Shown here: one piece after another, positions 1 through 64,000 of the stretch | Position numbering within the stretch: the stretch's first letter is position 1 | Layout: each line of letters starts with the position of its first letter | Source of the DNA: an uncultured Gemmatimonadota bacterium | Lineage (GTDB): Bacteria; Gemmatimonadota; Gemmatimonadetes; Gemmatimonadales; Gemmatimonadaceae | Assembly: GCA_902826615.1 (NCBI GenBank) | Contig: CADEFN010000002.1 | Span: 186,001-250,000, forward strand | Length of the DNA: 64,000 nucleotides | Direction of reading: 5' to 3' | Program-made: the position numbers and the translations under genes | The notes under the pieces: generated by a model | What the model was told of the DNA's origin: nothing | What the model saw: the letters and a program-made list of their open reading frames with translations, nothing else | The model's database searches: none

Positions 1-1
1 C

Positions 2-739
2 ATGCGAAAGAGTGCGGGACTCGTGATCGCGAGTGCCGCGGAACGGTCGCGGGTTGCGGCGCAGTACGGCGCGAACCTTCCACCCCTTGTATCCATCGGC
101 AATCCGGTTGACACACGGCTCTGGCATCCCGACGCGCGCGACCTGACGCGAGAACACCTAGCCGTCGCCGGCAGCGAACGCCTTGTCATCTGGCACGGAC
201 GTGTCGACGTGCAGATCAAGGGACTGGACCTGTTACTGAAGGCGTGGACGCATGTGCGAGCCAGCGAGCCGGGGAGAGGCGCGCGGCTGCTCCTGATCGG
301 GACGGGCGTCGACGCCGAACGATTCGGGAAGATGGTGGCAGCCGAAGGTGTAAGCGGCGTGACCTGGATCAACGAATACGTCCTCGATCGGATGCGCATG
401 CGTCAGCTGCTCTCGGCCGGAGACCTCCATGTGTTGTCGTCGCGTCGAGAGGGTTTTCCCGTCGCGCCCATGGAGGCCATGGCCTGTGGGCTGCCGGTGG
501 TTGCAACAGACGTCTCAGGCGTTCGAGACCTGCTCGGCGACGATAACAGCTGCGGACGTGTGGTGGCCGTTAACGACCCCACGGCGCTTGGGGAGGCCAT
601 GGCGAACCTGCTGGCCGATCCAAAGCGGCTTGTGACCATGGGCTCGGCGGCGCGCGAACGCGTCACACGCCTGTACTCATTGGAGGCCGTGGGACGACAG
701 CTCGCAGCGCTCCCGGGAATGCCCGGTGCACGTACCTAA
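2..739 (+). CDS. Glycosyltransferase family 4, C-terminal part (5' truncated by window)
   Basis: The reading frame is open at the window edge and the visible protein starts directly in the linker before a GT4 C-terminal Rossmann domain, so the ATG at position 2 is probably internal and the N-terminal acceptor domain lies outside. Visible GT4 signatures are the GRVD/KGLDLLL start of the donor domain (about residues 66-79) and the EGFPVAPMEAMACGLPVVAT segment near residues 150-169, whose first Glu and the E of PMEAM form the family's E-x7-E nucleotide-sugar motif. Family knowledge: retaining cytoplasmic transferases that use NDP-sugars in glycan assembly. Sugar and acceptor cannot be told. It is convergent with the next gene; TAA at 737-739 overlaps the TAG of the minus-strand gene inside a CCTAACG motif. 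Confidence 0.85.
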   Translation: MRKSAGLVIASAAERSRVAAQYGANLPPLVSIGNPVDTRLWHPDARDLTREHLAVAGSERLVIWHGRVDVQIKGLDLLLKAWTHVRASEPGRGARLLLIGTGVDAERFGKMVAAEGVSGVTWINEYVLDRMRMRQLLSAGDLHVLSSRREGFPVAPMEAMACGLPVVATDVSGVRDLLGDDNSCGRVVAVNDPTALGEAMANLLADPKRLVTMGSAARERVTRLYSLEAVGRQLAALPGMPGART

Positions 740-2289
740 CGCGAAGCCGAGGCGGGTGGGAGGTTGGCCCGACACCAGGGCTCGGACATCCCCGGGTTGA
801 TCCTGTCCCAGGACATCGTGATCGCGGGGAGTGCCGAGAGACGGTAGACGCGGAAAGTCGCGTTCTCGAAGACTGACGCAGCAAAGGCGGGAAAGTCCAG
901 CGGCACACGGTTCACCACACGCTGGAGACAGGTGCTCAGGTCATCGCGTTGCCACACGATGTGCGTGATCCCGGCCTCGCGCCAGGCGGCCAGCTGTCCT
1001 GCCCCTGTCCGACCCAGTGGACCCATGGCCGGATGACCGGTCATGAGGGTGAAGAGGCGCGGGTTCGGGGCCACCAGGCGGGCGCCGCGAAAGGCATCAC
1101 TCGTGAGCGCGGCAACCAGGGCCGCACCATCTCCGGTTTGGTAGGTAAAGGCCGGCGGCTTGCGCCGCAACTCGCGCGCAGACGCCAGGAGGAGCACCGC
1201 AGCCAGGAGCCCGGTCGTCGTGCGTTGTGCCATCGCACTGGGCACTCGCAGTAGTCGCCATACGGCATCGAGCCCCATGCCTAACGCCACGGCGCCAAGC
1301 GGGAAGAACGGCCAGAGATACCGCGGCTCGGCCACCTGCACACCAGCGAGCATCAGGCCGTAACACAGCAATACCCAGGGCAGGAGGTGGCGACGCGCAG
1401 CAGCCACCAGCAGCACCAGGCCCAACGCCGCAGCCAGCACCCCCGCCACATGGTAGACATCGTCTACCGTGTTGCCCCCAAAGGGATACAGCAAGGTCTC
1501 GAGCAGTGTCTGCGCGTACATGCCGCCGATGTAGCCGAGCCAGTACCGAAGTTCCCCCGGAGCCGTGAGAATACCAATGCCCGGGCTGGCGATCATCCAG
1601 ACAGCAAGAGCCGCGACGATCAACGAGGCAAACACCGCGGCCCCTGCCCGGGGACGGCGTAGTGCCCACGCCATCAGCAGGTAGAGACCAAACGCCAGCA
1701 GCAGCGCTGCACCAGCTTGCCGGAAGGCCAGTGACACCCCCAGAATCGCCGCGACCCCCGCGGCACGCGGCGTCGAGAAGCGCGAATCCGGCGGCACGAT
1801 CAGCAGCAGGGCCCAGACACATGCCGTAAAGGGAGGATCCGAGAGCGGAATACGTGTCCCGGCAACGGCCTCGATGGCCACGGCCGTGAACCCCGCACCA
1901 AGCGCCGCTCGAACCGGGCTGGTGTACCGGCGCAACACGAGGAATGCCAGCCAGCACGCCAGCGCCACGGCAAAGAGCGACCACCCCCGGATGAGTGGCG
2001 ACGAGACGCCACCCAGGGCCACAAGCGGAGCCAGCACGAGGGGCAGTCCCGGTGGATACGCCCTGGGCCCAATCGGCCATGCATCCTGGTGGAAGAGGTA
2101 TCCGGTGTCGACATAGGGTCTCCCATCCGCGAGTGCCTGTGCGTGCAGCAGGTACTGCGCGTGATCTCCCTGCCATGGAAAGGTGGGCCAGCCGGCGTGG
2201 GCGACCTCGAGCACGAGCCAGGGCAGCATGGCCAGCAGGAACACGCCGGCATCACCCCGGCTGAGGCGCGTCGGGGTGGCCGTCGTCAC
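736..2289 (-). CDS. GT-C-like polytopic membrane protein (ArnT/PMT family style)
   Basis: Polytopic membrane protein of about 517 residues. I place the start at a GTG at 2289 that overlaps the upstream MFS stop as GTGA; the frame is open to 2370 but that would overlap the MFS gene by 85 bases. After the first membrane segment comes a loop with GDHAQYLLHAQAL, resembling the acidic-aromatic first-loop motif of GT-C transferases, followed by many hydrophobic segments and a roughly 100-residue soluble C-terminus. Family knowledge: such enzymes transfer sugars from polyprenyl-phosphate donors on the periplasmic face. The C-terminal part resembles that of the protein at 62974-64000 (PxLFTLxTGxPAMG, then ITHIVW against ITHVVV), so the two are probably paralogues. 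Substrate unknown; a non-catalytic membrane protein is possible. Confidence 0.7.
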   Translation of the reverse strand: MTTATPTRLSRGDAGVFLLAMLPWLVLEVAHAGWPTFPWQGDHAQYLLHAQALADGRPYVDTGYLFHQDAWPIGPRAYPPGLPLVLAPLVALGGVSSPLIRGWSLFAVALACWLAFLVLRRYTSPVRAALGAGFTAVAIEAVAGTRIPLSDPPFTACVWALLLIVPPDSRFSTPRAAGVAAILGVSLAFRQAGAALLLAFGLYLLMAWALRRPRAGAAVFASLIVAALAVWMIASPGIGILTAPGELRYWLGYIGGMYAQTLLETLLYPFGGNTVDDVYHVAGVLAAALGLVLLVAAARRHLLPWVLLCYGLMLAGVQVAEPRYLWPFFPLGAVALGMGLDAVWRLLRVPSAMAQRTTTGLLAAVLLLASARELRRKPPAFTYQTGDGAALVAALTSDAFRGARLVAPNPRLFTLMTGHPAMGPLGRTGAGQLAAWREAGITHIVWQRDDLSTCLQRVVNRVPLDFPAFAASVFENATFRVYRLSALPAITMSWDRINPGMSEPWCRANLPPASASR

Positions 2290-3524
2290 AACGTGCGCAA
2301 CTCCGGGTAGCGTCGGAAAGCCCAGAGACCGTACGCCACCATCAGCGCAGCCGACAGCGCCAGCGTCCACGAAATCCCCAGCAACCGCGCTACACTCCCG
2401 GCGGCGAAGGCCCCGGCCACCTGGGGAAGGCCGACCACGATGATGGAGTAGATGCTCATCAACCGCCCCCGGAATTCGTCCGGTGCAATGGCCTGCATCA
2501 TGGTGTTGCCTAACGCGGAGTTCACAATCAGGACAAACCCCGTGCCGAGCAGGAGTACATACGACACCACCGGTGTGCGCGAGAGGGCGTTGAGGAGGAT
2601 GAGGGCGGCGAGGACGTATTGCGAACGCATGAGCAGGCGCCCGCGCTTGAGCCTGGGGCTCGACGCCGCCAGCGCAAGGGCGCCGAAGAGCCCGCCGATG
2701 CCAACCGCCGAAAGCAGCAAGCCATACCCGCCAGCCCCGAGGCCGAGCTGGTCACGCGCCACCACCGGCATGAGGGCAAGGATGGGAGTACAGAGGATGG
2801 CAAACACCGAAATGGTCTCGACCAATCCGCGCAACCGGCGGTCATTGGATACCCAGCGAACACCCTCCCACATCCCTTGCCAGGGCGAACCCCGCGCCGG
2901 TGCCAGGGTGCGCGGGGGGAGCTGGATGAGGGAGAGCCCCACCAGCACGGTCAAAAACGAGGCCGCGTTGACGGCAAAACACCAGGCGATGCCGAATCGG
3001 GCGATGATCATCGCCCCGGTCGCGGGGCCGACGATCCGCGCGAGGTTGAAGCCCGAGGAGTTGAGGGCAATCGCATCGCGGAGATCGTCGCGACCAACGA
3101 GATCGATCATGAGGGACTGGCGTGCGGGAATCTCGAAGCTCACCACCACACCACCGAACACCGCCAGCCCAATCAGCGCCGGTATGCTGAGGTGGCCCGA
3201 CCAGGTGAACCACCAGAGGGCCAGGGCTTCACAGAGGAGCAGGATCTGGGCGAGACGCACGATTGCGATCTTGTCGCTCCGGTCCACGATGACCCCGGCG
3301 TACAGCGAGAAGAGCAGGATAGGCAGGGCAGAACAGGCCGCCACCAGTCCCACGATGAAGGCACTGTCGGAGAGCTCGAGGGCGAGCCAGCCGATGGCCA
3401 TGGACTGCATCCACGAGCCGACAAGCGACAGCGTCTGGCCGATCCAGAAGCGGCGGAAATTCGCGTGGGTCAGCAGGACGCGAAACGGATTCCCGGGGCC
3501 GCGTGTCGAGGTCACAGAGAGCAA
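2286..3524 (-). CDS. MFS transporter (MFS_3/EntS-like)
   Basis: About 412 residues with twelve hydrophobic segments and the MFS_3 style of N-terminus (N-F-R-x-F-W-I-G-Q-x-x-S-L-x-G-S-W-x-Q). The loop after the second helix has YAGVIVDRSDK, a version of the MFS G-x-x-x-D-R loop. Family knowledge: proton-driven exporters of siderophores, drugs or other small molecules in the inner membrane. The first codon at 3524 is TTG; GTG about 12 bases further in is an alternative. The gene is divergent from the VWA gene at 3620 and translationally coupled to the membrane protein downstream (stop and GTG overlap by 4 bases). Substrate cannot be inferred. Confidence 0.85.
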   Translation of the reverse strand: MLSVTSTRGPGNPFRVLLTHANFRRFWIGQTLSLVGSWMQSMAIGWLALELSDSAFIVGLVAACSALPILLFSLYAGVIVDRSDKIAIVRLAQILLLCEALALWWFTWSGHLSIPALIGLAVFGGVVVSFEIPARQSLMIDLVGRDDLRDAIALNSSGFNLARIVGPATGAMIIARFGIAWCFAVNAASFLTVLVGLSLIQLPPRTLAPARGSPWQGMWEGVRWVSNDRRLRGLVETISVFAILCTPILALMPVVARDQLGLGAGGYGLLLSAVGIGGLFGALALAASSPRLKRGRLLMRSQYVLAALILLNALSRTPVVSYVLLLGTGFVLIVNSALGNTMMQAIAPDEFRGRLMSIYSIIVVGLPQVAGAFAAGSVARLLGISWTLALSAALMVAYGLWAFRRYPELRTL

Positions 3525-3619
3525 TGTATTCGAACGTCACAGTCCGGGCGGGGCGCCATTTCGAGGGATCGCCGAGCCCCGGCCGCGGGTTAGTTTGCGG
3601 TAGAGGCACAGGAGGCCGC

Positions 3620-4900
3620 ATGCGATTCCATACCTACAGCAAGTTCTCCCCCGAGTCGGCCGATGCCGTGGACCTGGAGGCGCTCCTGGAGCAGCTGAGT
3701 GACTTCCTGCTTCAGTCCGGTTTCGCGGGTGGGGCGAACTGGCATCCGTACTGGGGCGAAACGGGCGACGACGCCGACCGCTCACTCGACGCCCTCAAGG
3801 AAGCCATCCTCCAGGCGCTCATGGACTCGGGGCAGTTCACCCCCGAAATGCTCAAGGCACTGCGCGGCGAAGACGACGAAGAGGCCCAGCAATCCCTCGG
3901 CGAACTCCTCGACAAGATCGTGCAGCGGCTGATGGAGCAAGGCTACCTGAAGTTCGATGCCCCGCCGCAGATGCCGGACTCGCACCAGGAAGTCACGGGC
4001 CCGGGGGGGCTCGCCCGCGCCGCCGCACGCGACGTCCAGTTCTCGCTCACCGGCAAGGGGATCGACTTCCTGGGCTTCAAGGCCCTTCGCGGCATCCTCG
4101 GATCGTTAGGAAAAAGTTCGTTCGGGTCGCACGATACGCCGCACCTGGCCACCGGAGTCGAGGCCGACGCCGGCAGCAAACCCTACGAATTCGGCGACAC
4201 CCTCAACCTCGATGTGAACGCCACCCTCAGCAACACGCTGGCGCGCACGGGCTCACTCGAGGTGCCCCTCGATGTCGACTACCCCGACCTGATGGTGAAC
4301 CGGTCGGAGTACCGCTCCTCTTGTGCGACCGTCCTCATGCTCGACTGCTCGCACTCGATGATTCTCTACGGCGAGGATCGCTTTACCCCCGCCAAGAAGG
4401 TGGCGCTCGCCCTCACACATCTCATTCGCACGCAGTTTCCTGGTGACACCATTCGCGTGGTGCTTTTCCACGATGGCGCCGAAGAGATTCCCCTGGCCGC
4501 GCTGGCCCACGCCCAGGTGGGCCCGTACCACACCAACACCGCTGAGGGGCTCAAGCTGGCACGTCGCATTCTCATGGCGCAGAAAAAGGACATGCGGCAG
4601 ATCGTGATGATTACCGATGGCAAACCCAGTGCGCTCACCATGCCTAACGGTGAGACGTACAAGAACGCGATGGGGCTCGACGCGTACGTCATCAAGGAAA
4701 CGCTGCGCGAAGTGGCCGACTGCCGCCGGTCGGGGATCATGATCAACACCTTCATGCTCGCCCGCGACCGCGCCCTGATCGACTTTGTGAAACACGTGTC
4801 GGCCATCAGCCGCGGCAAGGCCTACTTCACCAACACCATGACCCTCGGGCAATACATCCTGATGGACTTCCTCAAGAAAAAGACCCGCAAGGTTTCGTGA
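3620..4900 (+). CDS. VWA-domain protein with intact MIDAS
   Basis: 426-residue cytosolic protein. ATG 3620 is preceded by GGAGG (3611-3615); the frame is open upstream to 3503 but that part lacks a ribosome site. An acidic, helical N-terminal half (about residues 10-110) precedes a von Willebrand factor A domain at about 235-420. MIDAS residues are visible: DCSHS (242-246), the Thr in HTNTAEG (about 304-310) and ITDGKPSA (331-338). The style matches VWA partners of MoxR-type AAA+ ATPases or Mg-chelatase-like systems, in which VWA proteins act as metal-dependent adaptors. No AAA+ gene is adjacent, so the partner is unknown. Monocistronic in appearance: divergent from the MFS gene and followed by a promoter and terminator-like element. 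Confidence 0.8.
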
Positions 4901-4921
4901 CGTGGCACCGCACCGGGCCCC

Positions 4922-4950
4922 TTGACAGTTCGGGGCTCGGTGCCGATACT
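4922..4950 (+). promoter_or_regulatory. Strong sigma70-type promoter upstream of hom
   Basis: TTGACA at 4922-4927 is a perfect -35 box, followed after 17 bases by GATACT at 4945-4950 as -10 box. Transcription would start near 4957 and pass a leader of about 140 nt before the hom ATG at 5100. This is the best sigma70-type promoter I see in the window. Within the leader a direct repeat CGCTAAA occurs at 4999-5005 and 5010-5016, 11 bases apart (one helical turn). Confidence 0.65.
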
Positions 4951-5027
4951 CGTTGTCACAATCGAAAGCACGTGGCGATTTACGGCAACTTGCGACCACG
5001 CTAAATAAACGCTAAACAGCCCACTCG

Positions 5028-5057
5028 TCCCCGAGGCTATGCCGTCGGGGATTTTTT
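5028..5057 (+). terminator. Intrinsic terminator or attenuator in the hom leader
   Basis: TCCCCGA (5028-5034) pairs with TCGGGGA (5045-5051), with an extra GGC/GCC pair inside, and is directly followed by six T residues (5052-5057). This is a textbook Rho-independent terminator. It lies about 70 nt downstream of the predicted start of transcription and 43 bases before the hom ATG, so it can either end a short RNA of about 100 nt or attenuate hom expression. It could alternatively serve the VWA gene ending at 4900. I see no leader peptide rich in Thr, Ile or Met codons and no known riboswitch consensus. Confidence 0.65.
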
Positions 5058-5099
5058 GTTTCCGAGTTTCTCGGGGCGGGTGGACAGGAGAAACAGCTC

Positions 5100-6086
5100 A
5101 TGGCAGTCCCCGTCCTTCGTGTCGGGCTGATCGGCTACGGCACGGTCGGCCAGTCCTTCACCCACCACCTGAGCGCCGCCTCGGATCGGATCGCCGAGCG
5201 CCTGGGGGTGCGGCTCCAGCTCCACCGTGTCGCCGTCAAACACGCGGAGCGAGCCCGTCCATTCCTCCACGACGTCAAGCCGGGCAATGACCCGGTAGCG
5301 CTCGTGCAGGACCCGGCCATCGATCTCGTTGTTGAGGCCACGGGAGCCCACGAGGCGAGCGAGTGGCTCACCCTCGCACTGCGCCGCGGCATCCCGGCGA
5401 TTTCGGCAAACAAACAGGCCATTGCATCCAGCGATACCCTGCTGCGTGCCATCGCCGACCGGCATCCTCTCTTCCATTGCGAAGGCGCCGTGGCCGCCGC
5501 CATCCCCGTGATTCGCGCCCTGCGCGACTCGCTGGACGGTGAGGACATCCTCGACGTGCGTGGTGTGCTCAACGGCACGTCAACGTTTGTGCTCTCACAG
5601 GTGGAAACTGGCATTGCCTGGGAGGCGGCCCTGCGCGCCGCCGAAGAGGCGGGCTACGCCGAACGCAATGGCACCGACGACCTGGATGGGAGCGACGCCG
5701 CCGCCAAGCTCGCCATCCTCGCCACAACTGCCTGGCGCACCCCGCTCTCACGCGACCGCGTGGCCGTGCGCGGACTCGATGCACGAGCGGCGGCAACCGC
5801 TACCGCCGCGTTCGCCGAAGGACGCCGACTCCGGCTGGTGGCCGAAGGCTGGCTCAACGGCACGCCGCGACTGGTAGTGGAGCCCCGTGTGCTCGACGCC
5901 ACCGATCCACTCGCGTCGGTGAGTGGCGTGACAAACGGTGTAGAGCTGACCGCCGTGCTGGCGGGTCAGTTGCGCTGGTTCGGACCCGGCGCAGGTGGCG
6001 ATCACACGGCGTCGGCACTCCTCGGCGACGTGGCCGCCGCCGTGCGTGTGTTGCGGCACACCAGCGCACGGAGGGCCGCCGCATGA
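5100..6086 (+). CDS. hom: Homoserine dehydrogenase (short form)
   Basis: Cytosolic oxidoreductase converting aspartate semialdehyde and NAD(P)H to homoserine, the branch point to threonine and methionine. The N-terminal Rossmann motif GYGTVG is at residues 12-17; SANKQA lies near 102-107. The catalytic domain is shown by GVLNGTSTF and by the GYAERNGTDDLDGSDAAAKL segment, in which D199 and K203 match the catalytic Asp and Lys of the family. At 328 residues it lacks the C-terminal ACT domain, so allosteric threonine inhibition through ACT is not expected. AGGAG at 5086-5090 supports the ATG. The stop overlaps the thrC start (ATGA). No homoserine kinase (thrB) is present in the window. Confidence 0.93.
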   Translation: MAVPVLRVGLIGYGTVGQSFTHHLSAASDRIAERLGVRLQLHRVAVKHAERARPFLHDVKPGNDPVALVQDPAIDLVVEATGAHEASEWLTLALRRGIPAISANKQAIASSDTLLRAIADRHPLFHCEGAVAAAIPVIRALRDSLDGEDILDVRGVLNGTSTFVLSQVETGIAWEAALRAAEEAGYAERNGTDDLDGSDAAAKLAILATTAWRTPLSRDRVAVRGLDARAAATATAAFAEGRRLRLVAEGWLNGTPRLVVEPRVLDATDPLASVSGVTNGVELTAVLAGQLRWFGPGAGGDHTASALLGDVAAAVRVLRHTSARRAAA

Positions 6087-7324
6087 CCGCCCTCGCGCCC
6101 AGTGCGATCACCGCCCACCCACTCGCCTGCCTCAACTGCGGCAAGACGCATGACGCGCCACGCCCCGCCGCCGTGTGCGAGAGCTGCCTCGGCCCGCTCG
6201 ACGTCGTGTACCCCGCCGATCGCGTGTTACCGGATCGCGAGACTATCAGCGCGCGTCCACATGCGCTCTGGCGCTACCGCGAATGGCTCCCGTTTGTGGG
6301 AGAGCCGGTCGCGGCAACCGACATCGGCTGGACACCATTGCGCGAGGCGCCGCGAGTGGCGTCGGCGTTAGGTGTGCGCCGAGTCTGGCTCAAGATCGAC
6401 GCCCTCTCCAGTGGCACGCTGTCGTTCAAGGACCGCGTGGTGGCCACCGCCATCAACGCCGTGCACGCCTTTGGGCTCGACGCCATCGCCTGCGCCTCCA
6501 CGGGGAACCTCGCCAACGCCGTCGCGGCCGCCGCCGCACGCGAAGGAATCCCGGCCTGGATTTTTGTGCCCGAAGACCTCGAAGTGGCCAAGCTGGTCGG
6601 CACGCTGGTGTACAACCCGCGGCTCGTTCGAGTGCGCGGCACTTACGACGATGTCAATCGGCTCTGCGCGCAGCTCGCCGACGAATACGCCTGGGGCATC
6701 GCCAACGTGAACCTGCGCGCCTACTACGGCGAAGGCTCCAAGACCATGGCCTTCGAAATCGCTGAGCAACTCGGATGGCGCCTGCCTACAGCGGTGGTGG
6801 CCCCCATGGCTGGCGGGTCCCTCGTGACCAAACTGCGAAAGGGATTTGGCGAGTTCCTGTCGGCCGGACTGGTGCAGGGATCGTCTCCGCGGGTGTATGG
6901 CGCACAGGCGTCCGGGTGCGCACCGATTGTCCGTCTGGTGGAACGTGGTGAAGGGCCACTGATCCCCGAACGCCCTGACACCATCGCCCGCTCTCTTGCC
7001 ATCGGGAATCCGGCCGACGGGCTCGCCGCGGCTCGTATTCTGCGCGAGAGTGGTGGTGGTGCTGCCCACGTCAGCGACGACGAGCTGCGCGACGGTATTC
7101 GCGAACTCGCTGCCCTGACGGGTGTCTTTGGCGAAACGGCGGCCGGGGTCACCTACGCTGCGGCGAAAGCGCTCGCGGCACGCGGCGCTTTGTCACCCGA
7201 CGACGAAGTGGTCCTCTGCATTACCGGCAACGGTCTCAAGACGGCCGAGTCGCTGGTGCACGACCTCAAGAACGTACCGATCATCGCCCCGCGGCTGCGC
7301 GAAGTCGCGGCGCTGGTATCCTGA
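6083..7324 (+). CDS. thrC: Threonine synthase-like PLP enzyme
   Basis: 413-residue fold-type II PLP enzyme; family reaction O-phosphohomoserine to threonine plus phosphate. An N-terminal zinc-ribbon pattern (C17-x2-C20 and C32-x2-C35) is followed by the PLP-lysine motif SFKDR (114-118, K116) and the cofactor-phosphate loop ASTGNLANA (138-146), as in bacterial ThrC. ATG overlaps the hom stop by 4 bases, so translation is coupled. Because the next genes encode a CysO-like sulfur carrier and its activating enzyme, an alternative activity as a protein-thiocarboxylate-dependent sulfhydrylase acting on O-phosphohomoserine or a related ester should be kept open; the sequence alone favours threonine synthase. 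Confidence 0.88.
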   Translation: MTALAPSAITAHPLACLNCGKTHDAPRPAAVCESCLGPLDVVYPADRVLPDRETISARPHALWRYREWLPFVGEPVAATDIGWTPLREAPRVASALGVRRVWLKIDALSSGTLSFKDRVVATAINAVHAFGLDAIACASTGNLANAVAAAAAREGIPAWIFVPEDLEVAKLVGTLVYNPRLVRVRGTYDDVNRLCAQLADEYAWGIANVNLRAYYGEGSKTMAFEIAEQLGWRLPTAVVAPMAGGSLVTKLRKGFGEFLSAGLVQGSSPRVYGAQASGCAPIVRLVERGEGPLIPERPDTIARSLAIGNPADGLAAARILRESGGGAAHVSDDELRDGIRELAALTGVFGETAAGVTYAAAKALAARGALSPDDEVVLCITGNGLKTAESLVHDLKNVPIIAPRLREVAALVS

Positions 7325-7351
7325 CCGTCTCACTTCTGCTGACACACACTC

Positions 7352-7627
7352 ATGCCCATACAGATCTCGCTCCCTTCCGCCCTTGCTACGCAGACCAATG
7401 GCCAGCGGAAACTCCAGGCCGACGGTGCCACCGTTGGCGAAGTGCTCGACCACCTCGTGGCACAGTACCCGTCCGTGGGGCCACGCCTCCGCGACGAACA
7501 GGGTGCGCTCTATCCCTTTGTCACGGTGTACCTCAACGACGAAGACATCCGCTTTGCCGGCGGATTTGCTGCCCCGGTGGCCGATCGCGATGAACTCGTG
7601 ATCGTGCCGGCAGTTGCGGGAGGTTAG
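7352..7627 (+). CDS. Ubiquitin-like sulfur carrier protein, CysO/MoaD/ThiS family
   Basis: 91-residue beta-grasp protein ending in the di-glycine tail PAVAGG needed for adenylation and thiocarboxylation. The segment LNDEDIRFAGG and the ending IVPAVAGG are closer, from memory, to mycobacterial CysO (VNDEDVRFSGG, ILPAVAGG) than to MoaD or ThiS. Family knowledge: the C-terminal thiocarboxylate delivers sulfur for cysteine (CysO), molybdopterin (MoaD), thiazole (ThiS) or homocysteine (HcyS). It sits 27 bases after thrC and 4 bases before its likely activating enzyme, which argues for a role in sulfur amino-acid synthesis. No CysM or Mec/JAMM protease gene is next to it. Confidence 0.85.
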   Translation: MPIQISLPSALATQTNGQRKLQADGATVGEVLDHLVAQYPSVGPRLRDEQGALYPFVTVYLNDEDIRFAGGFAAPVADRDELVIVPAVAGG

Positions 7628-7631
7628 GCCA

Positions 7632-8807
7632 ATGACCGCGACCCTCTCCGAACCGGTGGCCGCCACCGATCCTGCAGCCCTGTCGCACAACGAACTGGTG
7701 CGCTACAGCCGCCACCTCTTGCTTCCCGAAGTTGGTATCGAGGGACAGCGCAAGCTGAAGGCCGCCCGCGTGCTCCTGATCGGGGCCGGCGGGCTGGGCT
7801 CGCCAGCCGCGCTCTATCTCGCCGCGGCCGGCGTCGGTACTCTGGGTATTGTCGACTTCGATGTTGTGGACGTCACCAACCTGCAACGCCAGATCCTGCA
7901 CGGCACCAGCGATGTCGGGCGTTCCAAGCTGGCCTCGGCTATTGACCGGCTGCGCGAGATCAACCCGCACGTGACCGTCGAAGCACACGACGAGCGCTTC
8001 ACGTCGGCCAATGCCCTGCAGCTCGTTGCCAGGTACGACCTGGTGGTGGATGGCACGGACAACTTTGCCACGCGCTACCTCGTCAACGATGCCTGCGTCC
8101 TCTCAGGCGTGCCTAACGTGTACGGATCGATCTTCCGCTTTGATGGACAGGCCTCGGTCTTCTGCACCGACGAGGGGCCGTGTTATCGCTGCCTCTACCC
8201 CGACCCGCCCCCTCCAGGACTTGTGCCGAGTTGCGCCGAAGGTGGGGTGCTCGGAGTCCTCCCGGGACTGGTGGGCACGCTGCAGGCCACTGAAGCGATC
8301 AAGCTGATCCTGGGCATTGGCGAGCCACTCATCGGACGGCTCGCCCTGGTCGACGCACTGGGCGCGCAATGGCGCACCATGAAGGTGCGGCGCAATCCGA
8401 AGTGCCCGGCCTGCGGCACCCGAGAACTCAAGGCACTGATTGACTACGACCAGTTCTGCGGGATCGCCAAGCCGGTGGTGGAGACGCCGGTACCCGAGAT
8501 CACCCCGCGCGAACTTGCCGAGAAAATCGAGCGTCGCGACGACTTTTTGCTCATTGATGTGCGCGAACCCCATGAAGCCGAGATCGCACGAATTCCCGGC
8601 GCGGAGCTTATTCCGCTCGCTACACTTGGTGACGCCATTCCGGCGCTCCCACGTGAGCGCGACATCGTGGTGCAGTGCCGAAGTGGCGCACGGAGCGGCA
8701 AGGCGGTGCGTCAGCTGCAGGCCGCCGGGTTCTATCGGGTGTGGAATCTGGCTGGGGGCATTCTGCGATGGTCGGACGACGTTGACCCATCGGTCGCGAA
8801 GTACTGA
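7632..8807 (+). CDS. Adenylyltransferase-sulfurtransferase (ThiF/MoeB domain plus rhodanese), MoeZ-like
   Basis: About 391 residues. ATG 7632 is chosen because GGGAGG lies at 7618-7623; the frame is open to 7614 through a TTG. The E1-like domain shows the ATP loop GAGGLGSPAALYLA and the following DFDVVDVTNLQRQ, plus zinc-type cysteines CYRC and CPAC. The C-terminal rhodanese domain (about 285-390) carries the active loop CRSGAR with the persulfide Cys at about residue 349. Family knowledge: activates the C-terminal glycine of a carrier as acyl-adenylate and converts it to thiocarboxylate; MoeZ serves CysO and MoaD in mycobacteria. Partner by context is the carrier encoded 4 bases upstream. 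Confidence 0.9.
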   Translation: MTATLSEPVAATDPAALSHNELVRYSRHLLLPEVGIEGQRKLKAARVLLIGAGGLGSPAALYLAAAGVGTLGIVDFDVVDVTNLQRQILHGTSDVGRSKLASAIDRLREINPHVTVEAHDERFTSANALQLVARYDLVVDGTDNFATRYLVNDACVLSGVPNVYGSIFRFDGQASVFCTDEGPCYRCLYPDPPPPGLVPSCAEGGVLGVLPGLVGTLQATEAIKLILGIGEPLIGRLALVDALGAQWRTMKVRRNPKCPACGTRELKALIDYDQFCGIAKPVVETPVPEITPRELAEKIERRDDFLLIDVREPHEAEIARIPGAELIPLATLGDAIPALPRERDIVVQCRSGARSGKAVRQLQAAGFYRVWNLAGGILRWSDDVDPSVAKY

Positions 8808-8882
8808 CTGAGTCCTGGGTGGTGGGAAGTGGCGAGGTCACGCTATGTCCCCACCACCAACAGGTCTATCTTTGCCGACGTG

Positions 8883-9509
8883 ATGAATGCGGCTTCGCTT
8901 CTCGCGCTCGGCTTTCTCCTGGGCATGCGCCACGCGCTCGACCCCGACCACCTGGTGGCCGTGTCAGCGATTGTGGCGCGTCACCCATCGCCAAAGCGTG
9001 CCGCGGGCGTAGGCGTTCTCTGGGGTTTGGGCCACAGCCTTACCGTCTTGGTGCTCGGCGGCATCATCGTCTGGTTCAAGGTGGCCGTCTCCGACCAGGC
9101 GTCGGCGGCACTCGAGCTGGGAGTGGCTGCCATGCTGGTGTGGCTTGGTTTTGCCAACCTGCGCACCCCGGCCAGCCCAGCGGCCGCCTCGGCGTCCAGG
9201 CCACTGCTCGTTGGCATGATGCATGGCTTCGCGGGATCGGCGGCGGTAGCGCTGCTGGTGCTGGCGACCGTGACTGACTCGCGCTGGGCGTTAGGCTACC
9301 TCGCCTTGTTCGGCGTGGGCACCATTGCCGGGATGACACTCGCCACCTCGGCGATCGCTGTTCCGATGGCAGCAGCCTCCGAACGGTTTGGGGCGATCCG
9401 GGAGCGGCTGGTCACGATGTCGGGAGTGGCCAGCATCGCCTTTGGCGCATGGCTCGCCTTCTCCCTTGTCCAGGATAGCGGGCTCCTGACCGGTGGCGCG
9501 CGGCACTAA
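8883..9509 (+). CDS. NicO/UreH-like membrane transporter (nickel/cobalt type)
   Basis: About 208-residue inner-membrane protein with six hydrophobic segments. The first segment has GMRHALDPDHLVAVSA, the H-x4-D type metal motif of the NiCoT/UreH/RcnA group, and a second membrane motif LWGLGHSLTVL follows near residue 50. Family knowledge: transport of Ni or Co ions; no urease or hydrogenase genes are nearby, so the substrate is uncertain. I prefer ATG 8883 to the upstream frame start at 8829 because the membrane segment begins right after it. The end overlaps the start of mutY by 17 bases. Confidence 0.75.
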   Translation: MNAASLLALGFLLGMRHALDPDHLVAVSAIVARHPSPKRAAGVGVLWGLGHSLTVLVLGGIIVWFKVAVSDQASAALELGVAAMLVWLGFANLRTPASPAAASASRPLLVGMMHGFAGSAAVALLVLATVTDSRWALGYLALFGVGTIAGMTLATSAIAVPMAAASERFGAIRERLVTMSGVASIAFGAWLAFSLVQDSGLLTGGARH

Positions 9510-10179
9510 ACGCGGCGTTCCGGCCGCAGCGTCAGAGGTCTCTCGCAGACTTCGGCGATGGTTCCGCAAGCATGGCCGCGACCTACCCTGGCGCCGCACC
9601 CGCGACCCGTATCATGTACTGGTCTCCGAGCTGATGCTGCAGCAGACGCAGGTGGCGCGCGTGATCGACTTCTACCATCGGTTTCTCACCCGCTTTCCGT
9701 CACTGGAGTCCCTGGCGGCGGCGCGGCCCGGTCAGGTGCGTGAGCAGTGGGAGGGTCTGGGGTACTACGCCCGCGCCCGCAACCTGCATGCGTTGTCGCG
9801 GCTGGTCACCCGAGATGGCGATGGCGTCATTCCCTCGGATCCGATCGAACTGCGTGCGCTTCCTGGCGTTGGGGCCTATACGGCGGGAGCTGTGGCATCG
9901 TTTGCGTATGAGCGCCCCGCTGCGCTGGTGGATACCAATGTCGCCCGGGTGATCGCCCGCGTCTTCGCGCCGCATCTCAAGCCCAAGCGAAGCCGCGATG
10001 CAAAACGCCTATGGGCAATCGCGGAGCAAATCCTCCCCGCGCGAGGCAAGGATGCCTGGACACACAACCAGGCCCTGATGGAGCTGGGAGCGATGGTGTG
10101 CACCGCGCGCGTGCGTCACTGCGCGCGCTGCCCGATCGCAGCTCACTGCCTGACGAGGCAGCGGGAGCTGCGCACTTGA
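9493..10179 (+). CDS. mutY: A/G-specific adenine DNA glycosylase, short form
   Basis: HhH-GPD DNA glycosylase that removes adenine opposite 8-oxoguanine. Visible are WRRTRDPYHVLVSELMLQQTQ near the start, the helix-hairpin-helix LPGVGAYTAGA with the catalytic Asp in VDTNV (D147), and the [4Fe-4S] loop C203-x6-C210-x2-C213-x5-C219. At 228 residues it ends right after the iron-sulfur loop and lacks the C-terminal NUDIX-like domain that recognises 8-oxoG in typical MutY (about 350 residues). The start is GTG, inside the end of the transporter gene. An assignment as another member of the Nth/MutY family is possible; the E/QLMLQQTQ motif favours MutY. Confidence 0.85.
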   Translation: MARGTKRGVPAAASEVSRRLRRWFRKHGRDLPWRRTRDPYHVLVSELMLQQTQVARVIDFYHRFLTRFPSLESLAAARPGQVREQWEGLGYYARARNLHALSRLVTRDGDGVIPSDPIELRALPGVGAYTAGAVASFAYERPAALVDTNVARVIARVFAPHLKPKRSRDAKRLWAIAEQILPARGKDAWTHNQALMELGAMVCTARVRHCARCPIAAHCLTRQRELRT

Positions 10180-10210
10180 GACGGACGGGCGCGAATGGTG
10201 GCGCTAAACA

Positions 10211-10257
10211 CAGAGAGGGCAACGCGCCTCAAGTTCGATAGCACGCTGCCCTCTCTG
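10211..10257. terminator. Stem-loop between convergent mutY and citrate synthase genes
   Basis: CAGAGAGGGCA (10211-10221) is perfectly repeated in inverted orientation as TGCCCTCTCTG (10247-10257) with a 25-base loop. It lies between two convergent genes and could act in both directions, although no T-run follows on either side. Confidence 0.5.
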
Positions 10258-10275
10258 CCGTCTGCCGTCTGGCGC

Positions 10276-11616
10276 CTACTTCCCGAGGTTCTTCCGGCGA
10301 TCCAGCTCGTGCTGATACGGCCGTTCGTCGTGGCCCGTGTAGATCTGCCGAGGACGGGCGATCTTCTGCTCCTTGTCGAGCAGCATTTCCTCCCACTGGG
10401 CCAGCCAGCCCGCCATACGCGGGATGGCAAAGAGCACCGTGAAATAGTCCGTGGGGAATTTCATGGCGCGATAGATCAGCCCCGTGTAGAAGTCTACGTT
10501 GGGGTAGAGCTTGCGACCCACGAAGTAGTCGTCCTCGAGTGCAATCCGTTCCAGCTCGAGCGCAATCTCGAGGTCGCGATCCATGCCGACCACTTCGAAC
10601 ACTTCGTACGCGAGCTTCTTCACAATCTTGGCGCGCGGATCGTAGCTCTTGTACACCCGGTGCCCGAAGCCCATCAGCCGCTCTCCACCCTTCCCGGCCT
10701 TCACTTCTTCGAGGAAAGGCTTCACGTTCTTCACGTCATCGATCTTCTCGATCATGCGCAGCACCTGCTCGTTGGCGCCGCCATGCAGCGGACCGAACAG
10801 CGCCATCACACCAGCGGCGGTCGCACTGAAGGGATCGACATGCGACGAGCCCACGGCGCGCACCGCGTTGGTCGAGCAATTCTGCTCATGGTCGGCGTGC
10901 AGAATGAACAACACCTCGATGGCCCGCTCGAACACCGGATTCGGCTCATACTTCGCCTCCGACATCCGCGCGATCATCGACAGGAAGTTGCCAGCGTACG
11001 AGAGATCATTGTCGGGGTACACAAAGGGCAGCCCCTTCACATGCCGATAGCAGAACGCTGCCAGCGTCGGCACCTTGGCAATGAGCCGGATAATCGAGAT
11101 GTCGCGCTGCGCTGGATCGTAGATCTTGCGCGCCTCGGGATAAAACGACGACAACGCAGCGATGGCGCTCCCCAGCATGGACATCGGGTGTGCATCGTAG
11201 CGGAACCCTTCCAGGAACCGCTTGATGTTCTCGTGCACATACGTGTGGAACGTGATGTTGTGCACCCACGAGTCGTACTCGGTCTGCGTAGGGAGTTCAC
11301 CATGACGCAGCAGCCACGCCACCTCGAGGAACGAGGCCTTTTCGGCGAGTTGTTCGATGGGATAGCCGCGGTAGCGCAGGATCCCCTTGTCGCCATCGAT
11401 GTACGTGATGGCGCTCCGGCACGACGCCGTGTTCATGAACGCGGGATCGTAGCCCATCATCCCGAAATCGTCCGCATTCACCTTGATCTGCTTGAGATCG
11501 GCAGTGCGGATGGTGTCGTCCTTGATGGGAATCGTGTACGACTTCCCGGTGCGGTTGTCGCGAACGTCGAGGGTATCCGTCGGTGCAGACGCCGCGGGCG
11601 TCGCCGTCGTGCTCAT
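10276..11616 (-). CDS. gltA: Citrate synthase
   Basis: 446 residues, the length of Gram-negative type II (hexameric, NADH-sensitive class) citrate synthases with the extra N-terminal beta domain. Catalyses acetyl-CoA plus oxaloacetate to citrate, first step of the TCA cycle, in the cytosol. Signature segments: HADHEQNCSTNAVRAVGSSH with the active-site His, and the second active-site stretch MGFGHRVYKSYDPRA; the catalytic Asp lies in a later segment (KLYPNVDFYTG). ATG start at 11616. Stands alone, convergent with mutY and divergent from the TauE/SafE gene. Confidence 0.96.
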   Translation of the reverse strand: MSTTATPAASAPTDTLDVRDNRTGKSYTIPIKDDTIRTADLKQIKVNADDFGMMGYDPAFMNTASCRSAITYIDGDKGILRYRGYPIEQLAEKASFLEVAWLLRHGELPTQTEYDSWVHNITFHTYVHENIKRFLEGFRYDAHPMSMLGSAIAALSSFYPEARKIYDPAQRDISIIRLIAKVPTLAAFCYRHVKGLPFVYPDNDLSYAGNFLSMIARMSEAKYEPNPVFERAIEVLFILHADHEQNCSTNAVRAVGSSHVDPFSATAAGVMALFGPLHGGANEQVLRMIEKIDDVKNVKPFLEEVKAGKGGERLMGFGHRVYKSYDPRAKIVKKLAYEVFEVVGMDRDLEIALELERIALEDDYFVGRKLYPNVDFYTGLIYRAMKFPTDYFTVLFAIPRMAGWLAQWEEMLLDKEQKIARPRQIYTGHDERPYQHELDRRKNLGK

Positions 11617-11654
11617 GTGATGTGATCTCCCGGAGTTTCCGCGCGCATCGCATC

Positions 11655-12572
11655 ATGCGTTGGCGCGGTGGAAAGTTAGCAGGGACGCAGTACGTGTGTG
11701 TTTCCAGTCAGCAGAACCGCTTAGTAGGTTTCGGCCGCTCCCCCTCAGTACGCCACCCAGCCGGAGATCCCATCCCCGCCCCCGTCGACACCGACTTCAC
11801 CCGCACCGCCCTGATCATGGTGGCCACCGCCGCCGGGAGCGCCGTCAACTCGATCGCCGGTGGTGGAACCTTGATCACCTTCCCGGCCCTCGTTGGGCTG
11901 GGGGTACCCCACATCGTCGCCAACGCCACGTCCACGGTGGCCCTGGTTCCTGGGTCGATCGGTGCCTTTTACGGGTACCGCGACGCCGTGGCCGGAGCCC
12001 GTGCCTGGGCCCTCCGGTTTGCGATTCCGAGCGTCCTGGGTGGAGCCCTCGGGGCGGGTCTGCTTCTCCTGGCACCCAGCAAGTTCGAGGCGATTGTGCC
12101 CTGGCTCGTGCTGGGCGCGACCGCGCTCTTTGTGGCGCAGCGACCTGTCATGCGCCTGATCAAGAGCCGCACGGCGGAGGCTGGAGAGGTCGGCGACCCG
12201 GCGACTCGACCCGCCCCCCTCTCGGTGCTGGGGTACCAGTTCCTGGTTGGGATCTACGGAGGCTACTTCGGAGCCGGGATCGGCATCCTGATGCTTGCGG
12301 CCCTGGGCTTCATGGGCTTTACCAACATTCACCGGATGAACGGCCTGAAGAGTTTTGGCGGCACCTGCGCCAACCTCACCGCGGCCGTCATTCTGGCTGC
12401 CTCGGGGCTGGTCGACTGGCGATTGGCCTCATTCATGGCCGTGGCCGGACTCCTGGGCGGCTACGCCGGAAGCCGTCTGGCGCAGCGGGTCAAGCAGGAT
12501 CAGGTGCGCGCCGCCGTCGTCGCGATCGGGTTTGGCAGTGGCTTCTGGATGCTCTGGCGCCAGCTCACCTGA
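11655..12572 (+). CDS. TauE/SafE-family membrane permease
   Basis: Inner-membrane protein with about eight hydrophobic segments. The first segment contains NSIAGGGTLITFPAL and the next ANATSTVALVPGS; the second half repeats the pattern (GIYGGYFGAGIGILMLA, then MNGLKSFGGTCANLTAA), the internal duplication typical of TauE/SafE (DUF81) permeases that export sulfite, sulfoacetate or related anions. The start is uncertain: ATG 11655 gives a 54-residue polar extension before the first helix, while ATG 11817 begins inside the first helix. Substrate unknown. Confidence 0.8.
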   Translation: MRWRGGKLAGTQYVCVSSQQNRLVGFGRSPSVRHPAGDPIPAPVDTDFTRTALIMVATAAGSAVNSIAGGGTLITFPALVGLGVPHIVANATSTVALVPGSIGAFYGYRDAVAGARAWALRFAIPSVLGGALGAGLLLLAPSKFEAIVPWLVLGATALFVAQRPVMRLIKSRTAEAGEVGDPATRPAPLSVLGYQFLVGIYGGYFGAGIGILMLAALGFMGFTNIHRMNGLKSFGGTCANLTAAVILAASGLVDWRLASFMAVAGLLGGYAGSRLAQRVKQDQVRAAVVAIGFGSGFWMLWRQLT

Positions 12573-12758
12573 ACCTCACGGCCGAGTCCGGTGAGTGTTG
12601 GCAAAGAATTCGGCGGGATCGGCCGATACTGACTGGTGCGAGGAGGAGGTGGGGGGGGCGCCAGACCCGGGAGAGGCGGGTTCGGCGCTCCTGACGTCTC
12701 ATCCCGCCACCCGCGTGAAGCGCGCTGGTGCGTTCCCGACGAACCATTCGAGACCATC

Positions 12759-13916
12759 ATGCTTTCCTTCTTCGGATCGAAGGGATCGAAGAACGGATCC
12801 ACCGTTACCGAACCCGCTGTTGCGGCGCCGGTTGCCCCGCCCGAGGAGTCGGGGGAGGAGCTGTCCAGGGAGACGGGCATCGTCCTCGATGCGCTGAGCT
12901 CACTGCTTCAGCTGTACGCGAAACACGCCTTCGATACCGAGCTCAAGTCGGGGGACGAGATCCGGAGCGCGATTCAGTCCTGGCGAATGCATGCCGGCGT
13001 TGGCGCCCCGCGACCCGATCATCCCGACGACAAGGCCTCGACGGGAGTGTTCTACCGCGACTGGAAAGGACTGACGCACTTTTTCGGCGATGCGCGGCGC
13101 GATGAGTCGAAATACGTGACGCGTGTGCTGCAGGATTTCCGCGAAATGACGTGGGCCTTTGTGAGCGCCGTCCACACCGTGGTGGTCGAGGAAAACGAGG
13201 AGTCCAAGATCGCGCAGACGCAGATGAGCCGCATGCGTGTGGCGGTGGACTCCAACTCCACCGACCTCATGAAGCGCGAGGCGCTGGCGGTGGTCGGCGT
13301 GATGGAAAAACTCATCGAACACCGCAAGGAACGGCAGCGCGAACAGTTTGCCACGCTCGCGGACAAGCTGAAACATCTCGGCCGAGAGCTGGATGACGCA
13401 CGCCGCGAATCCAGCATCGACGGTCTTACCGCGCTCCACAACCGCAAGTCGTTCGACGACTACATCACCCGCAGCATCGAGTTGCACACCCTGCTCGGTC
13501 AGCCGGGCTGTCTGATGATGGTCGACATGGATTCCTTCAAGGGGATCAACGACACCTACGGTCACCCGGTGGGCGATGCCGCCCTGCGGCAGGTGTCCAA
13601 CGCGCTGTCAAAAACCTTCCTGCGTCGCGTGGACTTTGTCGCCCGCTATGGCGGCGACGAGTTTGCGGTCATTCTGCAGGAGACGAATCCCGCCAATGCG
13701 ACAATGCTGGCGGAGCGTCTTCGGAAGACGGTGTCCGAGCTCCCGCCCATCGAGGTGCCCGCCGGTCTCGAACCACCCAAGCTCACGCTGACCATCGGCA
13801 TCGGCGAAATCGCGTTAGGCGATTCGTCGTATGACTGGATCAAGCGGGCCGACTCGGCGCTCTATCACGCCAAACGCGCCGGGCGCAACTGCGTCCACAC
13901 CATCGCTACCAGCTGA
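12759..13916 (+). CDS. Diguanylate cyclase (GGDEF), cytosolic
   Basis: 385 residues. ATG 12759 starts the conserved part; the frame is open upstream to 12636 through low-complexity Gly/Arg codons. No membrane segment. About 210 N-terminal residues, helical and partly coiled-coil (around 160-215), precede a GGDEF domain with an intact GGDEF signature at 298-302 and an RRVD inhibitory site (RxxD) with the usual five-residue spacing before it, so product feedback is expected. Function: synthesis of cyclic di-GMP from GTP. The N-terminal input region matches no sensory fold I recognise. Followed, convergently, by the EVE gene 6 bases away. Confidence 0.9.
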   Translation: MLSFFGSKGSKNGSTVTEPAVAAPVAPPEESGEELSRETGIVLDALSSLLQLYAKHAFDTELKSGDEIRSAIQSWRMHAGVGAPRPDHPDDKASTGVFYRDWKGLTHFFGDARRDESKYVTRVLQDFREMTWAFVSAVHTVVVEENEESKIAQTQMSRMRVAVDSNSTDLMKREALAVVGVMEKLIEHRKERQREQFATLADKLKHLGRELDDARRESSIDGLTALHNRKSFDDYITRSIELHTLLGQPGCLMMVDMDSFKGINDTYGHPVGDAALRQVSNALSKTFLRRVDFVARYGGDEFAVILQETNPANATMLAERLRKTVSELPPIEVPAGLEPPKLTLTIGIGEIALGDSSYDWIKRADSALYHAKRAGRNCVHTIATS

Positions 13917-13922
13917 CGCGCG

Positions 13923-14390
13923 TTAGGTCGTCCCCGACATCTCGAGAATCGCCTCCCATTCCGCCGGCGTCACCGGCACAATGGAGAGGCGATTCCCCTT
14001 TTGCAGCAATCGCATCCCTGTCAGGCGTTTGCTGGCACGCAGCTCTTCGAGCGACACAAATCGCTTCAGGCGTTTCACCCCCTGCACATCCACCTGCATC
14101 CAGGTCGGTGATTCGCGCTTCGAGCCGGGGTCATAGTGCGGGTCCTTGCGGTCGAATGCGCTCGGATCGGGGTATGCCGCCGACGCCACCTTCGCGATGC
14201 CGGCGATGCCCGGCGGCTCGGCATTGGAGTGGTAGATGAACACCTTATCGCCCACCTGCATCCCGTCGCGCATGAAGTTCCGGGCCTGGTAGTTCCGCAC
14301 CCCTTCCCATCCCGTGGTCTTCGCGGGCGCGGCCATGAGGTCGTCAAACGAGAAGACCTCGGGTTCGGTTTTCATGAGCCAGTAGTTCAC
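13923..14390 (-). CDS. EVE-domain protein
   Basis: About 155 residues, essentially one EVE domain, starting at the usual NYWLMKTEPEVFSFDDL through a GTG at 14390 (an extension to 14441 would run into the neighbouring gene). Other family features are GVRNYQARN and GDKVFIYHSN. EVE domains are related to YTH and PUA folds and bind modified bases in DNA or RNA; stand-alone bacterial copies have no settled function. The stop TAA falls in a CGTTAGG motif at the convergent junction with the diguanylate cyclase gene. Confidence 0.88.
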   Translation of the reverse strand: MNYWLMKTEPEVFSFDDLMAAPAKTTGWEGVRNYQARNFMRDGMQVGDKVFIYHSNAEPPGIAGIAKVASAAYPDPSAFDRKDPHYDPGSKRESPTWMQVDVQGVKRLKRFVSLEELRASKRLTGMRLLQKGNRLSIVPVTPAEWEAILEMSGTT

Positions 14391-14427
14391 AACACTCGGG
14401 AGAACAGGTGAGAGAGCCGGACCAGCA

Positions 14428-15729
14428 TCAGTTGGCAGCAATTCCCTGTTTGGCAGCCTTGAGCATCAGCTCCGCAAACCGGTCCACCTCGCCGGGGGTG
14501 GTGTAGACACTCGGCGTGACCCGCAGCCCGTGGAACTCGGGGTGCACGATGGCCACCGTCATCACCCGATGTTTCCCCCACAACCACTGCTGCAGCTTGG
14601 GGGTGTCGACGCCGTCGATGTTCACGAGGCAGATGGCACACGACTGCCGGTCGTCGAGTGGGGTGAGGATATTGAATCGCCCAGAGCTGTCCGCCACTAG
14701 CCGTTTGGCCCACCGATCGCGCAGGTATCGCAGCCGAGCCGCCTTGCGCTCCAGGCCGATCCCCTCGTTGAACGCCACCGAGAGTGAGATCGCGTTGTGG
14801 TTGGCCGCTGGATGGGTCCCCACTTCCTCGAACTTCCGGATGTTGGCATCCTGTTCCTTGGCGGCCGCCATCAGCGGCCACAGCTTGGCGATCTTGTCAC
14901 GGCGCACATAGAGGAAGCCGGTGCCGACGGGCGCAAACAACCATTTGTGCAGCGACGTGCCGTAGTAGTCCACGCCCAGCTCGTCGCGCGTGAAGGGAAA
15001 GTGCGCGAAGGCATGCGCGCCATCCACCAGCACCTCGATGTTGTGCTGCCGCCCCAACTCCACAATGCGCTTGATCGGGAGGATCTGCCCCGTGAGGTTC
15101 GTGATGTGCGTGAGCTCGATGGCGCGGGTCCGCGGTGTGATGGCGGCGCGGAATTGCTCGACGATGTAGTCGTCGCTCGGCGGTGGCACCTTGAAGGAAA
15201 TCGACTTCACCACAATCCCCTCGCGCCGCACACGCTGATCCCACGTCGTCAGCATCCGTCCATAATTCTGGTTCGTGACGATCACCTCGTCCCCACGCTT
15301 GAGGTCGAGACCCAGGATCATGATCTCATTGGCCTCCGACGCATTGCGCGTGATGGCCATTTCCTCCACATCGCACCCGAACATCCGCGCCAGGTCACGC
15401 CGGCTGTATTCGATTCGCGGTTCCAGATCCTGCCACATGGTGAACACCGGCATCTGGTTCGACCACTTGAGGTCGCGGAACATCGATTCCAGCACATGCG
15501 TCGGCGTGGGACTCACGCCGCCGTTGTTGAGGTTGATTGAGGTGCGATCGTCGTCGAACGCCCGCTGGATCTGGCTCCAGTAGTCCTCGTCGCTTGCCGC
15601 GGCAGCCGCGGAGCGCGTGCGCACCATCTCCTGCGCCCGAAAAATCGTGGAAAGCGAATCCACCTTGAACGCCGGTAGCGCCACACCGGCCCGCATCATC
15701 TGGGTGACAAACGATCGACGGTCGGACAT
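14428..15729 (-). CDS. Class V aminotransferase-like PLP enzyme with Tat-type signal
   Basis: 433 residues; ATG 15729 with AGGAG 8 bases upstream. The N-terminus SDRRSFVTQMMRAGVALPAF contains the twin-arginine pattern R-R-x-F-V followed by a weakly hydrophobic stretch, suggesting export through Tat. The rest is a fold-type I class V aminotransferase (isopenicillin-N epimerase/cysteine desulfurase relatives) with NNGGVSPTP near the start of the domain and the PLP lysine in TSLHKWLFAPVGTGF. The reaction cannot be told. A cytoplasmic enzyme with a chance RR motif is the alternative. It lies 37 bases upstream of the EVE gene on the same strand. Confidence 0.8.
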   Translation of the reverse strand: MSDRRSFVTQMMRAGVALPAFKVDSLSTIFRAQEMVRTRSAAAAASDEDYWSQIQRAFDDDRTSINLNNGGVSPTPTHVLESMFRDLKWSNQMPVFTMWQDLEPRIEYSRRDLARMFGCDVEEMAITRNASEANEIMILGLDLKRGDEVIVTNQNYGRMLTTWDQRVRREGIVVKSISFKVPPPSDDYIVEQFRAAITPRTRAIELTHITNLTGQILPIKRIVELGRQHNIEVLVDGAHAFAHFPFTRDELGVDYYGTSLHKWLFAPVGTGFLYVRRDKIAKLWPLMAAAKEQDANIRKFEEVGTHPAANHNAISLSVAFNEGIGLERKAARLRYLRDRWAKRLVADSSGRFNILTPLDDRQSCAICLVNIDGVDTPKLQQWLWGKHRVMTVAIVHPEFHGLRVTPSVYTTPGEVDRFAELMLKAAKQGIAAN

Positions 15730-15896
15730 TCGGGCTCCTGGAAAGGGAGGGCAGAACGCGGATGCGGCTTCGCAAGGAACGCTCCGATGGTTTCGGGCAT
15801 CAAAGCCCGCTCGGCACGACAAAGGGAAAGTGCGAAACGACCGCGTCCCCGTAAAGAGTCAAAACGGTGCCCCGCCCGGCGAGGGCAGGCGTCGTC

Positions 15897-17048
15897 CTAC
15901 AGGCGCTCGGGCTGCGGAAGCTCCAGCACAAACGAGAATTTCGTTCCGCGCTCCAGCTCGGTCTCCACCAGCAACTCGCCCCCCATGGCGCGAACCAGCT
16001 TCTGGCAGATCGAGAGCCCGAGCCCAGCGCTCGAGAAGGCGTAGTCCCCAGGCATTTGCCGCTGCCTGAAGGCTTCGAAAAGGTGCGTCATGACGTAGTC
16101 CGGAATTCCGCGGCCGGTGTCGGTCACTGAGAACTCCACACGCACCCGGTCCAGATCTCGGGCGCGCACATCCACCACGCCGGCGTTGGTGAACTTGATG
16201 GCGTTGGTGGCGAGGTTGAGCAAAACGCGATTGAGCGCCGCAGGATGCCCCATTCGAACATCGGCCGCCAGACCGCCCCACTGCATGGTGAGGCGCTTTT
16301 CCTCGGCCATCGGCCGCAGGATATCAGCAATCGACTGGAGGACATCGGACACCGCAAATGGCGTCGGCTGCACATCCATCAAGGTGGTGCCGCCGCGCGC
16401 CAGCTCGATCACGTCGCCAGCCAGCGCACTGAGTCCGAAAGCCGCCGAATAGATGAGGCCAAGCTGGCGCTGCTGAACGGGGGGCAACTCTCCCCCCGCT
16501 CCGGCTCGCAGCCGTTCGGCAAGGATGAGGATCGATCCCAGCGGCGAGCGCATGTCATGCGCCATCTCCACGACCAGCTGCTGAGCATCAAAACTCGCCA
16601 GACGCGACACAAAACGTTGCGCCGCATCGAGGTCCAGACGCTCTTGAGTAGCCTCGATCGCCCGGATCACCTCGAGTATCGACGCGGCCGTCGCTCCGCC
16701 GGGATCGCGATCCGTTTCTTCCAGAAAGGCCCGACGCACGCGTTCCAGCACACGCCGGGCGGGCACAAAGGGCGGCACCCCGTCCAGCACCGGCACCGCG
16801 CCATCGAGCTGACTCCGCACGGCGGCCACGAGAATCCCCATCGTCAGCTCGAGATCCTCGGCGCTGACGACCGAGTGCTCGCGCGACGGCCACTCCGTGC
16901 GCGCCCGCGTGGCACTGGCGACAAAGGCCTGCCAGGTCGCCGACGCCCCGGTATCCCGGGGCTCGGGTGGAAGGAGAGGGGCTGGGTCAGGCAAACGTGG
17001 CGCAACAGGCGAGCGGCCGCGCACGGCCTTTTTGCGCGCGGGGCTCAC
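15897..17048 (-). CDS. Soluble sensor histidine kinase
   Basis: 383 residues with no membrane segment. The N-terminal 150 residues are of unrecognised type. HisKA follows with AHDMRSPLGS, phospho-acceptor H164, then HATPase_c with the N box (LLNLATNAIKFT), G1 (VTDTGRGIPD) and G2 (SSAGLGLSICQKLV). ATG overlaps the stop of the upstream NtrC-type regulator (ATGA), so the two are a two-component pair made from one transcript. Family role: autophosphorylates and transfers phosphate to the partner receiver Asp. The signal must be cytoplasmic or come from a partner protein. Confidence 0.9.
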   Translation of the reverse strand: MSPARKKAVRGRSPVAPRLPDPAPLLPPEPRDTGASATWQAFVASATRARTEWPSREHSVVSAEDLELTMGILVAAVRSQLDGAVPVLDGVPPFVPARRVLERVRRAFLEETDRDPGGATAASILEVIRAIEATQERLDLDAAQRFVSRLASFDAQQLVVEMAHDMRSPLGSILILAERLRAGAGGELPPVQQRQLGLIYSAAFGLSALAGDVIELARGGTTLMDVQPTPFAVSDVLQSIADILRPMAEEKRLTMQWGGLAADVRMGHPAALNRVLLNLATNAIKFTNAGVVDVRARDLDRVRVEFSVTDTGRGIPDYVMTHLFEAFRQRQMPGDYAFSSAGLGLSICQKLVRAMGGELLVETELERGTKFSFVLELPQPERL

Positions 17049-18574
17049 TCCTCGAGCGGCATCCCGCCGTCTTCGCGACGGAAGCCGTGTTTCTCCATCA
17101 GCCGATAGAGCGTCGTGCGGTCAATGTTGGCCAGCCGAGCTGCTTTCGACATGTTGGATCCCGCCCGGGTCACCAGCTGGGCAAGGTACTCCCGTTCGAA
17201 GTGCGCGATCAGTTTGTCCTTCGCCGTGTGGAACGGTTCGTTCATGACCGGCGTCGGGAAGCCGGTCGGTGCCGCCTCGGTTTCCACATCGTCGTAAATC
17301 GGCACGTCTTCGGGCTGCACCAGGTGCCCCGGCTCGGTCAGCACCGACATCTGCTCGATGACGTTCTGCAACTCACGCACATTGCCGCGCCAGGCCCGGG
17401 TACGCAGAAACTCCACCGCACTCTCCGAAATCCGCGGCTGCGCCTCGCCCGACGTGCGGTGGCGCTCCCAGTAATGCGTCAGGAAGTGATTGGCGAGCAG
17501 CGACACATCTTCGGGGCGTTTGCGCAGCGGTGGCAGATTGATCGGCACCACGCGCAACCGATACAGCAGATCCTCGCGCAGTGTGCCCTTGGTCACGCAC
17601 TCCTGCGGCACCCGGTTGGTCGCAGAGATAAAGCGCACATCAACCACCGCATCTTCCTTCTCACTACCCACGCGCCGCACCACACCGTCCTGAATCACAC
17701 GCAGCAGTTTGGCCTGCAGCGGGAGCGACATTTCGGTGAGCTCGTCGAGAAAGAGCGTGCCCCCGTTGGCAATCTCCAGCAGACCGGGTTTGTCGCGGTC
17801 GGCACCCGTGAAGGCGCCCTTGCGATGACCGAAGAGTTCCGACTCCAGCAGACCTTCAGGCAGCGCGGCGCAGTTGATCGGCACCAGCTGACGCGACGCC
17901 CGGCGGCTGTGCGCGTGAATGAACTGCGCAATGACTTCCTTGCCGGTGCCGCTCTCACCCATGATCATGACGGACGCGTCGGTGCTCGCCACTTTGCGAG
18001 CGAGATCGACCGCCTTCCGGAATGCCGGTGACACACCGAGCAGCGTCAGCTTGTCGCTGTTCCCGCTTTGCTTGAGCAGCTGCACCCGCAAATCGCGCGT
18101 CTCGCGCGCCACCATCACAGCGTGCGAGGCACGACCGACGAGCACCTGCAGGTGGGTGGCCGAAAAGGGCTTCGGCAGGTAGTCCCAGGCTCCGGCGCGC
18201 AGCGCCTCGATGCTGGTGGTCACACTCGGGTTGCCCGTCATGACCACCACGATCGTGTCCTTGCTGGCGTCCACGGTCGCCTTGAGGATGTCCATCCCCG
18301 ACACCGGCGTCATATAGAGATCGACCAGCACGATGTCGAACCGACGCCGCTTGACCATGTCCACGGCTTCGTCGCCGCGGCCAAGCGTCGTGACATTGAA
18401 GCCGTCCATCTGCAGGACACTCGCACACCCTTCACGAAGGGTGCGATCGTCGTCCACAATAAGAATGCTGAGGCTCGCCTTTACGTCGGGCGAGATCGAC
18501 AGTGGATCTCGACCTTCTTCCCCGGCCGTCGCTGAGCTCACGTCGCCTTCTCCTGCCACCGTTCCACCGCTCAC
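17045..18574 (-). CDS. NtrC-type sigma54-dependent response regulator
   Basis: 509 residues from GTG 18574, preceded by GAGG 8 bases away; the open frame extends to 18691 without support. Receiver domain: acidic pocket VDDDR near 41-44 and phospho-site D85 in LVDLYMTP. AAA+ domain: Walker A GESGTGKE (206-213), the sigma54-contact loop GAFTGA (253-258) and Walker B TLFLDE. A Fis-type HTH at the C-terminus (SKAARLANIDRTTLYRLM) ends the protein. It activates RNA polymerase-sigma54 at distant enhancers. Position between the divergent exopolysaccharide export gene and its kinase suggests control of that cluster, which is inference. Confidence 0.93.
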   Translation of the reverse strand: MSGGTVAGEGDVSSATAGEEGRDPLSISPDVKASLSILIVDDDRTLREGCASVLQMDGFNVTTLGRGDEAVDMVKRRRFDIVLVDLYMTPVSGMDILKATVDASKDTIVVVMTGNPSVTTSIEALRAGAWDYLPKPFSATHLQVLVGRASHAVMVARETRDLRVQLLKQSGNSDKLTLLGVSPAFRKAVDLARKVASTDASVMIMGESGTGKEVIAQFIHAHSRRASRQLVPINCAALPEGLLESELFGHRKGAFTGADRDKPGLLEIANGGTLFLDELTEMSLPLQAKLLRVIQDGVVRRVGSEKEDAVVDVRFISATNRVPQECVTKGTLREDLLYRLRVVPINLPPLRKRPEDVSLLANHFLTHYWERHRTSGEAQPRISESAVEFLRTRAWRGNVRELQNVIEQMSVLTEPGHLVQPEDVPIYDDVETEAAPTGFPTPVMNEPFHTAKDKLIAHFEREYLAQLVTRAGSNMSKAARLANIDRTTLYRLMEKHGFRREDGGMPLEE

Positions 18575-18987
18575 AAGGATTTCCTCACGTATCGGGTGCG
18601 GAGTGTGGGCGGCCCATGCGTTACCGTCGCCACACTGTCTCGGCGGCCCCACACCTAAGCGGCACAAGGTAGCCAAATCATATACGATCAAGGGCTGCTG
18701 AGGTCAAGCCACAGCGATGCAGGAGACCCACAGGCCGTGTCGCCCCATACCAACATGGACCTGCGTCGCGAACCACGATGTGATGTTCCTTACCTTGCTG
18801 AGGCTCCCTTGTCGCTATTGGTACATTCAAATCTCGAAGCGGCACGGCTTTGCGGCTAGTGGGGTTTTTCCAGCTGGCCCGGCCGGCGGACGCCTCGTGT
18901 CCGCCGGTGTGCGCCGTTTCTTGCATTCCGTCGTCTGATTAGAGTGAACGTGGCTCACCAAATCCCAGTGGGGTCTGTGAGGACTTA
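18575..18987. promoter_or_regulatory. Divergent control region, sigma54 regulator / exopolysaccharide export gene
   Basis: A 413-base stretch without a gene. It holds TCGCTATTGGTACATTCAAA (18812-18831, then T), an almost exact partner of 22641-22663 upstream of the Wza-like gene, and a 9-bp hairpin CCGGCGGAC/GTCCGCCGG at 18883-18891 and 18899-18907 that would lie in the 5' leader of the gene at 18988. No T-run follows the hairpin. A sigma54-looking GGCAC(N4)TTGC at 18841 has GG-GC spacing one base too short. Confidence 0.5.
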
Positions 18988-21429
18988 ATGTCGAATAGTG
19001 TTGTGCCTGCGTCCGGGGGAAACCCGTATCAGCTCGCCGGTCAGGAGTTTTCTCCTCAAGACTGGGGGCCGCCGCCCCAGGCCGAACGTGGCAGCAGTGC
19101 CATGCAGCAGCTCGTCTCCCGGTCAATCGCGGCCATCAAGCGGTATCGCTGGCTGATTCTGGCGGTTTTTGTGGTGGGCAGTTCCACCGGTGTCGCGCTT
19201 ACGCGCTTCGTCGAGCCCAAATACGCCGTGGACGCCACGATCTGGATCTCGCAGAACCAGATGAAGAACGGGCCTGTCCAGGCGCCGGGGCTCATCTCCA
19301 GCGAGCTCGGGTGGACCGACCTGGTCAAGAGCTTCATCATCCTCGACGAGGTGGTGAGCCGCCTGGCCCTGTACGTCACACCCACCAATAGTCGGGATTC
19401 CGATCTCTTCCGCACCCTTCTGCCCTCCGATTCTCTGATCGCGGGGAGTTATCGACTCAAGCTCGACCCGGGTGGAGCCAAGTACCAGCTCCTTCGTCGC
19501 TCCGACGAAAAGAGTGAGCCTGAGCGCCTCATCGAGAGCGGCGCCGTTGGCGATTCCATCGGCCGTACCGTGGGCTTCCTCTGGCATCCGGCCGCCGAAC
19601 AGCTCACGCGCGCCGAAACGTTCGACTTCGAGGTGGTGACCCCTCGTGAAGCTGCGGTCAAGCTGCAATCCGAGCTGCAGCTTGGTCTCCCGATCAATTC
19701 CAACATCATGCGCCTCGGGTTGCGCGGCGAACAGCCGCAGCTGATTGCGCAGACCCTCAACGAAGTCGTGCGGCAGTTCGAGCGTGAGTCGAGCCGGCTC
19801 AAGAAGGAGAATCTCGTCGAAGTGGCCAACACCATCGACGAACAGCTCTCCGGCGCGGCCAAGTCGCTGTTCGACGCCGAAAACTCCCTCGAAAGCTTCA
19901 AGATCAACACCATCACCCAACCGAACGAAAACGTGGCGATATCGCCCGGGATTGCGGTTGCGACCAATCCGGTGATGACGTCGTATTTCCAGGATCGTGG
20001 TCAGCTCGACAACCTCAAGAGCGACCGCGCCCTGCTGGAGCGGATCATTGCCGAAAGCGACAGCCGCAACGGCCGCATCTCACCCGAGGCATTGCGTGGT
20101 GCGCCCATGCTGCTCGCCAGCGGCGAAACGGGGAAGGAGCTGAACACCGCCCTCATCGATGTCACGGTGCGCCAGGCCAATCTCCGCACCCTTCGCGAGA
20201 AGTACACGGATGAATACAAGGCGGTGAAGGACGAGCTCAACGCCATCAATGTGCTGGAGACCAACGTCATTCCGTCGACCGCGCGAAAGCTCCTCGCCGA
20301 GTACAAGGCAAACGAGGCAGAGCTGGGCCGTCGTGTGGATGGGGCCTCGTCGGAGCTGCGGAAGATTCCCCAGCGCACGATCGAGGAGCAGCGCCGGCAG
20401 CGCAACGTGGCCGTCGCCACCACCATCTTCCAGGATCTGCAGGGTCGCGCCGTGTCGGCACGACTGTCGGAAAAAACCGTCATGCCCGACGTGGCCATCC
20501 TCGACACGGCCATCGCACCACGCCTGCCCACCAGTGACACCTCCCTCGACATCATCATCATCGCGGTGCTGGCGTCGTTAGGTGCAGGTGTCGGCATTGC
20601 CCTCCTGCTCGACCGCCTCGACGGCCGGTTCCGCTATCCGGAACAAGCCGTGAATGAGCTCGGCCTCGATATCGTCGGCGCGGTGCCGTCCTACACTGCC
20701 CCGCGCAGCCAGCGGCAGCGGCTGGAGCAGGCCTCGCAGATGATCGAGTCCTTCCGCTCGCTCGCCCTCTCCGTCCGGTCGCAATTCCCGGCAGGATCAC
20801 CCGTCCAGCTCACCATCTCCAGCCCCGGGCCAGGCGACGGCAAGTCCACCATTTCCATCAACCTCGCGAATGCACTCGCCGAGGGTGGCTATCGCACGCT
20901 CCTCGTCGATGGCGACATCCGGCGCGGCCAGCTCCACGAGTCATGCCCGCCCGCGTCGCAGTCACCAGGCCTGCTCGACTATCTCGCCGGCGAAGCAACG
21001 TTAGGCGAAATCATCAAGTCGACCGACCTGCATGTGAACCTCTCGCTCATTCCGTGTGGCACCCGCCGCCGGCAGGGGCCGGAGTTGCTCGCCTCGCAGC
21101 GCACCGCGCTCATGCTGCGCGAGCTGCGCTCCCAGTTCGACGCCATCATCGTCGACTGCGCGCCACTTGGTGCCGGCATCGATGCCTACGCGCTCGGCAG
21201 CGCGACCGGTTCGATGCTGCTGGTGCTCCGGGCCGGTGAAACCGACAAACGGCTCGCATCATCCAAGCTCAGCACCCTCGACCGCATGCCGATCCGGATT
21301 CTCGGCACGGTACTCAACGACATCGGCGAGTCGCCGGAATTCCGCTACTACCACTACCTCGAAGGGTACGGTACGCCGGAAACCATGCCCGACGTCGCAC
21401 TGCTCGGTCAGGGCGCAGACAACCGCTGA
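18988..21429 (+). CDS. Wzc-like chain-length regulator fused to BY-type tyrosine kinase
   Basis: 813-residue inner-membrane protein. First membrane segment at about 54-72, a long periplasmic coiled-coil-rich Wzz domain, second membrane segment near 518-540, then a cytosolic CpsD/CapB-type kinase: Walker A GPGDGKST (about 612-619), Walker A' LLVDGDIRR, Walker B AIIVDCAPLG, and a short C-terminal tyrosine cluster (RYYHYLEGYG) as likely autophosphorylation sites. Family role: controls polymer length and couples to the Wza outer-membrane channel during capsule or exopolysaccharide export. GAGG lies before the ATG. The gene ends in a strong terminator. Confidence 0.93.
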   Translation: MSNSVVPASGGNPYQLAGQEFSPQDWGPPPQAERGSSAMQQLVSRSIAAIKRYRWLILAVFVVGSSTGVALTRFVEPKYAVDATIWISQNQMKNGPVQAPGLISSELGWTDLVKSFIILDEVVSRLALYVTPTNSRDSDLFRTLLPSDSLIAGSYRLKLDPGGAKYQLLRRSDEKSEPERLIESGAVGDSIGRTVGFLWHPAAEQLTRAETFDFEVVTPREAAVKLQSELQLGLPINSNIMRLGLRGEQPQLIAQTLNEVVRQFERESSRLKKENLVEVANTIDEQLSGAAKSLFDAENSLESFKINTITQPNENVAISPGIAVATNPVMTSYFQDRGQLDNLKSDRALLERIIAESDSRNGRISPEALRGAPMLLASGETGKELNTALIDVTVRQANLRTLREKYTDEYKAVKDELNAINVLETNVIPSTARKLLAEYKANEAELGRRVDGASSELRKIPQRTIEEQRRQRNVAVATTIFQDLQGRAVSARLSEKTVMPDVAILDTAIAPRLPTSDTSLDIIIIAVLASLGAGVGIALLLDRLDGRFRYPEQAVNELGLDIVGAVPSYTAPRSQRQRLEQASQMIESFRSLALSVRSQFPAGSPVQLTISSPGPGDGKSTISINLANALAEGGYRTLLVDGDIRRGQLHESCPPASQSPGLLDYLAGEATLGEIIKSTDLHVNLSLIPCGTRRRQGPELLASQRTALMLRELRSQFDAIIVDCAPLGAGIDAYALGSATGSMLLVLRAGETDKRLASSKLSTLDRMPIRILGTVLNDIGESPEFRYYHYLEGYGTPETMPDVALLGQGADNR

Positions 21430-21448
21430 CCCGAGACGCGACAATGAG

Positions 21449-21478
21449 AAAGGGCCGGATCCTCGGATCCGGCCCTTT
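21449..21478. terminator. Bidirectional intrinsic terminator
   Basis: AAAGGGCCGGATCC pairs perfectly with GGATCCGGCCCTTT around the dinucleotide TC, giving a 14-bp stem flanked by A-rich sequence on one side and TTTT on the other. It separates the Wzc-like gene from the convergent response-regulator gene and should work on both strands. Confidence 0.9.
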
Positions 21479-21497
21479 TCACGTCCCCCCACTGTGC

Positions 21498-22475
21498 TCA
21501 GACGGAGGCCGCGCGCTCCAGCACCCCTCGGTCAGGGGCGCGGCGACCGTCCCGGAGTTCGCCGGCCGCCCGCAGAACCATCGACACAACATCGGTGGAA
21601 GAGGCTGAGAAGTCCTCGGCGATCGTCATCCCATAGTGCACGACGAGGGCACGTGCGTGCCCGCCGATTTCCAGCGGGGTGTCCTCCATGGCACTGCGCA
21701 CACGCGCCACAATCCGCTCCGCACCTTCCCGGGTTGTGTCGGGCGCAATCACCACAACTTCCGTACGGCCCAGCCTCCCAATCACGTCCGAGACCCGGGC
21801 ACTCTGACGGCAAATCTCGCTGAGCCGATGAAGTACCAGCCCCTCCACGTCGTGCTCACCGTCGCTGGCCACCGGGCCTTCCAGCTTCGCCGAGAAGGCG
21901 ACACACACAATCGACGCCCCACGCCGCGCGGCGTCCCCTCCAATTTCTCGCGCCCGCCGCGCAATGCCCCGAGCGTTGTAGAGCCCGGTGTGAGGGTCGA
22001 GCAAACCCGACTCCAGAGTGCGATCGGCCTCCCGTTTGGCCCGGACAAAGAGCTCCAGCTTGAGAGCGAGTACCTCGACGTCGTAGGGCTCACTCAGGAG
22101 CTCCCAGGCACCCGCGCGGTACGCTTCGAGACGCTGGGCCCGGGTTGGCGTTCCGGTCGTCAGGAGAATGATCGGAGTGCCTGAACTGAAGTTGGGCTCC
22201 TCGCGCAGCATGCGTACGACGTCCAGACCTGAGACATCGGGAAGGCTGAGATCCAGAACGACGGCGTCCGCTCGTGTGGTTCGGCTCAGTTCCAGGACCT
22301 GCCGACCCGTAAACGCCCGGACAGTCGCGAAGCCCCGGGGCCCCAGCACACTTTCCAACGAGCGGGACGACCATTCCTGGTCGTTCCCGAGGAGGAGAAG
22401 CGGTGGTGCTCCCTGCAGATCCTGCGCGTGATCGATTGTTGCCAAAATGGCCATCCTTTGCGGGCGTCGGTGCAC
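21498..22475 (-). CDS. Response regulator with degenerate GGDEF domain
   Basis: 325 residues. An N-terminal receiver domain has the phospho-Asp in VVLDLSLPD (about D76), the Thr of LLTTGTP and the Lys position replaced (LLSEPYD instead of LxKP). The second half has the GGDEF fold start (LLDPHTGLYNARG) but the signature GGDEF reads GRTEV (in IGRLGRTEVVVIA), so cyclase activity is not expected; it may bind c-di-GMP or GTP or act as an output/dimer module. Start GTG 22475 has AAGGGA six bases upstream; ATG 22454 is an alternative. It is sandwiched between two export genes and likely regulates the pathway, by inference. Confidence 0.8.
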   Translation of the reverse strand: MHRRPQRMAILATIDHAQDLQGAPPLLLLGNDQEWSSRSLESVLGPRGFATVRAFTGRQVLELSRTTRADAVVLDLSLPDVSGLDVVRMLREEPNFSSGTPIILLTTGTPTRAQRLEAYRAGAWELLSEPYDVEVLALKLELFVRAKREADRTLESGLLDPHTGLYNARGIARRAREIGGDAARRGASIVCVAFSAKLEGPVASDGEHDVEGLVLHRLSEICRQSARVSDVIGRLGRTEVVVIAPDTTREGAERIVARVRSAMEDTPLEIGGHARALVVHYGMTIAEDFSASSTDVVSMVLRAAGELRDGRRAPDRGVLERAASV

Positions 22476-22620
22476 TGATTCCCTTCTGCATGTTGCGTGC
22501 AGCCAAGTCTTTAGCGGATCCTGGGCTGATCGCGTGACCCTCGGCCCTCCACTTCGTTTAGGAATGGAGACCGGCGTTGCGCCGATGCGTCGGTTCTGAC
22601 GGATGAGATCGGCAAAAGAG

Positions 22621-22663
22621 GGGCACAGATCTGGCTTCTCTCGCTATAGTAGTACGTTCAAAT
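22621..22663 (+). promoter_or_regulatory. Candidate promoter of the Wza-like gene (sigma54-like plus shared box)
   Basis: GGCACAGATCTGGCT (22622-22636) keeps the GG...GC elements of a -24/-12 promoter with the correct 10-base separation and GGCAC, but has mismatches in TTGC. It is followed by TCGCTATAGT (22641-22650) and GTACGTTCAAAT (22652-22663), the box shared with 18812-18832. TATAGT could instead be a sigma70 -10 box, with no -35 that I can see. Confidence 0.4.
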
Positions 22664-22724
22664 GAATTAGAACTATTTATTGTCGCGCGTTCACCTAGCA
22701 CGCGACATGCATCGCAAGGACCTC

Positions 22725-23516
22725 ATGCGACAGAAATTCCGTCTACAACTCTTGCTGGTCGTTGCCGCCGCCCTGGTTACTGGCGGGCGCGACGCGTTGG
22801 GCGCTCAGGAGACCCTCGGCACCCAGCGTCGCCAGGCCACTCGGGCAGAACTCGAGCAGGCGATTTCGGCGGCCGAGACGGTCGGACTCACGGCGGATGA
22901 AAAGACCCGGCAGAAGCTTGACGCCCTTGTTTTCTCGCTCAAGCAGCGGCTCCGGAACGGAGACTTTGTGCCCGGCGACCGGCTGCTCCTGACTGTTGTT
23001 GGCGATTCGACCCTGACGGACACCTTCACGGTGAAGCCTGACCAGCGGCTTGCCCTTCCCGACATTCCAGAAATCTCGCTTCGCGGCGTGCTCGATTCGG
23101 AGCTTGGTCCGCACCTTACCCGCGAGCTGTCGAAGTTTCTCAAGAGCCCCCAGGTCTCTGCGACCGGGTTGATCCGTGTCTCGCTTTCGGGCGCGATCGG
23201 ACGACCGGGCTTTTTGACCGTTCCGGTTGACCAGCTCATCACCGATGTGCTGATGAGCGCTGGTGGTCCATCACAGAATGCTGTGCTCGACAAGGCGTAT
23301 GTGAAGCGGGCCAGCGACACTTTTCTGGACAAGAAGCAGTTCAGCGAGGCGGTGCGAACCGGCAGAACGGTTGGAGACGTTTCGTTACGCGACGGTGATG
23401 AGATCATTGTGCCGGTGCAGACAACTAACAGACTCGGAATGTGGGGCGGTTTGCTCGGTGCCCTCATCCCGATCATCTGGATCGTTCAGGGTCGTGGCCG
23501 TAACCGCACTGTGTGA
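22725..23516 (+). CDS. Wza-like polysaccharide export protein (SLBB)
   Basis: 263 residues from ATG 22725 (AAGGA just upstream; ATG 22707 possible). A signal peptide (FRLQLLLVVAAALVTGG) leads to a polysaccharide-biosynthesis/export domain (GDRLLLTVVGD..., PDQRLALPDIPEI) followed by an SLBB repeat (VSLSGAIGRPGFLTVP... LRDGDEIIVP). A hydrophobic helix at the C-terminus (GGLLGALIPIIWIV) may serve as the outer-membrane helix of the channel. There is no lipobox cysteine, unlike E. coli Wza. Family role: outer-membrane exit channel for polysaccharide, partner of the Wzc-like protein. Overlaps the next gene. Confidence 0.88.
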   Translation: MRQKFRLQLLLVVAAALVTGGRDALGAQETLGTQRRQATRAELEQAISAAETVGLTADEKTRQKLDALVFSLKQRLRNGDFVPGDRLLLTVVGDSTLTDTFTVKPDQRLALPDIPEISLRGVLDSELGPHLTRELSKFLKSPQVSATGLIRVSLSGAIGRPGFLTVPVDQLITDVLMSAGGPSQNAVLDKAYVKRASDTFLDKKQFSEAVRTGRTVGDVSLRDGDEIIVPVQTTNRLGMWGGLLGALIPIIWIVQGRGRNRTV

Positions 23517-24358
23517 TGATAGGTTCGACTGGAGATGAGAATTCCTTGCCCATGACGTGGCCCGCCAGTACCGCTGATCATGTCCGGGATCCGCGCGTGC
23601 AGACGCCGGTGCATCGCACGCGTCCGCGCGGCGCCGATGCGTCGCGGACGGTCGAGCGCCCGCGCTCGGTGGAGTTCGCGCCCCGCGAGCCCGCAGATCC
23701 GTTTGCTCCCCGTGAGCGCAACGAGGCGCTGTCCCGTGCTCTCAACGTCGTCGTGGCCGGACTCAGCCTCCTGGTGGCGTTGCCCGTCCTGATCGTCGTC
23801 GCCTTGCTGATCAAGTTCTCGTCACGTGGTCCCATTCTGTACACGCAGACGCGAGTTGGGCTGGACCGGCGCTGGAAGCGCACCCTTGCGATTCGCGACT
23901 CGCGTGTGGAGGACCTTGGGGGCCAGGTGTTCACGATTTACAAGCTGCGCACCATGCGGGTCGACGCCGAAAAGGTCTCGGGCGCGGTGTGGGCCACGGA
24001 GAACGATCCGCGCGTTACCCGCCTGGGCAAGATGCTGCGCAAGTATCGCGTGGACGAAGTGCCGCAGTTGTGGAATGTGCTGCGTGGCGACATGAATATC
24101 GTCGGCCCACGGCCCGAGCGCCCGAGTATCGTGGCGCGTCTGCGCGAAGACATTCCGACGTACCGCTATCGTCATCGGGTGAAACCCGGACTGACGGGAC
24201 TGGCGCAGATCAATCAGAAGTACGACGCCTGCCTGGACGACGTGATCAGCAAGGTCAGCTGGGACCTGCGCTACATCCGCGAGCAGGGCTTCTGGCTGGA
24301 CGTGCGCGTCATGCTGCAGACCGTGCCGGCCGTCCTTCTGAAATTCCAGGGCTGGTAG
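23516..24358 (+). CDS. Polyprenyl-phosphate sugar phosphotransferase (WcaJ/WbaP-type)
   Basis: About 280 residues. A disordered, Arg/Pro-rich N-terminal 65 residues precede one membrane segment (LSLLVALPVLIVVALLIKF) and the bacterial sugar transferase domain: YKLRTMR, then KYRVDEVPQLWNVLRGDMNIVGPRPERP with the catalytic Asp-Glu pair, and KPGLTGLAQ. It lacks the long N-terminal domain of full WcaJ, so it is a small monotopic phosphoglycosyl transferase that starts the repeat unit on undecaprenyl phosphate. ATG 23516 overlaps the upstream TGA; GTG 23513 directly before it is possible. Confidence 0.92.
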   Translation: MIGSTGDENSLPMTWPASTADHVRDPRVQTPVHRTRPRGADASRTVERPRSVEFAPREPADPFAPRERNEALSRALNVVVAGLSLLVALPVLIVVALLIKFSSRGPILYTQTRVGLDRRWKRTLAIRDSRVEDLGGQVFTIYKLRTMRVDAEKVSGAVWATENDPRVTRLGKMLRKYRVDEVPQLWNVLRGDMNIVGPRPERPSIVARLREDIPTYRYRHRVKPGLTGLAQINQKYDACLDDVISKVSWDLRYIREQGFWLDVRVMLQTVPAVLLKFQGW

Positions 24359-24362
24359 TAGC

Positions 24363-24395
24363 GCTCGCCGCTCGCGTGCCTAACGCAGGGCGAGC
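24363..24395. terminator. Nested hairpin at a convergent junction with CCTAACG
   Basis: GCTCGCC (24363-24369) pairs with GGCGAGC (24389-24395); inside, GCGT (24374-24377) pairs with ACGC (24383-24386), leaving GCCTA in the loop. The structure spans the stop of the minus-strand gene and the space after the WcaJ-like gene. No T-run. Confidence 0.4.
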
Positions 24396-24673
24396 TTGTT
24401 GTAGACGGCGCCGATCACCCGCCCCAGCGCCCATCCGCACACAAAGGCATAGACAAACCCGATGAGGCTTCCGGCGAACGTCACCCGGTAGCCGGGAAAG
24501 AACGCGGCCAGGAGGTTGAGGTGTTTGCCGACGTCGGGGCCACCCTTGATGACCAGGAAGTTGGTCGCCAGAAAGAGCCCTCCGCCGCACAAGAGCCCAA
24601 CAGAGATGCCCCAGGCCTGCGCGTTGAGCGCCAGCAAGCCTTCCTGGGCGGTGCGCTGAGTGGATGCGGACAT
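24380..24673 (-). CDS. Small membrane protein of unknown function (member of a tandem pair)
   Basis: 97 residues with two hydrophobic segments (ISVGLLCGGGLFLATNFLVI and SLIGFVYAFVCGWALGRVI). No recognised family. It resembles the product of the gene 6 bases upstream: both have a leucine pair, then a FFPGY or YFTGY box, about six residues, G-x-I-x-G and a second helix ending in a glycine-rich turn. This suggests an ancient duplication. It is the last gene of a long minus-strand glycan operon. Ends in CGT-TAG within the CCTAACG motif. Confidence 0.7.
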   Translation of the reverse strand: MSASTQRTAQEGLLALNAQAWGISVGLLCGGGLFLATNFLVIKGGPDVGKHLNLLAAFFPGYRVTFAGSLIGFVYAFVCGWALGRVIGAVYNKLALR

Positions 24674-24679
24674 GGGATG

Positions 24680-25087
24680 CTAGATGTGATCGAGGAAGGT
24701 GCGCGTGGCCTGCATTTCCGCGCGCACGCGGATGTTGAAGGCAATGATTGCGAGAGCGAAGTTGCGGCTGAACGCGACAAACCAGCCCGCGACAAACGAC
24801 ACCAGAAATCCCCAGCCCATACCGACGATGAGCCCCGGCCAGCTCACGCTGTAACCCGTGAAGTAGGTGTTGAGCAGCTGGAGTGGAAAACCTTCGGCCG
24901 CCGGGCTGACGAGTGCCATGAGCGTGATGGCTCCCATAAGCAGCGCGCCTGCAACACCTGTCGCGACACCAAATGCCGCTTTGTGCAACCGGGCGAAGGC
25001 GAGCCGCAGCACGGGCTGCAGCTCTTCCTCGGCTGTGCGTGCTGCCGGCTCATGAATCGCGCGCACGCCTGTGGGGGGAGGCGTCAT
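24680..25087 (-). CDS. Small membrane protein of unknown function (member of a tandem pair)
   Basis: 135 residues from ATG 25087, which starts ten bases after the stop of the upstream GT2; the frame is open further upstream but overlaps that gene. A 45-residue cytosolic N-terminus is followed by two hydrophobic segments (VAGALLMGAITLMALVS and IVGMGWGFLVSFVAGWFVAF). Between them lies LNTYFTGYSVSWPGLIVG, matching AAFFPGYRVTFAGSLIG of the following gene. No family recognised. The operon position suggests an accessory membrane role in glycan synthesis, for which there is no direct evidence. Confidence 0.7.
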   Translation of the reverse strand: MTPPPTGVRAIHEPAARTAEEELQPVLRLAFARLHKAAFGVATGVAGALLMGAITLMALVSPAAEGFPLQLLNTYFTGYSVSWPGLIVGMGWGFLVSFVAGWFVAFSRNFALAIIAFNIRVRAEMQATRTFLDHI

Positions 25088-25097
25088 ACGAAGGGTG

Positions 25098-26201
25098 TCA
25101 GGAGGTCCAGGTACTGCGATTGCGTGCTGGCACCGGAGGCCAGCGCTTGATGCCGAGTTCGGCGAACGCATCGACCGTCGGGTGTGGACGTGGCGCCCCA
25201 ACCATCTGATGCAAGAACAACCCTGAACCGAACGATATGCCGTTCAGGACATAGTACAAGAGGTGAACAGGTACCACCCGCAGCGCAAAGAGCGGCCCCC
25301 GCACTCGATTGAAGAACTTGAACAGCGGCAGGTTGCAACAGATCACGATGCTCACACACACGGCCGTGATCAGGAGCCACCTCGGATCGAGGAATATCAG
25401 CGACGCCACCAGCGCGAGGAGCCCCAACCATGTCAGGGCCGTCGCCATCTTCTCGGTCCAGCGAAGATTCAGCGTACCCGACGACATCGCGTTGCCACGA
25501 TGCGCCAGCAGCCTCGCCCATGGGATGCCGCGATCGGTGAGGTCCGTTTTTACGACACCGGAAAGCGTCCACCGCTTGAGGTGGGTGACCTGGATTTCGG
25601 GCCGCAGGAGGATGCGATGCCCGATGGTGCGTATGCGCCCACCCAGTTCGATGTCCTCGATCTGCGGGCGACCATAGTGCCACTCATCGTACATCCCCGC
25701 TTCCTCAAACACCTCACGACGGACGGCACCGGCCCCTGCCCAGAAGGTCTCGGAGTCTCCGCGATTCCGCTGGTGGACATGGTGGTGCAGGAGGTTGCGG
25801 TACTGCGAGACGAATCCGGGGGCCGCTGGGCGGTCGTCGTAGGATCCGAAAATCGCGCCGGCATCGGGTTCGTCTTCAAAGGCCTCGACAAAACGGCGGA
25901 TAGTGTCCTCGTGCACCACGACGTCGGCGTCGAAGAACATGACGATGTCACCACGCGACACTTCGAAGCCGCGATTGCGTGCGTAGGCAGGCCCGAAGGG
26001 GCGGCCGGGAATTCGGACCACTGTATCGGCCCAGCGAGCGGCCAGGTTTCCGGTGTCGTCCGTCGACGCGTCATCGACCACGATGAGCTCCCAGCGGTCT
26101 GCGGGGTAGTCTGACGCACGCAGCGCTCCGAGCGTCTGCGGGAGCAGCGCCTCGGCGTTGCGCGCCGGCATCACGATGGAGCAGAAAACCTTGTCGGGCA
26201 T
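25098..26201 (-). CDS. Glycosyltransferase family 2 with C-terminal membrane helices
   Basis: 367 residues. A GT-A domain occupies the first 220 residues: SIVMPARNAE, VVDDASTDDT, the DxD site MFFDADVVVHED, and acceptor motif ED in PQIEDIELGGR. Two to three hydrophobic segments follow (about 250-330), so it is membrane-anchored. Family role: inverting transfer from an NDP-sugar to a lipid-linked acceptor. Its ATG overlaps the deacetylase stop by one base (TGATG), so it is part of the operon that begins with the FAD enzyme at 31921. Confidence 0.9.
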   Translation of the reverse strand: MPDKVFCSIVMPARNAEALLPQTLGALRASDYPADRWELIVVDDASTDDTGNLAARWADTVVRIPGRPFGPAYARNRGFEVSRGDIVMFFDADVVVHEDTIRRFVEAFEDEPDAGAIFGSYDDRPAAPGFVSQYRNLLHHHVHQRNRGDSETFWAGAGAVRREVFEEAGMYDEWHYGRPQIEDIELGGRIRTIGHRILLRPEIQVTHLKRWTLSGVVKTDLTDRGIPWARLLAHRGNAMSSGTLNLRWTEKMATALTWLGLLALVASLIFLDPRWLLITAVCVSIVICCNLPLFKFFNRVRGPLFALRVVPVHLLYYVLNGISFGSGLFLHQMVGAPRPHPTVDAFAELGIKRWPPVPARNRSTWTS

Positions 26202-26962
26202 CAGGCAACATGCCGCACGTGGGCGGCACCTCCGGTAAGCGCCGATCGTGCACGGCGGCCCAGACCACGGACCCAGAGCCTCGTGCGAAAGGCGGGACTT
26301 CCCCAGGCATCGAGGGCGCCGGGCGTCCGCAGATAGAACATGTCGAGACGGGGCAACAACGCGGTGTCGTCGTCGGACGACAGCAGGCGCAGCGCGGTGG
26401 TGCAGGCACGAGCGTAGCGCGCCCGGACGGCGCGCGTGGTCGGGCCATCGAGGTCGCCGTACGGATAGGCAAAGGACTCCGGACGCACACCTAACGATGA
26501 TTCGATGCGATGGCTCCCCTCATCGAGTTCCACCGCCCGGTCGGCCTCGCTCAGCCGCGAGAGAAAGGGATGCCGCAGGGTGTGCGCGCCGATCTCGACG
26601 CCCCCTTCATGCAGCCGTCCCAGCTGTTCCCACGACATCAACGGCAGATGCGGAATACCCGGACTACGCCGGCCGCCCCAATCGTTGCAGCCTCCCACAT
26701 GGTCTCCCACCACAAACACCGTCGCCGGCAGCTGGTGCTCCCTGAGCAGCGGCCAGGCTTCGTCCCACAGGGAGCGAAACGCATCATCGAAGGTGAGCGC
26801 CACCACATCCTCCCCCTCCGGGGCCGTCACCACGTCCCGCAGCGAGGCGACACGCACACGACCACTTGTCAGAAAGCGGCAGTGCGCGCGGAACTCGTCC
26901 GGGCTCACCGAAATGGGTGAGCCCGACCGGTCGATGGAGTGGTAGGTGAGGATGGCGCGCAT
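26201..26962 (-). CDS. Polysaccharide deacetylase (NodB domain)
   Basis: 253 residues, no signal peptide. NodB motif 1 LTFDDAF gives D59 (base) and D60 (metal); motif 2 GAHTLRHP gives H127 and H131; a later motif is FAYPYGDLD. Family role: metal-dependent removal of acetyl groups from N-acetylated or O-acetylated sugars. Absence of a signal peptide suggests action on a cytoplasmic lipid-linked intermediate or on a precursor, as in some O-antigen pathways. Coupled to the GT2 downstream. Confidence 0.9.
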   Translation of the reverse strand: MRAILTYHSIDRSGSPISVSPDEFRAHCRFLTSGRVRVASLRDVVTAPEGEDVVALTFDDAFRSLWDEAWPLLREHQLPATVFVVGDHVGGCNDWGGRRSPGIPHLPLMSWEQLGRLHEGGVEIGAHTLRHPFLSRLSEADRAVELDEGSHRIESSLGVRPESFAYPYGDLDGPTTRAVRARYARACTTALRLLSSDDDTALLPRLDMFYLRTPGALDAWGSPAFRTRLWVRGLGRRARSALTGGAAHVRHVA

Positions 26963-26968
26963 GCAACC

Positions 26969-27961
26969 CTAACTGGCTGTACCCGCCGTGGTCCCTTCGA
27001 GGCGCATACGCTGGTCGGCCACGACATCCCGCACGATCTGATCAAGCGGCGTCCGCGGACGGAAGCCGGTGACGGCCTCGAGCCGGCTGACGTCCGGCAC
27101 ACGCCGCATCATGTCCTCGAAGCCGGGCGGATAGGCTTCACTGTACGGCACCAGACGGATTTCCGACTTGCTCCCGGCGGCATCCCGCACCATGGCCGCG
27201 AGATCGAGCATGCTGACTTCGGTGGTCGCACCCACGTTGAACACGCCGCCGAGGGCGGCCGGCGTGGCGATGAGGCGCAGGATCGCCTCGACGGCGTCGA
27301 ACACGTGACCGAAGCAGCGCGACTGAAGCCCGGTGCCGAAGACCGTGATCGGCTCCCCCCGCAACGCCTGCTGTGCGAAGTTTGGCAGCACCATCCCGTA
27401 CCGTCCTGTCTGACGCGGGCCTACCGTATTGAAGAAGCGGGTGATAACAACCGGCACCCCCTTTTCACTCGAATAGGCCAGCGCCAGCCACTCATCGAGC
27501 GCCTTGGAGCAGGCGTACGCCCAGCGGGAGTGCGAGGTGGGACCGAGCTGCAGGTCCTGGTCTTCGCGGAAGGGAATCTGCGACGACTTGCCGTACACCT
27601 CGGACGTCGACGCCACCAGCACCTGCTTCTGCTTTTTGGCCGCCGCCCCGAGCACGACCTCGGTCGCGCGGACATTCGTTTCGATGGTGTGCACCGGCCG
27701 CTCGACGATCAGTCGCACGCCAACCGCTGCCGCGAGGTGGATGGTGTGATCAGCCCGATCGACCAGCTCGGTCACCAGGGGGACATCGAGCGCCGAACCG
27801 ATGCGGAAGTCGAAGCCAGGCCGGCCGACGAGATGTTCGATGTTCTCCATCGCTCCAGTCGACAGGTCATCCAGTACCATCACCTTGTCTCCTCGCGCGA
27901 CCAATCGCTCCGCGAGATGAGACCCGATGAAGCCGCACCCACCCGTGATCAAGACGTTCAC
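26969..27961 (-). CDS. NAD-dependent sugar epimerase/dehydratase (extended SDR)
   Basis: 330 residues. Cofactor loop GGCGFIG (7-13), active-site S/T in ASTSEVYG (about 118-124) and Y149-x3-K153. Overall resembles UDP-glucose 4-epimerase or UDP-glucuronate decarboxylase-like proteins; the substrate pocket gives no clear identity. Reaction in general: NAD-dependent oxidation at C4 of a nucleotide sugar followed by epimerisation, dehydration or decarboxylation. Start ATG 27961 overlaps the stop of the upstream GT4 by four bases. Confidence 0.88.
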   Translation of the reverse strand: MNVLITGGCGFIGSHLAERLVARGDKVMVLDDLSTGAMENIEHLVGRPGFDFRIGSALDVPLVTELVDRADHTIHLAAAVGVRLIVERPVHTIETNVRATEVVLGAAAKKQKQVLVASTSEVYGKSSQIPFREDQDLQLGPTSHSRWAYACSKALDEWLALAYSSEKGVPVVITRFFNTVGPRQTGRYGMVLPNFAQQALRGEPITVFGTGLQSRCFGHVFDAVEAILRLIATPAALGGVFNVGATTEVSMLDLAAMVRDAAGSKSEIRLVPYSEAYPPGFEDMMRRVPDVSRLEAVTGFRPRTPLDQIVRDVVADQRMRLEGTTAGTAS

Positions 27962-29229
27962 ACTGCCTCCTGTGTCAGCAGACCCGCCGTCCGCGCGTCA
28001 CCGCGCCGAACCGCTGCCCGCTTGAGTATTTCAAGGTACTGGGGCACCACCACCCGCTCCGACCACCGCTCCACATATGCCCGATAGGCCGACCGGGCCA
28101 ACTTTTCCCGGTAGGCTGCGTCACCTGATAGACGAGCCATCGCCGCCAGAAGTTCTTCCCGAGTGGTGAAGAGCTCGCCACCGCCCGACGCCTCCACAAT
28201 CTCCGGGAAGGGGCCGAGCCGCCTGGCGATGACGGGGGTCCCCTGCCGGAAGGCCTCGATAAGCACAATACCGAAGGTCTCGAAACACTCTGATGGCACG
28301 ATCAGGGCCACCGCGTGCTCGTAGTAGCGCCGGAGCTCGTCGGGGGCTATCCGGCCCAGAAAACGCACATTCGGGGCACCTTCGGCGAGCTGCCGGAGGG
28401 TGGCCGCGTGTGTGCCATCCCCCGCGACCAGGAGGTCGGCCCCCGGAAGGTCCCGGAAGACCGGGATCACGTCGTCCAGTCCCTTGATGCGCTCCAGACG
28501 CCCGGCGAAGAAGAAATAGGGGCGCGGGTGCGGGGACTCTCCGGTTGGCTGGGGGGCCCCGGGGTTCTCGGGATTCGGGAGGAAGTAGGGGAGCACCTCC
28601 ATCGGCTTCTTGAGCCCGAACTCCGCGTGTTTCCTGCGGCTGAACTCGCTCATCGCAATGACGGTGTCCACCTGCTCCAACTCCCGGTCGAGATACCCGG
28701 TGTAGCGCCAGAGCTGCGGTGGGCGCTTGTAGCTGAATGAACACTTGAGGCATTCCCGGCCCGTGCACAACTCGCGACCGTGGCGCCAGAGCACGTGCAT
28801 CGGGCACACCAGCCAGTGCTCATGTGCCATGTACGCGCTGAGCGCCCCGCCGGCGACCTGAAAGAGCCCCGGCCCTCCGATCAGGGAAACGTTGTGGAAA
28901 TTCACCACGTCGTAGCGACCCTTCGCGACTATGTCGCGGAGCTTCGCGCCATTCATGACCGGCCGGCCCAGCTGTTGTGTCAGCAGGGTGGAGAGCATGG
29001 GATTGCCGGTGGCCAGCCGGATGACCTCGACCCCCTCGTCGTCATCGTGCGCGGGCACATCGGGCCAGGCTCCCGTGTGCAGCACCTTGTAGGCATCGGT
29101 GTCGTGCACCACGGTGACGTGGTGTCCCTGCTTGACGAGTGCACGCGACAGTCGCTGGATGCCTAACGCGTCTCCGCCAAAGGCGTGCGGAGGATAAAAC
29201 GTCGTCAGCATGAGGAATCGCGCACTCAT
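27958..29229 (-). CDS. Glycosyltransferase family 4
   Basis: 423 residues, two GT-B Rossmann domains. N-terminal start LMLTTFYPPHAFGGD with the glycine-rich acceptor loop; C-terminal part FFFAGRLERIKGLDDVIP and the E-x7-E region ECFETFGIVLIEAFRQGTPV. An extra Cys cluster (C-T-G-R-E-C-L-K-C) in the N-terminal half, about residues 150-165, may bind zinc; this is seen in some GT4 members. Retaining transfer to a glycan in the cytosol. Overlaps both neighbours by four bases. Confidence 0.92.
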   Translation of the reverse strand: MSARFLMLTTFYPPHAFGGDALGIQRLSRALVKQGHHVTVVHDTDAYKVLHTGAWPDVPAHDDDEGVEVIRLATGNPMLSTLLTQQLGRPVMNGAKLRDIVAKGRYDVVNFHNVSLIGGPGLFQVAGGALSAYMAHEHWLVCPMHVLWRHGRELCTGRECLKCSFSYKRPPQLWRYTGYLDRELEQVDTVIAMSEFSRRKHAEFGLKKPMEVLPYFLPNPENPGAPQPTGESPHPRPYFFFAGRLERIKGLDDVIPVFRDLPGADLLVAGDGTHAATLRQLAEGAPNVRFLGRIAPDELRRYYEHAVALIVPSECFETFGIVLIEAFRQGTPVIARRLGPFPEIVEASGGGELFTTREELLAAMARLSGDAAYREKLARSAYRAYVERWSERVVVPQYLEILKRAAVRRGDARTAGLLTQEAV

Positions 29230-30398
29230 CGCGCCACATCCCGCAGCGCGGCGTGCGTGACCGCCGCGGCCGCTGACCAGGTGAGCGCCCGGGCCTCTGT
29301 GAGGGCCACCAGTCCCATACGCCGCTGACGCGGCGGATCGTTGAGCAAGGTGCGCATCGCGTCCGCAATCTCGCCGACCTGACCGGGGCGCACAAAGAGG
29401 CCACCCTTGGGAAGGAGCTGTGGCAACGGACTTTCCCGGGTGGCGATGACCGGCGCGCCGCAGGCCGCGCCCTCCACGGCCGGAAGCCCGAAGCCCTCGG
29501 ATTCGGAGGCGAGCACCACCGCCACCGCACCGGAGTGCACCGCCGCAAGGTCCTCGTCAGGCACAAAGCCGGTCCAATGCACCAGCGGCTCGGTGCCCAG
29601 TTCGGCGATCAGGGCGCGAAGCCGCTCCCCTTCTCCGTGAAAGACATCACCCGAGACCTTGCCGACCAGCAACAGATGAGGGGGCGCCCCGGATCGTTCA
29701 GCTGCGACCGCGGCGTGAGCGCGGATCACCGTGTCGAGGCGTTTATGCGGATTGAATCCCCCGACGTAGACGAAGTACGGTGCGGCGCCAACGCCGAGTC
29801 GCTCCCGGGCGGCGAGCACCTCGTGCGGAGAGGCCGGCTGGTACACTTCGGCCGGTGCTTCACCGGAGATCCACAGGCGGCGGCGCGGAATCCGAAAAAC
29901 CCGTTGCAGCTCACCAGCGGCGTAGTCGCTCACGGTGAGGATGGCCCGTGCCTGCCTGATGGCGAGCCAGACCTTCATTTTCCAGAAGAGCCGGGCCCGG
30001 GGCGTGGGCAGGGTCATGAGGGGAAACCGTTCCGCGATGGCGTCGTGGATGGTCACCACGGCGCGCTGGCCCAGCGGAAGCGGGAAGTACGTGTAGACAC
30101 TTGGGGAGAAAAAGACGCGCGGCCGTTCGGCCCCGACAGCGCGGGTCAGGGCCCACATGTCGCGAGGTGACCGGCTGCCGTCGGAGGCGGCAGCCACCGT
30201 GGGCGAGACAGACTGCGCCACCTCTCGCAGCTCAACGTTAGGCGCCTGGAGCGGGAAGGCGTCCAGAGCCGCCCGGTCGCCAAAGCAGATGAAGTGGTCC
30301 TCCGGGGCATGCGCCACCAGCGCCGACATCAGCTCACGTGCAAACCGCCCGTACCCCCGCGAATTCGACCAGCACGTGGCATCCACCCCGATGCGCAC
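29226..30398 (-). CDS. Glycosyltransferase family 4
   Basis: 390 residues. MRIGVDATCWSNSRGYGRFARELM is the typical GT4 start with the acceptor-binding loop; YFVYVGGFNPHKRLDTVIRA starts the donor domain and ESEGFGLPAVEGAACGAPV carries the E-x7-E motif. Donor and acceptor unknown; the mannosyl- or rhamnosyltransferase-like subgroup is possible. Its start lies 5 bases after the stop of the FAD enzyme, and its stop overlaps the next GT4. Confidence 0.92.
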   Translation of the reverse strand: MRIGVDATCWSNSRGYGRFARELMSALVAHAPEDHFICFGDRAALDAFPLQAPNVELREVAQSVSPTVAAASDGSRSPRDMWALTRAVGAERPRVFFSPSVYTYFPLPLGQRAVVTIHDAIAERFPLMTLPTPRARLFWKMKVWLAIRQARAILTVSDYAAGELQRVFRIPRRRLWISGEAPAEVYQPASPHEVLAARERLGVGAAPYFVYVGGFNPHKRLDTVIRAHAAVAAERSGAPPHLLLVGKVSGDVFHGEGERLRALIAELGTEPLVHWTGFVPDEDLAAVHSGAVAVVLASESEGFGLPAVEGAACGAPVIATRESPLPQLLPKGGLFVRPGQVGEIADAMRTLLNDPPRQRRMGLVALTEARALTWSAAAAVTHAALRDVAR

Positions 30399-30403
30399 GC
30401 GTC

Positions 30404-31921
30404 CTACGCCGGAACTGACGCGCGCTCGACCTTGGAGTTGAGCCGTTCGCCTGCCACCTCGTCGAGGGACTTCATGTCGAGCTTCTGCTCTTCGTGGTAC
30501 TCGTAGTCCGTGTTCACGGTCCAGACGTCGTGCGAGGCACCGCGCATGTTGGCCACCGCCATCATGGCCGTCAGCATGGAGTGGTCCTGATTGTTGTACT
30601 TGTGCATCCCGTTACGGCCCACCGTGTGGAAGTTGGTGAGACCGTCGATGTAGGTGCGCACCTTGTCGAGGTGACCCGCGTACACCGAATCGTAGACCGG
30701 ATAGGCCTTGGGCATGCGAACCACGGTGCCGTCAATCACGCGCGCCGGATCGACGAGCCCGAGCTGACCGATCTCCTTCTTGGCCAGTTCGATGAGGTCG
30801 GCGTCTGCCGACGTCCACAGCCCATCACCTTCGAAGCAGAAATACTCGAGGCCCAGACACGTTTGCCCCTCGTGAGGCACCATTGCACGCGACCAGTTGT
30901 TGAAGTTCTGGATGCGTCCGACCTTCACACCCGGCGTATGGATATAAATCCAGTTGTCCGGGAAGAGATTGTCCTGCTCGATGATCAGTGCCACCGTGAG
31001 GAAGTCACGGTAGTTGAGACCGTCCCCTGCCACGCGGATCTCTTTGGGGGGCTGAGGATCAAGCGACTGGACGAGGTTGCGAATCGGCATCGTCGAGATG
31101 ACATGATCCGCCTCGATGCGCCGGACACCGACCGGGGTGCGTGCGCGCACCGCAACGACCGCCCCGTCTTTGGTCTCGAGGGCCTCCACTTCGTGCTTCA
31201 TCAGCACCTCGCCACCGAGCGCACGGATCTTCTCGGTCGCCATCTCCCACATCTGGCCGGGGCCGAGGCGGGGATACTGGAACTCATTGATCAGGGTCTT
31301 GATGGCATCACTGCGCTTCTGCAACGATGCGGCATTGAGGATCGCCTTGGCGAGCGACAACCCCTGAATGCGCTGGGCGGCCCACTCGGCGCGGATCTCC
31401 GTGCACGGGATGCCCCAGACTTTCTCTGTATAGGTCTTGAAGAAGGTGTTGTAGAGTCGCTTGCCAAAGCGGTTCGACACCCACTGCTCGAAATTCTCTT
31501 CGACCGGATATGGGCGCAGGTGCGACCAGAAGTACGAAGTGACCATCAGCACGGCGTTCCAGACGCCGAGTCCGCTCAGAGCATTCATGGCCTTGAGCGG
31601 ATAATCGAAGTACTTGCCGCCGTAGTGGATGCGCGACATCCGTGGCACCGAAATGAACTCGGGTCCAAGGATTTCGTGCCACAGATCTTCAACCGGCGTG
31701 ATCTTGGTGAAGAAGCGATGGCCACCAATGTCGAATCGATAGCCGTTGTACTGGGCCGTGCGGGAGATCCCGCCAACCATGTCATCGGCTTCGAGCACGG
31801 TGACCTTGACGCCATCCTTGGCCAGGATGTAGCCCGCCGTAAGGCCGGCTGGTCCCGCGCCGACGATAACGACGTGATCAGTCTTTTTTAGCTGCGCGAC
31901 CCTGCGGGGGCTCCCCGTCAT
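30404..31921 (-). CDS. FAD-dependent UDP-galactopyranose-mutase/protoporphyrinogen-oxidase-like protein
   Basis: About 505 residues from ATG 31921 (frame open to 31975). FAD loop VVIVGAGPAGLTAGYIL with a downstream acidic residue (VLEADD), then MVGGISRT and RFDIGGHRFF, and YTEKVWGIP. This arrangement is shared by the UGM/HemY/amine-oxidase superfamily. In glycan operons such proteins are often annotated as UGM-like, but true Glf is about 370 residues and has different active-site motifs, so the reaction is open. First gene of the minus-strand operon. A paralogue is at 39856-41262. Confidence 0.82.
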   Translation of the reverse strand: MTGSPRRVAQLKKTDHVVIVGAGPAGLTAGYILAKDGVKVTVLEADDMVGGISRTAQYNGYRFDIGGHRFFTKITPVEDLWHEILGPEFISVPRMSRIHYGGKYFDYPLKAMNALSGLGVWNAVLMVTSYFWSHLRPYPVEENFEQWVSNRFGKRLYNTFFKTYTEKVWGIPCTEIRAEWAAQRIQGLSLAKAILNAASLQKRSDAIKTLINEFQYPRLGPGQMWEMATEKIRALGGEVLMKHEVEALETKDGAVVAVRARTPVGVRRIEADHVISTMPIRNLVQSLDPQPPKEIRVAGDGLNYRDFLTVALIIEQDNLFPDNWIYIHTPGVKVGRIQNFNNWSRAMVPHEGQTCLGLEYFCFEGDGLWTSADADLIELAKKEIGQLGLVDPARVIDGTVVRMPKAYPVYDSVYAGHLDKVRTYIDGLTNFHTVGRNGMHKYNNQDHSMLTAMMAVANMRGASHDVWTVNTDYEYHEEQKLDMKSLDEVAGERLNSKVERASVPA

Positions 31922-32217
31922 GCGACACCCTGGCGGACTTTTTAGGCGATTCGCCGGGCCCGGAAAGGGTGCCAACTGCTACCCCAACCGCCCATGCGAT
32001 GACGAACAAAATCTGCAGCAGCAACGACATAACGGCGGAACACCACTAGGAGCGCCGCGTGCTCCCCTTCCAGATCACTTCATGCAGTCCCACTGGAGCG
32101 CCGGAGTCGGTCCTCTGGCGCATGCCGCCTTTCTAGCAAAGGGCGCGCCGTGGCGTCCCGGGTTTGGAAAAAAGGCGAAAATGAGGGCGTTTCTACCTTC
32201 GGTCCTGAAAAAAACAG
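31922..32217. other. Non-coding interval upstream of the minus-strand glycan operon
   Basis: About 300 bases with no gene I can support. It should contain the promoter of the operon starting at 31921, but I see no convincing -35/-10 or -24/-12 pair. A-runs occur near 32168-32180 and 32208-32214; the second belongs to the terminator of the gene at 32291. Confidence 0.5.
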
Positions 32218-32242
32218 AGCGCGAACGTGACTCGTTCGCGCT
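32208..32242 (-). terminator. Intrinsic terminator for the minus-strand gene at 32291
   Basis: AGCGCGAACG (32218-32227) pairs perfectly with CGTTCGCGCT (32233-32242) around a five-base loop. On the minus strand the hairpin is followed by CTG and then seven T residues (complement of 32208-32214). It starts 48 bases after the stop codon at 32291. Confidence 0.85.
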
Positions 32243-32290
32243 GCGGGGCGGGCCTGTCTGGACGAAGCTGCTTCGGGGCAGATGCTCAGG

Positions 32291-32746
32291 TCAGGACACG
32301 ACCTCTTGGGTGTTCTCGGTCCTGCGAAATGTCGAATGTGCACGCCGCGTGGTTCGGTTCTTTTCTGCAACCTCAACCGGGCGTTCGACGGAAAGCTCCA
32401 TCATGCGGGCCGCTCCCAGTTCGACACCGAGGCGCCGGGCAAAACGTGTCAGCCACTCGTCGCCATTCACCGCAGCGTCGGAACGGACGGCCACGATGTC
32501 GCCGTGAGCCCGCACCATCGCCAGATCAGACATCGCGGCGCGATCGCTATTGGCGGGGGCAAACACCACTTCGACCCCGTGCATGGCGGCCATACGCTTT
32601 ACGCGATCAGCGGCCGGTGCGGCATCATCGCGAATCACAAGCACTTCCGCCGACATCTCGAAGGCTGCGTCGGAAATGGCGAGCAGGGCTCTCTCCAGCA
32701 CGTCTTCTGTTCCGGTCGACAACAGCACGATCGACAGGGTCGGCAT
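32291..32746 (-). CDS. Short GT2-like protein with atypical DxD region
   Basis: About 151 residues from ATG 32746 (the frame is open to 32803). It shows the beginning of a GT-A fold: LSIVLLSTGTEDVLERALLAI, VLVIRDD, and AHGDIVAVRSDAAVNGDEWLTRF where a DxD motif would be. It then stops, so only the nucleotide-binding half of a GT2 is present. It resembles the N-terminal parts of the proteins at 45825 and 58505. It may be a remnant or a regulatory or half enzyme. It has its own strong terminator, which argues that it is expressed. No clear ribosome site. Confidence 0.6.
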   Translation of the reverse strand: MPTLSIVLLSTGTEDVLERALLAISDAAFEMSAEVLVIRDDAAPAADRVKRMAAMHGVEVVFAPANSDRAAMSDLAMVRAHGDIVAVRSDAAVNGDEWLTRFARRLGVELGAARMMELSVERPVEVAEKNRTTRRAHSTFRRTENTQEVVS

Positions 32747-33188
32747 ACCATGGCGAACGGTGCGCGATACTGACTCTTGAGCGTGTGATGCAAGTGGCCT
32801 CATGCCGTCGCATATAACAAGAAGCGGGCCAATCAGCGGGATTTGTCGTACTGCTGCTGCAATTACTTAACGACGCAATCAACTGCCGACCTGAACTGTA
32901 TTTTCGATGCTTGCAGCCCCTCGGGGAGGGTGTCATTCGGGCAAACTGACCCGAGTAGTGTGATAGATGTCACGAGCACACGTGACAAGTTGACCACTTG
33001 TGCCTGTGACGTGGATGGACCTTCTGACTTGTGTGTGGAGAAAGAGCCACAGTAATTGCTGACACTCGTCAGACTTTCAGTACATGCTGACTTTAGCGTG
33101 AGGCTGTTCGTATGCGTTGAGCAGGCGTGGGCGGGTTTCTTGCTCGAACGCGCATGGGCCACCAGAGCCCGGCATTCATCAGTCGACC
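32747..33188. promoter_or_regulatory. Regulatory interval with CRP-like site and inverted repeat
   Basis: About 440 bases, AT-richer than its surroundings, without a gene I can support. TGTGA-TAGATG-TCACG at 32959-32974 matches the CRP/FNR-superfamily consensus TGTGA-N6-TCACA at nine of ten positions. Eleven bases further, ACAAGT-TGACC-ACTTGT (32985-33001) is a perfect inverted repeat, and ACTTGTG recurs at 33027-33033. The sites lie 190-230 bases upstream of the polyprenyl-phosphate phosphoribosyltransferase ATG. Confidence 0.5.
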
Positions 33189-34121
33189 ATGGAACCACCC
33201 TTAGCAGCAGCACATCCTGACGCGACGACTTCTCACACCGCGGTGACGCGTACGAGAGGGCTGGTCAAACTCGTCCGGCCGAATCAGTGGGTGAAGAATT
33301 TCTTTGTCCTCGCGGCGCTTTTATTCTCGGGAAAGGCGCTCGAGTGGCCGGCACAGCGTGCGGCCGCCCTGGCATTTGTGGCCTTCTGTCTCGTGGCCTC
33401 TTCAGTGTATGTCATCAACGACCTGATCGATCGCGACGCCGATCGAGCGCACCCTTCCAAGCGGTTTCGACCGCTGGTGACGGGAGCCGTCTCGGTTCCC
33501 GCTGCGGTAGTTCTCGCGGCGATCATGCTCTCTGCGAGCCTGCTCATTGCCTGGTCTGTGGGTCTGCCGTTGCTCGCGTGTCTCGTGACGTACCTGCTGC
33601 TCAACGCGCTGTACAGCCTGTGGCTCAAGCACGTGGTCATCCTCGACGTCTTCGCGATTTCGGCCTTCTTTGTGCTGCGCCTTCTCGGTGGTGCGGCCGC
33701 GGTCGGAGTGCGTCCTTCGGTGTGGCTGGTGCTCTGCGGCGGACTGCTTGCGCTCTATCTCGGCTTCGCCAAGCGTCGCCACGAGCTGGTACTCCTCGGC
33801 GATGCTTCCGCTGATCACCGCGCGGTCTTGTCGCGCTACTCCATCCCGTTTCTTGATCAGCTCTCAGTGGTGCTGCTGGCCGTCATCATTGTCAGCTACA
33901 TCATGTACACACTCGAGTCGGACACCGCGAGACTGGTGGGCGGGGAACGGCTCTCGTACAGCACGGTGTTCGTGCTGTACGGCGTCATTCGCTACCTCTA
34001 TCTCGTGAACCGCCGCCTCGATGGAAACCCCACGGATACGCTTCTGACCGACAAGGGGTTACTCGCCGCCTGCGCCTTGTGGGCGGTGTATTGCGCCGCG
34101 GTGCTGTATCGCCCCTGGTGA
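33189..34121 (+). CDS. Polyprenyl-phosphate phosphoribosyltransferase (UbiA superfamily, DPPR-synthase type)
   Basis: About 310 residues from ATG 33189 (frame open to 33117). A UbiA-fold membrane enzyme with some nine hydrophobic segments. The key motif is NDLIDRDADRAHPSKRFRPL (N-D-x2-D-x3-D-x2-H-P-x-K-x2-R-P-L), the form found in decaprenyl-phosphate phosphoribosyltransferase rather than in quinone or heme prenyltransferases; LVRPNQWVKN also matches from memory of mycobacterial Rv3806c. Reaction in that family: PRPP plus polyprenyl phosphate to polyprenyl-phosphoryl-5-phosphoribose. It would provide a lipid-linked pentose for periplasmic GT-C enzymes. No DprE1/E2 genes in the window. Confidence 0.85.
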   Translation: MEPPLAAAHPDATTSHTAVTRTRGLVKLVRPNQWVKNFFVLAALLFSGKALEWPAQRAAALAFVAFCLVASSVYVINDLIDRDADRAHPSKRFRPLVTGAVSVPAAVVLAAIMLSASLLIAWSVGLPLLACLVTYLLLNALYSLWLKHVVILDVFAISAFFVLRLLGGAAAVGVRPSVWLVLCGGLLALYLGFAKRRHELVLLGDASADHRAVLSRYSIPFLDQLSVVLLAVIIVSYIMYTLESDTARLVGGERLSYSTVFVLYGVIRYLYLVNRRLDGNPTDTLLTDKGLLAACALWAVYCAAVLYRPW

Positions 34122-34126
34122 GGCGC

Positions 34127-34150
34127 CCGCCTCGTGACCTAACGAGGCGG
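34127..34150. terminator. Hairpin at convergent junction, loop contains CCTAA
   Basis: CCGCCTCGT (34127-34135) pairs perfectly with ACGAGGCGG (34142-34150) around GACCTA. It overlaps the stop codon of the minus-strand methyltransferase gene and follows the plus-strand gene by 5 bases. A bidirectional terminator role is plausible although there is no T-run. Confidence 0.5.
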
Positions 34151-35374
34151 TGAGATTTCGCGAGGCTCCGGGAAGGGCACCAGGTAGCGGCCACCCGCGT
34201 CACCAAAGGCCGCCTGCTCCTGCATGATCTCGGGCGCCAGGTTCCAGGCGAGCAGGAGGAGGTGTGTCGGTGGTGTGGACGCAATACGCGACGGAGCCAC
34301 CACCGGGATATTCACTCCGGGGATGAAGTGCCCCTGTTTGTCGGCGTTCTTGTCCGCCACCCACTCGACGTCACGATCAGTAAAACCACAATAGTTCAGC
34401 AGCACGGTGGCCTTGGCTGGCGCGCCATAGGCTGCAATACGGCCACCGCCCCGTCGTACCGAACCGATCAATTCCTGCAGCTGCCGTCGCACGGTGGTGG
34501 CTCCTGCAGCCAAACGCGTAGCCCCTTCGGCACCCACCCTCCCCCGTTCCGCCGCTATGCGGGCCTCCACGCGCTCGGGATGCGCGAGGGGATGCCCTGC
34601 CCGCCCGATCACCGCGCGCAATGAACCGCCATGTGTTTCGACTCGCTCCACGTCGAGCAGGTCGAGGCCCTCGATGCGGCACATGTGCCTGAGTGACGCC
34701 GTCGACCAGTACGTCATGTGCTCGTGGTACGTCATGTCGAACGCGAGGCTCGAGACCGTATCGGCAAACGACTGCACTTCGACGACAAACACCCCATCAC
34801 GCTTGAGGAGTGTGAAGGCGGCGCGGGTGAAACCCCGCACATCGTCCACGTGCGCAAAGACGTTGGTCGCGGTCACCAGCGAGGCACGGCCGGCCGCGGG
34901 TAAGGTGCGCGCCATGGCTTCGCCGAAGAAGGCGTTCACCGTCGGGATCCCGGCCGCATTGGCGCGCGCCGCCAGTCCTTCGGCGGGCTCGATGCCCAGT
35001 ACGTCCACTCCACGCCGCTGAAATGACGAGAGGAGCAATCCATCGTTGGATCCGACATCGACCACCAGATCGCCGCGGCCGAGGCTCAACCGTTCACACG
35101 CCGACGCGGCAAGGGTGTCAAAGTGCGCCCGCATCGTGCTCGACGTGGATGGCACGTAGGCGTAGTCGGCAAAGAGAACGGCGGGATCCACCACCTCGCG
35201 CAATTGCGCGAGATCACACACGGTGCAATGACAGAGTGTCAGGGGGAAGCGTGGCACCTCCGCGGGTTCATGTGCCTTCCGCAGGCGGTTACCCAGCGGT
35301 TGCTCGCCAAGACTCAGAAACTCACGAAGTTCGCCGCCGCACCCTCTGCACACCGTTCGAATGGTGAGGCTCAT
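34139..35374 (-). CDS. Sugar C-methyltransferase-like SAM enzyme with N-terminal zinc domain
   Basis: 411 residues in three parts: a zinc-binding N-terminus (C-x2-C near residues 9-12 and C-x-C-x2-C near 48-53), a class I SAM domain with motif I VVDVGSNDGLLLSSF, and a C-terminal Rossmann-like domain (IAAYGAPAKATVLLNY). This is the Methyltransf_13/11/14 layout of NDP-hexose 3-C-methyltransferases (TylC3 type). Such enzymes act on NDP-4-keto-deoxysugars. A matching 4,6-dehydratase is not seen nearby. ATG overlaps the upstream ugd stop by four bases. Confidence 0.88.
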   Translation of the reverse strand: MSLTIRTVCRGCGGELREFLSLGEQPLGNRLRKAHEPAEVPRFPLTLCHCTVCDLAQLREVVDPAVLFADYAYVPSTSSTMRAHFDTLAASACERLSLGRGDLVVDVGSNDGLLLSSFQRRGVDVLGIEPAEGLAARANAAGIPTVNAFFGEAMARTLPAAGRASLVTATNVFAHVDDVRGFTRAAFTLLKRDGVFVVEVQSFADTVSSLAFDMTYHEHMTYWSTASLRHMCRIEGLDLLDVERVETHGGSLRAVIGRAGHPLAHPERVEARIAAERGRVGAEGATRLAAGATTVRRQLQELIGSVRRGGGRIAAYGAPAKATVLLNYCGFTDRDVEWVADKNADKQGHFIPGVNIPVVAPSRIASTPPTHLLLLAWNLAPEIMQEQAAFGDAGGRYLVPFPEPREISPPR

Positions 35375-36714
35375 GCCCTCACCCCGATGGGGAGGTATTC
35401 GCAGTGACGTGACCAGAGTGCGGGGTCGAGTCCACGGCGAGCGTCAAGAATCAGGGGGCGTCGCATGAGCCCCTTCACGTGGACCGGGTCGAGTGTGAGG
35501 AATGAACGCCACGCGGTCGCCAGCACTGCGGCGTCGGCACCACGCAGTGCGGTGTCGGCGTCTGTGCTCACCTGCACATCGCTCCCGAGGAGCGTCGCGC
35601 CCATGCTAGCGGCCATCGGATCGCACGCGCGTACACGTGCGCCGGCGTTCTGGAGCAGCCTGACGAGGTCCAGAGAACGTGACTCACGCAGATCGTCGGT
35701 ATCCGGCTTGAACGTGAGGCCGAGGACGGCGACTTCCGCGTTGCGCAGATCGATGCGGCTCTTGAGCAACGCCAGCACACGCTCCGGTCGCTCCGCGTTT
35801 ACCTGCCGCACCGCGTCGAGAATAGGCGTCTTGAGTCCGTTCTGACTTGCCCACGCGGTCAGCGCCTCGGTGTCCTTGGGAAAGCAGCTTCCCCCGTATC
35901 CGAGTCCTGCCAGCAGGTACGAGGTGATGCTGCTCGGCGCATCGGGTCGGGACGCCGGGGGCCTGAAGCGTCGATCCGCATGCACGGCGCGCAACACCGC
36001 GTCGGCGTCCGCGCCATCGACCGCTTCGCATAACGCGGCGATTTCGTTGGCGAACGAGACGAGGGTGGAGAGCAGTGCGTTGGAGGTGTACTTGGCCATC
36101 TCCGCACCCGTGGGTGTGGTGAACACCAGCGGGGCGCCGAAGGGGGCATACAATGCTGCCAGCGCCTCCCGGGTGCGGTCGTCATTTACACCCAGCACCA
36201 CGCGATCGGGGTCGCGCATGTCTTCCACTGCCACCCCTTCGCGCAGGAACTCCGGGTTCATCCCGACACCTAGCGCCTCTGATGAAAGCCCCGAGCTCTC
36301 GCGAAGAATCGGCTCCACCACCTGCGCCGTTGTCCCTGGTGGGACGGTGCTTTTCACAGCGACGGCACGGTACCCTGAAGTGCCCGCCAGCGCCTGGCCT
36401 AACGCCTTGCTGGCGGCCTTGAGTGCGGTGAGGTCGGCCCCATGTCCCGTCGGGGGCGTGCCAACCGCTATCAGGATCACTTCAGCTGCAGCCGCCACGT
36501 CGGCGACATTGCCGGTGACGTCAAGCTTGCGGCGACGCACCACGTCAGCGAGCAATTCGTCGAGGCCGGGCTCGTGAAATGGGGGCGTGCCCGCCGCAAT
36601 CATCTCGCGCCGGCGTGCGTCGATTTCCACCACGGTGACATCGTGTCCGGCATTTGCCAGCACGGCCCCACTCACCAGGCCAACCGGCCCCCCTCCAATG
36701 ACAACCGCGCGCAT
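35371..36714 (-). CDS. ugd: UDP-glucose 6-dehydrogenase
   Basis: 447 residues, three-domain UDP-sugar dehydrogenase. NAD loop GGGPVGLVSG (7-16), substrate-binding region GMNPEFLREG (151-160), Lys in AEMAKYTSNAL (about K208) and catalytic Cys277 in GYGGSCFPKD. Oxidises UDP-glucose to UDP-glucuronate with two NAD. The next gene upstream on the same transcript encodes a likely UDP-glucuronate decarboxylase, so together they would make UDP-xylose. GDP-mannose dehydrogenase is less likely given the neighbour. Confidence 0.92.
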   Translation of the reverse strand: MRAVVIGGGPVGLVSGAVLANAGHDVTVVEIDARRREMIAAGTPPFHEPGLDELLADVVRRRKLDVTGNVADVAAAAEVILIAVGTPPTGHGADLTALKAASKALGQALAGTSGYRAVAVKSTVPPGTTAQVVEPILRESSGLSSEALGVGMNPEFLREGVAVEDMRDPDRVVLGVNDDRTREALAALYAPFGAPLVFTTPTGAEMAKYTSNALLSTLVSFANEIAALCEAVDGADADAVLRAVHADRRFRPPASRPDAPSSITSYLLAGLGYGGSCFPKDTEALTAWASQNGLKTPILDAVRQVNAERPERVLALLKSRIDLRNAEVAVLGLTFKPDTDDLRESRSLDLVRLLQNAGARVRACDPMAASMGATLLGSDVQVSTDADTALRGADAAVLATAWRSFLTLDPVHVKGLMRRPLILDARRGLDPALWSRHCEYLPIGVRA

Positions 36715-37808
36715 CAGCGTGACACCTCACGCGCCCAAGCGAGGGTGCGACGAATGCCGTCTTCAAGTGAAGTGAATGGCGCGTAGTCGAGATGTGAGCG
36801 CGACTTGGTGAGGTCGGGACAGCGACGCTGCGGGTTGTCCGTCAGATAGTGCGGATCGATGCTCTTTTCGAAGGTGACCGGCGTCCCGCTGATGCGCGAC
36901 ACCAGGTCGGCCACTTCGCGAATGCTGACCTCGTGTTCGTTGCCGATGTTGTACGCCTCACCGGGGTGGCCGACCAGCATGGCTCGGTAAAAACCCGCCG
37001 TGGCGTCGGCGATGTAACAGAAGGAACGCGTGGCGCGGCCGTCACTCAGCAGCACAAGGGGCTCGTTGTGGGCCGCTGCCTTCATGAGATCGGGGATGAT
37101 GCGCCCATCGTCGATGCGCTGCCCGGCGCCGTACACGTTGAAGGGACGCACACAACGAATCGGGAAGCCGAACTCCTGGTGATAGACCACGGCCAGTGTT
37201 TCGCCAAAGCGCTTCGACTCATCGTAGCAGGCGCGTGGCCCGGTGCACGAAACAAAGCCGCGATAATCCTCGCGTGTCGGGATGTGCTCGGGATCGGGAT
37301 CGCCGTAGATCTCGCTGGTGCTGAAGAAGAGGAAGCCGCGCAGATCAGCCTGGGCGCGAGCAAGCTCCAGCATGCGCCGCAAACCCCAGACATTCACGTC
37401 GGCAGTTTGCAGGGGCTTGGCCCGGTAGATGATGGGCGAGGCAATGCCCGCCGCGTGAATCGCGTAGTTGAACGGTTCGCTGATCTCGACGTCGCGCGAG
37501 ATGTCGGCGTTGAGGATGCGAACGTTCGGATCGGAGGCAAGGCTCTGCAATCGTGCCGGAAGCCCCGTCACGAAGTTGTCGACCACCAGGACCTTGGCCG
37601 GGCGTTTCCAGCGGTTCGCATTAAGGTGCACGAGCATGTCCACCATTGCCGCCCCGAGAAATCCCGCCCCGCCCGAGACAAGCACTGTGCTCCCCTCCAT
37701 GGCGTCCGCCGCAGCGCCCAGTGCGTTGGCAGCCAGCGCCGCGTCCTCTCGGAGGATTTTCTCGGCTGCGGTCACTGTGGCGTCACCCGTCGATCCGTTC
37801 ACCGGCAT
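36714..37808 (-). CDS. UDP-glucuronate decarboxylase-like extended SDR
   Basis: 364 residues. A 40-residue extension precedes the NAD loop GGAGFLG (46-52). FFSTSEIYGDP and CYDESKR (Y195, K199) are characteristic of the UXS (UDP-xylose synthase) group, as is RPFNVYGAGQRIDDGRIIPD. Expected reaction: UDP-glucuronate to UDP-xylose plus CO2 in the cytosol; a CDP/dTDP-sugar epimerase or dehydratase cannot be excluded. First gene of the three-gene minus-strand operon with ugd and the C-methyltransferase; its stop and the ugd ATG share one base. Confidence 0.85.
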   Translation of the reverse strand: MPVNGSTGDATVTAAEKILREDAALAANALGAAADAMEGSTVLVSGGAGFLGAAMVDMLVHLNANRWKRPAKVLVVDNFVTGLPARLQSLASDPNVRILNADISRDVEISEPFNYAIHAAGIASPIIYRAKPLQTADVNVWGLRRMLELARAQADLRGFLFFSTSEIYGDPDPEHIPTREDYRGFVSCTGPRACYDESKRFGETLAVVYHQEFGFPIRCVRPFNVYGAGQRIDDGRIIPDLMKAAAHNEPLVLLSDGRATRSFCYIADATAGFYRAMLVGHPGEAYNIGNEHEVSIREVADLVSRISGTPVTFEKSIDPHYLTDNPQRRCPDLTKSRSHLDYAPFTSLEDGIRRTLAWAREVSR

Positions 37809-38226
37809 TCTGAAGACCTATATGAAGTAGTTTGAGACCTGCGTCGTGGACGACTGAGGCAAGAGCGCGGCCAGATCAACAGCCGACCTTGCGACCGATT
37901 CCCCCGAATTGCCAACGGCGTTCATGATCGTCGTTTGACGAGCTAAGGTGCAGGCAGGCAATTCGTTGGCGGTCTTCAACGACGAGCCTTGGGACGGAGT
38001 CGTAGGGTGTCCCGCACCGAGCGTTGCTTCCGCGCAACAGGTCTGAAAGCTGATATGGTTAGGGCCGACCCGACAGCAGACACCATGACCCATGGTGGGG
38101 CGGTTGGTGAGCGGGAAGCTGAGTGGTCGCGAATTTGCGTTAGCTGACGGGGAGATGTCCTGGGGCGGTTGGGTCTTGGCTGGCCGCTCCCTCACGTGCG
38201 TTTTCAGGAACAGACAGGGTTCTGCC
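37809..38226. promoter_or_regulatory. Divergent non-coding interval with palindrome CACCATG-ACC-CATGGTG
   Basis: A 418-base stretch between divergent genes. It holds a perfect 7-bp inverted repeat with 3-base spacer at 38081-38097, the shape of a dimeric-regulator operator, and GTTGC-N6-GCAAC at about 38022-38037. CGTCGTT and AACGACG form a wider inverted pair near 37930 and 37980. No convincing promoter boxes. No gene supported. Confidence 0.4.
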
Positions 38227-39030
38227 ATGCCTTCCATACCGCTGCCGCCACCAACTCCCGAAGAGCTTTCGGCGCCGCCTGACATCTCGCTGGTCATGCC
38301 GTGCTACAACGAGGAGGCCATCGTTGGGCAGACGATTCGCCGGACGCTCAGCGCATTTCGCGGGGCTGGTCATCGTTTGCAGCTGGTGGCCGTCGACAAC
38401 GGCTCGAGTGATCGCACCGGCGAGATCATCCAGGAATATGTGGACGCCGGCCAGCCGGTCATTCGGGTGCGCGTGGAGAAAAATCAGGGTTATGGCTTCG
38501 GCATTCTGAGCGGAATCCCGCATGCCACCGCACCCTGGGTTGGATTTATCCCTGCCGACTCGCAGGTGGACGCCCACGAGACGGTGCACCTGTATGAAGA
38601 GGCTGTGGCCTGCGAGGAGCCGGTGCTGGCGAAGGCGCGTCGCCGTTTCCGCATGGATGGCTTCACGCGCAAGGTGGTGTCGGTCACCTTCAACTCGCTC
38701 TTCCGCCTGCTCTGGCCCCGCATTGCATCGTTTGACATCAACGGGCTTCCCAAGATCATGCCGAGGGAAGTGATCCGGCGCATGGGGTTGTCCTCCAAGG
38801 ATTGGTTCCTCGACCCCGAGATCATGATCAAGTCGTACTATCTCGGCGTGCGGGTGATCGAATACAGCGTGTTCGCGCGCATGCGCAGCCGCGGGCTCTC
38901 CCATGTCAACGCGGGCACCTGCGTCAACTTCTTTGCAGGGCTCATCCGGTACCGGTTCTCGTCGGAGCTCTCCACGTGGCGTGCGCGCTCACCACAGCCG
39001 CTTCCGCTGACCAGCAGCGCGACCGAGTGA
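38227..39030 (+). CDS. Glycosyltransferase family 2, polyprenyl-phosphate sugar synthase-like
   Basis: 268 residues from ATG 38227; the upstream open frame to 38092 is unlikely coding. GT-A domain: DISLVMPCYNEEAIVGQTI, AVDNGSSDRTGEII, and the DxD-equivalent FIPADSQVDAHE. The pattern (short protein, strongly conserved first 200 residues, only weak hydrophobicity at the end) resembles DPM1-type enzymes that make polyprenyl-phosphate mannose or glucose. The product would be a lipid-linked sugar donor for GT-C enzymes encoded nearby. Exact sugar unknown. Confidence 0.85.
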   Translation: MPSIPLPPPTPEELSAPPDISLVMPCYNEEAIVGQTIRRTLSAFRGAGHRLQLVAVDNGSSDRTGEIIQEYVDAGQPVIRVRVEKNQGYGFGILSGIPHATAPWVGFIPADSQVDAHETVHLYEEAVACEEPVLAKARRRFRMDGFTRKVVSVTFNSLFRLLWPRIASFDINGLPKIMPREVIRRMGLSSKDWFLDPEIMIKSYYLGVRVIEYSVFARMRSRGLSHVNAGTCVNFFAGLIRYRFSSELSTWRARSPQPLPLTSSATE

Positions 39031-39073
39031 GCGGTCCGCGACCACACGCAGCGCACTCTCCCGCACTCAGCCC

Positions 39074-39859
39074 ATGCACGTGATCATCCTCGCCGGCGGC
39101 CGCGGCACACGGCTCGCCGAGGAAACGTCGTCGCGCCCCAAGCCCATGGTGGAAATCGGTGGGCGGCCGATTCTCTGGCACCTGATGAGTTTCTACGCCT
39201 CACATGGCTTCAAGGACTTTCTGGTGGCCTGTGGCTACAAGGGCGAGATGATCAAGGAGTATTTCAAGAATATCGCCGTGCACGAGAGTGACTTCTTTGT
39301 GGATCTGCGCGATGGCGGCATGCGCGTGATCCACGGCAGCCGTCTCGACTGGCGGGTCGGGCTGGTGGATACCGGGCTCGACACGATGACCGGGGGGCGT
39401 CTGCGCCGGATGCGTGATCTCGTCGGCAACGAAACCTGCATGGCGACTTATGGCGATGGCTTGTCGGACGTGGACTTGCAGGCACTGCTCGCCTTCCATC
39501 GCGCACATGGCAAACTCGCGACAGTCACTGCGGTTCGCCCGCCGGCACGCTTTGGCGGACTCCGCCTCACCGACGACCGTGTGGAAGCCTTCTCGGAGAA
39601 GCCGCAAGCCGAGGGAGGCTGGATCAACGGTGGCTTCTTTGTGTTCGAGCCCGCCGTCTTCGAGTACCTCACCGGCGACGACACCATTCTTGAACGTGAT
39701 CCCCTCGAGCGCCTGGCGCGCGATGGGCAACTGATGGCCTTCAAACACCCGGGGTTTTTCCAGCCGATGGACACGCTGCGTGAACGTGACCTGCTCGAAG
39801 CGTTATGGAGCAGTGGAGACGCCCCATGGAAAGGCCGGACCAACGGAGGCCCCGCGTGA
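39074..39859 (+). CDS. rfbF: Glucose-1-phosphate cytidylyltransferase
   Basis: 261 residues. Nucleotidyltransferase signature GGRGTRLAEETSSRPKPM at 8-25, then EIGGRPILWHLM and TYGDGLSDVD, which are typical for RfbF rather than for dTDP or UDP enzymes. Reaction: CTP plus glucose 1-phosphate to CDP-glucose. The usual next enzyme, CDP-glucose 4,6-dehydratase (RfbG), is not in the window, so either CDP-glucose feeds an enzyme outside or one of the SDR proteins here takes that role. Confidence 0.92.
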   Translation: MHVIILAGGRGTRLAEETSSRPKPMVEIGGRPILWHLMSFYASHGFKDFLVACGYKGEMIKEYFKNIAVHESDFFVDLRDGGMRVIHGSRLDWRVGLVDTGLDTMTGGRLRRMRDLVGNETCMATYGDGLSDVDLQALLAFHRAHGKLATVTAVRPPARFGGLRLTDDRVEAFSEKPQAEGGWINGGFFVFEPAVFEYLTGDDTILERDPLERLARDGQLMAFKHPGFFQPMDTLRERDLLEALWSSGDAPWKGRTNGGPA

Positions 39860-41262
39860 GCCGTTTGCCGCATGTCGTGGTGCTCGGCGGTGGCCCCGCC
39901 GGCTGTGGCGCTGCCTTTCAGCTGCGCCGCACGGGAAAGGCCACCGTCACGCTGCTCGAAAGGCAGACGGTCGTTGGAGGCAATGCGGGCTCCTTTGAAT
40001 GGGGCGGACAGTGGCTCGACTATGGCAGCCATCGCCTGCACCACACCGTGGCGCCCGAGATCCTCACCGACATCAAGCAGATGCTCGGCGCCGACTTCGG
40101 AGATTTCGACCGGCATGGGCGCATCCGGCTGCGGGGACAGTGGCTCCACTTCCCCATCAAGCCGGTGGACCTGCTCCTCCGCCTCGACAAGGGTTTCGCC
40201 ATCGGCATGGCGCGTGACATGGTCATGCGCAAACTGCGCAAAGCTGATGAAGGCACCACCTTCGCCTCCGTGCTCCGGGCCAACCTGGGCCACACGATGT
40301 GCGAGCACTTCTACTTTCCGTACTCGCGCAAGCTCTGGGGCAAGGAACCCGAAACGCTGTCCGGCATCCAGGCCCGCAAACGGGTGACGGCCGGGAGCTT
40401 TGGCAAGCTGATCAAGCGCCTGCTCAAGCCCGTTGGTGGTGGCAAGTACTACTACATGCGGAAAGGTTACGGCCAGATCAGCCAGGTGTATGCTGACCAC
40501 GCCGCGAAACTTGGCGCCGAGATCGCGTTAGGCTGGGGAGCGGTCAAGGTGACCCGCTCCACGGAACCCGGATACACCTGGACCATCACCGCCGAGCAGG
40601 GCACGGAACGCCGCGTGATTCACGCCGACCATATCTGGTCGACGATTCCGATCACCTTGCTGGCCAAGATCACGGAGCCGGCAGCGCCGGCTGCGGTGAT
40701 GACCGCGGCCCAGCAGATCGGATATCGCGCGATGGTGCTGGCCTACGTGCAGCTCCCGGTCGATCAATACACCACCACCGACGCGCACTACTTTCCCGAA
40801 GCGAACGTGCGTGTCACGCGGCTCTCGGAACCCAAGAATTACTTTCGCAGCACCGCACCAAAGGGCACCACGGTTCTCTGCGCCGAGTATCCCTGTCAGG
40901 TGGGCGACGAGATCTGGTCGATGAGCGATGACGAGCTCGCGGCACTGGTGGCCAAGGACACGGCCACCGCCGGAATTCCGCTCCCGGCCAAACCGATTGC
41001 TGTGCATGCGCGACGTCTTGCCCAGGCATATCCCACTTATCAGATGGGATACGAGAAACCACTGGCCGCTCTCGACCAGTGGGCCGGCTCGCAGCCAAAC
41101 ATCCTCGTGTACGGACGGCAGGGTCTCTTTGCGCACGACAACACCCATCACGCGCTCTTCATGGCCTACTCGGCCGTGGACTGCCTGACGAACAGTGGGT
41201 TCGACGACGCCAAGTGGGCGGGATACCGGGAAATCTTCAAATCGCATGTCGTCGAAGACTGA
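39856..41262 (+). CDS. FAD-dependent UGM/oxidase-like protein
   Basis: 468 residues from GTG 39856, which overlaps the rfbF stop (GTGA) and has GGAGG at 39845-39849. FAD loop VVVLGGGPAGCGAAF with VTLLERQ after it, VVGGNAGSF, and YGSHRLHH; YSRKLWGKEP parallels YTEKVWGIP of the protein at 30404-31921. Superfamily as for that paralogue: UDP-galactopyranose mutase, HemY and amine oxidases. Its exact reaction is unknown. Start of a tight run of genes to 46733. Confidence 0.82.
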   Translation: MSRLPHVVVLGGGPAGCGAAFQLRRTGKATVTLLERQTVVGGNAGSFEWGGQWLDYGSHRLHHTVAPEILTDIKQMLGADFGDFDRHGRIRLRGQWLHFPIKPVDLLLRLDKGFAIGMARDMVMRKLRKADEGTTFASVLRANLGHTMCEHFYFPYSRKLWGKEPETLSGIQARKRVTAGSFGKLIKRLLKPVGGGKYYYMRKGYGQISQVYADHAAKLGAEIALGWGAVKVTRSTEPGYTWTITAEQGTERRVIHADHIWSTIPITLLAKITEPAAPAAVMTAAQQIGYRAMVLAYVQLPVDQYTTTDAHYFPEANVRVTRLSEPKNYFRSTAPKGTTVLCAEYPCQVGDEIWSMSDDELAALVAKDTATAGIPLPAKPIAVHARRLAQAYPTYQMGYEKPLAALDQWAGSQPNILVYGRQGLFAHDNTHHALFMAYSAVDCLTNSGFDDAKWAGYREIFKSHVVED

Positions 41263-42706
41263 GGCACGAGCCTGGTGGATCCCCGCCGGGCTCGCCCTCC
41301 TTGCGTTGCTCATCCGGCTGCCCGGACTGAACGGCGGGCTCTGGGCCGACGAGATCTATTCCACGCTCTACGCCTTTCGCACGCCCTTCCCCGAGCAGCT
41401 TTTCGAGTTCCACGGAGACAACAAGCATCCGTTCTACTCGCTGCTCGCCCACTTCTCGCTCTCGGTGTTTGGTGAGTCGCCGTGGTCGTTGCGGCTCCCG
41501 GCCCTGCTGTTCGGCGCCGCGACGGTCGGCATGCTGTACGAACTTGGCAGACGCATCACGGACTACACGGAGTCGCTGTTTGCGGCGCTCCTGCTCGCGG
41601 TGTCGTATCACCACGCCTGGTTCTCGCAGAATGCGCGTGGCTACAGTCTGCTGGGGTTTGCCGCCGTCGTGAGTACCTGGTGCCTGATCCGGGTGTTGCG
41701 AAACAACGATCGGCGGGCGGGCGTGGGGTTCGCCGTCGTGATTGCACTCGGGGCATACACCCATCTGACATTTGTTTTCGCGGTGTTTGCGCAGTTCATC
41801 GTCGCGTTGCTGGCCGTGGCGGGGTGGCCCTCAGACAAGCCGCGCGCCGACTGGAAGCTCGCGCTCGGCGTTTTTGTGGGGGGTGGTGCGCTGGCGCTTG
41901 CCCTGTATGCGCCCATGGCCGAGCCGGTCGTGAAGTTTTTCCTGCACAAAGAGTCGACCCTCAAGGGCGTCTCCTCGCCGGCCTGGGCCGTGGGCGAAGC
42001 GATTCGTGTGCTCAAGGTCGGCCTCGGCGGCGGCCTGCTGGGCGCGATTACCAGCGCCGTGCTCGGGCTGGCCGCACTGGTCGGGTTGACCGGGCTTCTG
42101 TCCTATTGGAGGCGCGACCGGCAGGTTGCCCTTCTGCTGGCCCTGCCGGTGGTGACCATGCTGGGGGGAGCCCTCCTTGGGCGCGGTACGATGTACCCCA
42201 GGTTCTTCTTCCTGCTGGCCGGATTCGCCGTGCTGATAGGTGTTCGCGGTGCCTCGTTGTGGGCAGGGGCCGCTGCGCATCTTGTTGGCAAGAAACAACT
42301 TGAGGGCCCACTTACCCTTTCGGGACTTTCCCTGCTGGCCCTGCTCTCGGCGGCGTCGCTGCCACGTAACTGGCGGCTTCCCAAGCAGGATTACGTGGGA
42401 GCCATGCGGTTCGTCGATGAGCAGAGCGGAAAGGACGCCATTGTCGCGACGGCTGATATGACCACCGAGATCTACGGTCGGTACTTTCGGCGTTCGTGGC
42501 ACGACGTTCGCGACGTAGCGACGATGGATTCTCTTCGTCGGCGGGGTGACGTGTGGCTGGTCTACACGTTTCCGCGCTACCTGGCCCGGTTCGACTCCTC
42601 GCTTGCCTCGCTGGTTGAGCGCGACTGTCGGCCGCCTCGTGTGTTTGCGGGAACCGTGGGAGGAGGCGAAGTCGTGGTGTGTACCCTGAGCCAGTCCGGC
42701 ACCTGA
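41246..42706 (+). CDS. GT-C (GT39/PMT_2-like) membrane glycosyltransferase
   Basis: About 486 residues from ATG 41246, overlapping the upstream gene by 17 bases. Ten or more hydrophobic segments. The first periplasmic loop has [13 protein letters not shown] with the acidic pair D35-E36 that marks ArnT/PMT-type GT-C enzymes; a second conserved stretch is [18 protein letters not shown] and [15 protein letters not shown]. Family role: periplasmic sugar transfer from polyprenyl-phosphate sugar. It is followed directly by a GT2 that may synthesise the donor and by a flippase-like protein. Confidence 0.85.
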
Positions 42707-43704
42707 TGAAACTGATCATCCAGATCCCCTGCTTGAACGAGGCAACGACGCTGCCAGGCACCCTGGCGCAGTTGCCGCGCACCCTGCCGGGCATCGACAG
42801 CATCGAGGTGCTGATTGTCGACGACGGAAGCCGCGACGGGACCTCCGATGTTGCCCGGGCGCTGGGAGTACAACACGTCGTGCAATTCGAGCGAAATCGC
42901 GGACTGGCGGCCGCCTTTGCAGCGGGGCTCGATGCCTCGGTCAAGGCCGGTGCTGACATCATCGTGAACACAGACGCCGACAACCAGTATCAGGCCGAGG
43001 ACATCGCCAAGCTGGTCGAGCCCATTCTCGCGCGTCGCGCGGAAATCGTGGTGGGTGACCGGGGCGTCGGATCGCTTTCGAACTTCTCGCCGATCAAACG
43101 CAAACTGCAGGTACTGGGAAGCACTGTGGTCGGGCGTGCGGCCGAGCTCTCCACCCCCGATGCGACGAGCGGCTTTCGCGCGCTCTCGCGCGAGGCAGCG
43201 CTCAAGACGCTGGTATTGAGCAACTACTCGTACACGCTGGAGTCGCTCATCCAGGCAGGGGCCCGCCGCGCCGCCGTCGAGTTCGTGCCCATCGGCATCA
43301 ATCCGCAAACGCGACCATCGCGCCTGATGAAGAGCATTCCGCACTACATCAGGAAATCCGGCGTCACCATTCTGCGGGCCTACACGATGTATCAGCCACT
43401 GCGCGTCTTCATGACGACGGGGCTGACGTGCATCGGGCTCGGGCTCATTCCCGCGTTTCGCTTTGTCTATTTCTACCTGACCGGCAATCGCGTCGGGCAC
43501 GTGCAAAGCCTGATCCTTGCCGCGATTCTCCTGGTGGTTGGCTTCCAGATTCTGCTGATCGGGCTGCTGGCTGACCTCATTTCGTTCAATCGCAAGATTG
43601 CCGAGGAATCGGTGTACCGGCTGCGCAAACTCGAGGCGACTGTCGCGACGCTGCAGAGCCCGGCGCCCGACGAGGCTGACCACCATCCGGTGCCGATGTC
43701 ATGA
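42706..43704 (+). CDS. Glycosyltransferase family 2 with two C-terminal membrane helices (polyprenyl-phosphate sugar synthase type)
   Basis: 332 residues from ATG 42706 (TGATG overlap with the upstream gene). GT-A domain: [34 protein letters not shown] with the D-A-D metal site. Two hydrophobic segments near 235-300 ([40 protein letters not shown]) give the GtrB/Dpm-like layout, whose members make polyprenyl-phosphate glucose or mannose. A coiled-coil-like tail ends the protein. Confidence 0.9.
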
Positions 43705-44711
43705 CGCGGCCGCCCAAAAAGGCGAAATGGTGGAAGCACCCGGCGATTCGTATCGTCGGCAGCGGTGTGATGCTCGCGCTGTTGTTCACGATCCTTCCGT
43801 TCGGCGACATGCGGCGCGCCATCGCGGCCATGCCGTGGTATGTCTGGCCCGCCGCCCTGGCCACGTACATGTGTCTCCATCTCATCGGCGTGGCCAAGTG
43901 GCGCCTGATGACCAACGTCGCTGGCGCAGGACTGTCCTTTGGCGCGGCCGCACGGGCGTACTACTGGGGACTCTTCGGCAACACCTTCCTGCCTTCCATC
44001 GTTGGCGGTGACGCGGTCCGGATGGCAACAGCGATGCGACATGTGCGATCGGGCCATGGACTGGTCCTTGGCAGTCTGGTCGACCGCTTTCTCGACATTA
44101 TCGGGCTGGTCCTGGTGGCCGGCGTCGGCGCCTGGTTGTCGCCCCTCGCCCTCGGCCCCGAAAGCCGCACCATTTTTCTGGTGGCGATCGGCGTGCTGAC
44201 CGCCGCCGGTCTCGGCGGTCTCGCGGTGCTGTGGTTTTTTCCCGTGCGGCGTCTCCCCTTCAAGGTTCGCCGCAAACTCGTCCCCTTGCGCCGGGCCGTC
44301 CGCGCGACGGCGGGAAACCCTTGGTCGTTAGGCGCGGCGCTGGGGCTCGGCGCACTGCTGCAGTCCCTGCTGGTCGTGCTCAACTGGGGACTCGGTATCG
44401 CGATCGGCATCGACATTCCGCTCTATGTGTGGCTCTTCGTGTGGCCGCTGGCCAAGATCTCGGGGCTCCTGCCCGTCACCCAGGGTGGGATTGGTGTTCG
44501 CGAGGCCGCACAGGCCGCCCTGTTCGCGCCCTTTGGTGTGAGCGCCGTGAAAGCCGTTGCGACCGGATTGGTGTTCGAAGTGGTCATCATCAGTGGTGGC
44601 TTGCTCGGTGGTGCGCTGGCGTGGCTCAGCGGCGCGCGCCACTCCCCGGCGACTGGTGCTCCCATCAGTCCCGTCACTCACGCCGGACCCCTGCCACCGC
44701 ACGCCGCGTAA
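43701..44711 (+). CDS. Lysylphosphatidylglycerol synthase TM-domain/UPF0104 flippase-like protein
   Basis: 336 residues, about eight hydrophobic segments. Conserved features of the family: [44 protein letters not shown], and a late [16 protein letters not shown]. This domain forms the flippase half of MprF and also occurs alone in polysaccharide clusters (AglD/AglR-like), where it is thought to aid translocation of lipid-linked sugars. Here it follows a GT2 that makes such a lipid by inference. ATGA overlap upstream. Confidence 0.88.
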
Positions 44712-44763
44712 GGCGCGTGCGGAGCGGCATGGTATTTCCCTGAACTTTTCCGAGGTTTCTGAC

Positions 44764-45828
44764 ATGCGATTCGGGCTGATCGGTGCGGGCAAAATTGGTA
44801 TGCTCCGCGCCAAGTCCATTCTGGAGCATCGCGACACGCAGCTTGTGGCGATCCTCGATACCAATGCGGACGCTGCACGGGCCACGGCTGGCTCGAGCGG
44901 TGCTGCCATCTGCAGCTCACTGACGGCATTCCTCGATGTTCCGATGGACGCCGTGATTGTGTCGTCGCCTATCCAGTTCCACGAGGAGCAGTGCATCGCC
45001 GCCTTTGCGCGCGGGCTCCATGTGTTGTGCGAAAAGCCGTTGACCAACTCGGTGGCCAGTGCGCAGCGCGTGGTCGATGCCGCGCTGGCGGCCAAGCGGG
45101 CGCTGGGTGTCGGCTTCAATCTCCGGTATTATCCCGCCATCGCCTTCATGCGCGATGCCATCGATGCCGGCCAGATCGGGAACCTGGATCATCTGCGTGT
45201 CTTTGGTGGGCACGACGGCCTGCACAACTTCGCCGCCGACTGGCAGTACAAGGCACCCGTGTCGGGTGGCGGCTCCATGTGGGACGTGGGCATTCACATG
45301 TCCGACCTTGCGCGCTACTTCCTGGGCGAGGTGACCGAGGTGTACGGCATCGTGTCGGAGAAGGTCTGGGCACTGCCCGGCAGCGAAGACAACGCCACCG
45401 TTGTCATGCGCAACCCGGCGGGAATCCCGGCCGCCTACGAGGCCACGTGGACCGAATGGAAAGGGTATCAGTTCTACGTGGAGGCCTATGGCGACCGCGG
45501 CATGGTGCGCGGTGCGTATGCGCCCATGCAGAACGTGCTCATCACCTCCAGCAAACCGGGGGCAGCGCGCAGCAAGCAGCGCCGGCTCTACCCCGAGATC
45601 ATGGTGCGCGAAAAACTGTACAGCTGGAAGTCCACGGCGCTCCTCTCGTTCAAGGAAGAGCTCAACGACTTTCTCGGACTCTGTGCTGGTGACACCAAGC
45701 GTCGCATTGCCGATGGATTTGCCGGTCTGCGGTCCATCGAAATTGCGGCGGCGGCGCGTCAGAGCACCGAAACACGAGAGGCCGTGCATCTCCCTGCGCT
45801 CGGCCGTATGCCCGCCTGCGCTCGATGA
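44764..45828 (+). CDS. Gfo/Idh/MocA family oxidoreductase
   Basis: 354 residues from ATG 44764 (the longer open frame to 44557 lies inside the previous gene). Rossmann start RFGLIGAGKIGMLRA, then the family motif CEKPLTNS with the catalytic-region Lys, and a C-terminal beta-sheet domain with GGSMWDVGIHMSDLARYFLG. Family role: NAD(P)-dependent oxidation or reduction of sugars or nucleotide sugars; in glycan clusters often sugar 3-oxidases or reductases. Overlaps the next gene (ATGA). Confidence 0.9.
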   Translation: MRFGLIGAGKIGMLRAKSILEHRDTQLVAILDTNADAARATAGSSGAAICSSLTAFLDVPMDAVIVSSPIQFHEEQCIAAFARGLHVLCEKPLTNSVASAQRVVDAALAAKRALGVGFNLRYYPAIAFMRDAIDAGQIGNLDHLRVFGGHDGLHNFAADWQYKAPVSGGGSMWDVGIHMSDLARYFLGEVTEVYGIVSEKVWALPGSEDNATVVMRNPAGIPAAYEATWTEWKGYQFYVEAYGDRGMVRGAYAPMQNVLITSSKPGAARSKQRRLYPEIMVREKLYSWKSTALLSFKEELNDFLGLCAGDTKRRIADGFAGLRSIEIAAAARQSTETREAVHLPALGRMPACAR

Positions 45829-46733
45829 CAGCGCCCATTGGAGGGGCCGCACTCTCGTTTGTGGTCCCCGCCGTAAACGAGTACTCGGACCTGCAGAAGA
45901 CCCTTGGGGCGCTGCACCGGGAATCGAGCGACGTGGCACTCGATGTGATCGTCGTGTCCCGCCTGGGCACGGCCTTCGGTGACCGGGCCCGGGCGGAATT
46001 CCCCTGGGTCCGAGTGCTCGACGTGGCCAGTGACATGCCGATTCCCCAGATGCGCGCGGCGGGCTTTGCCGTCACGAAGGCCCCGCGAGTGGCGGTCATT
46101 GAAGACCATGTGCAAGTGCCCGCGGGGTGGGGAAAGCGTGCGCTGGCACTGTCGACGCCGGAGGATGTGGTCAGCGCCGGCCCGGTGATGAACCTTGCCA
46201 CATCGACGCTCATCGACCGCGTGGCGTTTTTGTGTGAGTACTCGCATTGCCTTCCGCCGGTTGCCTCCGGCGTATCGGATTGGCTGCCCGGCAACAGTGT
46301 TGTGTATCCGGCACCCCTCCTGTCGCGCCATGCGGCGACCGTTGCAGCCGGCGGCTGGGAGAACGAGCTGCATGAGTCGATGAAGCGCGAAGGCGCCACC
46401 TTGCGTTTTGCCAGCGAGCTCGAGATCGGGCATGACAAGCACTACTCGTTTTGGGAGTATTTCTCGCAGCGATACATCTACGCCCGATCGTACGCTGCCA
46501 ATCGCGTGCGTGGACAAGGCTTCGCCGGGCGCGTGGCCAGGTCTGCCGCAACCGTGGCCCTCCCCGCCATCCTCCTGCTGCGCATTGCCCAGCGTGCATG
46601 GGCTCGGCCACCGTACCGCTCCACGTTTCTGGCGGGCCTCCCGCTGCTCACCCTGTTCGTGACCTCCTGGGCGGCCGGAGAAATTGCCGGGTATCTCCTT
46701 GGCGGTGGCGATGCGCTGAGCCGGGTACGCTGA
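45825..46733 (+). CDS. Atypical GT2-like glycosyltransferase with EDH in place of DxD
   Basis: 302 residues. GT-A-like start ALSFVVPAVNEYSDLQKTLGAL; the usual DxD region reads RVAVIEDHVQVPAGWGKRAL. The middle has GNSVVYPAPLLSR and the later acceptor-side ELEIGHDKHYSFWEYFSQRYIYAR; two hydrophobic segments end the protein. The same architecture is seen in the protein at 58505-59380. Likely a membrane-associated transferase, but catalytic competence with EDH is inferred only. Coupled to the MocA-type gene upstream. Confidence 0.72.
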   Translation: MTAPIGGAALSFVVPAVNEYSDLQKTLGALHRESSDVALDVIVVSRLGTAFGDRARAEFPWVRVLDVASDMPIPQMRAAGFAVTKAPRVAVIEDHVQVPAGWGKRALALSTPEDVVSAGPVMNLATSTLIDRVAFLCEYSHCLPPVASGVSDWLPGNSVVYPAPLLSRHAATVAAGGWENELHESMKREGATLRFASELEIGHDKHYSFWEYFSQRYIYARSYAANRVRGQGFAGRVARSAATVALPAILLLRIAQRAWARPPYRSTFLAGLPLLTLFVTSWAAGEIAGYLLGGGDALSRVR

Positions 46734-46749
46734 GCACCGGTCACAGGCC

Positions 46750-48222
46750 ATGACCAGGCGACTCGCGGTGACCGTGTTTCTGGTGTACGCACTCTTCGCG
46801 ACCACCAACGTAGTGCGCGAGACCTACCTCTCGATCACGCTCGCCGAACGCGGATCCATCCGCGTGGACGAGTATCTGGGGTTGCACCCCGATCTCTTCG
46901 AGATTCCGGGGCGGGGCGCCTACATCAACAACAACCCCGGCGCGTCGGTTTTCGGCGCCGTGCCATACCTGGTGGCACGACCTGCACTATCGATGTTGTT
47001 CTCCCGCTATCCGGGATTGCTCGCCCCCAAGGCCGCCGCCACATACGACGACCCGCGGCCCAACCGAAGCAAATTCCTCAACCGCGCCAGGGAACGCGGC
47101 CTGGACATCAAGCTCGGGCTTGCCGCCCTCATCACGCAGGCCGGGCTCATGGCCCCGTTAGGCGCGCTGATGGCGTGGCTCATGATGCAGTTCCTGGTGC
47201 ACCGCGGCGTGCAGGAGCGCAGTGCCGCCTGGTGGGCCCTGCTGTACGCCGTTGGAACCCCAATGCTGTTTCGCTCGGCGTTCCTCAATCAGAACGCCCT
47301 CCTCGCGCATCTGACGCTGGGGGCATGGATCGCCATGGTGGGGCTGAAACCCCGAGGCGACGAGGCCGACATCCCGGTCGGCGGACTCCTCCTGGCGGGG
47401 CTCCTCCTGGGTGTCGGCCTTGCCTGCGACTACAGCGCGGCACCGCTGCTCCTGGTCTTTGGCTTGATGGCGGTCTTCACCGGCTGGCGACGCGGGCTTG
47501 TGCGCGGCGTCCGTGACGGCGCGCTCTTCACCGCCGGGGCGCTCCCACCCATGCTGCTCTTGCTCGTTTATCAGCAGGCGGCTTTTGGTGCCCCCTGGTT
47601 CCCGGCACAGCGGTACATGCCGGCTACCGAGTACTCCGTGGTGGGGTGGAACGGCTTCTTCGTGCCAACGGCAGAGCTGCTCCTTGGCAACCTGTTCGAT
47701 CTGCGCTACGGCCTGCTCGCCTTCTGTCCCCTGCTGGTCTGGGGATTCCTGCCCTCCCGTGGTCGCAGCATCGACCTGATCTCGCGGCGCGAGTGGGGCT
47801 GGATCCTGGCGATCTTTGCCGGCCTCTATCTCTTCTCGAGTGCCAACCAGTTCGCGAGCCTGCAGTGGAATACGGGCGTGCGATATCTCGTCCCTGCCCT
47901 CCCGCTCCTCTTCCTTGCGGCCGCAGGTCCCCTTCGGCGCGCGGGAGCCCCACTGCGTGTGCTGACCATTGGTGTCACCGTCTGCATCGCGCTGGCCATT
48001 TCGATGGTGCGGGAGGATGTGCCAACGTCACTTCGATCCGTCCTGACCGATGGGCCGACGCTTCCGATATTCATTGTCCTCGAAAAGGTGGCCTCGGGAT
48101 ACCCAGCGCTTCAGGTGGGGCGTCTGCTCCCCCCAGTCCTGGTGATTGCGGCGGCGCTCGTCCTCGGCCTGGTCTGGCGCCGGGCACCGGGCACACCGGT
48201 CCGGGTGCAGGGAGCTCGTTAG
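46750..48222 (+). CDS. Large polytopic membrane protein, GT-C-like
   Basis: 490 residues with ten or more hydrophobic segments. The first periplasmic loop carries SIRVDEYLGLHPDLFE, an acidic pair in the place expected for GT-C enzymes, followed by YINNNPGASVFGAVPYL. I cannot assign it to a named family; it resembles uncharacterised membrane proteins found in glycan clusters. Position between a GT2 and a clear GT-C gene supports a glycan role. Ends with CGT-TAG in a CGTTAGG motif, 3 bases before the next ATG. Confidence 0.7.
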   Translation: MTRRLAVTVFLVYALFATTNVVRETYLSITLAERGSIRVDEYLGLHPDLFEIPGRGAYINNNPGASVFGAVPYLVARPALSMLFSRYPGLLAPKAAATYDDPRPNRSKFLNRARERGLDIKLGLAALITQAGLMAPLGALMAWLMMQFLVHRGVQERSAAWWALLYAVGTPMLFRSAFLNQNALLAHLTLGAWIAMVGLKPRGDEADIPVGGLLLAGLLLGVGLACDYSAAPLLLVFGLMAVFTGWRRGLVRGVRDGALFTAGALPPMLLLLVYQQAAFGAPWFPAQRYMPATEYSVVGWNGFFVPTAELLLGNLFDLRYGLLAFCPLLVWGFLPSRGRSIDLISRREWGWILAIFAGLYLFSSANQFASLQWNTGVRYLVPALPLLFLAAAGPLRRAGAPLRVLTIGVTVCIALAISMVREDVPTSLRSVLTDGPTLPIFIVLEKVASGYPALQVGRLLPPVLVIAAALVLGLVWRRAPGTPVRVQGAR

Positions 48223-48225
48223 GTC

Positions 48226-50070
48226 ATGACACCCCTCGCCGCCCTCTGGCCGGTGCTCCTCCTGCTCGGGGCCGAGTGGCTGCGCGTCTCGCCACTCCCG
48301 CTCATGGCCCTTCTTGGGGTGCTGGTGGTCGCAGCAGTTGGCGGTTTGGCATTCTCCCCCGCATTCCGGGTACATCGTGGATTGCGCTGGCCGGTGGTGT
48401 TGCTGGGCGCTGCGGCCTGTGCCGTCGCCGGGCTTCCCGCGCTGCTTCCCCTGGGACAGGGCGTACGCGTTTACGAATTCGGACACGCGGTGGCGCCGGT
48501 GATCGCCATGCTGGCGGTCGTTCCCTGGCTCCCCTGGAGCGCACAAGACGGGAATTCCCGATGGGGAAGCGGGCGGGGTGCGGCGGCGGCTGTGGTGATC
48601 AGTGTGCTGCTGATCGTCGCGTTTCACCGATGGTACGTCGGCCCCAACGCGGTGATCGCGGACGAGGGGGGATATCTGCTGCAGGCAGGTTGGCTCGAAC
48701 ACGGGTGGCTGGGCTGGCGCATTCCGCCGGGGACCGATGAGTTTTTCGTCAACCGGCATGTCGTGCTGCGCGATGGCGTGTTGTACGGCCAGTATCCGCC
48801 CGGGTGGCCGGCCCTGGTGGCGGCCTTCTCTCGTGTGGGGCTGCGGCAGGCCGCCGGCGCCCTGCTGGCCCTTGCCACGTTAGGCGCCACCTGGCGGCTG
48901 GCGGACACCCTCGGCGGTCGCCGCGTAGCCGCCGTCGCGGTCAGCGTCCTTGCCTCCTCCATCTGGTTTGTCGGTTCGGGCGCCAGCTGGATGTCGCATC
49001 TCCCGGGGATGCTCGCGCTGGTGGTGGCCGCCTGGCTGCTCCTGCGTGCCGAACAGACCACGGGCCGGACCCGTGCGCTGGCCTGGACCGGCACGGGCAT
49101 CGCACTCGGCGTGACCTTCGCCACACGGCCATTCACCGCCCTCGCACTCGCGGCGTCATTGGTCATCTGGCGGCTCGGCGTGTCGCCCGTTGCTCGCCAG
49201 AACGCCTGGCGGGCGCTGCCATGGCTTTGTGTCGGAGGCTTGCCCTTCGCTGCTGCCGTCATGGCCGTCAACCACACGCTCTCGGGGTCGGTCACCACGT
49301 TCGGATACACCGCAGTGCATGGGCACCACCACGACCTTGGCTTTGGCCCGCGCGGATTCCTTCTCTACAGCGACCTGCTCGAACGCGTGCCGTCGCTCAT
49401 TGACTTCAGTGTCCAGCGCGCCATCGCCAATTTCTTCATTCGCGGTCGCGACATGCTGTACGGGTTTGTCCCGCTATACGTGACTATCCCACTCCTGCTG
49501 GCGGCACGTCATCATGGTGTCGCGTTGCAATGGCGGCATGTACTGCCCTTTGTCGTGCTCCCCCTGGCGTACTTCTTCTACTGGAGTGCCGACACCCGCT
49601 TTCACGTCGAGCTCCTGCCACTGATGGCCATCGGGTGTGCGGTGCTGCTGGTTGGCGTCGCTCAACGGAACGCGTCGATGGCGTCAGCGTTGCTGGGCGT
49701 TCTCCTGCTGGGAAGCTGGGGCATGATGCTCCGCGGCGAAGGCAATGCGGGCCGAGGTGCATACGCCGAAACGCCCTGGCGCCTGTATCAGCCGCGCGGC
49801 GGGACACGCCCCCTCTACGACACCGTCGATTCGCTCCAGCGAGCCCACGGTCAGCTGCTCCTCTTCTCCCGGGACTCCACGTCGCAGTTCGATACGCAAC
49901 TCGCTCGACTGATGACATACAACGGCGATGGCGACACCGGTCCAGTGCTGGTGGCACGGGACCGCGGCCCACGCAACACCCTGCTCACGCAGCGCTTCCC
50001 GAATCGCACGCCCTTCCTTGTCGTCCGGCCAAAGGATGGCTCCGCTCCACGGTTCATTTCAATTCCCTGA
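48226..50070 (+). CDS. GT-C-like membrane glycosyltransferase
   Basis: 614 residues, about 14 hydrophobic segments; the first four (to about residue 135) form an extra N-terminal block before the catalytic loop VIADEGGYLLQAGWLEHGW with D146-E147. The same DExxYLLQA loop occurs in the protein at 52824-54836, so the two are likely paralogues. A soluble C-terminal part follows. Family role as for other GT-C: periplasmic transfer from a lipid-phosphate sugar. Donor and acceptor unknown. Confidence 0.8.
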   Translation: MTPLAALWPVLLLLGAEWLRVSPLPLMALLGVLVVAAVGGLAFSPAFRVHRGLRWPVVLLGAAACAVAGLPALLPLGQGVRVYEFGHAVAPVIAMLAVVPWLPWSAQDGNSRWGSGRGAAAAVVISVLLIVAFHRWYVGPNAVIADEGGYLLQAGWLEHGWLGWRIPPGTDEFFVNRHVVLRDGVLYGQYPPGWPALVAAFSRVGLRQAAGALLALATLGATWRLADTLGGRRVAAVAVSVLASSIWFVGSGASWMSHLPGMLALVVAAWLLLRAEQTTGRTRALAWTGTGIALGVTFATRPFTALALAASLVIWRLGVSPVARQNAWRALPWLCVGGLPFAAAVMAVNHTLSGSVTTFGYTAVHGHHHDLGFGPRGFLLYSDLLERVPSLIDFSVQRAIANFFIRGRDMLYGFVPLYVTIPLLLAARHHGVALQWRHVLPFVVLPLAYFFYWSADTRFHVELLPLMAIGCAVLLVGVAQRNASMASALLGVLLLGSWGMMLRGEGNAGRGAYAETPWRLYQPRGGTRPLYDTVDSLQRAHGQLLLFSRDSTSQFDTQLARLMTYNGDGDTGPVLVARDRGPRNTLLTQRFPNRTPFLVVRPKDGSAPRFISIP

Positions 50071-50087
50071 GACTCCACCTCCCGTCG

Positions 50088-51881
50088 ATGACTGTGCCTG
50101 AAGTCACCAGACCATCCCGTGCCGCCATCGTCGGAAATGCCGTGCGATGGGGAGCGGCTGGCGGTTTGCTGACCGGATGGGGGCACGCGGCACTGGTGAT
50201 GTGGCAGCAGCAGTCGGGCGGCTTTGCGTGGTTCAGCCGCGAGTTTGTCTGGATGGCGCCGATGGCCTACACCATACTCTTTGTCAGTGTGTGCGTCGGG
50301 CTCGCTGCGTTAGGCATGGTGTGGCCGTCACTGGGGTCCAGCCGCGTGATGGTGTGGGTGGTGACGGCCCTCGGGGTGTTCGGGCTCCTGCTTCCCTACT
50401 CGCAGATTGCCACCTGGGCGTCGGCGCTGGCCGCTGTGGGCGCCGCGACACAAGTGGCAAGGCTGGTGGCGACCCGGACCCGAGGCGCAAATCAGGCCGG
50501 CACATGGGTCGCCACGGGACTGGCCCTCGCTACCCTCGGCGCTGCGTTCGTGGTGGGCACGATGCGCACGGGACGTGAGCGTTCGGCGCTGTCCGCGTTA
50601 CCCACGCCATCGCCGGGCGCGCCCAATGTCCTGCTGATCATCCTCGACACGGTGCGGGCGGCGTCACTTTCGTTGTACGGCTACGACGTGCCGACCACTC
50701 CAGCACTGTCCCGATGGGCGGCGCAAGGTGTGACGTTCGACTACGCCATCTCCCCGGCTCCGTGGACGCTGCCTACCCATGCGTCGATTTTTACCGGCGC
50801 GCCTGCGAGCGAACTGTCGACACAGTGGGTAAAGCCCCTCGACACCACGCGACGCACCCTCGCCGAGGCGTTGCGAGACAAGGGATACGCAACCGCGGGC
50901 GTGGTCGCCAACCACGCCTACACCGCCTGGGACTCTGGGCTCGATCGCGGGTTCGTGCATTACGCGGACTACCTCGTGTCGGCCAAGCAGATGATCCGCA
51001 GCACGTCGTACACCCAGACGAAACTCTTCGGCGACCTGCGGGCGGCCGGCGGCATGGCGGAACAACTGCGCGCACTCGCGAACTTCGGCCTCTCCGTTGA
51101 AGCCAAACACACCAGTGCGCGACGCACGGCCGACCTGGTGACCGGGCACTTCCTGGAGTGGCAGGCCGGCATCGCGGGCCGCCCCTTCTTTGCGTTCCTC
51201 AACTACTACGACGCCCACCTGCCCTATTACTCGCCAGCGACTTTCACGCCGGTGGTGAAGGGCACCGGGGCACGCGCCGCCTACGAAAACGCGATCGCCT
51301 GGCTCGACCAATCGCTCGACGGGTTGTTCAAGACCCTCCAGGAACGCGGGGTCCTGGACAACACCATCGTGATCGTCACGTCCGACCACGGCGAGCTCTT
51401 TCAGGAGTTCGGCCTCTCCGGACATGCACACAACGTGTACCTCAACACCATCCGTGTCCCGCTGATCATCCGGTACCCGGCGCGTGTTCCGGCGGACGTA
51501 CGCGTGACGCAGGAGGTGTCACTCCGCGACCTCCCGGCGACGATCGGCGCGCTCGCCGGCGTGGGCGACCTGGGATTGCCGGGCGAGAGCCTGGTGCCAC
51601 TCTGGGCCGGCGGCGCGCGGGCAGGAAGCCCTGCGGTCTCGGAGGTGGGGCAGGCGCCTAACGTCCCGAAAGAGTTCCCGACGGCGACGGGGTCACTCGT
51701 GGCGCTGCTCGACAGCGCGCATCACTACATCAGTTCCACCGACGGGACCGAACACCTCTTTCCCTACCGGGATGCGGCGAACGCGACGACCGATCTCTCC
51801 GGTTCAGGGGCCCCTCCGCTTGCGAACCTGCGCAACCGGCTGGCCACCCTGCGTCCGCAGCACCGACGCGCGGCGCGCTGA
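50088..51881 (+). CDS. Membrane-anchored sulfatase-fold enzyme without formylglycine motif
   Basis: 597 residues from ATG 50088. Four to five hydrophobic segments (about 15-160) lead to an alkaline-phosphatase/sulfatase-superfamily domain: NVLLIILDTVRA with metal Asp187, PWTLPTHASIFTG with Thr227 at the nucleophile position, and a late TSDHGELFQEFGLSGHAHNVY with Asp-His metal ligands. The C/S-x-P-x-R motif needed for formylglycine is absent, so this is not a conventional sulfatase; the Thr nucleophile fits phosphoethanolamine or phosphoglycerol transferases and related phosphotransferases. Could decorate the glycan or lipid. Paralogue at 61146-62969. Confidence 0.85.
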   Translation: MTVPEVTRPSRAAIVGNAVRWGAAGGLLTGWGHAALVMWQQQSGGFAWFSREFVWMAPMAYTILFVSVCVGLAALGMVWPSLGSSRVMVWVVTALGVFGLLLPYSQIATWASALAAVGAATQVARLVATRTRGANQAGTWVATGLALATLGAAFVVGTMRTGRERSALSALPTPSPGAPNVLLIILDTVRAASLSLYGYDVPTTPALSRWAAQGVTFDYAISPAPWTLPTHASIFTGAPASELSTQWVKPLDTTRRTLAEALRDKGYATAGVVANHAYTAWDSGLDRGFVHYADYLVSAKQMIRSTSYTQTKLFGDLRAAGGMAEQLRALANFGLSVEAKHTSARRTADLVTGHFLEWQAGIAGRPFFAFLNYYDAHLPYYSPATFTPVVKGTGARAAYENAIAWLDQSLDGLFKTLQERGVLDNTIVIVTSDHGELFQEFGLSGHAHNVYLNTIRVPLIIRYPARVPADVRVTQEVSLRDLPATIGALAGVGDLGLPGESLVPLWAGGARAGSPAVSEVGQAPNVPKEFPTATGSLVALLDSAHHYISSTDGTEHLFPYRDAANATTDLSGSGAPPLANLRNRLATLRPQHRRAAR

Positions 51882-51888
51882 CCGGCGC

Positions 51889-52827
51889 CTAACGGCTCGC
51901 GCGCTCCGCGTCCGCGACGGCCGCCCGCACGATGGCATCGAGATCGCTGGGCAACGTGTCGCCGAGGAGTTCTCGCATGCGTGTGACCGGCACAACCAGG
52001 CCGCTGGTATCGCCCGGGAGTGAGGGGATCGCGCCGAACTGCAGCTGTTCCGTCGAGAGCGCGAGGGCACTGGCTGCCGCTCGCACAAAGTCCCGAACGG
52101 GGCGCGGTACTCCACTCGCCAGGTTGACCACGCTGCCGGGCGCCCACGGCGCCACGGCGACATCGGCCAGCGCACGCGCGACGTCTCGTACCCAGGCGAA
52201 ATCGCGTTCCTGTTCGCCCCCCGACAGCGGCACTGCCCGCCCATCACGCGCCGCGCGCAACGTGGGAAAGAGTCGCGACTCCGCTTCACCGTCCCCAAAC
52301 ACCGTGAACAGCCGAGCCACGGCAAGCCTCGCCCCCGTCTCGCGGGCGATGGCCACTATGCGTCTGGTTCCTTCGAGTTTGGTGCGTCCGTAGAGACCTG
52401 CCGGATCGCCCACCGCTGCTTCGTCCTGCACCCGGACATCGCCATATTCGGCCGCCGAGCCCGCGTGGATCAGGACAGCGGCATGACGGGCACAAACACT
52501 CGCCAGCACCGCGGCACACACAACGTTGAGGGCCTGCGCCAGGTCCGGATCGGTTTCTCCCCGCACCACACCGTAGCCGGCAAGGTTGAAGACGTGCGAG
52601 GGCCTGTGCTCCGCGACGAGTGCGTCGATCGTGCCGGGCACCGTCAGATCGGCCTCCACCCAGGTCGCGGCCATGTGCCAGCGTTCAAGGAGGGCGTCTA
52701 CCCGGGCGCGGCTTCGCGTCACGGCAACCACAGGGACGCCACGGTGCGACAACTCCCACGTGACCCAGCGTCCGATGAATCCCGTGGCACCACACACCAG
52801 GGCACACCGGATCGGGGCGCCCGTCAT
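51889..52827 (-). CDS. NAD-dependent sugar epimerase/dehydratase (extended SDR)
   Basis: 312 residues. NAD(P) loop CGATGFIGRWV near 13-23, HAGSAAEYGD and the Y-x3-K in LYGRTKLEG. Shorter than the two other SDRs in the window and of the RfbD/GDP-4-keto-6-deoxy-mannose reductase or epimerase-like subgroup; ends in ERASR with CGT-TAG in CCTAACG. ATG overlaps the stop region of the large membrane protein that lies downstream on the same strand, so they are co-expressed. Substrate unknown. Confidence 0.85.
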   Translation of the reverse strand: MTGAPIRCALVCGATGFIGRWVTWELSHRGVPVVAVTRSRARVDALLERWHMAATWVEADLTVPGTIDALVAEHRPSHVFNLAGYGVVRGETDPDLAQALNVVCAAVLASVCARHAAVLIHAGSAAEYGDVRVQDEAAVGDPAGLYGRTKLEGTRRIVAIARETGARLAVARLFTVFGDGEAESRLFPTLRAARDGRAVPLSGGEQERDFAWVRDVARALADVAVAPWAPGSVVNLASGVPRPVRDFVRAAASALALSTEQLQFGAIPSLPGDTSGLVVPVTRMRELLGDTLPSDLDAIVRAAVADAERASR

Positions 52828-54836
52828 TGCGCGGGGAAGGCCTGAGCCTCGGCGGTCGTCAGGGGACCGGCCACAACACGGAAGCCCTCTCCGCTGCGTG
52901 TGGGACCGTCAAGGAAAAACACGGGGCGGTCGGCGTAGACGCGCAGCGCCTCCGCGCGGGCCTCGGGCGAGGCATCCCATGCGTACAGCGGTACGTCGGC
53001 GGTGAGATCGAGCGGGTTGTAGGCCGCTGCGGATGCGTAGTCAGGGTGCCGCTTGCCGCGGACAAAGACGAGGCTGCGTCCGAACTCGCGTGTCTTGGCC
53101 AGTGTGCGCACGTCGGGACGCATGCCGCGATAGTGGTAGTACTTGTCCGCCGCGCGCCACGGCACAAAAGTGAGCCAGGCGGCGAGGACCAGCACCAGCC
53201 CGGCCGTCGTGGCACGCGGCACACCCGGCTTGGCCGTGAGCGCCCGGTCGAGGGAAACGAGACCGCGGGCGGTGAGGGCCGCACATGAGACGATCACGAG
53301 AAACCAGTACCGCGCCCCGAAGTCGGGGCCGCCGCTGAACCAGTAGAAGGAATGAATGCCGATGATGGTGGCGATCACGGCCACATGCCACCAGTCGGGC
53401 CGCTCCATGCGCCTGAGCGCAAAGGCCACCAGCAACACCAGGAGCGAGCCTGTGGCCCAGCCTAACCACTCGGTGTTGATCGACGCCACATTGAGCGCCG
53501 CATTGACCACCACGTCCTTCGCGCCGTGCCCGGGAAAGGGATCAAGCCCCGACCACCCCAGCCCGCGATTGGCGCCAAAGCCGAGATCGTTGGAGCCCTT
53601 GGTGTAGTACTTGTCGATGTAGGCCATGATCGGGAAGTACGAGGCCTTCCCCGTCATGAGTGTGTTGTAGGGCCGCACCACCAGACCGCCGGCCACAGCG
53701 CCGGCCGCCAATACGCCCGATGCCACAAACGATGGAATTGATGTCAGCTTCTCCCACCACCGCGGCGGCAGACTCCAGAAGCCGAGCAGGAGGGCAATGG
53801 CGAGTCCCTCGAGTGGCCGGACCAGACTTGCCGCGCCGATGGAAAGACCGCCGGCAAAGATCGCCAGGTAGGTTGCGGGCTTCACCCGACCGCGCGCCCG
53901 CTCGTCGCGCACTCGCGCCACTGCCACGGCGGCCAGCAGTCCACAGCACAACACCACCTGGTGTGTCATGAAGTTCATCGACATGAACACGAACCAGGGT
54001 GAGGTCGCCAGCAGCAGCGTTGCCAGACGTGCTACACCGCGATCGTACATCGAGGCAAAGACGCGGTGTGTGAGCAACACGTTCGCGGCCCCGAGAACCG
54101 GGTTCACCAACCAGGGCACACCGAGCGCAACTCCAACGGCGAGTGCACCCGGCCACCCAGGAGGTGTGGGTGTGTACCAGCGCGCGGCCTCGTAGTGCAT
54201 GAGGTCCAGGTTGAACGCGAGGGGCGCCGGGGGTGCGGGCATCCAGAGCGCGCCTTCGGCGAAGTAGCGGGCCTGCAGCAGGTAGGCCACCTCGTCCGGC
54301 ACATGCGGGTGGTTCTGGTAGACGAAGAGCGCCAGCAGGCTGGCGACGACAAACACCGACGCCGCGGCGGTCAGCGCCAGCGGATCGCGCCAGGGGCTTG
54401 GCGCGGCGGAGGATCCGGTGCCAAGGACCCACGAGGCAGCGCTCCCCCGGGTGACCGCAGTGGCCAGCAGGATCACGTTGCCTAACGCGACTGACTGCAC
54501 GAGCGTGGCGGCCAGCAACTCGAGGAGCGTGGCCTGAACCGACTTGGAGGCCGTCGCACTCGAAAACACAAAAGCGGCGACCACCATCAGGCGGATGGCA
54601 AATGGCACCTGGGCCCGAACCCACGTGCCCGCACGCCCTAACGCCGCGCGACCCGCCGTGATCACGACGATGGCCTGCACCACGAGAACCACAAGCGCGG
54701 CCCAGCCGGCTGGAGAGGCCGGCCATCGGTAGTGCTGGTACGACACCCTGGGGCCGGCTTCGACAAGCACGAGACTGGCCGCCTGTCCGGCGACCAGCAG
54801 TATCCCCCAGATCCAGGCAGCGCTCTGTTTGCTCAC
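52824..54836 (-). CDS. GT-C-like membrane glycosyltransferase
   Basis: 670 residues, GTG start at 54836. An N-terminal block of about five hydrophobic segments precedes the loop HPHVPDEVAYLLQARYFAEG with D181-E182, the same motif as in the gene at 48226. Then some eight more segments and a soluble C-terminus of about 130 residues with little similarity to known domains. It precedes a small SDR gene on the same transcript. Role by family: transfer from polyprenyl-phosphate sugars in the periplasm. Confidence 0.8.
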   Translation of the reverse strand: MSKQSAAWIWGILLVAGQAASLVLVEAGPRVSYQHYRWPASPAGWAALVVLVVQAIVVITAGRAALGRAGTWVRAQVPFAIRLMVVAAFVFSSATASKSVQATLLELLAATLVQSVALGNVILLATAVTRGSAASWVLGTGSSAAPSPWRDPLALTAAASVFVVASLLALFVYQNHPHVPDEVAYLLQARYFAEGALWMPAPPAPLAFNLDLMHYEAARWYTPTPPGWPGALAVGVALGVPWLVNPVLGAANVLLTHRVFASMYDRGVARLATLLLATSPWFVFMSMNFMTHQVVLCCGLLAAVAVARVRDERARGRVKPATYLAIFAGGLSIGAASLVRPLEGLAIALLLGFWSLPPRWWEKLTSIPSFVASGVLAAGAVAGGLVVRPYNTLMTGKASYFPIMAYIDKYYTKGSNDLGFGANRGLGWSGLDPFPGHGAKDVVVNAALNVASINTEWLGWATGSLLVLLVAFALRRMERPDWWHVAVIATIIGIHSFYWFSGGPDFGARYWFLVIVSCAALTARGLVSLDRALTAKPGVPRATTAGLVLVLAAWLTFVPWRAADKYYHYRGMRPDVRTLAKTREFGRSLVFVRGKRHPDYASAAAYNPLDLTADVPLYAWDASPEARAEALRVYADRPVFFLDGPTRSGEGFRVVAGPLTTAEAQAFPAQ

Positions 54837-54854
54837 GCTGAGGTCTTTCCGTGC

Positions 54855-54877
54855 GCCGCGGTCCCGAGGGCCGCGGC
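54855..54877. other. Stem-loop downstream of the GH30-like lipoprotein gene
   Basis: GCCGCGG (54855-54861) pairs with CCGCGGC (54871-54877), extended inward by CCC/GGG after a bulged T, leaving a two-base GA loop. No T-run on either strand. It may end or stabilise the transcript of the gene that stops at 54883. Confidence 0.4.
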
Positions 54878-54882
54878 CGTCT

Positions 54883-57381
54883 TCACTTGCCGAATACCGT
54901 GATCACCCCCCCAGCAGGTATCGTGGCCGTGACCGTACCACCCGATCCAATGGTGACATCGGCGGCACTCACGTTCACGCTGCTGAGCGTGCTGTAGTTG
55001 ATTCCGTAGGTCCCCGCAGGAAGTCCGCGGACGGTTATGGTTTGAGGACCCGTTGTGCGCATGGCCACCATGTGTCGGCCATTCGTGTTGCGAAACGCTA
55101 CCGGTTTGATCGCCGTGCTTCCGGAGGCAGTACCAACCCGCACCGCGCCCATGCGCGCGTACGCGAAGATCTGGCGAAGCAGCCGCGAATCATTCGTGAT
55201 GTTGATGATCGGCGCCGCCGGGTCGCTTGTGTTGATCTGATAATACGTGGCTTGAAAACTCAGATCGTTGGCGGAGTGGCAGTCGGCGATGGCAAACTTC
55301 TCCCACGCCGAAACATTGCCCACCGTCAGGTCTTCGATGAGATCGTCGACACCGCTGTTGATGTGCTCGAGCATGGCGGTCTTGATGCCGTCGCGCTGGG
55401 CCCGCTGCACAATCGCCTGGAGCGCCGCCGCGTTCACACCCACATACCGGTGGTAGGCCAGTTCGCTGAGCAGGCCACGAGCGCCAGGTACGGTCATCAT
55501 CTCATCGTAGAAGATGGAGGCGTTGGTCATGGACGTCGTGGAGGGGCCGATGAACTGGGGATTGAATCCGGCAGCGCGCAACCGCTGCGCGACGGCTACC
55601 AATGCCTTGCCGATGTCGGTCGGGATGTACACCGTATGCTCGGGTTCGAGCACGAGCTCGAAGGCGTCGGGGACGATGCCGTATTTCGACTGCAGGTGCT
55701 TGAAGGTCTCCAGAATCAACTCGCCGAACTCGTCCGGCTGCTTCAAGTGCGGCAAGACCTTCACCACGCCGCCCCGAATGAAGTCGATGTAGTTGAGGTT
55801 GATGAAGAGCCGCTCGCCCCGCGCCGCCAGGCGCTGTCGCAGCGGCAGAACCGAACGTTCGACGTTGATATCGAACCACTCCCACTGGAATCCACGCGGG
55901 TCTGCCGAAAAGGGATCGGCATTGTCATTGACAGCCTGGAACCAGGTGCTCGACCAGGTTGGGCCGTCAATCTGACCACTGATCGCCTGCGCCAGATAGT
56001 TCACGGGATTCTCCGTCCCGCTCCTCAATTCCAGCCGCACGCGGTTGATCCCCATCTCGTTCACCACACGGTCGAGGAGCGTCGGTCCGTAGACCGGGAA
56101 GGAACCGCCGCATCCCGTCGTTGGGGACACGCGACGGAAGTGCCCGGCATCCATCTGCGCTTCCCAACCCGTGAGGGTCTGGAATGCCTGACTGGGAATC
56201 ACGTCCACCACATTCCCTGACGGGGGCGTGATGACCGTAATCGCCGCCGTGGTGGTGAGTGCACCACTCGACGCGGTCACCGTCGCGGAACCTGCGGCAA
56301 CGCCGGTGACAAGCCCGGCAGAACTCACCGAGGCAACCGACGTATTGCTGCTCGCGAACTGCACGGTGGCGCCTGGCACCGGTGTGCCCTGCGCATCAAC
56401 CACGGCCCCGGTGAGCTGCACGGTCTGACCGACTGCGACAGAAGCGGTCGTGGGCGTGAGGGTGATCCGGTTGGCTCCAGTGGCCGCCGTAACCGTGATG
56501 GTGGCGACCGTACTGACATTGCCACCCGTTACGGTGATCAACGCCGTTCCCGCGGCTACACCACTCACCAGCCCGGCATTGGTCACCGTCGCGACCGCAG
56601 TGTTGCTGGAGACAAACTGCACGATGGCGCCCGGCACGGCGTTCCCTTGCGCATCGACCACCGAGGCAGTGAGCTGTGCGGTCTGCCCAACGGTGAGGCT
56701 CGCCGACGTCGGCGTAACCGTGATGCGGTTGCCGCCACCGGGTGGCTGCACCACCGTGACTGTGGCCGTAGCGCTGATGGTGCCGCTGCTCACCGTGATG
56801 ACAGCGGTGCCGTTTGCCACTGCCGTGACCACACCCGCCTGCGTGACGGTCGCGATGGCGGTGTTCGACGAGCTGTAGCTGAAGGAAACCCCGGCCATGG
56901 GATTGCCTGCCGCGTCAAATCCGGCGGCCGCCAGCGACACCGTCTGCGCCACCTGCAGCGCTACCGTCGACGGAGTGAGGGTAATCCGGGCCAGCGTGGG
57001 CGCCGGGGCGTTCACCGTGATGCTCGCGGAGCCGCTTCGCCCTTCGGACGTGGCGGTCACCGACGCCGCGCCCGGGGCGACCGCTGTCACCAGGCCATTG
57101 CCATCCACGGTGGCCACGGCCTGCGCACTGGACGCCCACGTTACGGCACGTCCAGTCAGCGTCTGCCCCGATGCGTCGCGAGTGACCGCGGACAATTGAG
57201 CGGTCTGGGCGGGCAGCAGGGTAGCGGAGCCCGGCGACACTTCCACGACAGCCACTGACGCGGGAGGAGGGATCACCACATTGGTCGAGCCCGTCCCTTC
57301 CCCACCGCACGACGTAGCAGCAAATCCGGCAAGAAGCAGCAAAAGGCTTGCGAACCGGAACGATTTTGTGCGAGATGTCAC
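54883..57381 (-). CDS. Lipoprotein with four Big-2 Ig-like repeats and a GH30-like TIM-barrel domain
   Basis: 832 residues from GTG 57381, with AAGGAG well placed upstream. A signal peptide with lipobox-like AATSC (Cys25) indicates a lipid anchor. Four Big-2 repeats span about 40-124, 127-210, 217-297 and 303-383. The region 390-745 looks like a (beta/alpha)8 glycosidase of clan GH-A: LVLEPEH gives a likely acid/base Glu579 and AMLEHINSG a likely nucleophile Glu672; a beta-sandwich of about 75 residues ends the protein, as in GH30. Predicted: surface or periplasmic glycoside hydrolase acting on the local polysaccharide. Exact GH family uncertain. Confidence 0.75.
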   Translation of the reverse strand: MTSRTKSFRFASLLLLLAGFAATSCGGEGTGSTNVVIPPPASVAVVEVSPGSATLLPAQTAQLSAVTRDASGQTLTGRAVTWASSAQAVATVDGNGLVTAVAPGAASVTATSEGRSGSASITVNAPAPTLARITLTPSTVALQVAQTVSLAAAGFDAAGNPMAGVSFSYSSSNTAIATVTQAGVVTAVANGTAVITVSSGTISATATVTVVQPPGGGNRITVTPTSASLTVGQTAQLTASVVDAQGNAVPGAIVQFVSSNTAVATVTNAGLVSGVAAGTALITVTGGNVSTVATITVTAATGANRITLTPTTASVAVGQTVQLTGAVVDAQGTPVPGATVQFASSNTSVASVSSAGLVTGVAAGSATVTASSGALTTTAAITVITPPSGNVVDVIPSQAFQTLTGWEAQMDAGHFRRVSPTTGCGGSFPVYGPTLLDRVVNEMGINRVRLELRSGTENPVNYLAQAISGQIDGPTWSSTWFQAVNDNADPFSADPRGFQWEWFDINVERSVLPLRQRLAARGERLFINLNYIDFIRGGVVKVLPHLKQPDEFGELILETFKHLQSKYGIVPDAFELVLEPEHTVYIPTDIGKALVAVAQRLRAAGFNPQFIGPSTTSMTNASIFYDEMMTVPGARGLLSELAYHRYVGVNAAALQAIVQRAQRDGIKTAMLEHINSGVDDLIEDLTVGNVSAWEKFAIADCHSANDLSFQATYYQINTSDPAAPIINITNDSRLLRQIFAYARMGAVRVGTASGSTAIKPVAFRNTNGRHMVAMRTTGPQTITVRGLPAGTYGINYSTLSSVNVSAADVTIGSGGTVTATIPAGGVITVFGK
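56233..57264 (-). repeat. Tandem Big-2-coding repeat array (four units of about 250 bases)
   Basis: Four consecutive units encode Ig-like Big-2 domains with a shared pattern: V/I-T-L/V-T-P start, V-G-Q-T, V-D-A-Q-G, S-S-N-T-x-V-A-T-V, G-L-V-T-G-V-A-x-G and a terminal A-T-I-T-V. Units three and four are the most alike, also in DNA, while unit one is the most diverged. This is a site where recombination could change repeat number. Confidence 0.85.
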
Positions 57382-57479
57382 GTTCTCAACTCCTTAGCAG
57401 TGCCCGCGTGTGGTGTTCTTCGGCCAACACCGCTTAGACAAGCGAAACGATAGAATCCACTGACTCGTCACAGCCCCGA

Positions 57480-58508
57480 ATGACATATCTCCTCTGCGGC
57501 ATAGAGCTGGTCTGCCCCAAGTGCCGTTCGGAACTTATCGGACCAGACGAGGGATGCCAGCTGGAATGCACCAGCTGCCGCGCTCGCTACCCGATTGTGG
57601 CGGGCATCCCCGACCTTCGTGTTTTTCCCGATCCGTACATCTCGTTCCGGGGAGACCGAGTGAAAGGGCAGATGCTGGAGCGCCACTTTGACGCGATGCG
57701 GTTTTCCGAGATCTGTGAGCTCTACTTCGATGTCACGCCTGAGGTTCCCCCCCACGACGTGCGAACCAACCTGTCGCGACTCGTCGGCGGGGTCTCGAGG
57801 GCCGAGACCGCGATCGCGTCGATGGAGGGCCCGCTCGGCGCGCCCGTTGAGCAGGTCGTCGGCGAGGGGACGTGGCTGGATGTCGGGTGCGGCAGCGCCC
57901 CGCTGGTTGCCGCGCTTGCCAAACGTGGCATTGCCTGCGTGGGTGTGGATGTCGCGCTGCGCTGGCTGGTGATCGGCCGCAAGCGCCTGCTGGAGTTGGG
58001 TGTCGAGGCACCGCTCGTCGCCGCCTGTGCCGAGGCGCTTCCATTCCGTGACGGTCAGTTTCAGATGATCTCCTATCAGCACACACTCGAGGTCGTGCAG
58101 GATCAGCGCAGTGCCCTGCTCGAGGCGTTCCGGACCAGCCGTGGTGGTGGGCACCTCGTCGTCAGCACGCCTAACGGGCGCAGCCTTGGCCCAGACCCGC
58201 ATGTCGGCGTGTTTGGGGGTGCATGGCTCCCGTGGCGGGTGGTGAGCATGCTCGCACGCCTTCAGATGGCGAGACCACCGTGGCGTCGCCTGCTCTCTGC
58301 CGGTGCGCTGGAAGAGGCGTTGCGCGGCGCCGGCTGGTCCGATGTCTCCGTGACAACGCCCGGCGTGTCGGCGTCGCAGCAAGCACAGTTCACGGGCTTG
58401 TCGCGGACCATGGCGGGGTGGTACGAATCGGCGCGCCAGCGCCCCGGTACGGCGCAGCTGTTGAAACTCATTGGCCCGCTGCTGCAGGCCACCGCGACAC
58501 GCCGATGA
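57480..58508 (+). CDS. SAM-dependent methyltransferase with N-terminal zinc ribbon
   Basis: 342 residues. The first 45 residues carry C12-x2-C15 and C30-x2-C33 in a Trm112-like small domain (LECTSCRARYPIVAGIPDLR). A class I SAM domain follows with motif I WLDVGCGSAPLVAAL, the acidic post-I residue in VGVDVA, and LPFRDGQFQMI. The type (zinc ribbon plus Methyltransf_11) is common in envelope-glycan loci, where such enzymes methylate sugars or lipids. No clear ribosome site; TAGAAT at 57451-57456 could be a -10 box giving a short leader. Stop overlaps the next ATG. Confidence 0.88.
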   Translation: MTYLLCGIELVCPKCRSELIGPDEGCQLECTSCRARYPIVAGIPDLRVFPDPYISFRGDRVKGQMLERHFDAMRFSEICELYFDVTPEVPPHDVRTNLSRLVGGVSRAETAIASMEGPLGAPVEQVVGEGTWLDVGCGSAPLVAALAKRGIACVGVDVALRWLVIGRKRLLELGVEAPLVAACAEALPFRDGQFQMISYQHTLEVVQDQRSALLEAFRTSRGGGHLVVSTPNGRSLGPDPHVGVFGGAWLPWRVVSMLARLQMARPPWRRLLSAGALEEALRGAGWSDVSVTTPGVSASQQAQFTGLSRTMAGWYESARQRPGTAQLLKLIGPLLQATATRR

Positions 58509-59380
58509 CGCCGGTCGCCCTTTCCGTGGTGGTCGTGGTGGTGGGCGACAACGTCGACGCGCTGATGGCGTGCCTGCGTGCGGCCGACGCCCAGCTCCAC
58601 CCTACCGATGAACTGCTCCTGCCAGCCGACGGCCGCATTCAGCGTCTGACGGCGGGACTCGTGCTGCCCGGCCGCGTGCGGACCGTTGACGTCGCACGGG
58701 CAGGGGCGCTTCCGCCTCATCTGCGCGCCGCAGGTGTTGCCGCGAGTGCCGGGAACGTGGTGGCCGTGGTCGAGGATCACACGGCGCCGGCTCCCGGCTG
58801 GCGCGATGCCATCGTCAGGGCCCATGCCGGGACGGCGCATACTGCCGTGGGTGGAGTGATTGCCAAGGGCTCCCCCGATACCGCGGCTGGATGGGCCGCG
58901 TGGTTGATGGACTATGGCCGGTATCGCCCTGGTGTGCCAGGGGGACCGGTTGGCGCGGTGTCGGCGGGCAACGTGTCCTACAAACGCGCCGGGCTGCAGT
59001 CGTGCGAGGCCCTCTGGCGCGACGAGTTTCGTGAGACGGCGGTTCACGCCGCGCTCCGTCAGAGCGACGGATCGCTCTGGCTCGCCCCTGACGCGGAGGT
59101 CTCGTTTCGTACTACCGCCACGTTGGGCCGGCTTGCCTCGGAGTGGCGGAGCTACGGCCGTGAGTTCGCGCAGGATCGTGCTCGGCTCGAGGGGGGATCA
59201 AAGCGCTGGTTCCGACTGCTCACGGCGCCGCTGGTGGCGCCACTGCTCGCCTGGCGCAGCCTGACGCTGTTCCGGCAGCTGCCAGGCCCCAAGCCCGCGC
59301 TACTCGTCGTGACACCCGCCCTGCTTGCCCTCGGCGCCGCATGGGCCCTCGGTGAAGCCGAGGGCGCCGTCAGCACCTAA
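58505..59380 (+). CDS. Atypical GT2-like glycosyltransferase with EDH in place of DxD
   Basis: 291 residues from ATG 58505 (ATGA overlap with the methyltransferase). GT-A-like start ALSVVVVVVGDNVDALMACL; the DxD region reads VVAVVEDHTAPAPGWRDAI, as in the protein at 45825. Then GAVSAGNVSYKRAG as an acceptor-domain signature and one or two hydrophobic segments near the end. It appears to be a lipid-associated transferase of unknown specificity. Terminates with ACC-TAA inside a CCTAACG motif that is shared with the convergent gene. Confidence 0.72.
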   Translation: MTPVALSVVVVVVGDNVDALMACLRAADAQLHPTDELLLPADGRIQRLTAGLVLPGRVRTVDVARAGALPPHLRAAGVAASAGNVVAVVEDHTAPAPGWRDAIVRAHAGTAHTAVGGVIAKGSPDTAAGWAAWLMDYGRYRPGVPGGPVGAVSAGNVSYKRAGLQSCEALWRDEFRETAVHAALRQSDGSLWLAPDAEVSFRTTATLGRLASEWRSYGREFAQDRARLEGGSKRWFRLLTAPLVAPLLAWRSLTLFRQLPGPKPALLVVTPALLALGAAWALGEAEGAVST

Positions 59381-59403
59381 CGAGCCGCGCTCGGGCTGCT
59401 GAC
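59369..59403. terminator. Composite hairpin across overlapping convergent stops
   Basis: GTCAGCA (59369-59375) pairs with TGCTGAC (59397-59403), and CGAGC (59381-59385) with GCTCG (59389-59393) inside; CCTAA lies in the internal loop. A further hairpin, CCCTCGG/CCGAGGG, is at 59346-59364. The structure spans both stop codons of overlapping genes. Confidence 0.4.
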
Positions 59404-60963
59404 TTCGTAGAGCCACCCCTCGGCGGTTCGCACGACGGGGGTGAGGCCGGGGAGCCCGACGAAGCGATCAGGGTGGCGCGCAGCATTGATGTAGAGCCAT
59501 CGCGCGCCCGGCACCTGCCATAGGGCGGTGTCGGCGGCCACCGGCCGCTCCAGGAAGCGGATGAGGTCCGCGCGTTTGCGCTCGTAGTCCACCGTGAGAA
59601 AGAAGTGCCCGGCCCAGTGACGGCCGCGATACGTCGGCGCCAGCCAGCGCGCGTCTTCCACCTCGGAGAAGAGCACATCGGTCGTGCGCCCTTCGCGCTC
59701 CAGGTGTCCGGTGATCGCACGATGCCCCGCGTTCACGAACATGAAGGGCGCGTCGTCGCGAAAGCCCAGGTACCGCAGTCGCGAGGCGGCCAGCCAGAGC
59801 GGGGTGCCACCATACACCGCCAGCGCGACAAACAGCGGCCAGCCGACCAGTCGTTTGCGCCAGCCAAAGAAGAGAATGCCGGCCATGATCGTGGCCGACA
59901 CCTGCAGCGTCATCGTACCGCGATCGGGATACGGATAAAACGGCCCGGACAGCGTGACCACGGCGCAGCCAAGAATCCATCCCATCAGCGCGCGCTCGGG
60001 AAAGGCGCGGCTCGACATGATCCCGCGCCCTCGCCACACCATCAGGAACCAGGTGATCGGATACCCGATGAGGAAGGTCAGGAACATCACGTTAGGCGCA
60101 CGCCAACCCGGAATCGGAAGCCCCGAACCCGCAGCCATTCCACCGAGCACCACGTAACAGACGCCGACGGTACCGAAGATGGCGCCGAGGACCGCCGCCG
60201 CACGCTCGCGCGGAATCAGCGGCCAGCACGTGACGACCATCCCGGTGACAATGGCTGCGATGGTGATGCCCTCGTACACATGCAGCACGGTCGTCACCGC
60301 GGTCGCTATCGCAGCGACGAGCACACGCCGCCAGCCGCCTTGCTTGATGGCATCGTAGGCCAGGATCACGGCCACGATCGCAGCTGCCCAGACAATCAGG
60401 TAGTGCGTGTCGAGCAACACCGAGACCAGATAGTTGCCGCGGTAGTCCTCGAGGGTCGCGCGCATCTCGAGGGGTTCGGCCACCAGTCGCTGAAATGCGT
60501 AGCTCCCCTGCAGGAAGGAGATGCCGCTGAGGATCTTGAGGTGGGCGCCCAATCCCCCGCCAAACAACGCCACCAGGAAAACCGGCCACGATCTCTCGTC
60601 GTCGGGGATAAAGCGCCTGACCGCCCAGAAGACCAGCAACACCAGCAGGAACGCGAGCGGCATACCGAGATAGTGATACATGGTCTCGGGACGGACGCCG
60701 GTGGCCTGCGACAGCTTACCGACCACCCAGAATGGGGCCACAAAGAGGTGTGGCTTGTTGGGCTCACTCGTCCAGCGATTCGAGACGATCGGCCCTTCCT
60801 CCAGCACCTGGCGTTCCCACAGCCGGTACTGAGAGTAGTCGTCCGAAATGGTCATATTGCCCACAAATTCCCACCCATCCGCGACCTGGGAAGCCGCATA
60901 CCAGTAGGGGAGCATGTGCAGAACTGCGGCGAAGAGCGCCACCGCCAATACGCGTCGCCGCAT
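59377..60963 (-). CDS. Polytopic membrane protein, GT-C-like
   Basis: About 528 residues from ATG 60963; the frame is open ten codons further to a TTG at 60993. The loop after the first hydrophobic segment has MTISDDYSQYRLWERQVLEEG, with an acidic pair and aromatic residues in the place of the GT-C catalytic loop, then some ten hydrophobic segments. The C-terminal 120 residues are soluble and include RHWAGHFFLTVDYERKRADL. No named family recognised. Convergent with a GT2-like gene and divergent from the sulfatase-fold gene. Confidence 0.68.
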   Translation of the reverse strand: MRRRVLAVALFAAVLHMLPYWYAASQVADGWEFVGNMTISDDYSQYRLWERQVLEEGPIVSNRWTSEPNKPHLFVAPFWVVGKLSQATGVRPETMYHYLGMPLAFLLVLLVFWAVRRFIPDDERSWPVFLVALFGGGLGAHLKILSGISFLQGSYAFQRLVAEPLEMRATLEDYRGNYLVSVLLDTHYLIVWAAAIVAVILAYDAIKQGGWRRVLVAAIATAVTTVLHVYEGITIAAIVTGMVVTCWPLIPRERAAAVLGAIFGTVGVCYVVLGGMAAGSGLPIPGWRAPNVMFLTFLIGYPITWFLMVWRGRGIMSSRAFPERALMGWILGCAVVTLSGPFYPYPDRGTMTLQVSATIMAGILFFGWRKRLVGWPLFVALAVYGGTPLWLAASRLRYLGFRDDAPFMFVNAGHRAITGHLEREGRTTDVLFSEVEDARWLAPTYRGRHWAGHFFLTVDYERKRADLIRFLERPVAADTALWQVPGARWLYINAARHPDRFVGLPGLTPVVRTAEGWLYEVSSPSAAR

Positions 60964-61145
60964 CTGTGGGCCCACCGGGGAGTTCGTGGTCAAATTCAGA
61001 GGCTCACTTGAAAGGCGGCCGCACCGGTAAATGCTGCAGCCGCAAGGTGTTCGTTGTGTTGGGGTTGACGGTCAGACCCGCTTCAGGCAACCTGCCGTCC
61101 CGAGGCACGAAGTTCGCACGTTATGCGTGACCTGCAGTATGTCGC

Positions 61146-62969
61146 ATGAGTCGTACCGGAATGAACAGGGGAGAACCAGCCGAGATGCAACGTTCGTGGA
61201 AAGACGTGGTTTGGCCGTGGGTATTTGGCGCCTTTGCCGGGGGAGTGGGTGAGCTGGCCGCCCGAACGTTCATGTATCAGACCAGCCGGACGCTGTCGAG
61301 CCCCTTCCACCTGAATCCGCAGGGCTTCTGGATGGCCCCGCTGATGAACTTCGTGATTCTGGCGCTGCCAATGCTCCTGGTGGCGTTCCTGGTCCGTGAG
61401 GCGTCGGCGCGTCGCCGAATTGCCCTCTGGATCGCGCTCTTCGCCTTCGGCCTGGAGATCGGGTTCATTTCCCTGCGGCTGCACGAGCTGGCCACTGCCA
61501 TGTTCGCGGCCGGGTTGGCGACCGCCGCCATTCGAATCCATGAGCGCTGGCCCGCGCCCACCTGGAGCCTCATGCGCTGGGCGACCGGGCTCCTCCTCGC
61601 GGTTTCGGCGGGCGCGGGCCTCTGGTGGAACTCAAAGCTCTCAGCACGAGTGCGGGCCGGCATGGCCGCCCTCCCCAGCGCAGGCGAAGGAACACCCAAC
61701 GTCCTGTTGCTCATCCTGGACACGGTGCGTGCGTCCAACCTGAGCACGTACGGATACACGCGGCGCACGACACCGACCCTCGACTCGCTCGCCAGGGACG
61801 GCGTGCAATTCGACTGGGCGTTCACCACGGCTCCGTGGACCTTGCCCAGTCATGCCACGATGTTCACCGGGCGCTATCCGCACGAACTCTCGGTGCAATG
61901 GTCGTCGGCCCTCGACACCACCTATCCCACCCTCGCCGAACGGCTGCAGTCGATGGGATATGCCACCGGTGGCTTTGTCGCCAACCTGGGTTATGGCATG
62001 TACGTGTATGGACTGGACCGGGGCTTCATCAAGTACCGGGACTACGCCATCACCCCCAGCGAAGCACTCGGAACCACCACCATCGGCCGACGCCTGATCG
62101 ACCTCTGGAACAAGACCCGCGGGCGGTATGTCATGCCGGGCGCCAAGCGCGCCGATCGCGTGGTGAACGAATTCCTCGGCTGGCAGGAGACGTTAGGCGA
62201 GCGACCCTGGTTTGCCTTTCTCAATTTTTACGACGCCCACTCACCCTACGACCCGCCAGCACCGTACGACACGCTCTACCTGTCGCGGCAGCCGGTGAAC
62301 CGCAGTGTCTTCAAACTGAAAAAGCGCCCGGGAAACGAGCTCAAGGATCTCGAGGCCGCGTACGATGCCGGGTTGTCGTACATCGATCGCGAGCTTGATC
62401 GCATGTTCCGTGAACTGCGAGCCCGCGGTGAACTGGACAACACCCTCATCATCGTGAGCTCCGATCATGGCGAGGGGTTTGGTGAACATGGCCATACCGG
62501 GCACACCACCTCCCTCTACTCCACGCTGCTGCGTGTGCCCCTGATTTTCAGGCTGCCGGGGAGCACGGTGAGCAACGTGCGTGTCGACCACGAGGTGACC
62601 CTGCGAGACCTGGGCGCTACCGTCCTTGACGTGGTCAAGGCCGGGCCCGAGCGGGCACTCCCGGGTGAGTCGCTGGCACGGTACTGGGGAACGGCACCAA
62701 CAGACAGCAGTGCCTCTCCGATTCTGTCCGAAGTGCGCCAGTACTACGGGGATCTCCCCGAGTGGTATCCACTGGCCACGGGCGACATGGTGTCACTCGT
62801 GCGCGGTGGATATCACTACATCCGCCGCAAGTCAGGCAAGGAAGAGTTGTTCCGGTTGCGTGACGACCCGATGGAGCAACGCGATCTCGCCGCAGATTCC
62901 GCGAGTGCGCCCGTGCTGCAGGACATGCGCACGGCCGTCGAATCAGCACTGAAGACAAACCCGCAGTAA
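61146..62969 (+). CDS. Membrane-anchored sulfatase-fold enzyme without formylglycine motif
   Basis: 607 residues. Four to five hydrophobic segments up to about residue 160 precede the catalytic domain: NVLLLILDTVRA (metal Asp192), APWTLPSHATMFTG with Thr232 where sulfatases have Cys or Ser, and SSDHGEGFGEHGHTGH with the later Asp-His ligands. The C/S-x-P-x-R formylglycine site is absent. The layout equals the protein at 50088-51881, so they form a pair of paralogues in the same island; phosphoethanolamine- or phosphoglycerol-transferase-like chemistry is more likely than sulfate ester hydrolysis. Confidence 0.85.
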   Translation: MSRTGMNRGEPAEMQRSWKDVVWPWVFGAFAGGVGELAARTFMYQTSRTLSSPFHLNPQGFWMAPLMNFVILALPMLLVAFLVREASARRRIALWIALFAFGLEIGFISLRLHELATAMFAAGLATAAIRIHERWPAPTWSLMRWATGLLLAVSAGAGLWWNSKLSARVRAGMAALPSAGEGTPNVLLLILDTVRASNLSTYGYTRRTTPTLDSLARDGVQFDWAFTTAPWTLPSHATMFTGRYPHELSVQWSSALDTTYPTLAERLQSMGYATGGFVANLGYGMYVYGLDRGFIKYRDYAITPSEALGTTTIGRRLIDLWNKTRGRYVMPGAKRADRVVNEFLGWQETLGERPWFAFLNFYDAHSPYDPPAPYDTLYLSRQPVNRSVFKLKKRPGNELKDLEAAYDAGLSYIDRELDRMFRELRARGELDNTLIIVSSDHGEGFGEHGHTGHTTSLYSTLLRVPLIFRLPGSTVSNVRVDHEVTLRDLGATVLDVVKAGPERALPGESLARYWGTAPTDSSASPILSEVRQYYGDLPEWYPLATGDMVSLVRGGYHYIRRKSGKEELFRLRDDPMEQRDLAADSASAPVLQDMRTAVESALKTNPQ

Positions 62970-62973
62970 CGCC

Positions 62974-64000
62974 TCAGGGCGCTGCGGGCTCCACCAGCCA
63001 ACGGTCCGAGGAGCTGCATGCGCCGCCCTCGGCCGGGCTGACATCGTCGACCGCGGGACGTGCGAGCATCGAGGAGTCGGGAGCAGCGAGCCTGACCACC
63101 TCGAAGCGCCCGAACCGCGCCGCCGCCTCGAAGCTCGCCGGATATGCCTGACGAGTACGGATGACTGACTCGAGACCACAGCCATCGCGAAACGCGCCGA
63201 CCACCACGTGAGTAATGCGCAAGCGAATCAGCTCGCGCATCACCACGGAGGGTTTCGCCGTCACCAGCCCCATCGCCGGCACACCGGTCTCGAGGGTCAG
63301 CACCCGCGGATTGGCAAAGAGGAAACGCGGGCTCTCGCCACGCGCCACGGATTGGCGCGCATACTCCATGAGCTCCTTCGCGTCAGCATGTGCCTCGAAA
63401 CCGGCCACCACCTCCGAGGATCGATCGCGCCACACCACAGTGCCCGCGAGGACAAGGCTGAGTGTTGCGACCGTGCGCAGTTGTACTGATTCGGCGGCGA
63501 GCCCAACTCGCCGCAACAGCCACAGCGTTCCCTCGAGCTGTGCCGCCACGATCACGGGGAAGAGCGGCCAGAAGTAGCGAATGTCAAAGACCCGCACCGC
63601 CAGGAGCACCACAGCGTAGACCACCGCCAGCATCGGCAACGCCGATCGTCCATTGCGTCGCAACAGGGCGATTGCGCCAACCAGCGTGAGCAGCGTGGCC
63701 ACGAGGTGGTAGATGTTGCTCAGCATACCAGGGCCAAAGGGATAGCCCTGAGCCTCCGAGATCGGGTGACGCCACTCCTTGAGCTGCTCCGCGATTGCCC
63801 CAAGCGACGGAAGCCCCGAGGCCAGGAATTGCCGCGGAATCAGCTGTGGTGCCACCGCCAGCACGGCGAGACCGCACAGCCCCCAGATGCCAAGCACGAC
63901 AAGGAGCGGTCGGCGATGCCGGGGAGGCGCAAGGAAGAGGTAGAGGAAAACCGCTACCGGAACCGCCACACCCACCACGCGGTAGGCCATGGCGCCGAAC
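62974..64000 (-). CDS. GT-C-like membrane protein, C-terminal part (5' end outside window)
   Basis: The frame is open to the window edge; an ATG at 63990 is available but the visible protein starts in the middle of a membrane domain, so it is probably truncated. About seven hydrophobic segments and a soluble tail with NPRVLTLETGVPAMG and RITHVVVGAF. The same tail is seen in the protein at 736-2289, which suggests paralogy. Convergent with the sulfatase-fold gene 4 bases away. Function by analogy only. Confidence 0.65.
   Translation of the reverse strand, partial: FGAMAYRVVGVAVPVAVFLYLFLAPPRHRRPLLVVLGIWGLCGLAVLAVAPQLIPRQFLASGLPSLGAIAEQLKEWRHPISEAQGYPFGPGMLSNIYHLVATLLTLVGAIALLRRNGRSALPMLAVVYAVVLLAVRVFDIRYFWPLFPVIVAAQLEGTLWLLRRVGLAAESVQLRTVATLSLVLAGTVVWRDRSSEVVAGFEAHADAKELMEYARQSVARGESPRFLFANPRVLTLETGVPAMGLVTAKPSVVMRELIRLRITHVVVGAFRDGCGLESVIRTRQAYPASFEAAARFGRFEVVRLAAPDSSMLARPAVDDVSPAEGGACSSSDRWLVEPAAP

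Follow-up and report, generated by a model that had tools for sequence, protein, structure and literature searches.

A predicted SAM-II attenuator in front of a hom operon of probable methionine function in an uncultured Gemmatimonadota bacterium

The window, by which we mean the whole 64,000-nucleotide stretch of DNA analysed here, comes from the genome of an uncultured member of the Gemmatimonadaceae and carries a short leader followed by four closely spaced genes, of which hom is the first (Table 1). The first-pass annotation of this DNA had described the layout as that of an attenuator or a riboswitch, with a promoter, a leader of about 100 nt, a hairpin with its U-tract, and then hom; all of these elements are in place, including the ribosome-binding site that it had seen before the ATG of hom, and the product of hom passes the NF004976 cut-off. 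The ThrC homologue encoded by the second gene adjoins a sulfur carrier ending in GG, as in the MetM/MetO pathway; chain C of 3dwg, one of the structures matched by the carrier, we take to be CysO. The order of hom, ThrC-like gene, carrier gene and moeZ is kept in 8 of 9 relatives. The relative G158 (locus L181) has moeZ directly after hom, without the ThrC-like and carrier genes between them.

Table 1. Features of the leader and the operon, in window coordinates.
Feature	Position	Strand	Basis or detail
Sigma-70 type promoter, TTGACA-17-GATACT	4922-4950	+	TTGACA 4922-4927, 17 nt, GATACT 4945-4950; 10/12 consensus matches; position kept in relatives' hom leaders
SAM-II (SAM_alpha, RF00521) aptamer, predicted	4968-5024	+	model R1 55.5 bits; RF00521 28.1 bits
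P1 helix	4971-5000	+	CGUGG 4971-4975 with CCACG 4996-5000
P2 pseudoknot	4984-5021	+	G4984-C5021, G4985-C5020, C4986-G5019, G4992-C5012, C4993-G5011
Proposed antiterminator	4982-5045	+	ACGGCA 4982-4987 with UGCCGU 5040-5045
Intrinsic terminator	5027-5057	+	stem 5027-5037/5041-5052, U-tract 5052-5057
Possible long-range helix of the read-through leader	5021-5083	+	5021-5035 with 5070-5083, just 5' of the Shine-Dalgarno sequence
Shine-Dalgarno sequence AGGAG of hom	5086-5090	+	sequence
hom, homoserine dehydrogenase	5100-6086	+	NF004976 260 bits (cut-off 205); PF00742 154.6 bits
Threonine-synthase-like PLP enzyme	6083-7324	+	TIGR00260 227.8 bits; 4-nt overlap with hom
Ubiquitin-like sulfur carrier, CysO/MetO-like, C-terminal GG	7352-7627	+	3dwg_C 80.6 bits; 4n6e_B 78.5 bits
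MoeZ-type adenylyltransferase/sulfurtransferase	7632-8807 (start 7614 or 7632)	+	ThiF and rhodanese domains; NF005902 509.4 bits

The leader was at first taken to hold no known riboswitch pattern, so that any sensing element in it would be new, and a search of the window at the curated Rfam cut-offs indeed gives zero matches. Under a relaxed search of the 221-nt leader, SAM-II (RF00521) is the best match, full length over 4962-5036, with 28.1 bits and an E value of 9e-5. This is below the curated cut-off of 36 bits, which is set for searching and is not itself a feature of the riboswitch. Two other sub-threshold matches in the leader, terC (22.2 bits, E 0.087) and Corona_pk3 (E 2.3), were taken as chance. 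A covariance search of the relatives' hom leaders, as the first-pass annotation had suggested, was informative: the leaders of all nine orthologues match RF00521 (31.8-52.1 bits), seven of them above the cut-off (38.2-52.1 bits) and the other two at 35.2 and 31.8 bits, and among the ten hom leaders the window's own ranks last. We also built a phylum-specific covariance model, R1, from 60 SAM-II aptamers drawn at random from 119 eligible ones. None of them comes from the genus of the window, and the set includes four hom leaders (L014 and L040-L042) from two further genera. R1 finds 4968-5024 with an E value of 1e-11 in the 64 kb, the next best match having 8.6 bits.

The pairing within the aptamer points the same way. 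All five P1 pairs are present in the window and in 10/10 hom leaders; a sixth position, C4976-A4995, is a mismatch in the window, where the 60 aptamers of other genera have C-G or U-G. The predicted P2, which joins the P1 loop with the 3' tail, can form five Watson-Crick pairs in the window, and the four P2 pairs that were counted are formed in 98.3-100% of cells in the 60 aptamers. For P1 and P2 together, pairing is seen in 99.7% of 600 cells; with the partners slid, the figure is 16-55%. There is one compensatory cell in the 600, the covariation being slight because both helices are nearly invariant. The conserved AUUU (4978-4981), UUGC (4990-4993) and GCUAAA (5011-5016), placed by alignment to R1, are all intact, and single residues of the conserved elements in the P2 region presumably have the predicted role of ligand contacts. 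It is the combination of the orthologous leaders, the R1 match and the P1/P2 pairing that raises SAM-II from a lead to an identification: judged by these sequence and structure models, 4968-5024 is a SAM-II riboswitch aptamer, with SAM binding as its predicted function. The leader thus belongs to a known type of switch, contrary to the early impression of a new one. The direct repeat of CGCTAAA also finds its place here. The two copies, eleven bases apart (4999-5005 and 5010-5016), do exist as described, but they are not conserved as a repeat, since most relatives have CGTTAAA or CGTAAAA as the first copy and GCTAAA as the second; the idea of a site of its own was dropped, and the two copies are different parts of one aptamer.

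SAM-II aptamers are common in this phylum. Searches with RF00521 gave matches over the cut-off in 145 of the 179 family genomes and in 221 of the 395 for the phylum Gemmatimonadota, each time with none among 14 control genomes; the closest named hom loci, 49-66% identical, are those of Gemmatimonadetes/Gemmatimonadaceae MAGs. The genome of the window has a second SAM-II aptamer (L001), which is over the cut-off at 39.8 bits and lies 5' of metH. Genes of the methionine and SAM pathways lie behind these aptamers: hom in the window, and metH, metF, metX, metY and metK in the genome or the family. A downstream ORF is present in 133 of 136 leaders collected by a regular expression (leaders that do not fit it are uncounted), and the first ORFs cluster as metH (36), metF (26) and hom (10), although some are in wrong reading frames. 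Among the smaller groups, named through their profile-scanned representatives, are OAH sulfhydrylase, MetX, MetK, aspartate kinase, PanB, an aminotransferase and a nitrite-reductase-like protein. Individual leaders stand 5' of panB (L011), a nitrite-reductase-like gene (L252) and an aspartate kinase gene (L229). In another genus of the family (L046-L048, L054 and L055) SAM-II lies some way 5' of hom, and in L046 metX sits between the two, in place of the ThrC-like route. We found no publication joining the SAM-II riboswitch with Gemmatimon* among the open-licence papers searched. What matters here is that the Rfam model under-scores some SAM-II members in a phylum where they are common, and that an apparently new leader turns out to be a known switch.

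As compared with the known SAM-II (the metA motif), the leader has P1, AUUU, UUGC, GCUAAA and the P2 pseudoknot in the same order and spacing, a terminator 3' of P2, and genes of the methionine pathway behind it. The excerpted text of PMC1273637 likewise mentions putative terminators after many SAM-II representatives. The leader differs in its score below the Rfam cut-off and in its target operon, which codes for MoeZ besides a ThrC-like enzyme and a CysO-like carrier; Gemmatimonadota also lie outside the groups named in the excerpted literature (Proteobacteria and Bacteroidetes). The position 5' of hom has a counterpart in Hyphomonadaceae, where, according to the part of PMC4239095 that was available, SAM_alpha precedes hom-metXC; there metX and metC come after hom, whereas in the window hom is followed by the ThrC-like enzyme and the sulfur carrier. 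Another parallel is metZ of Sinorhizobium meliloti, whose SAM-II attenuator, in the excerpt of PMC9373788, gives rise to the sRNA RZ. SAM-II and an intrinsic terminator are common to both, and a short RNA bearing the aptamer is the terminated product predicted for the window; the gene and the phylum are different, and the switch of the window is predicted from its sequence.

The promoter hexamers claimed in the first-pass annotation are present as described. Their score by itself is near chance, with 2 such sites in 12 kb against 1.5 expected, and the call is supported instead by conservation: by eye, a TTGxxx hexamer lies at about the same distance 5' of the aptamer in 10/10 hom leaders (the window and nine relatives), and a recognisable -10 element at matching spacing in 9 of them. 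The conserved promoter and its spacing argue for a start 5' of the aptamer, which we infer to be near 4957. The order of promoter, aptamer, terminator and operon is conserved. The terminator is established by folding. It is a hairpin of 11 bp that a simple terminator scan did not pick up; its folding energy is -18.2 kcal/mol (z -3.6), and 1 of 200 shuffled sequences folds as well. It had been called perfect, and while the hairpin and the U-tract are real, the stem contains one bulged G. Across the collected leaders, 121 of 136 have a T-rich run 18-90 nt 3' of the aptamer.

These elements very probably make up a SAM-II OFF switch that controls the hom operon by transcription attenuation, through a SAM-dependent choice between terminator and antiterminator. 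The RNA would begin near 4957 and its aptamer would fold. With SAM bound, the P2 pseudoknot would hold GGC (4984-4986) against GCC (5019-5021), so that the terminator hairpin (5027-5052) could form and polymerase would stop at the U-tract, leaving an RNA of about 100 nt. When SAM is low, ACGGCA would capture the emerging UGCCGU and delay the terminator, and polymerase would go on to transcribe hom and the three genes after it, down to moeZ. What we infer from this arrangement is that the aptamer binds SAM, that the antiterminator is the competing state, and that read-through takes place.

The proposed antiterminator is exclusive both with P2 and with the terminator, whose 3' side contains UGCCGU. 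Across the ten hom leaders this helix is formed in 55 of 60 cells, and the pair 4987/5040 is A-U in eight and G-C in two; in the relative G159 the helix is partly lost. In other leaders the aptamer segment and its partner both differ, as in GGAGGC/GCCUCC, GCCGCC/GGCGGC and GCCGCG/CGCGGC. For a broader comparison, leaving out 15 that lack a T-run and 11 near-duplicates brought the 136 collected leaders down to 110 distinct ones. The complementarity between the P2 5' strand region and the terminator of the same leader was 14.47, as compared with 11.67 for between-class swaps (Wilcoxon 2e-11, a p value that ignores relatedness). The excess is strongest in the classes GAGGC, GCCGCC and GCCGC. As a whole it is small (12.5 against 11.4) in the CGGC class, which has 24 leaders including most of the hom leaders and a median fraction of swaps as good of 0.45; for the window leader alone this fraction is 0.02. 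The P2b pairing length alone is barely above swaps (2.83 against 2.64). In folding calculations the antiterminator has a probability of 0.90 in a nascent window RNA ending at 5046. Once the RNA extends to 5048 or beyond, the equilibrium favours the terminator, whether the aptamer is locked or unlocked; the locked state excludes the antiterminator by construction. The switching must therefore be kinetic, a matter of timing. A pairing common to so many leaders is testable.

There are other ways to read the same leader. An antiterminator formed by the 3' strand of P2 is unlikely, although it can be drawn: AGCC (5018-5021) would pair with GGCU (5035-5038), optionally with CUCG (5024-5027) and CGAG (5032-5035) added. 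Comparable pairings are AAAAGCC/GGCUUUU in G158, similar ones by eye in G083 and G157, and GCGCC/GGCGC in several other leaders. Over the 110 leaders, however, this complementarity is not above that of swaps (13.15 against 12.70, p 0.42), and its probability in the nascent window RNA is at most 0.33. Somewhat less probable still is that the aptamer mainly controls translation of hom or RNA stability, with a partly constitutive terminator, a reading with a precedent in the incoherent regulation of Sinorhizobium metA described in the excerpt of PMC9373788. It draws on the long-range helix beside the Shine-Dalgarno sequence, which is matched by 0-5 of 300 shuffles in four leaders of the window's genus, the window's own included, and by 6 of 300 in G079 and 13 of 300 in G083. 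Yet the Shine-Dalgarno sequence lies 65 nt past the last P2 base and outside P2; the helix is marginal in G158 and does not beat shuffles in G159, G157 and G109 (43-112 of 300 in these four); and its own partners, at -26.2 kcal/mol, hardly do better than swapped ones at -25.1. In the read-through leader the helix may add a translational layer to the attenuation.

The hairpin could also end transcripts of the gene for a VWA-domain protein (window 3620-4900) that lies 5' of the leader, since this gene is conserved upstream; by tblastn it is present in 8 of 9 relatives' loci, and the sequence of the ninth (L040) reaches only about 147 nt 5' of the leader. One could then suppose that the terminator is independent of SAM and the aptamer decayed, the window having the lowest of the ten scores. 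We consider this very improbable, with the five P1 pairs, the P2 pairs and the three conserved motifs all intact. That the hairpin might be conserved merely as the end of the VWA gene was examined, and is not what was found: the aptamer-terminator unit also stands 5' of metH in this genome and, in relatives, of metF, metX, metY and further genes. The idea that we credit least, a new amino-acid sensing element or a leader-peptide attenuator, goes back to the first-pass impression and agrees with the zero matches at Rfam cut-offs; against it stands the SAM-II identity. Leader-peptide attenuation was rejected for want of a suitable peptide. The annotation had rightly seen none rich in Thr, Ile or Met codons, the frame from GTG 4972 being ten residues long, without Thr or internal Met.

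A SAM switch 5' of a 'thrC' suggests that the gene serves methionine rather than threonine synthesis. Plants are known to carry out transsulfuration from O-phosphohomoserine, and in Streptomyces homocysteine is reportedly made from the same compound by MetM and MetO, work ascribed to Hasebe in 2024. According to the excerpt of PMC12172450 (citing Hasebe 2024), MetM of Streptomyces albulus is a ThrC homologue with the carrier MetO, under a SAM riboswitch. With the system in that excerpt the window shares a SAM riboswitch ahead of a ThrC-like enzyme and, after the enzyme, a sulfur carrier; unlike it, the locus here has SAM-II, hom in front and moeZ behind, and an activity that is predicted. The likeness to S. 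albulus MetM is drawn from that partial description and through homologues in Nonomuraea and Armatimonadota. A ThrC-like/CysO-like pair in Nonomuraea, whose members are 44% and 41% identical to those of the window, has a SAM-I riboswitch (68.7 bits) 5' of it; this Nonomuraea gerenzanensis locus (L289) is on an 11.85-Mb record filed as a plasmid in PLSDB. An Armatimonadota contig has the ThrC-like gene, the carrier and hom side by side, with no Rfam match at cut-off. Compared against four conventional thrC, the ThrC-like protein of the window groups with these homologues, which also adjoin carriers (support 0.999). Elsewhere in the genome of the window there are a separate thrA-thrB (L177) and a further thrC, of the E. 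coli type (L163).

With the carrier pairing, the Nonomuraea pair under SAM-I, the grouping and the separate threonine genes, the operon is most likely of the MetM/MetO type. The gene at 6083-7324 is, by its sequence, probably a MetM-type homocysteine synthase, and the hom operon is probably dedicated to methionine, making homocysteine by a MetM/MetO-like sulfur-carrier route. A threonine role for the ThrC-like gene, alongside the separate thrA-thrB and thrC, is possible. The genome was also searched for the usual acyltransferases. No MetA (PF04204) was found, and the best genome match to MetX, which by eye resembles a secreted alpha/beta hydrolase, has 104.7 bits against a cut-off of 500 bits; the MetX of a relative reaches 239 bits with that model. 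Enzymes of the cystathionine-synthase/lyase type are present, so transsulfuration from O-phosphohomoserine is a possibility too. We lean slightly towards the fuller proposal that SAM-II governs a complete methionine-dedicated homocysteine route, which would run from aspartate semialdehyde through homoserine to O-phosphohomoserine, take its sulfur from a protein thiocarboxylate and replace MetX/MetA; its genes would be hom and those for the MetM-like enzyme, the MetO/CysO-like carrier and MoeZ. If this is true, many 'thrC' genes beside a small ubiquitin-like protein encode homocysteine synthases and can be told by the SAM switch that precedes them (SAM-II here, SAM-I in actinomycetes), and looking for a SAM switch before 'thrC' would be an easy way to find MetM/MetO-type pathways in genomes.

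Further along, 3' of moeZ, a gene at 8829-9509 encodes a membrane protein that gave no NCBIfam match at 1e-30 and, by eye, resembles nickel/cobalt transporters. A similar gene lies 3' of moeZ in G152, G153 and G083, and the supply of cobalt for MetH would fit as its role.
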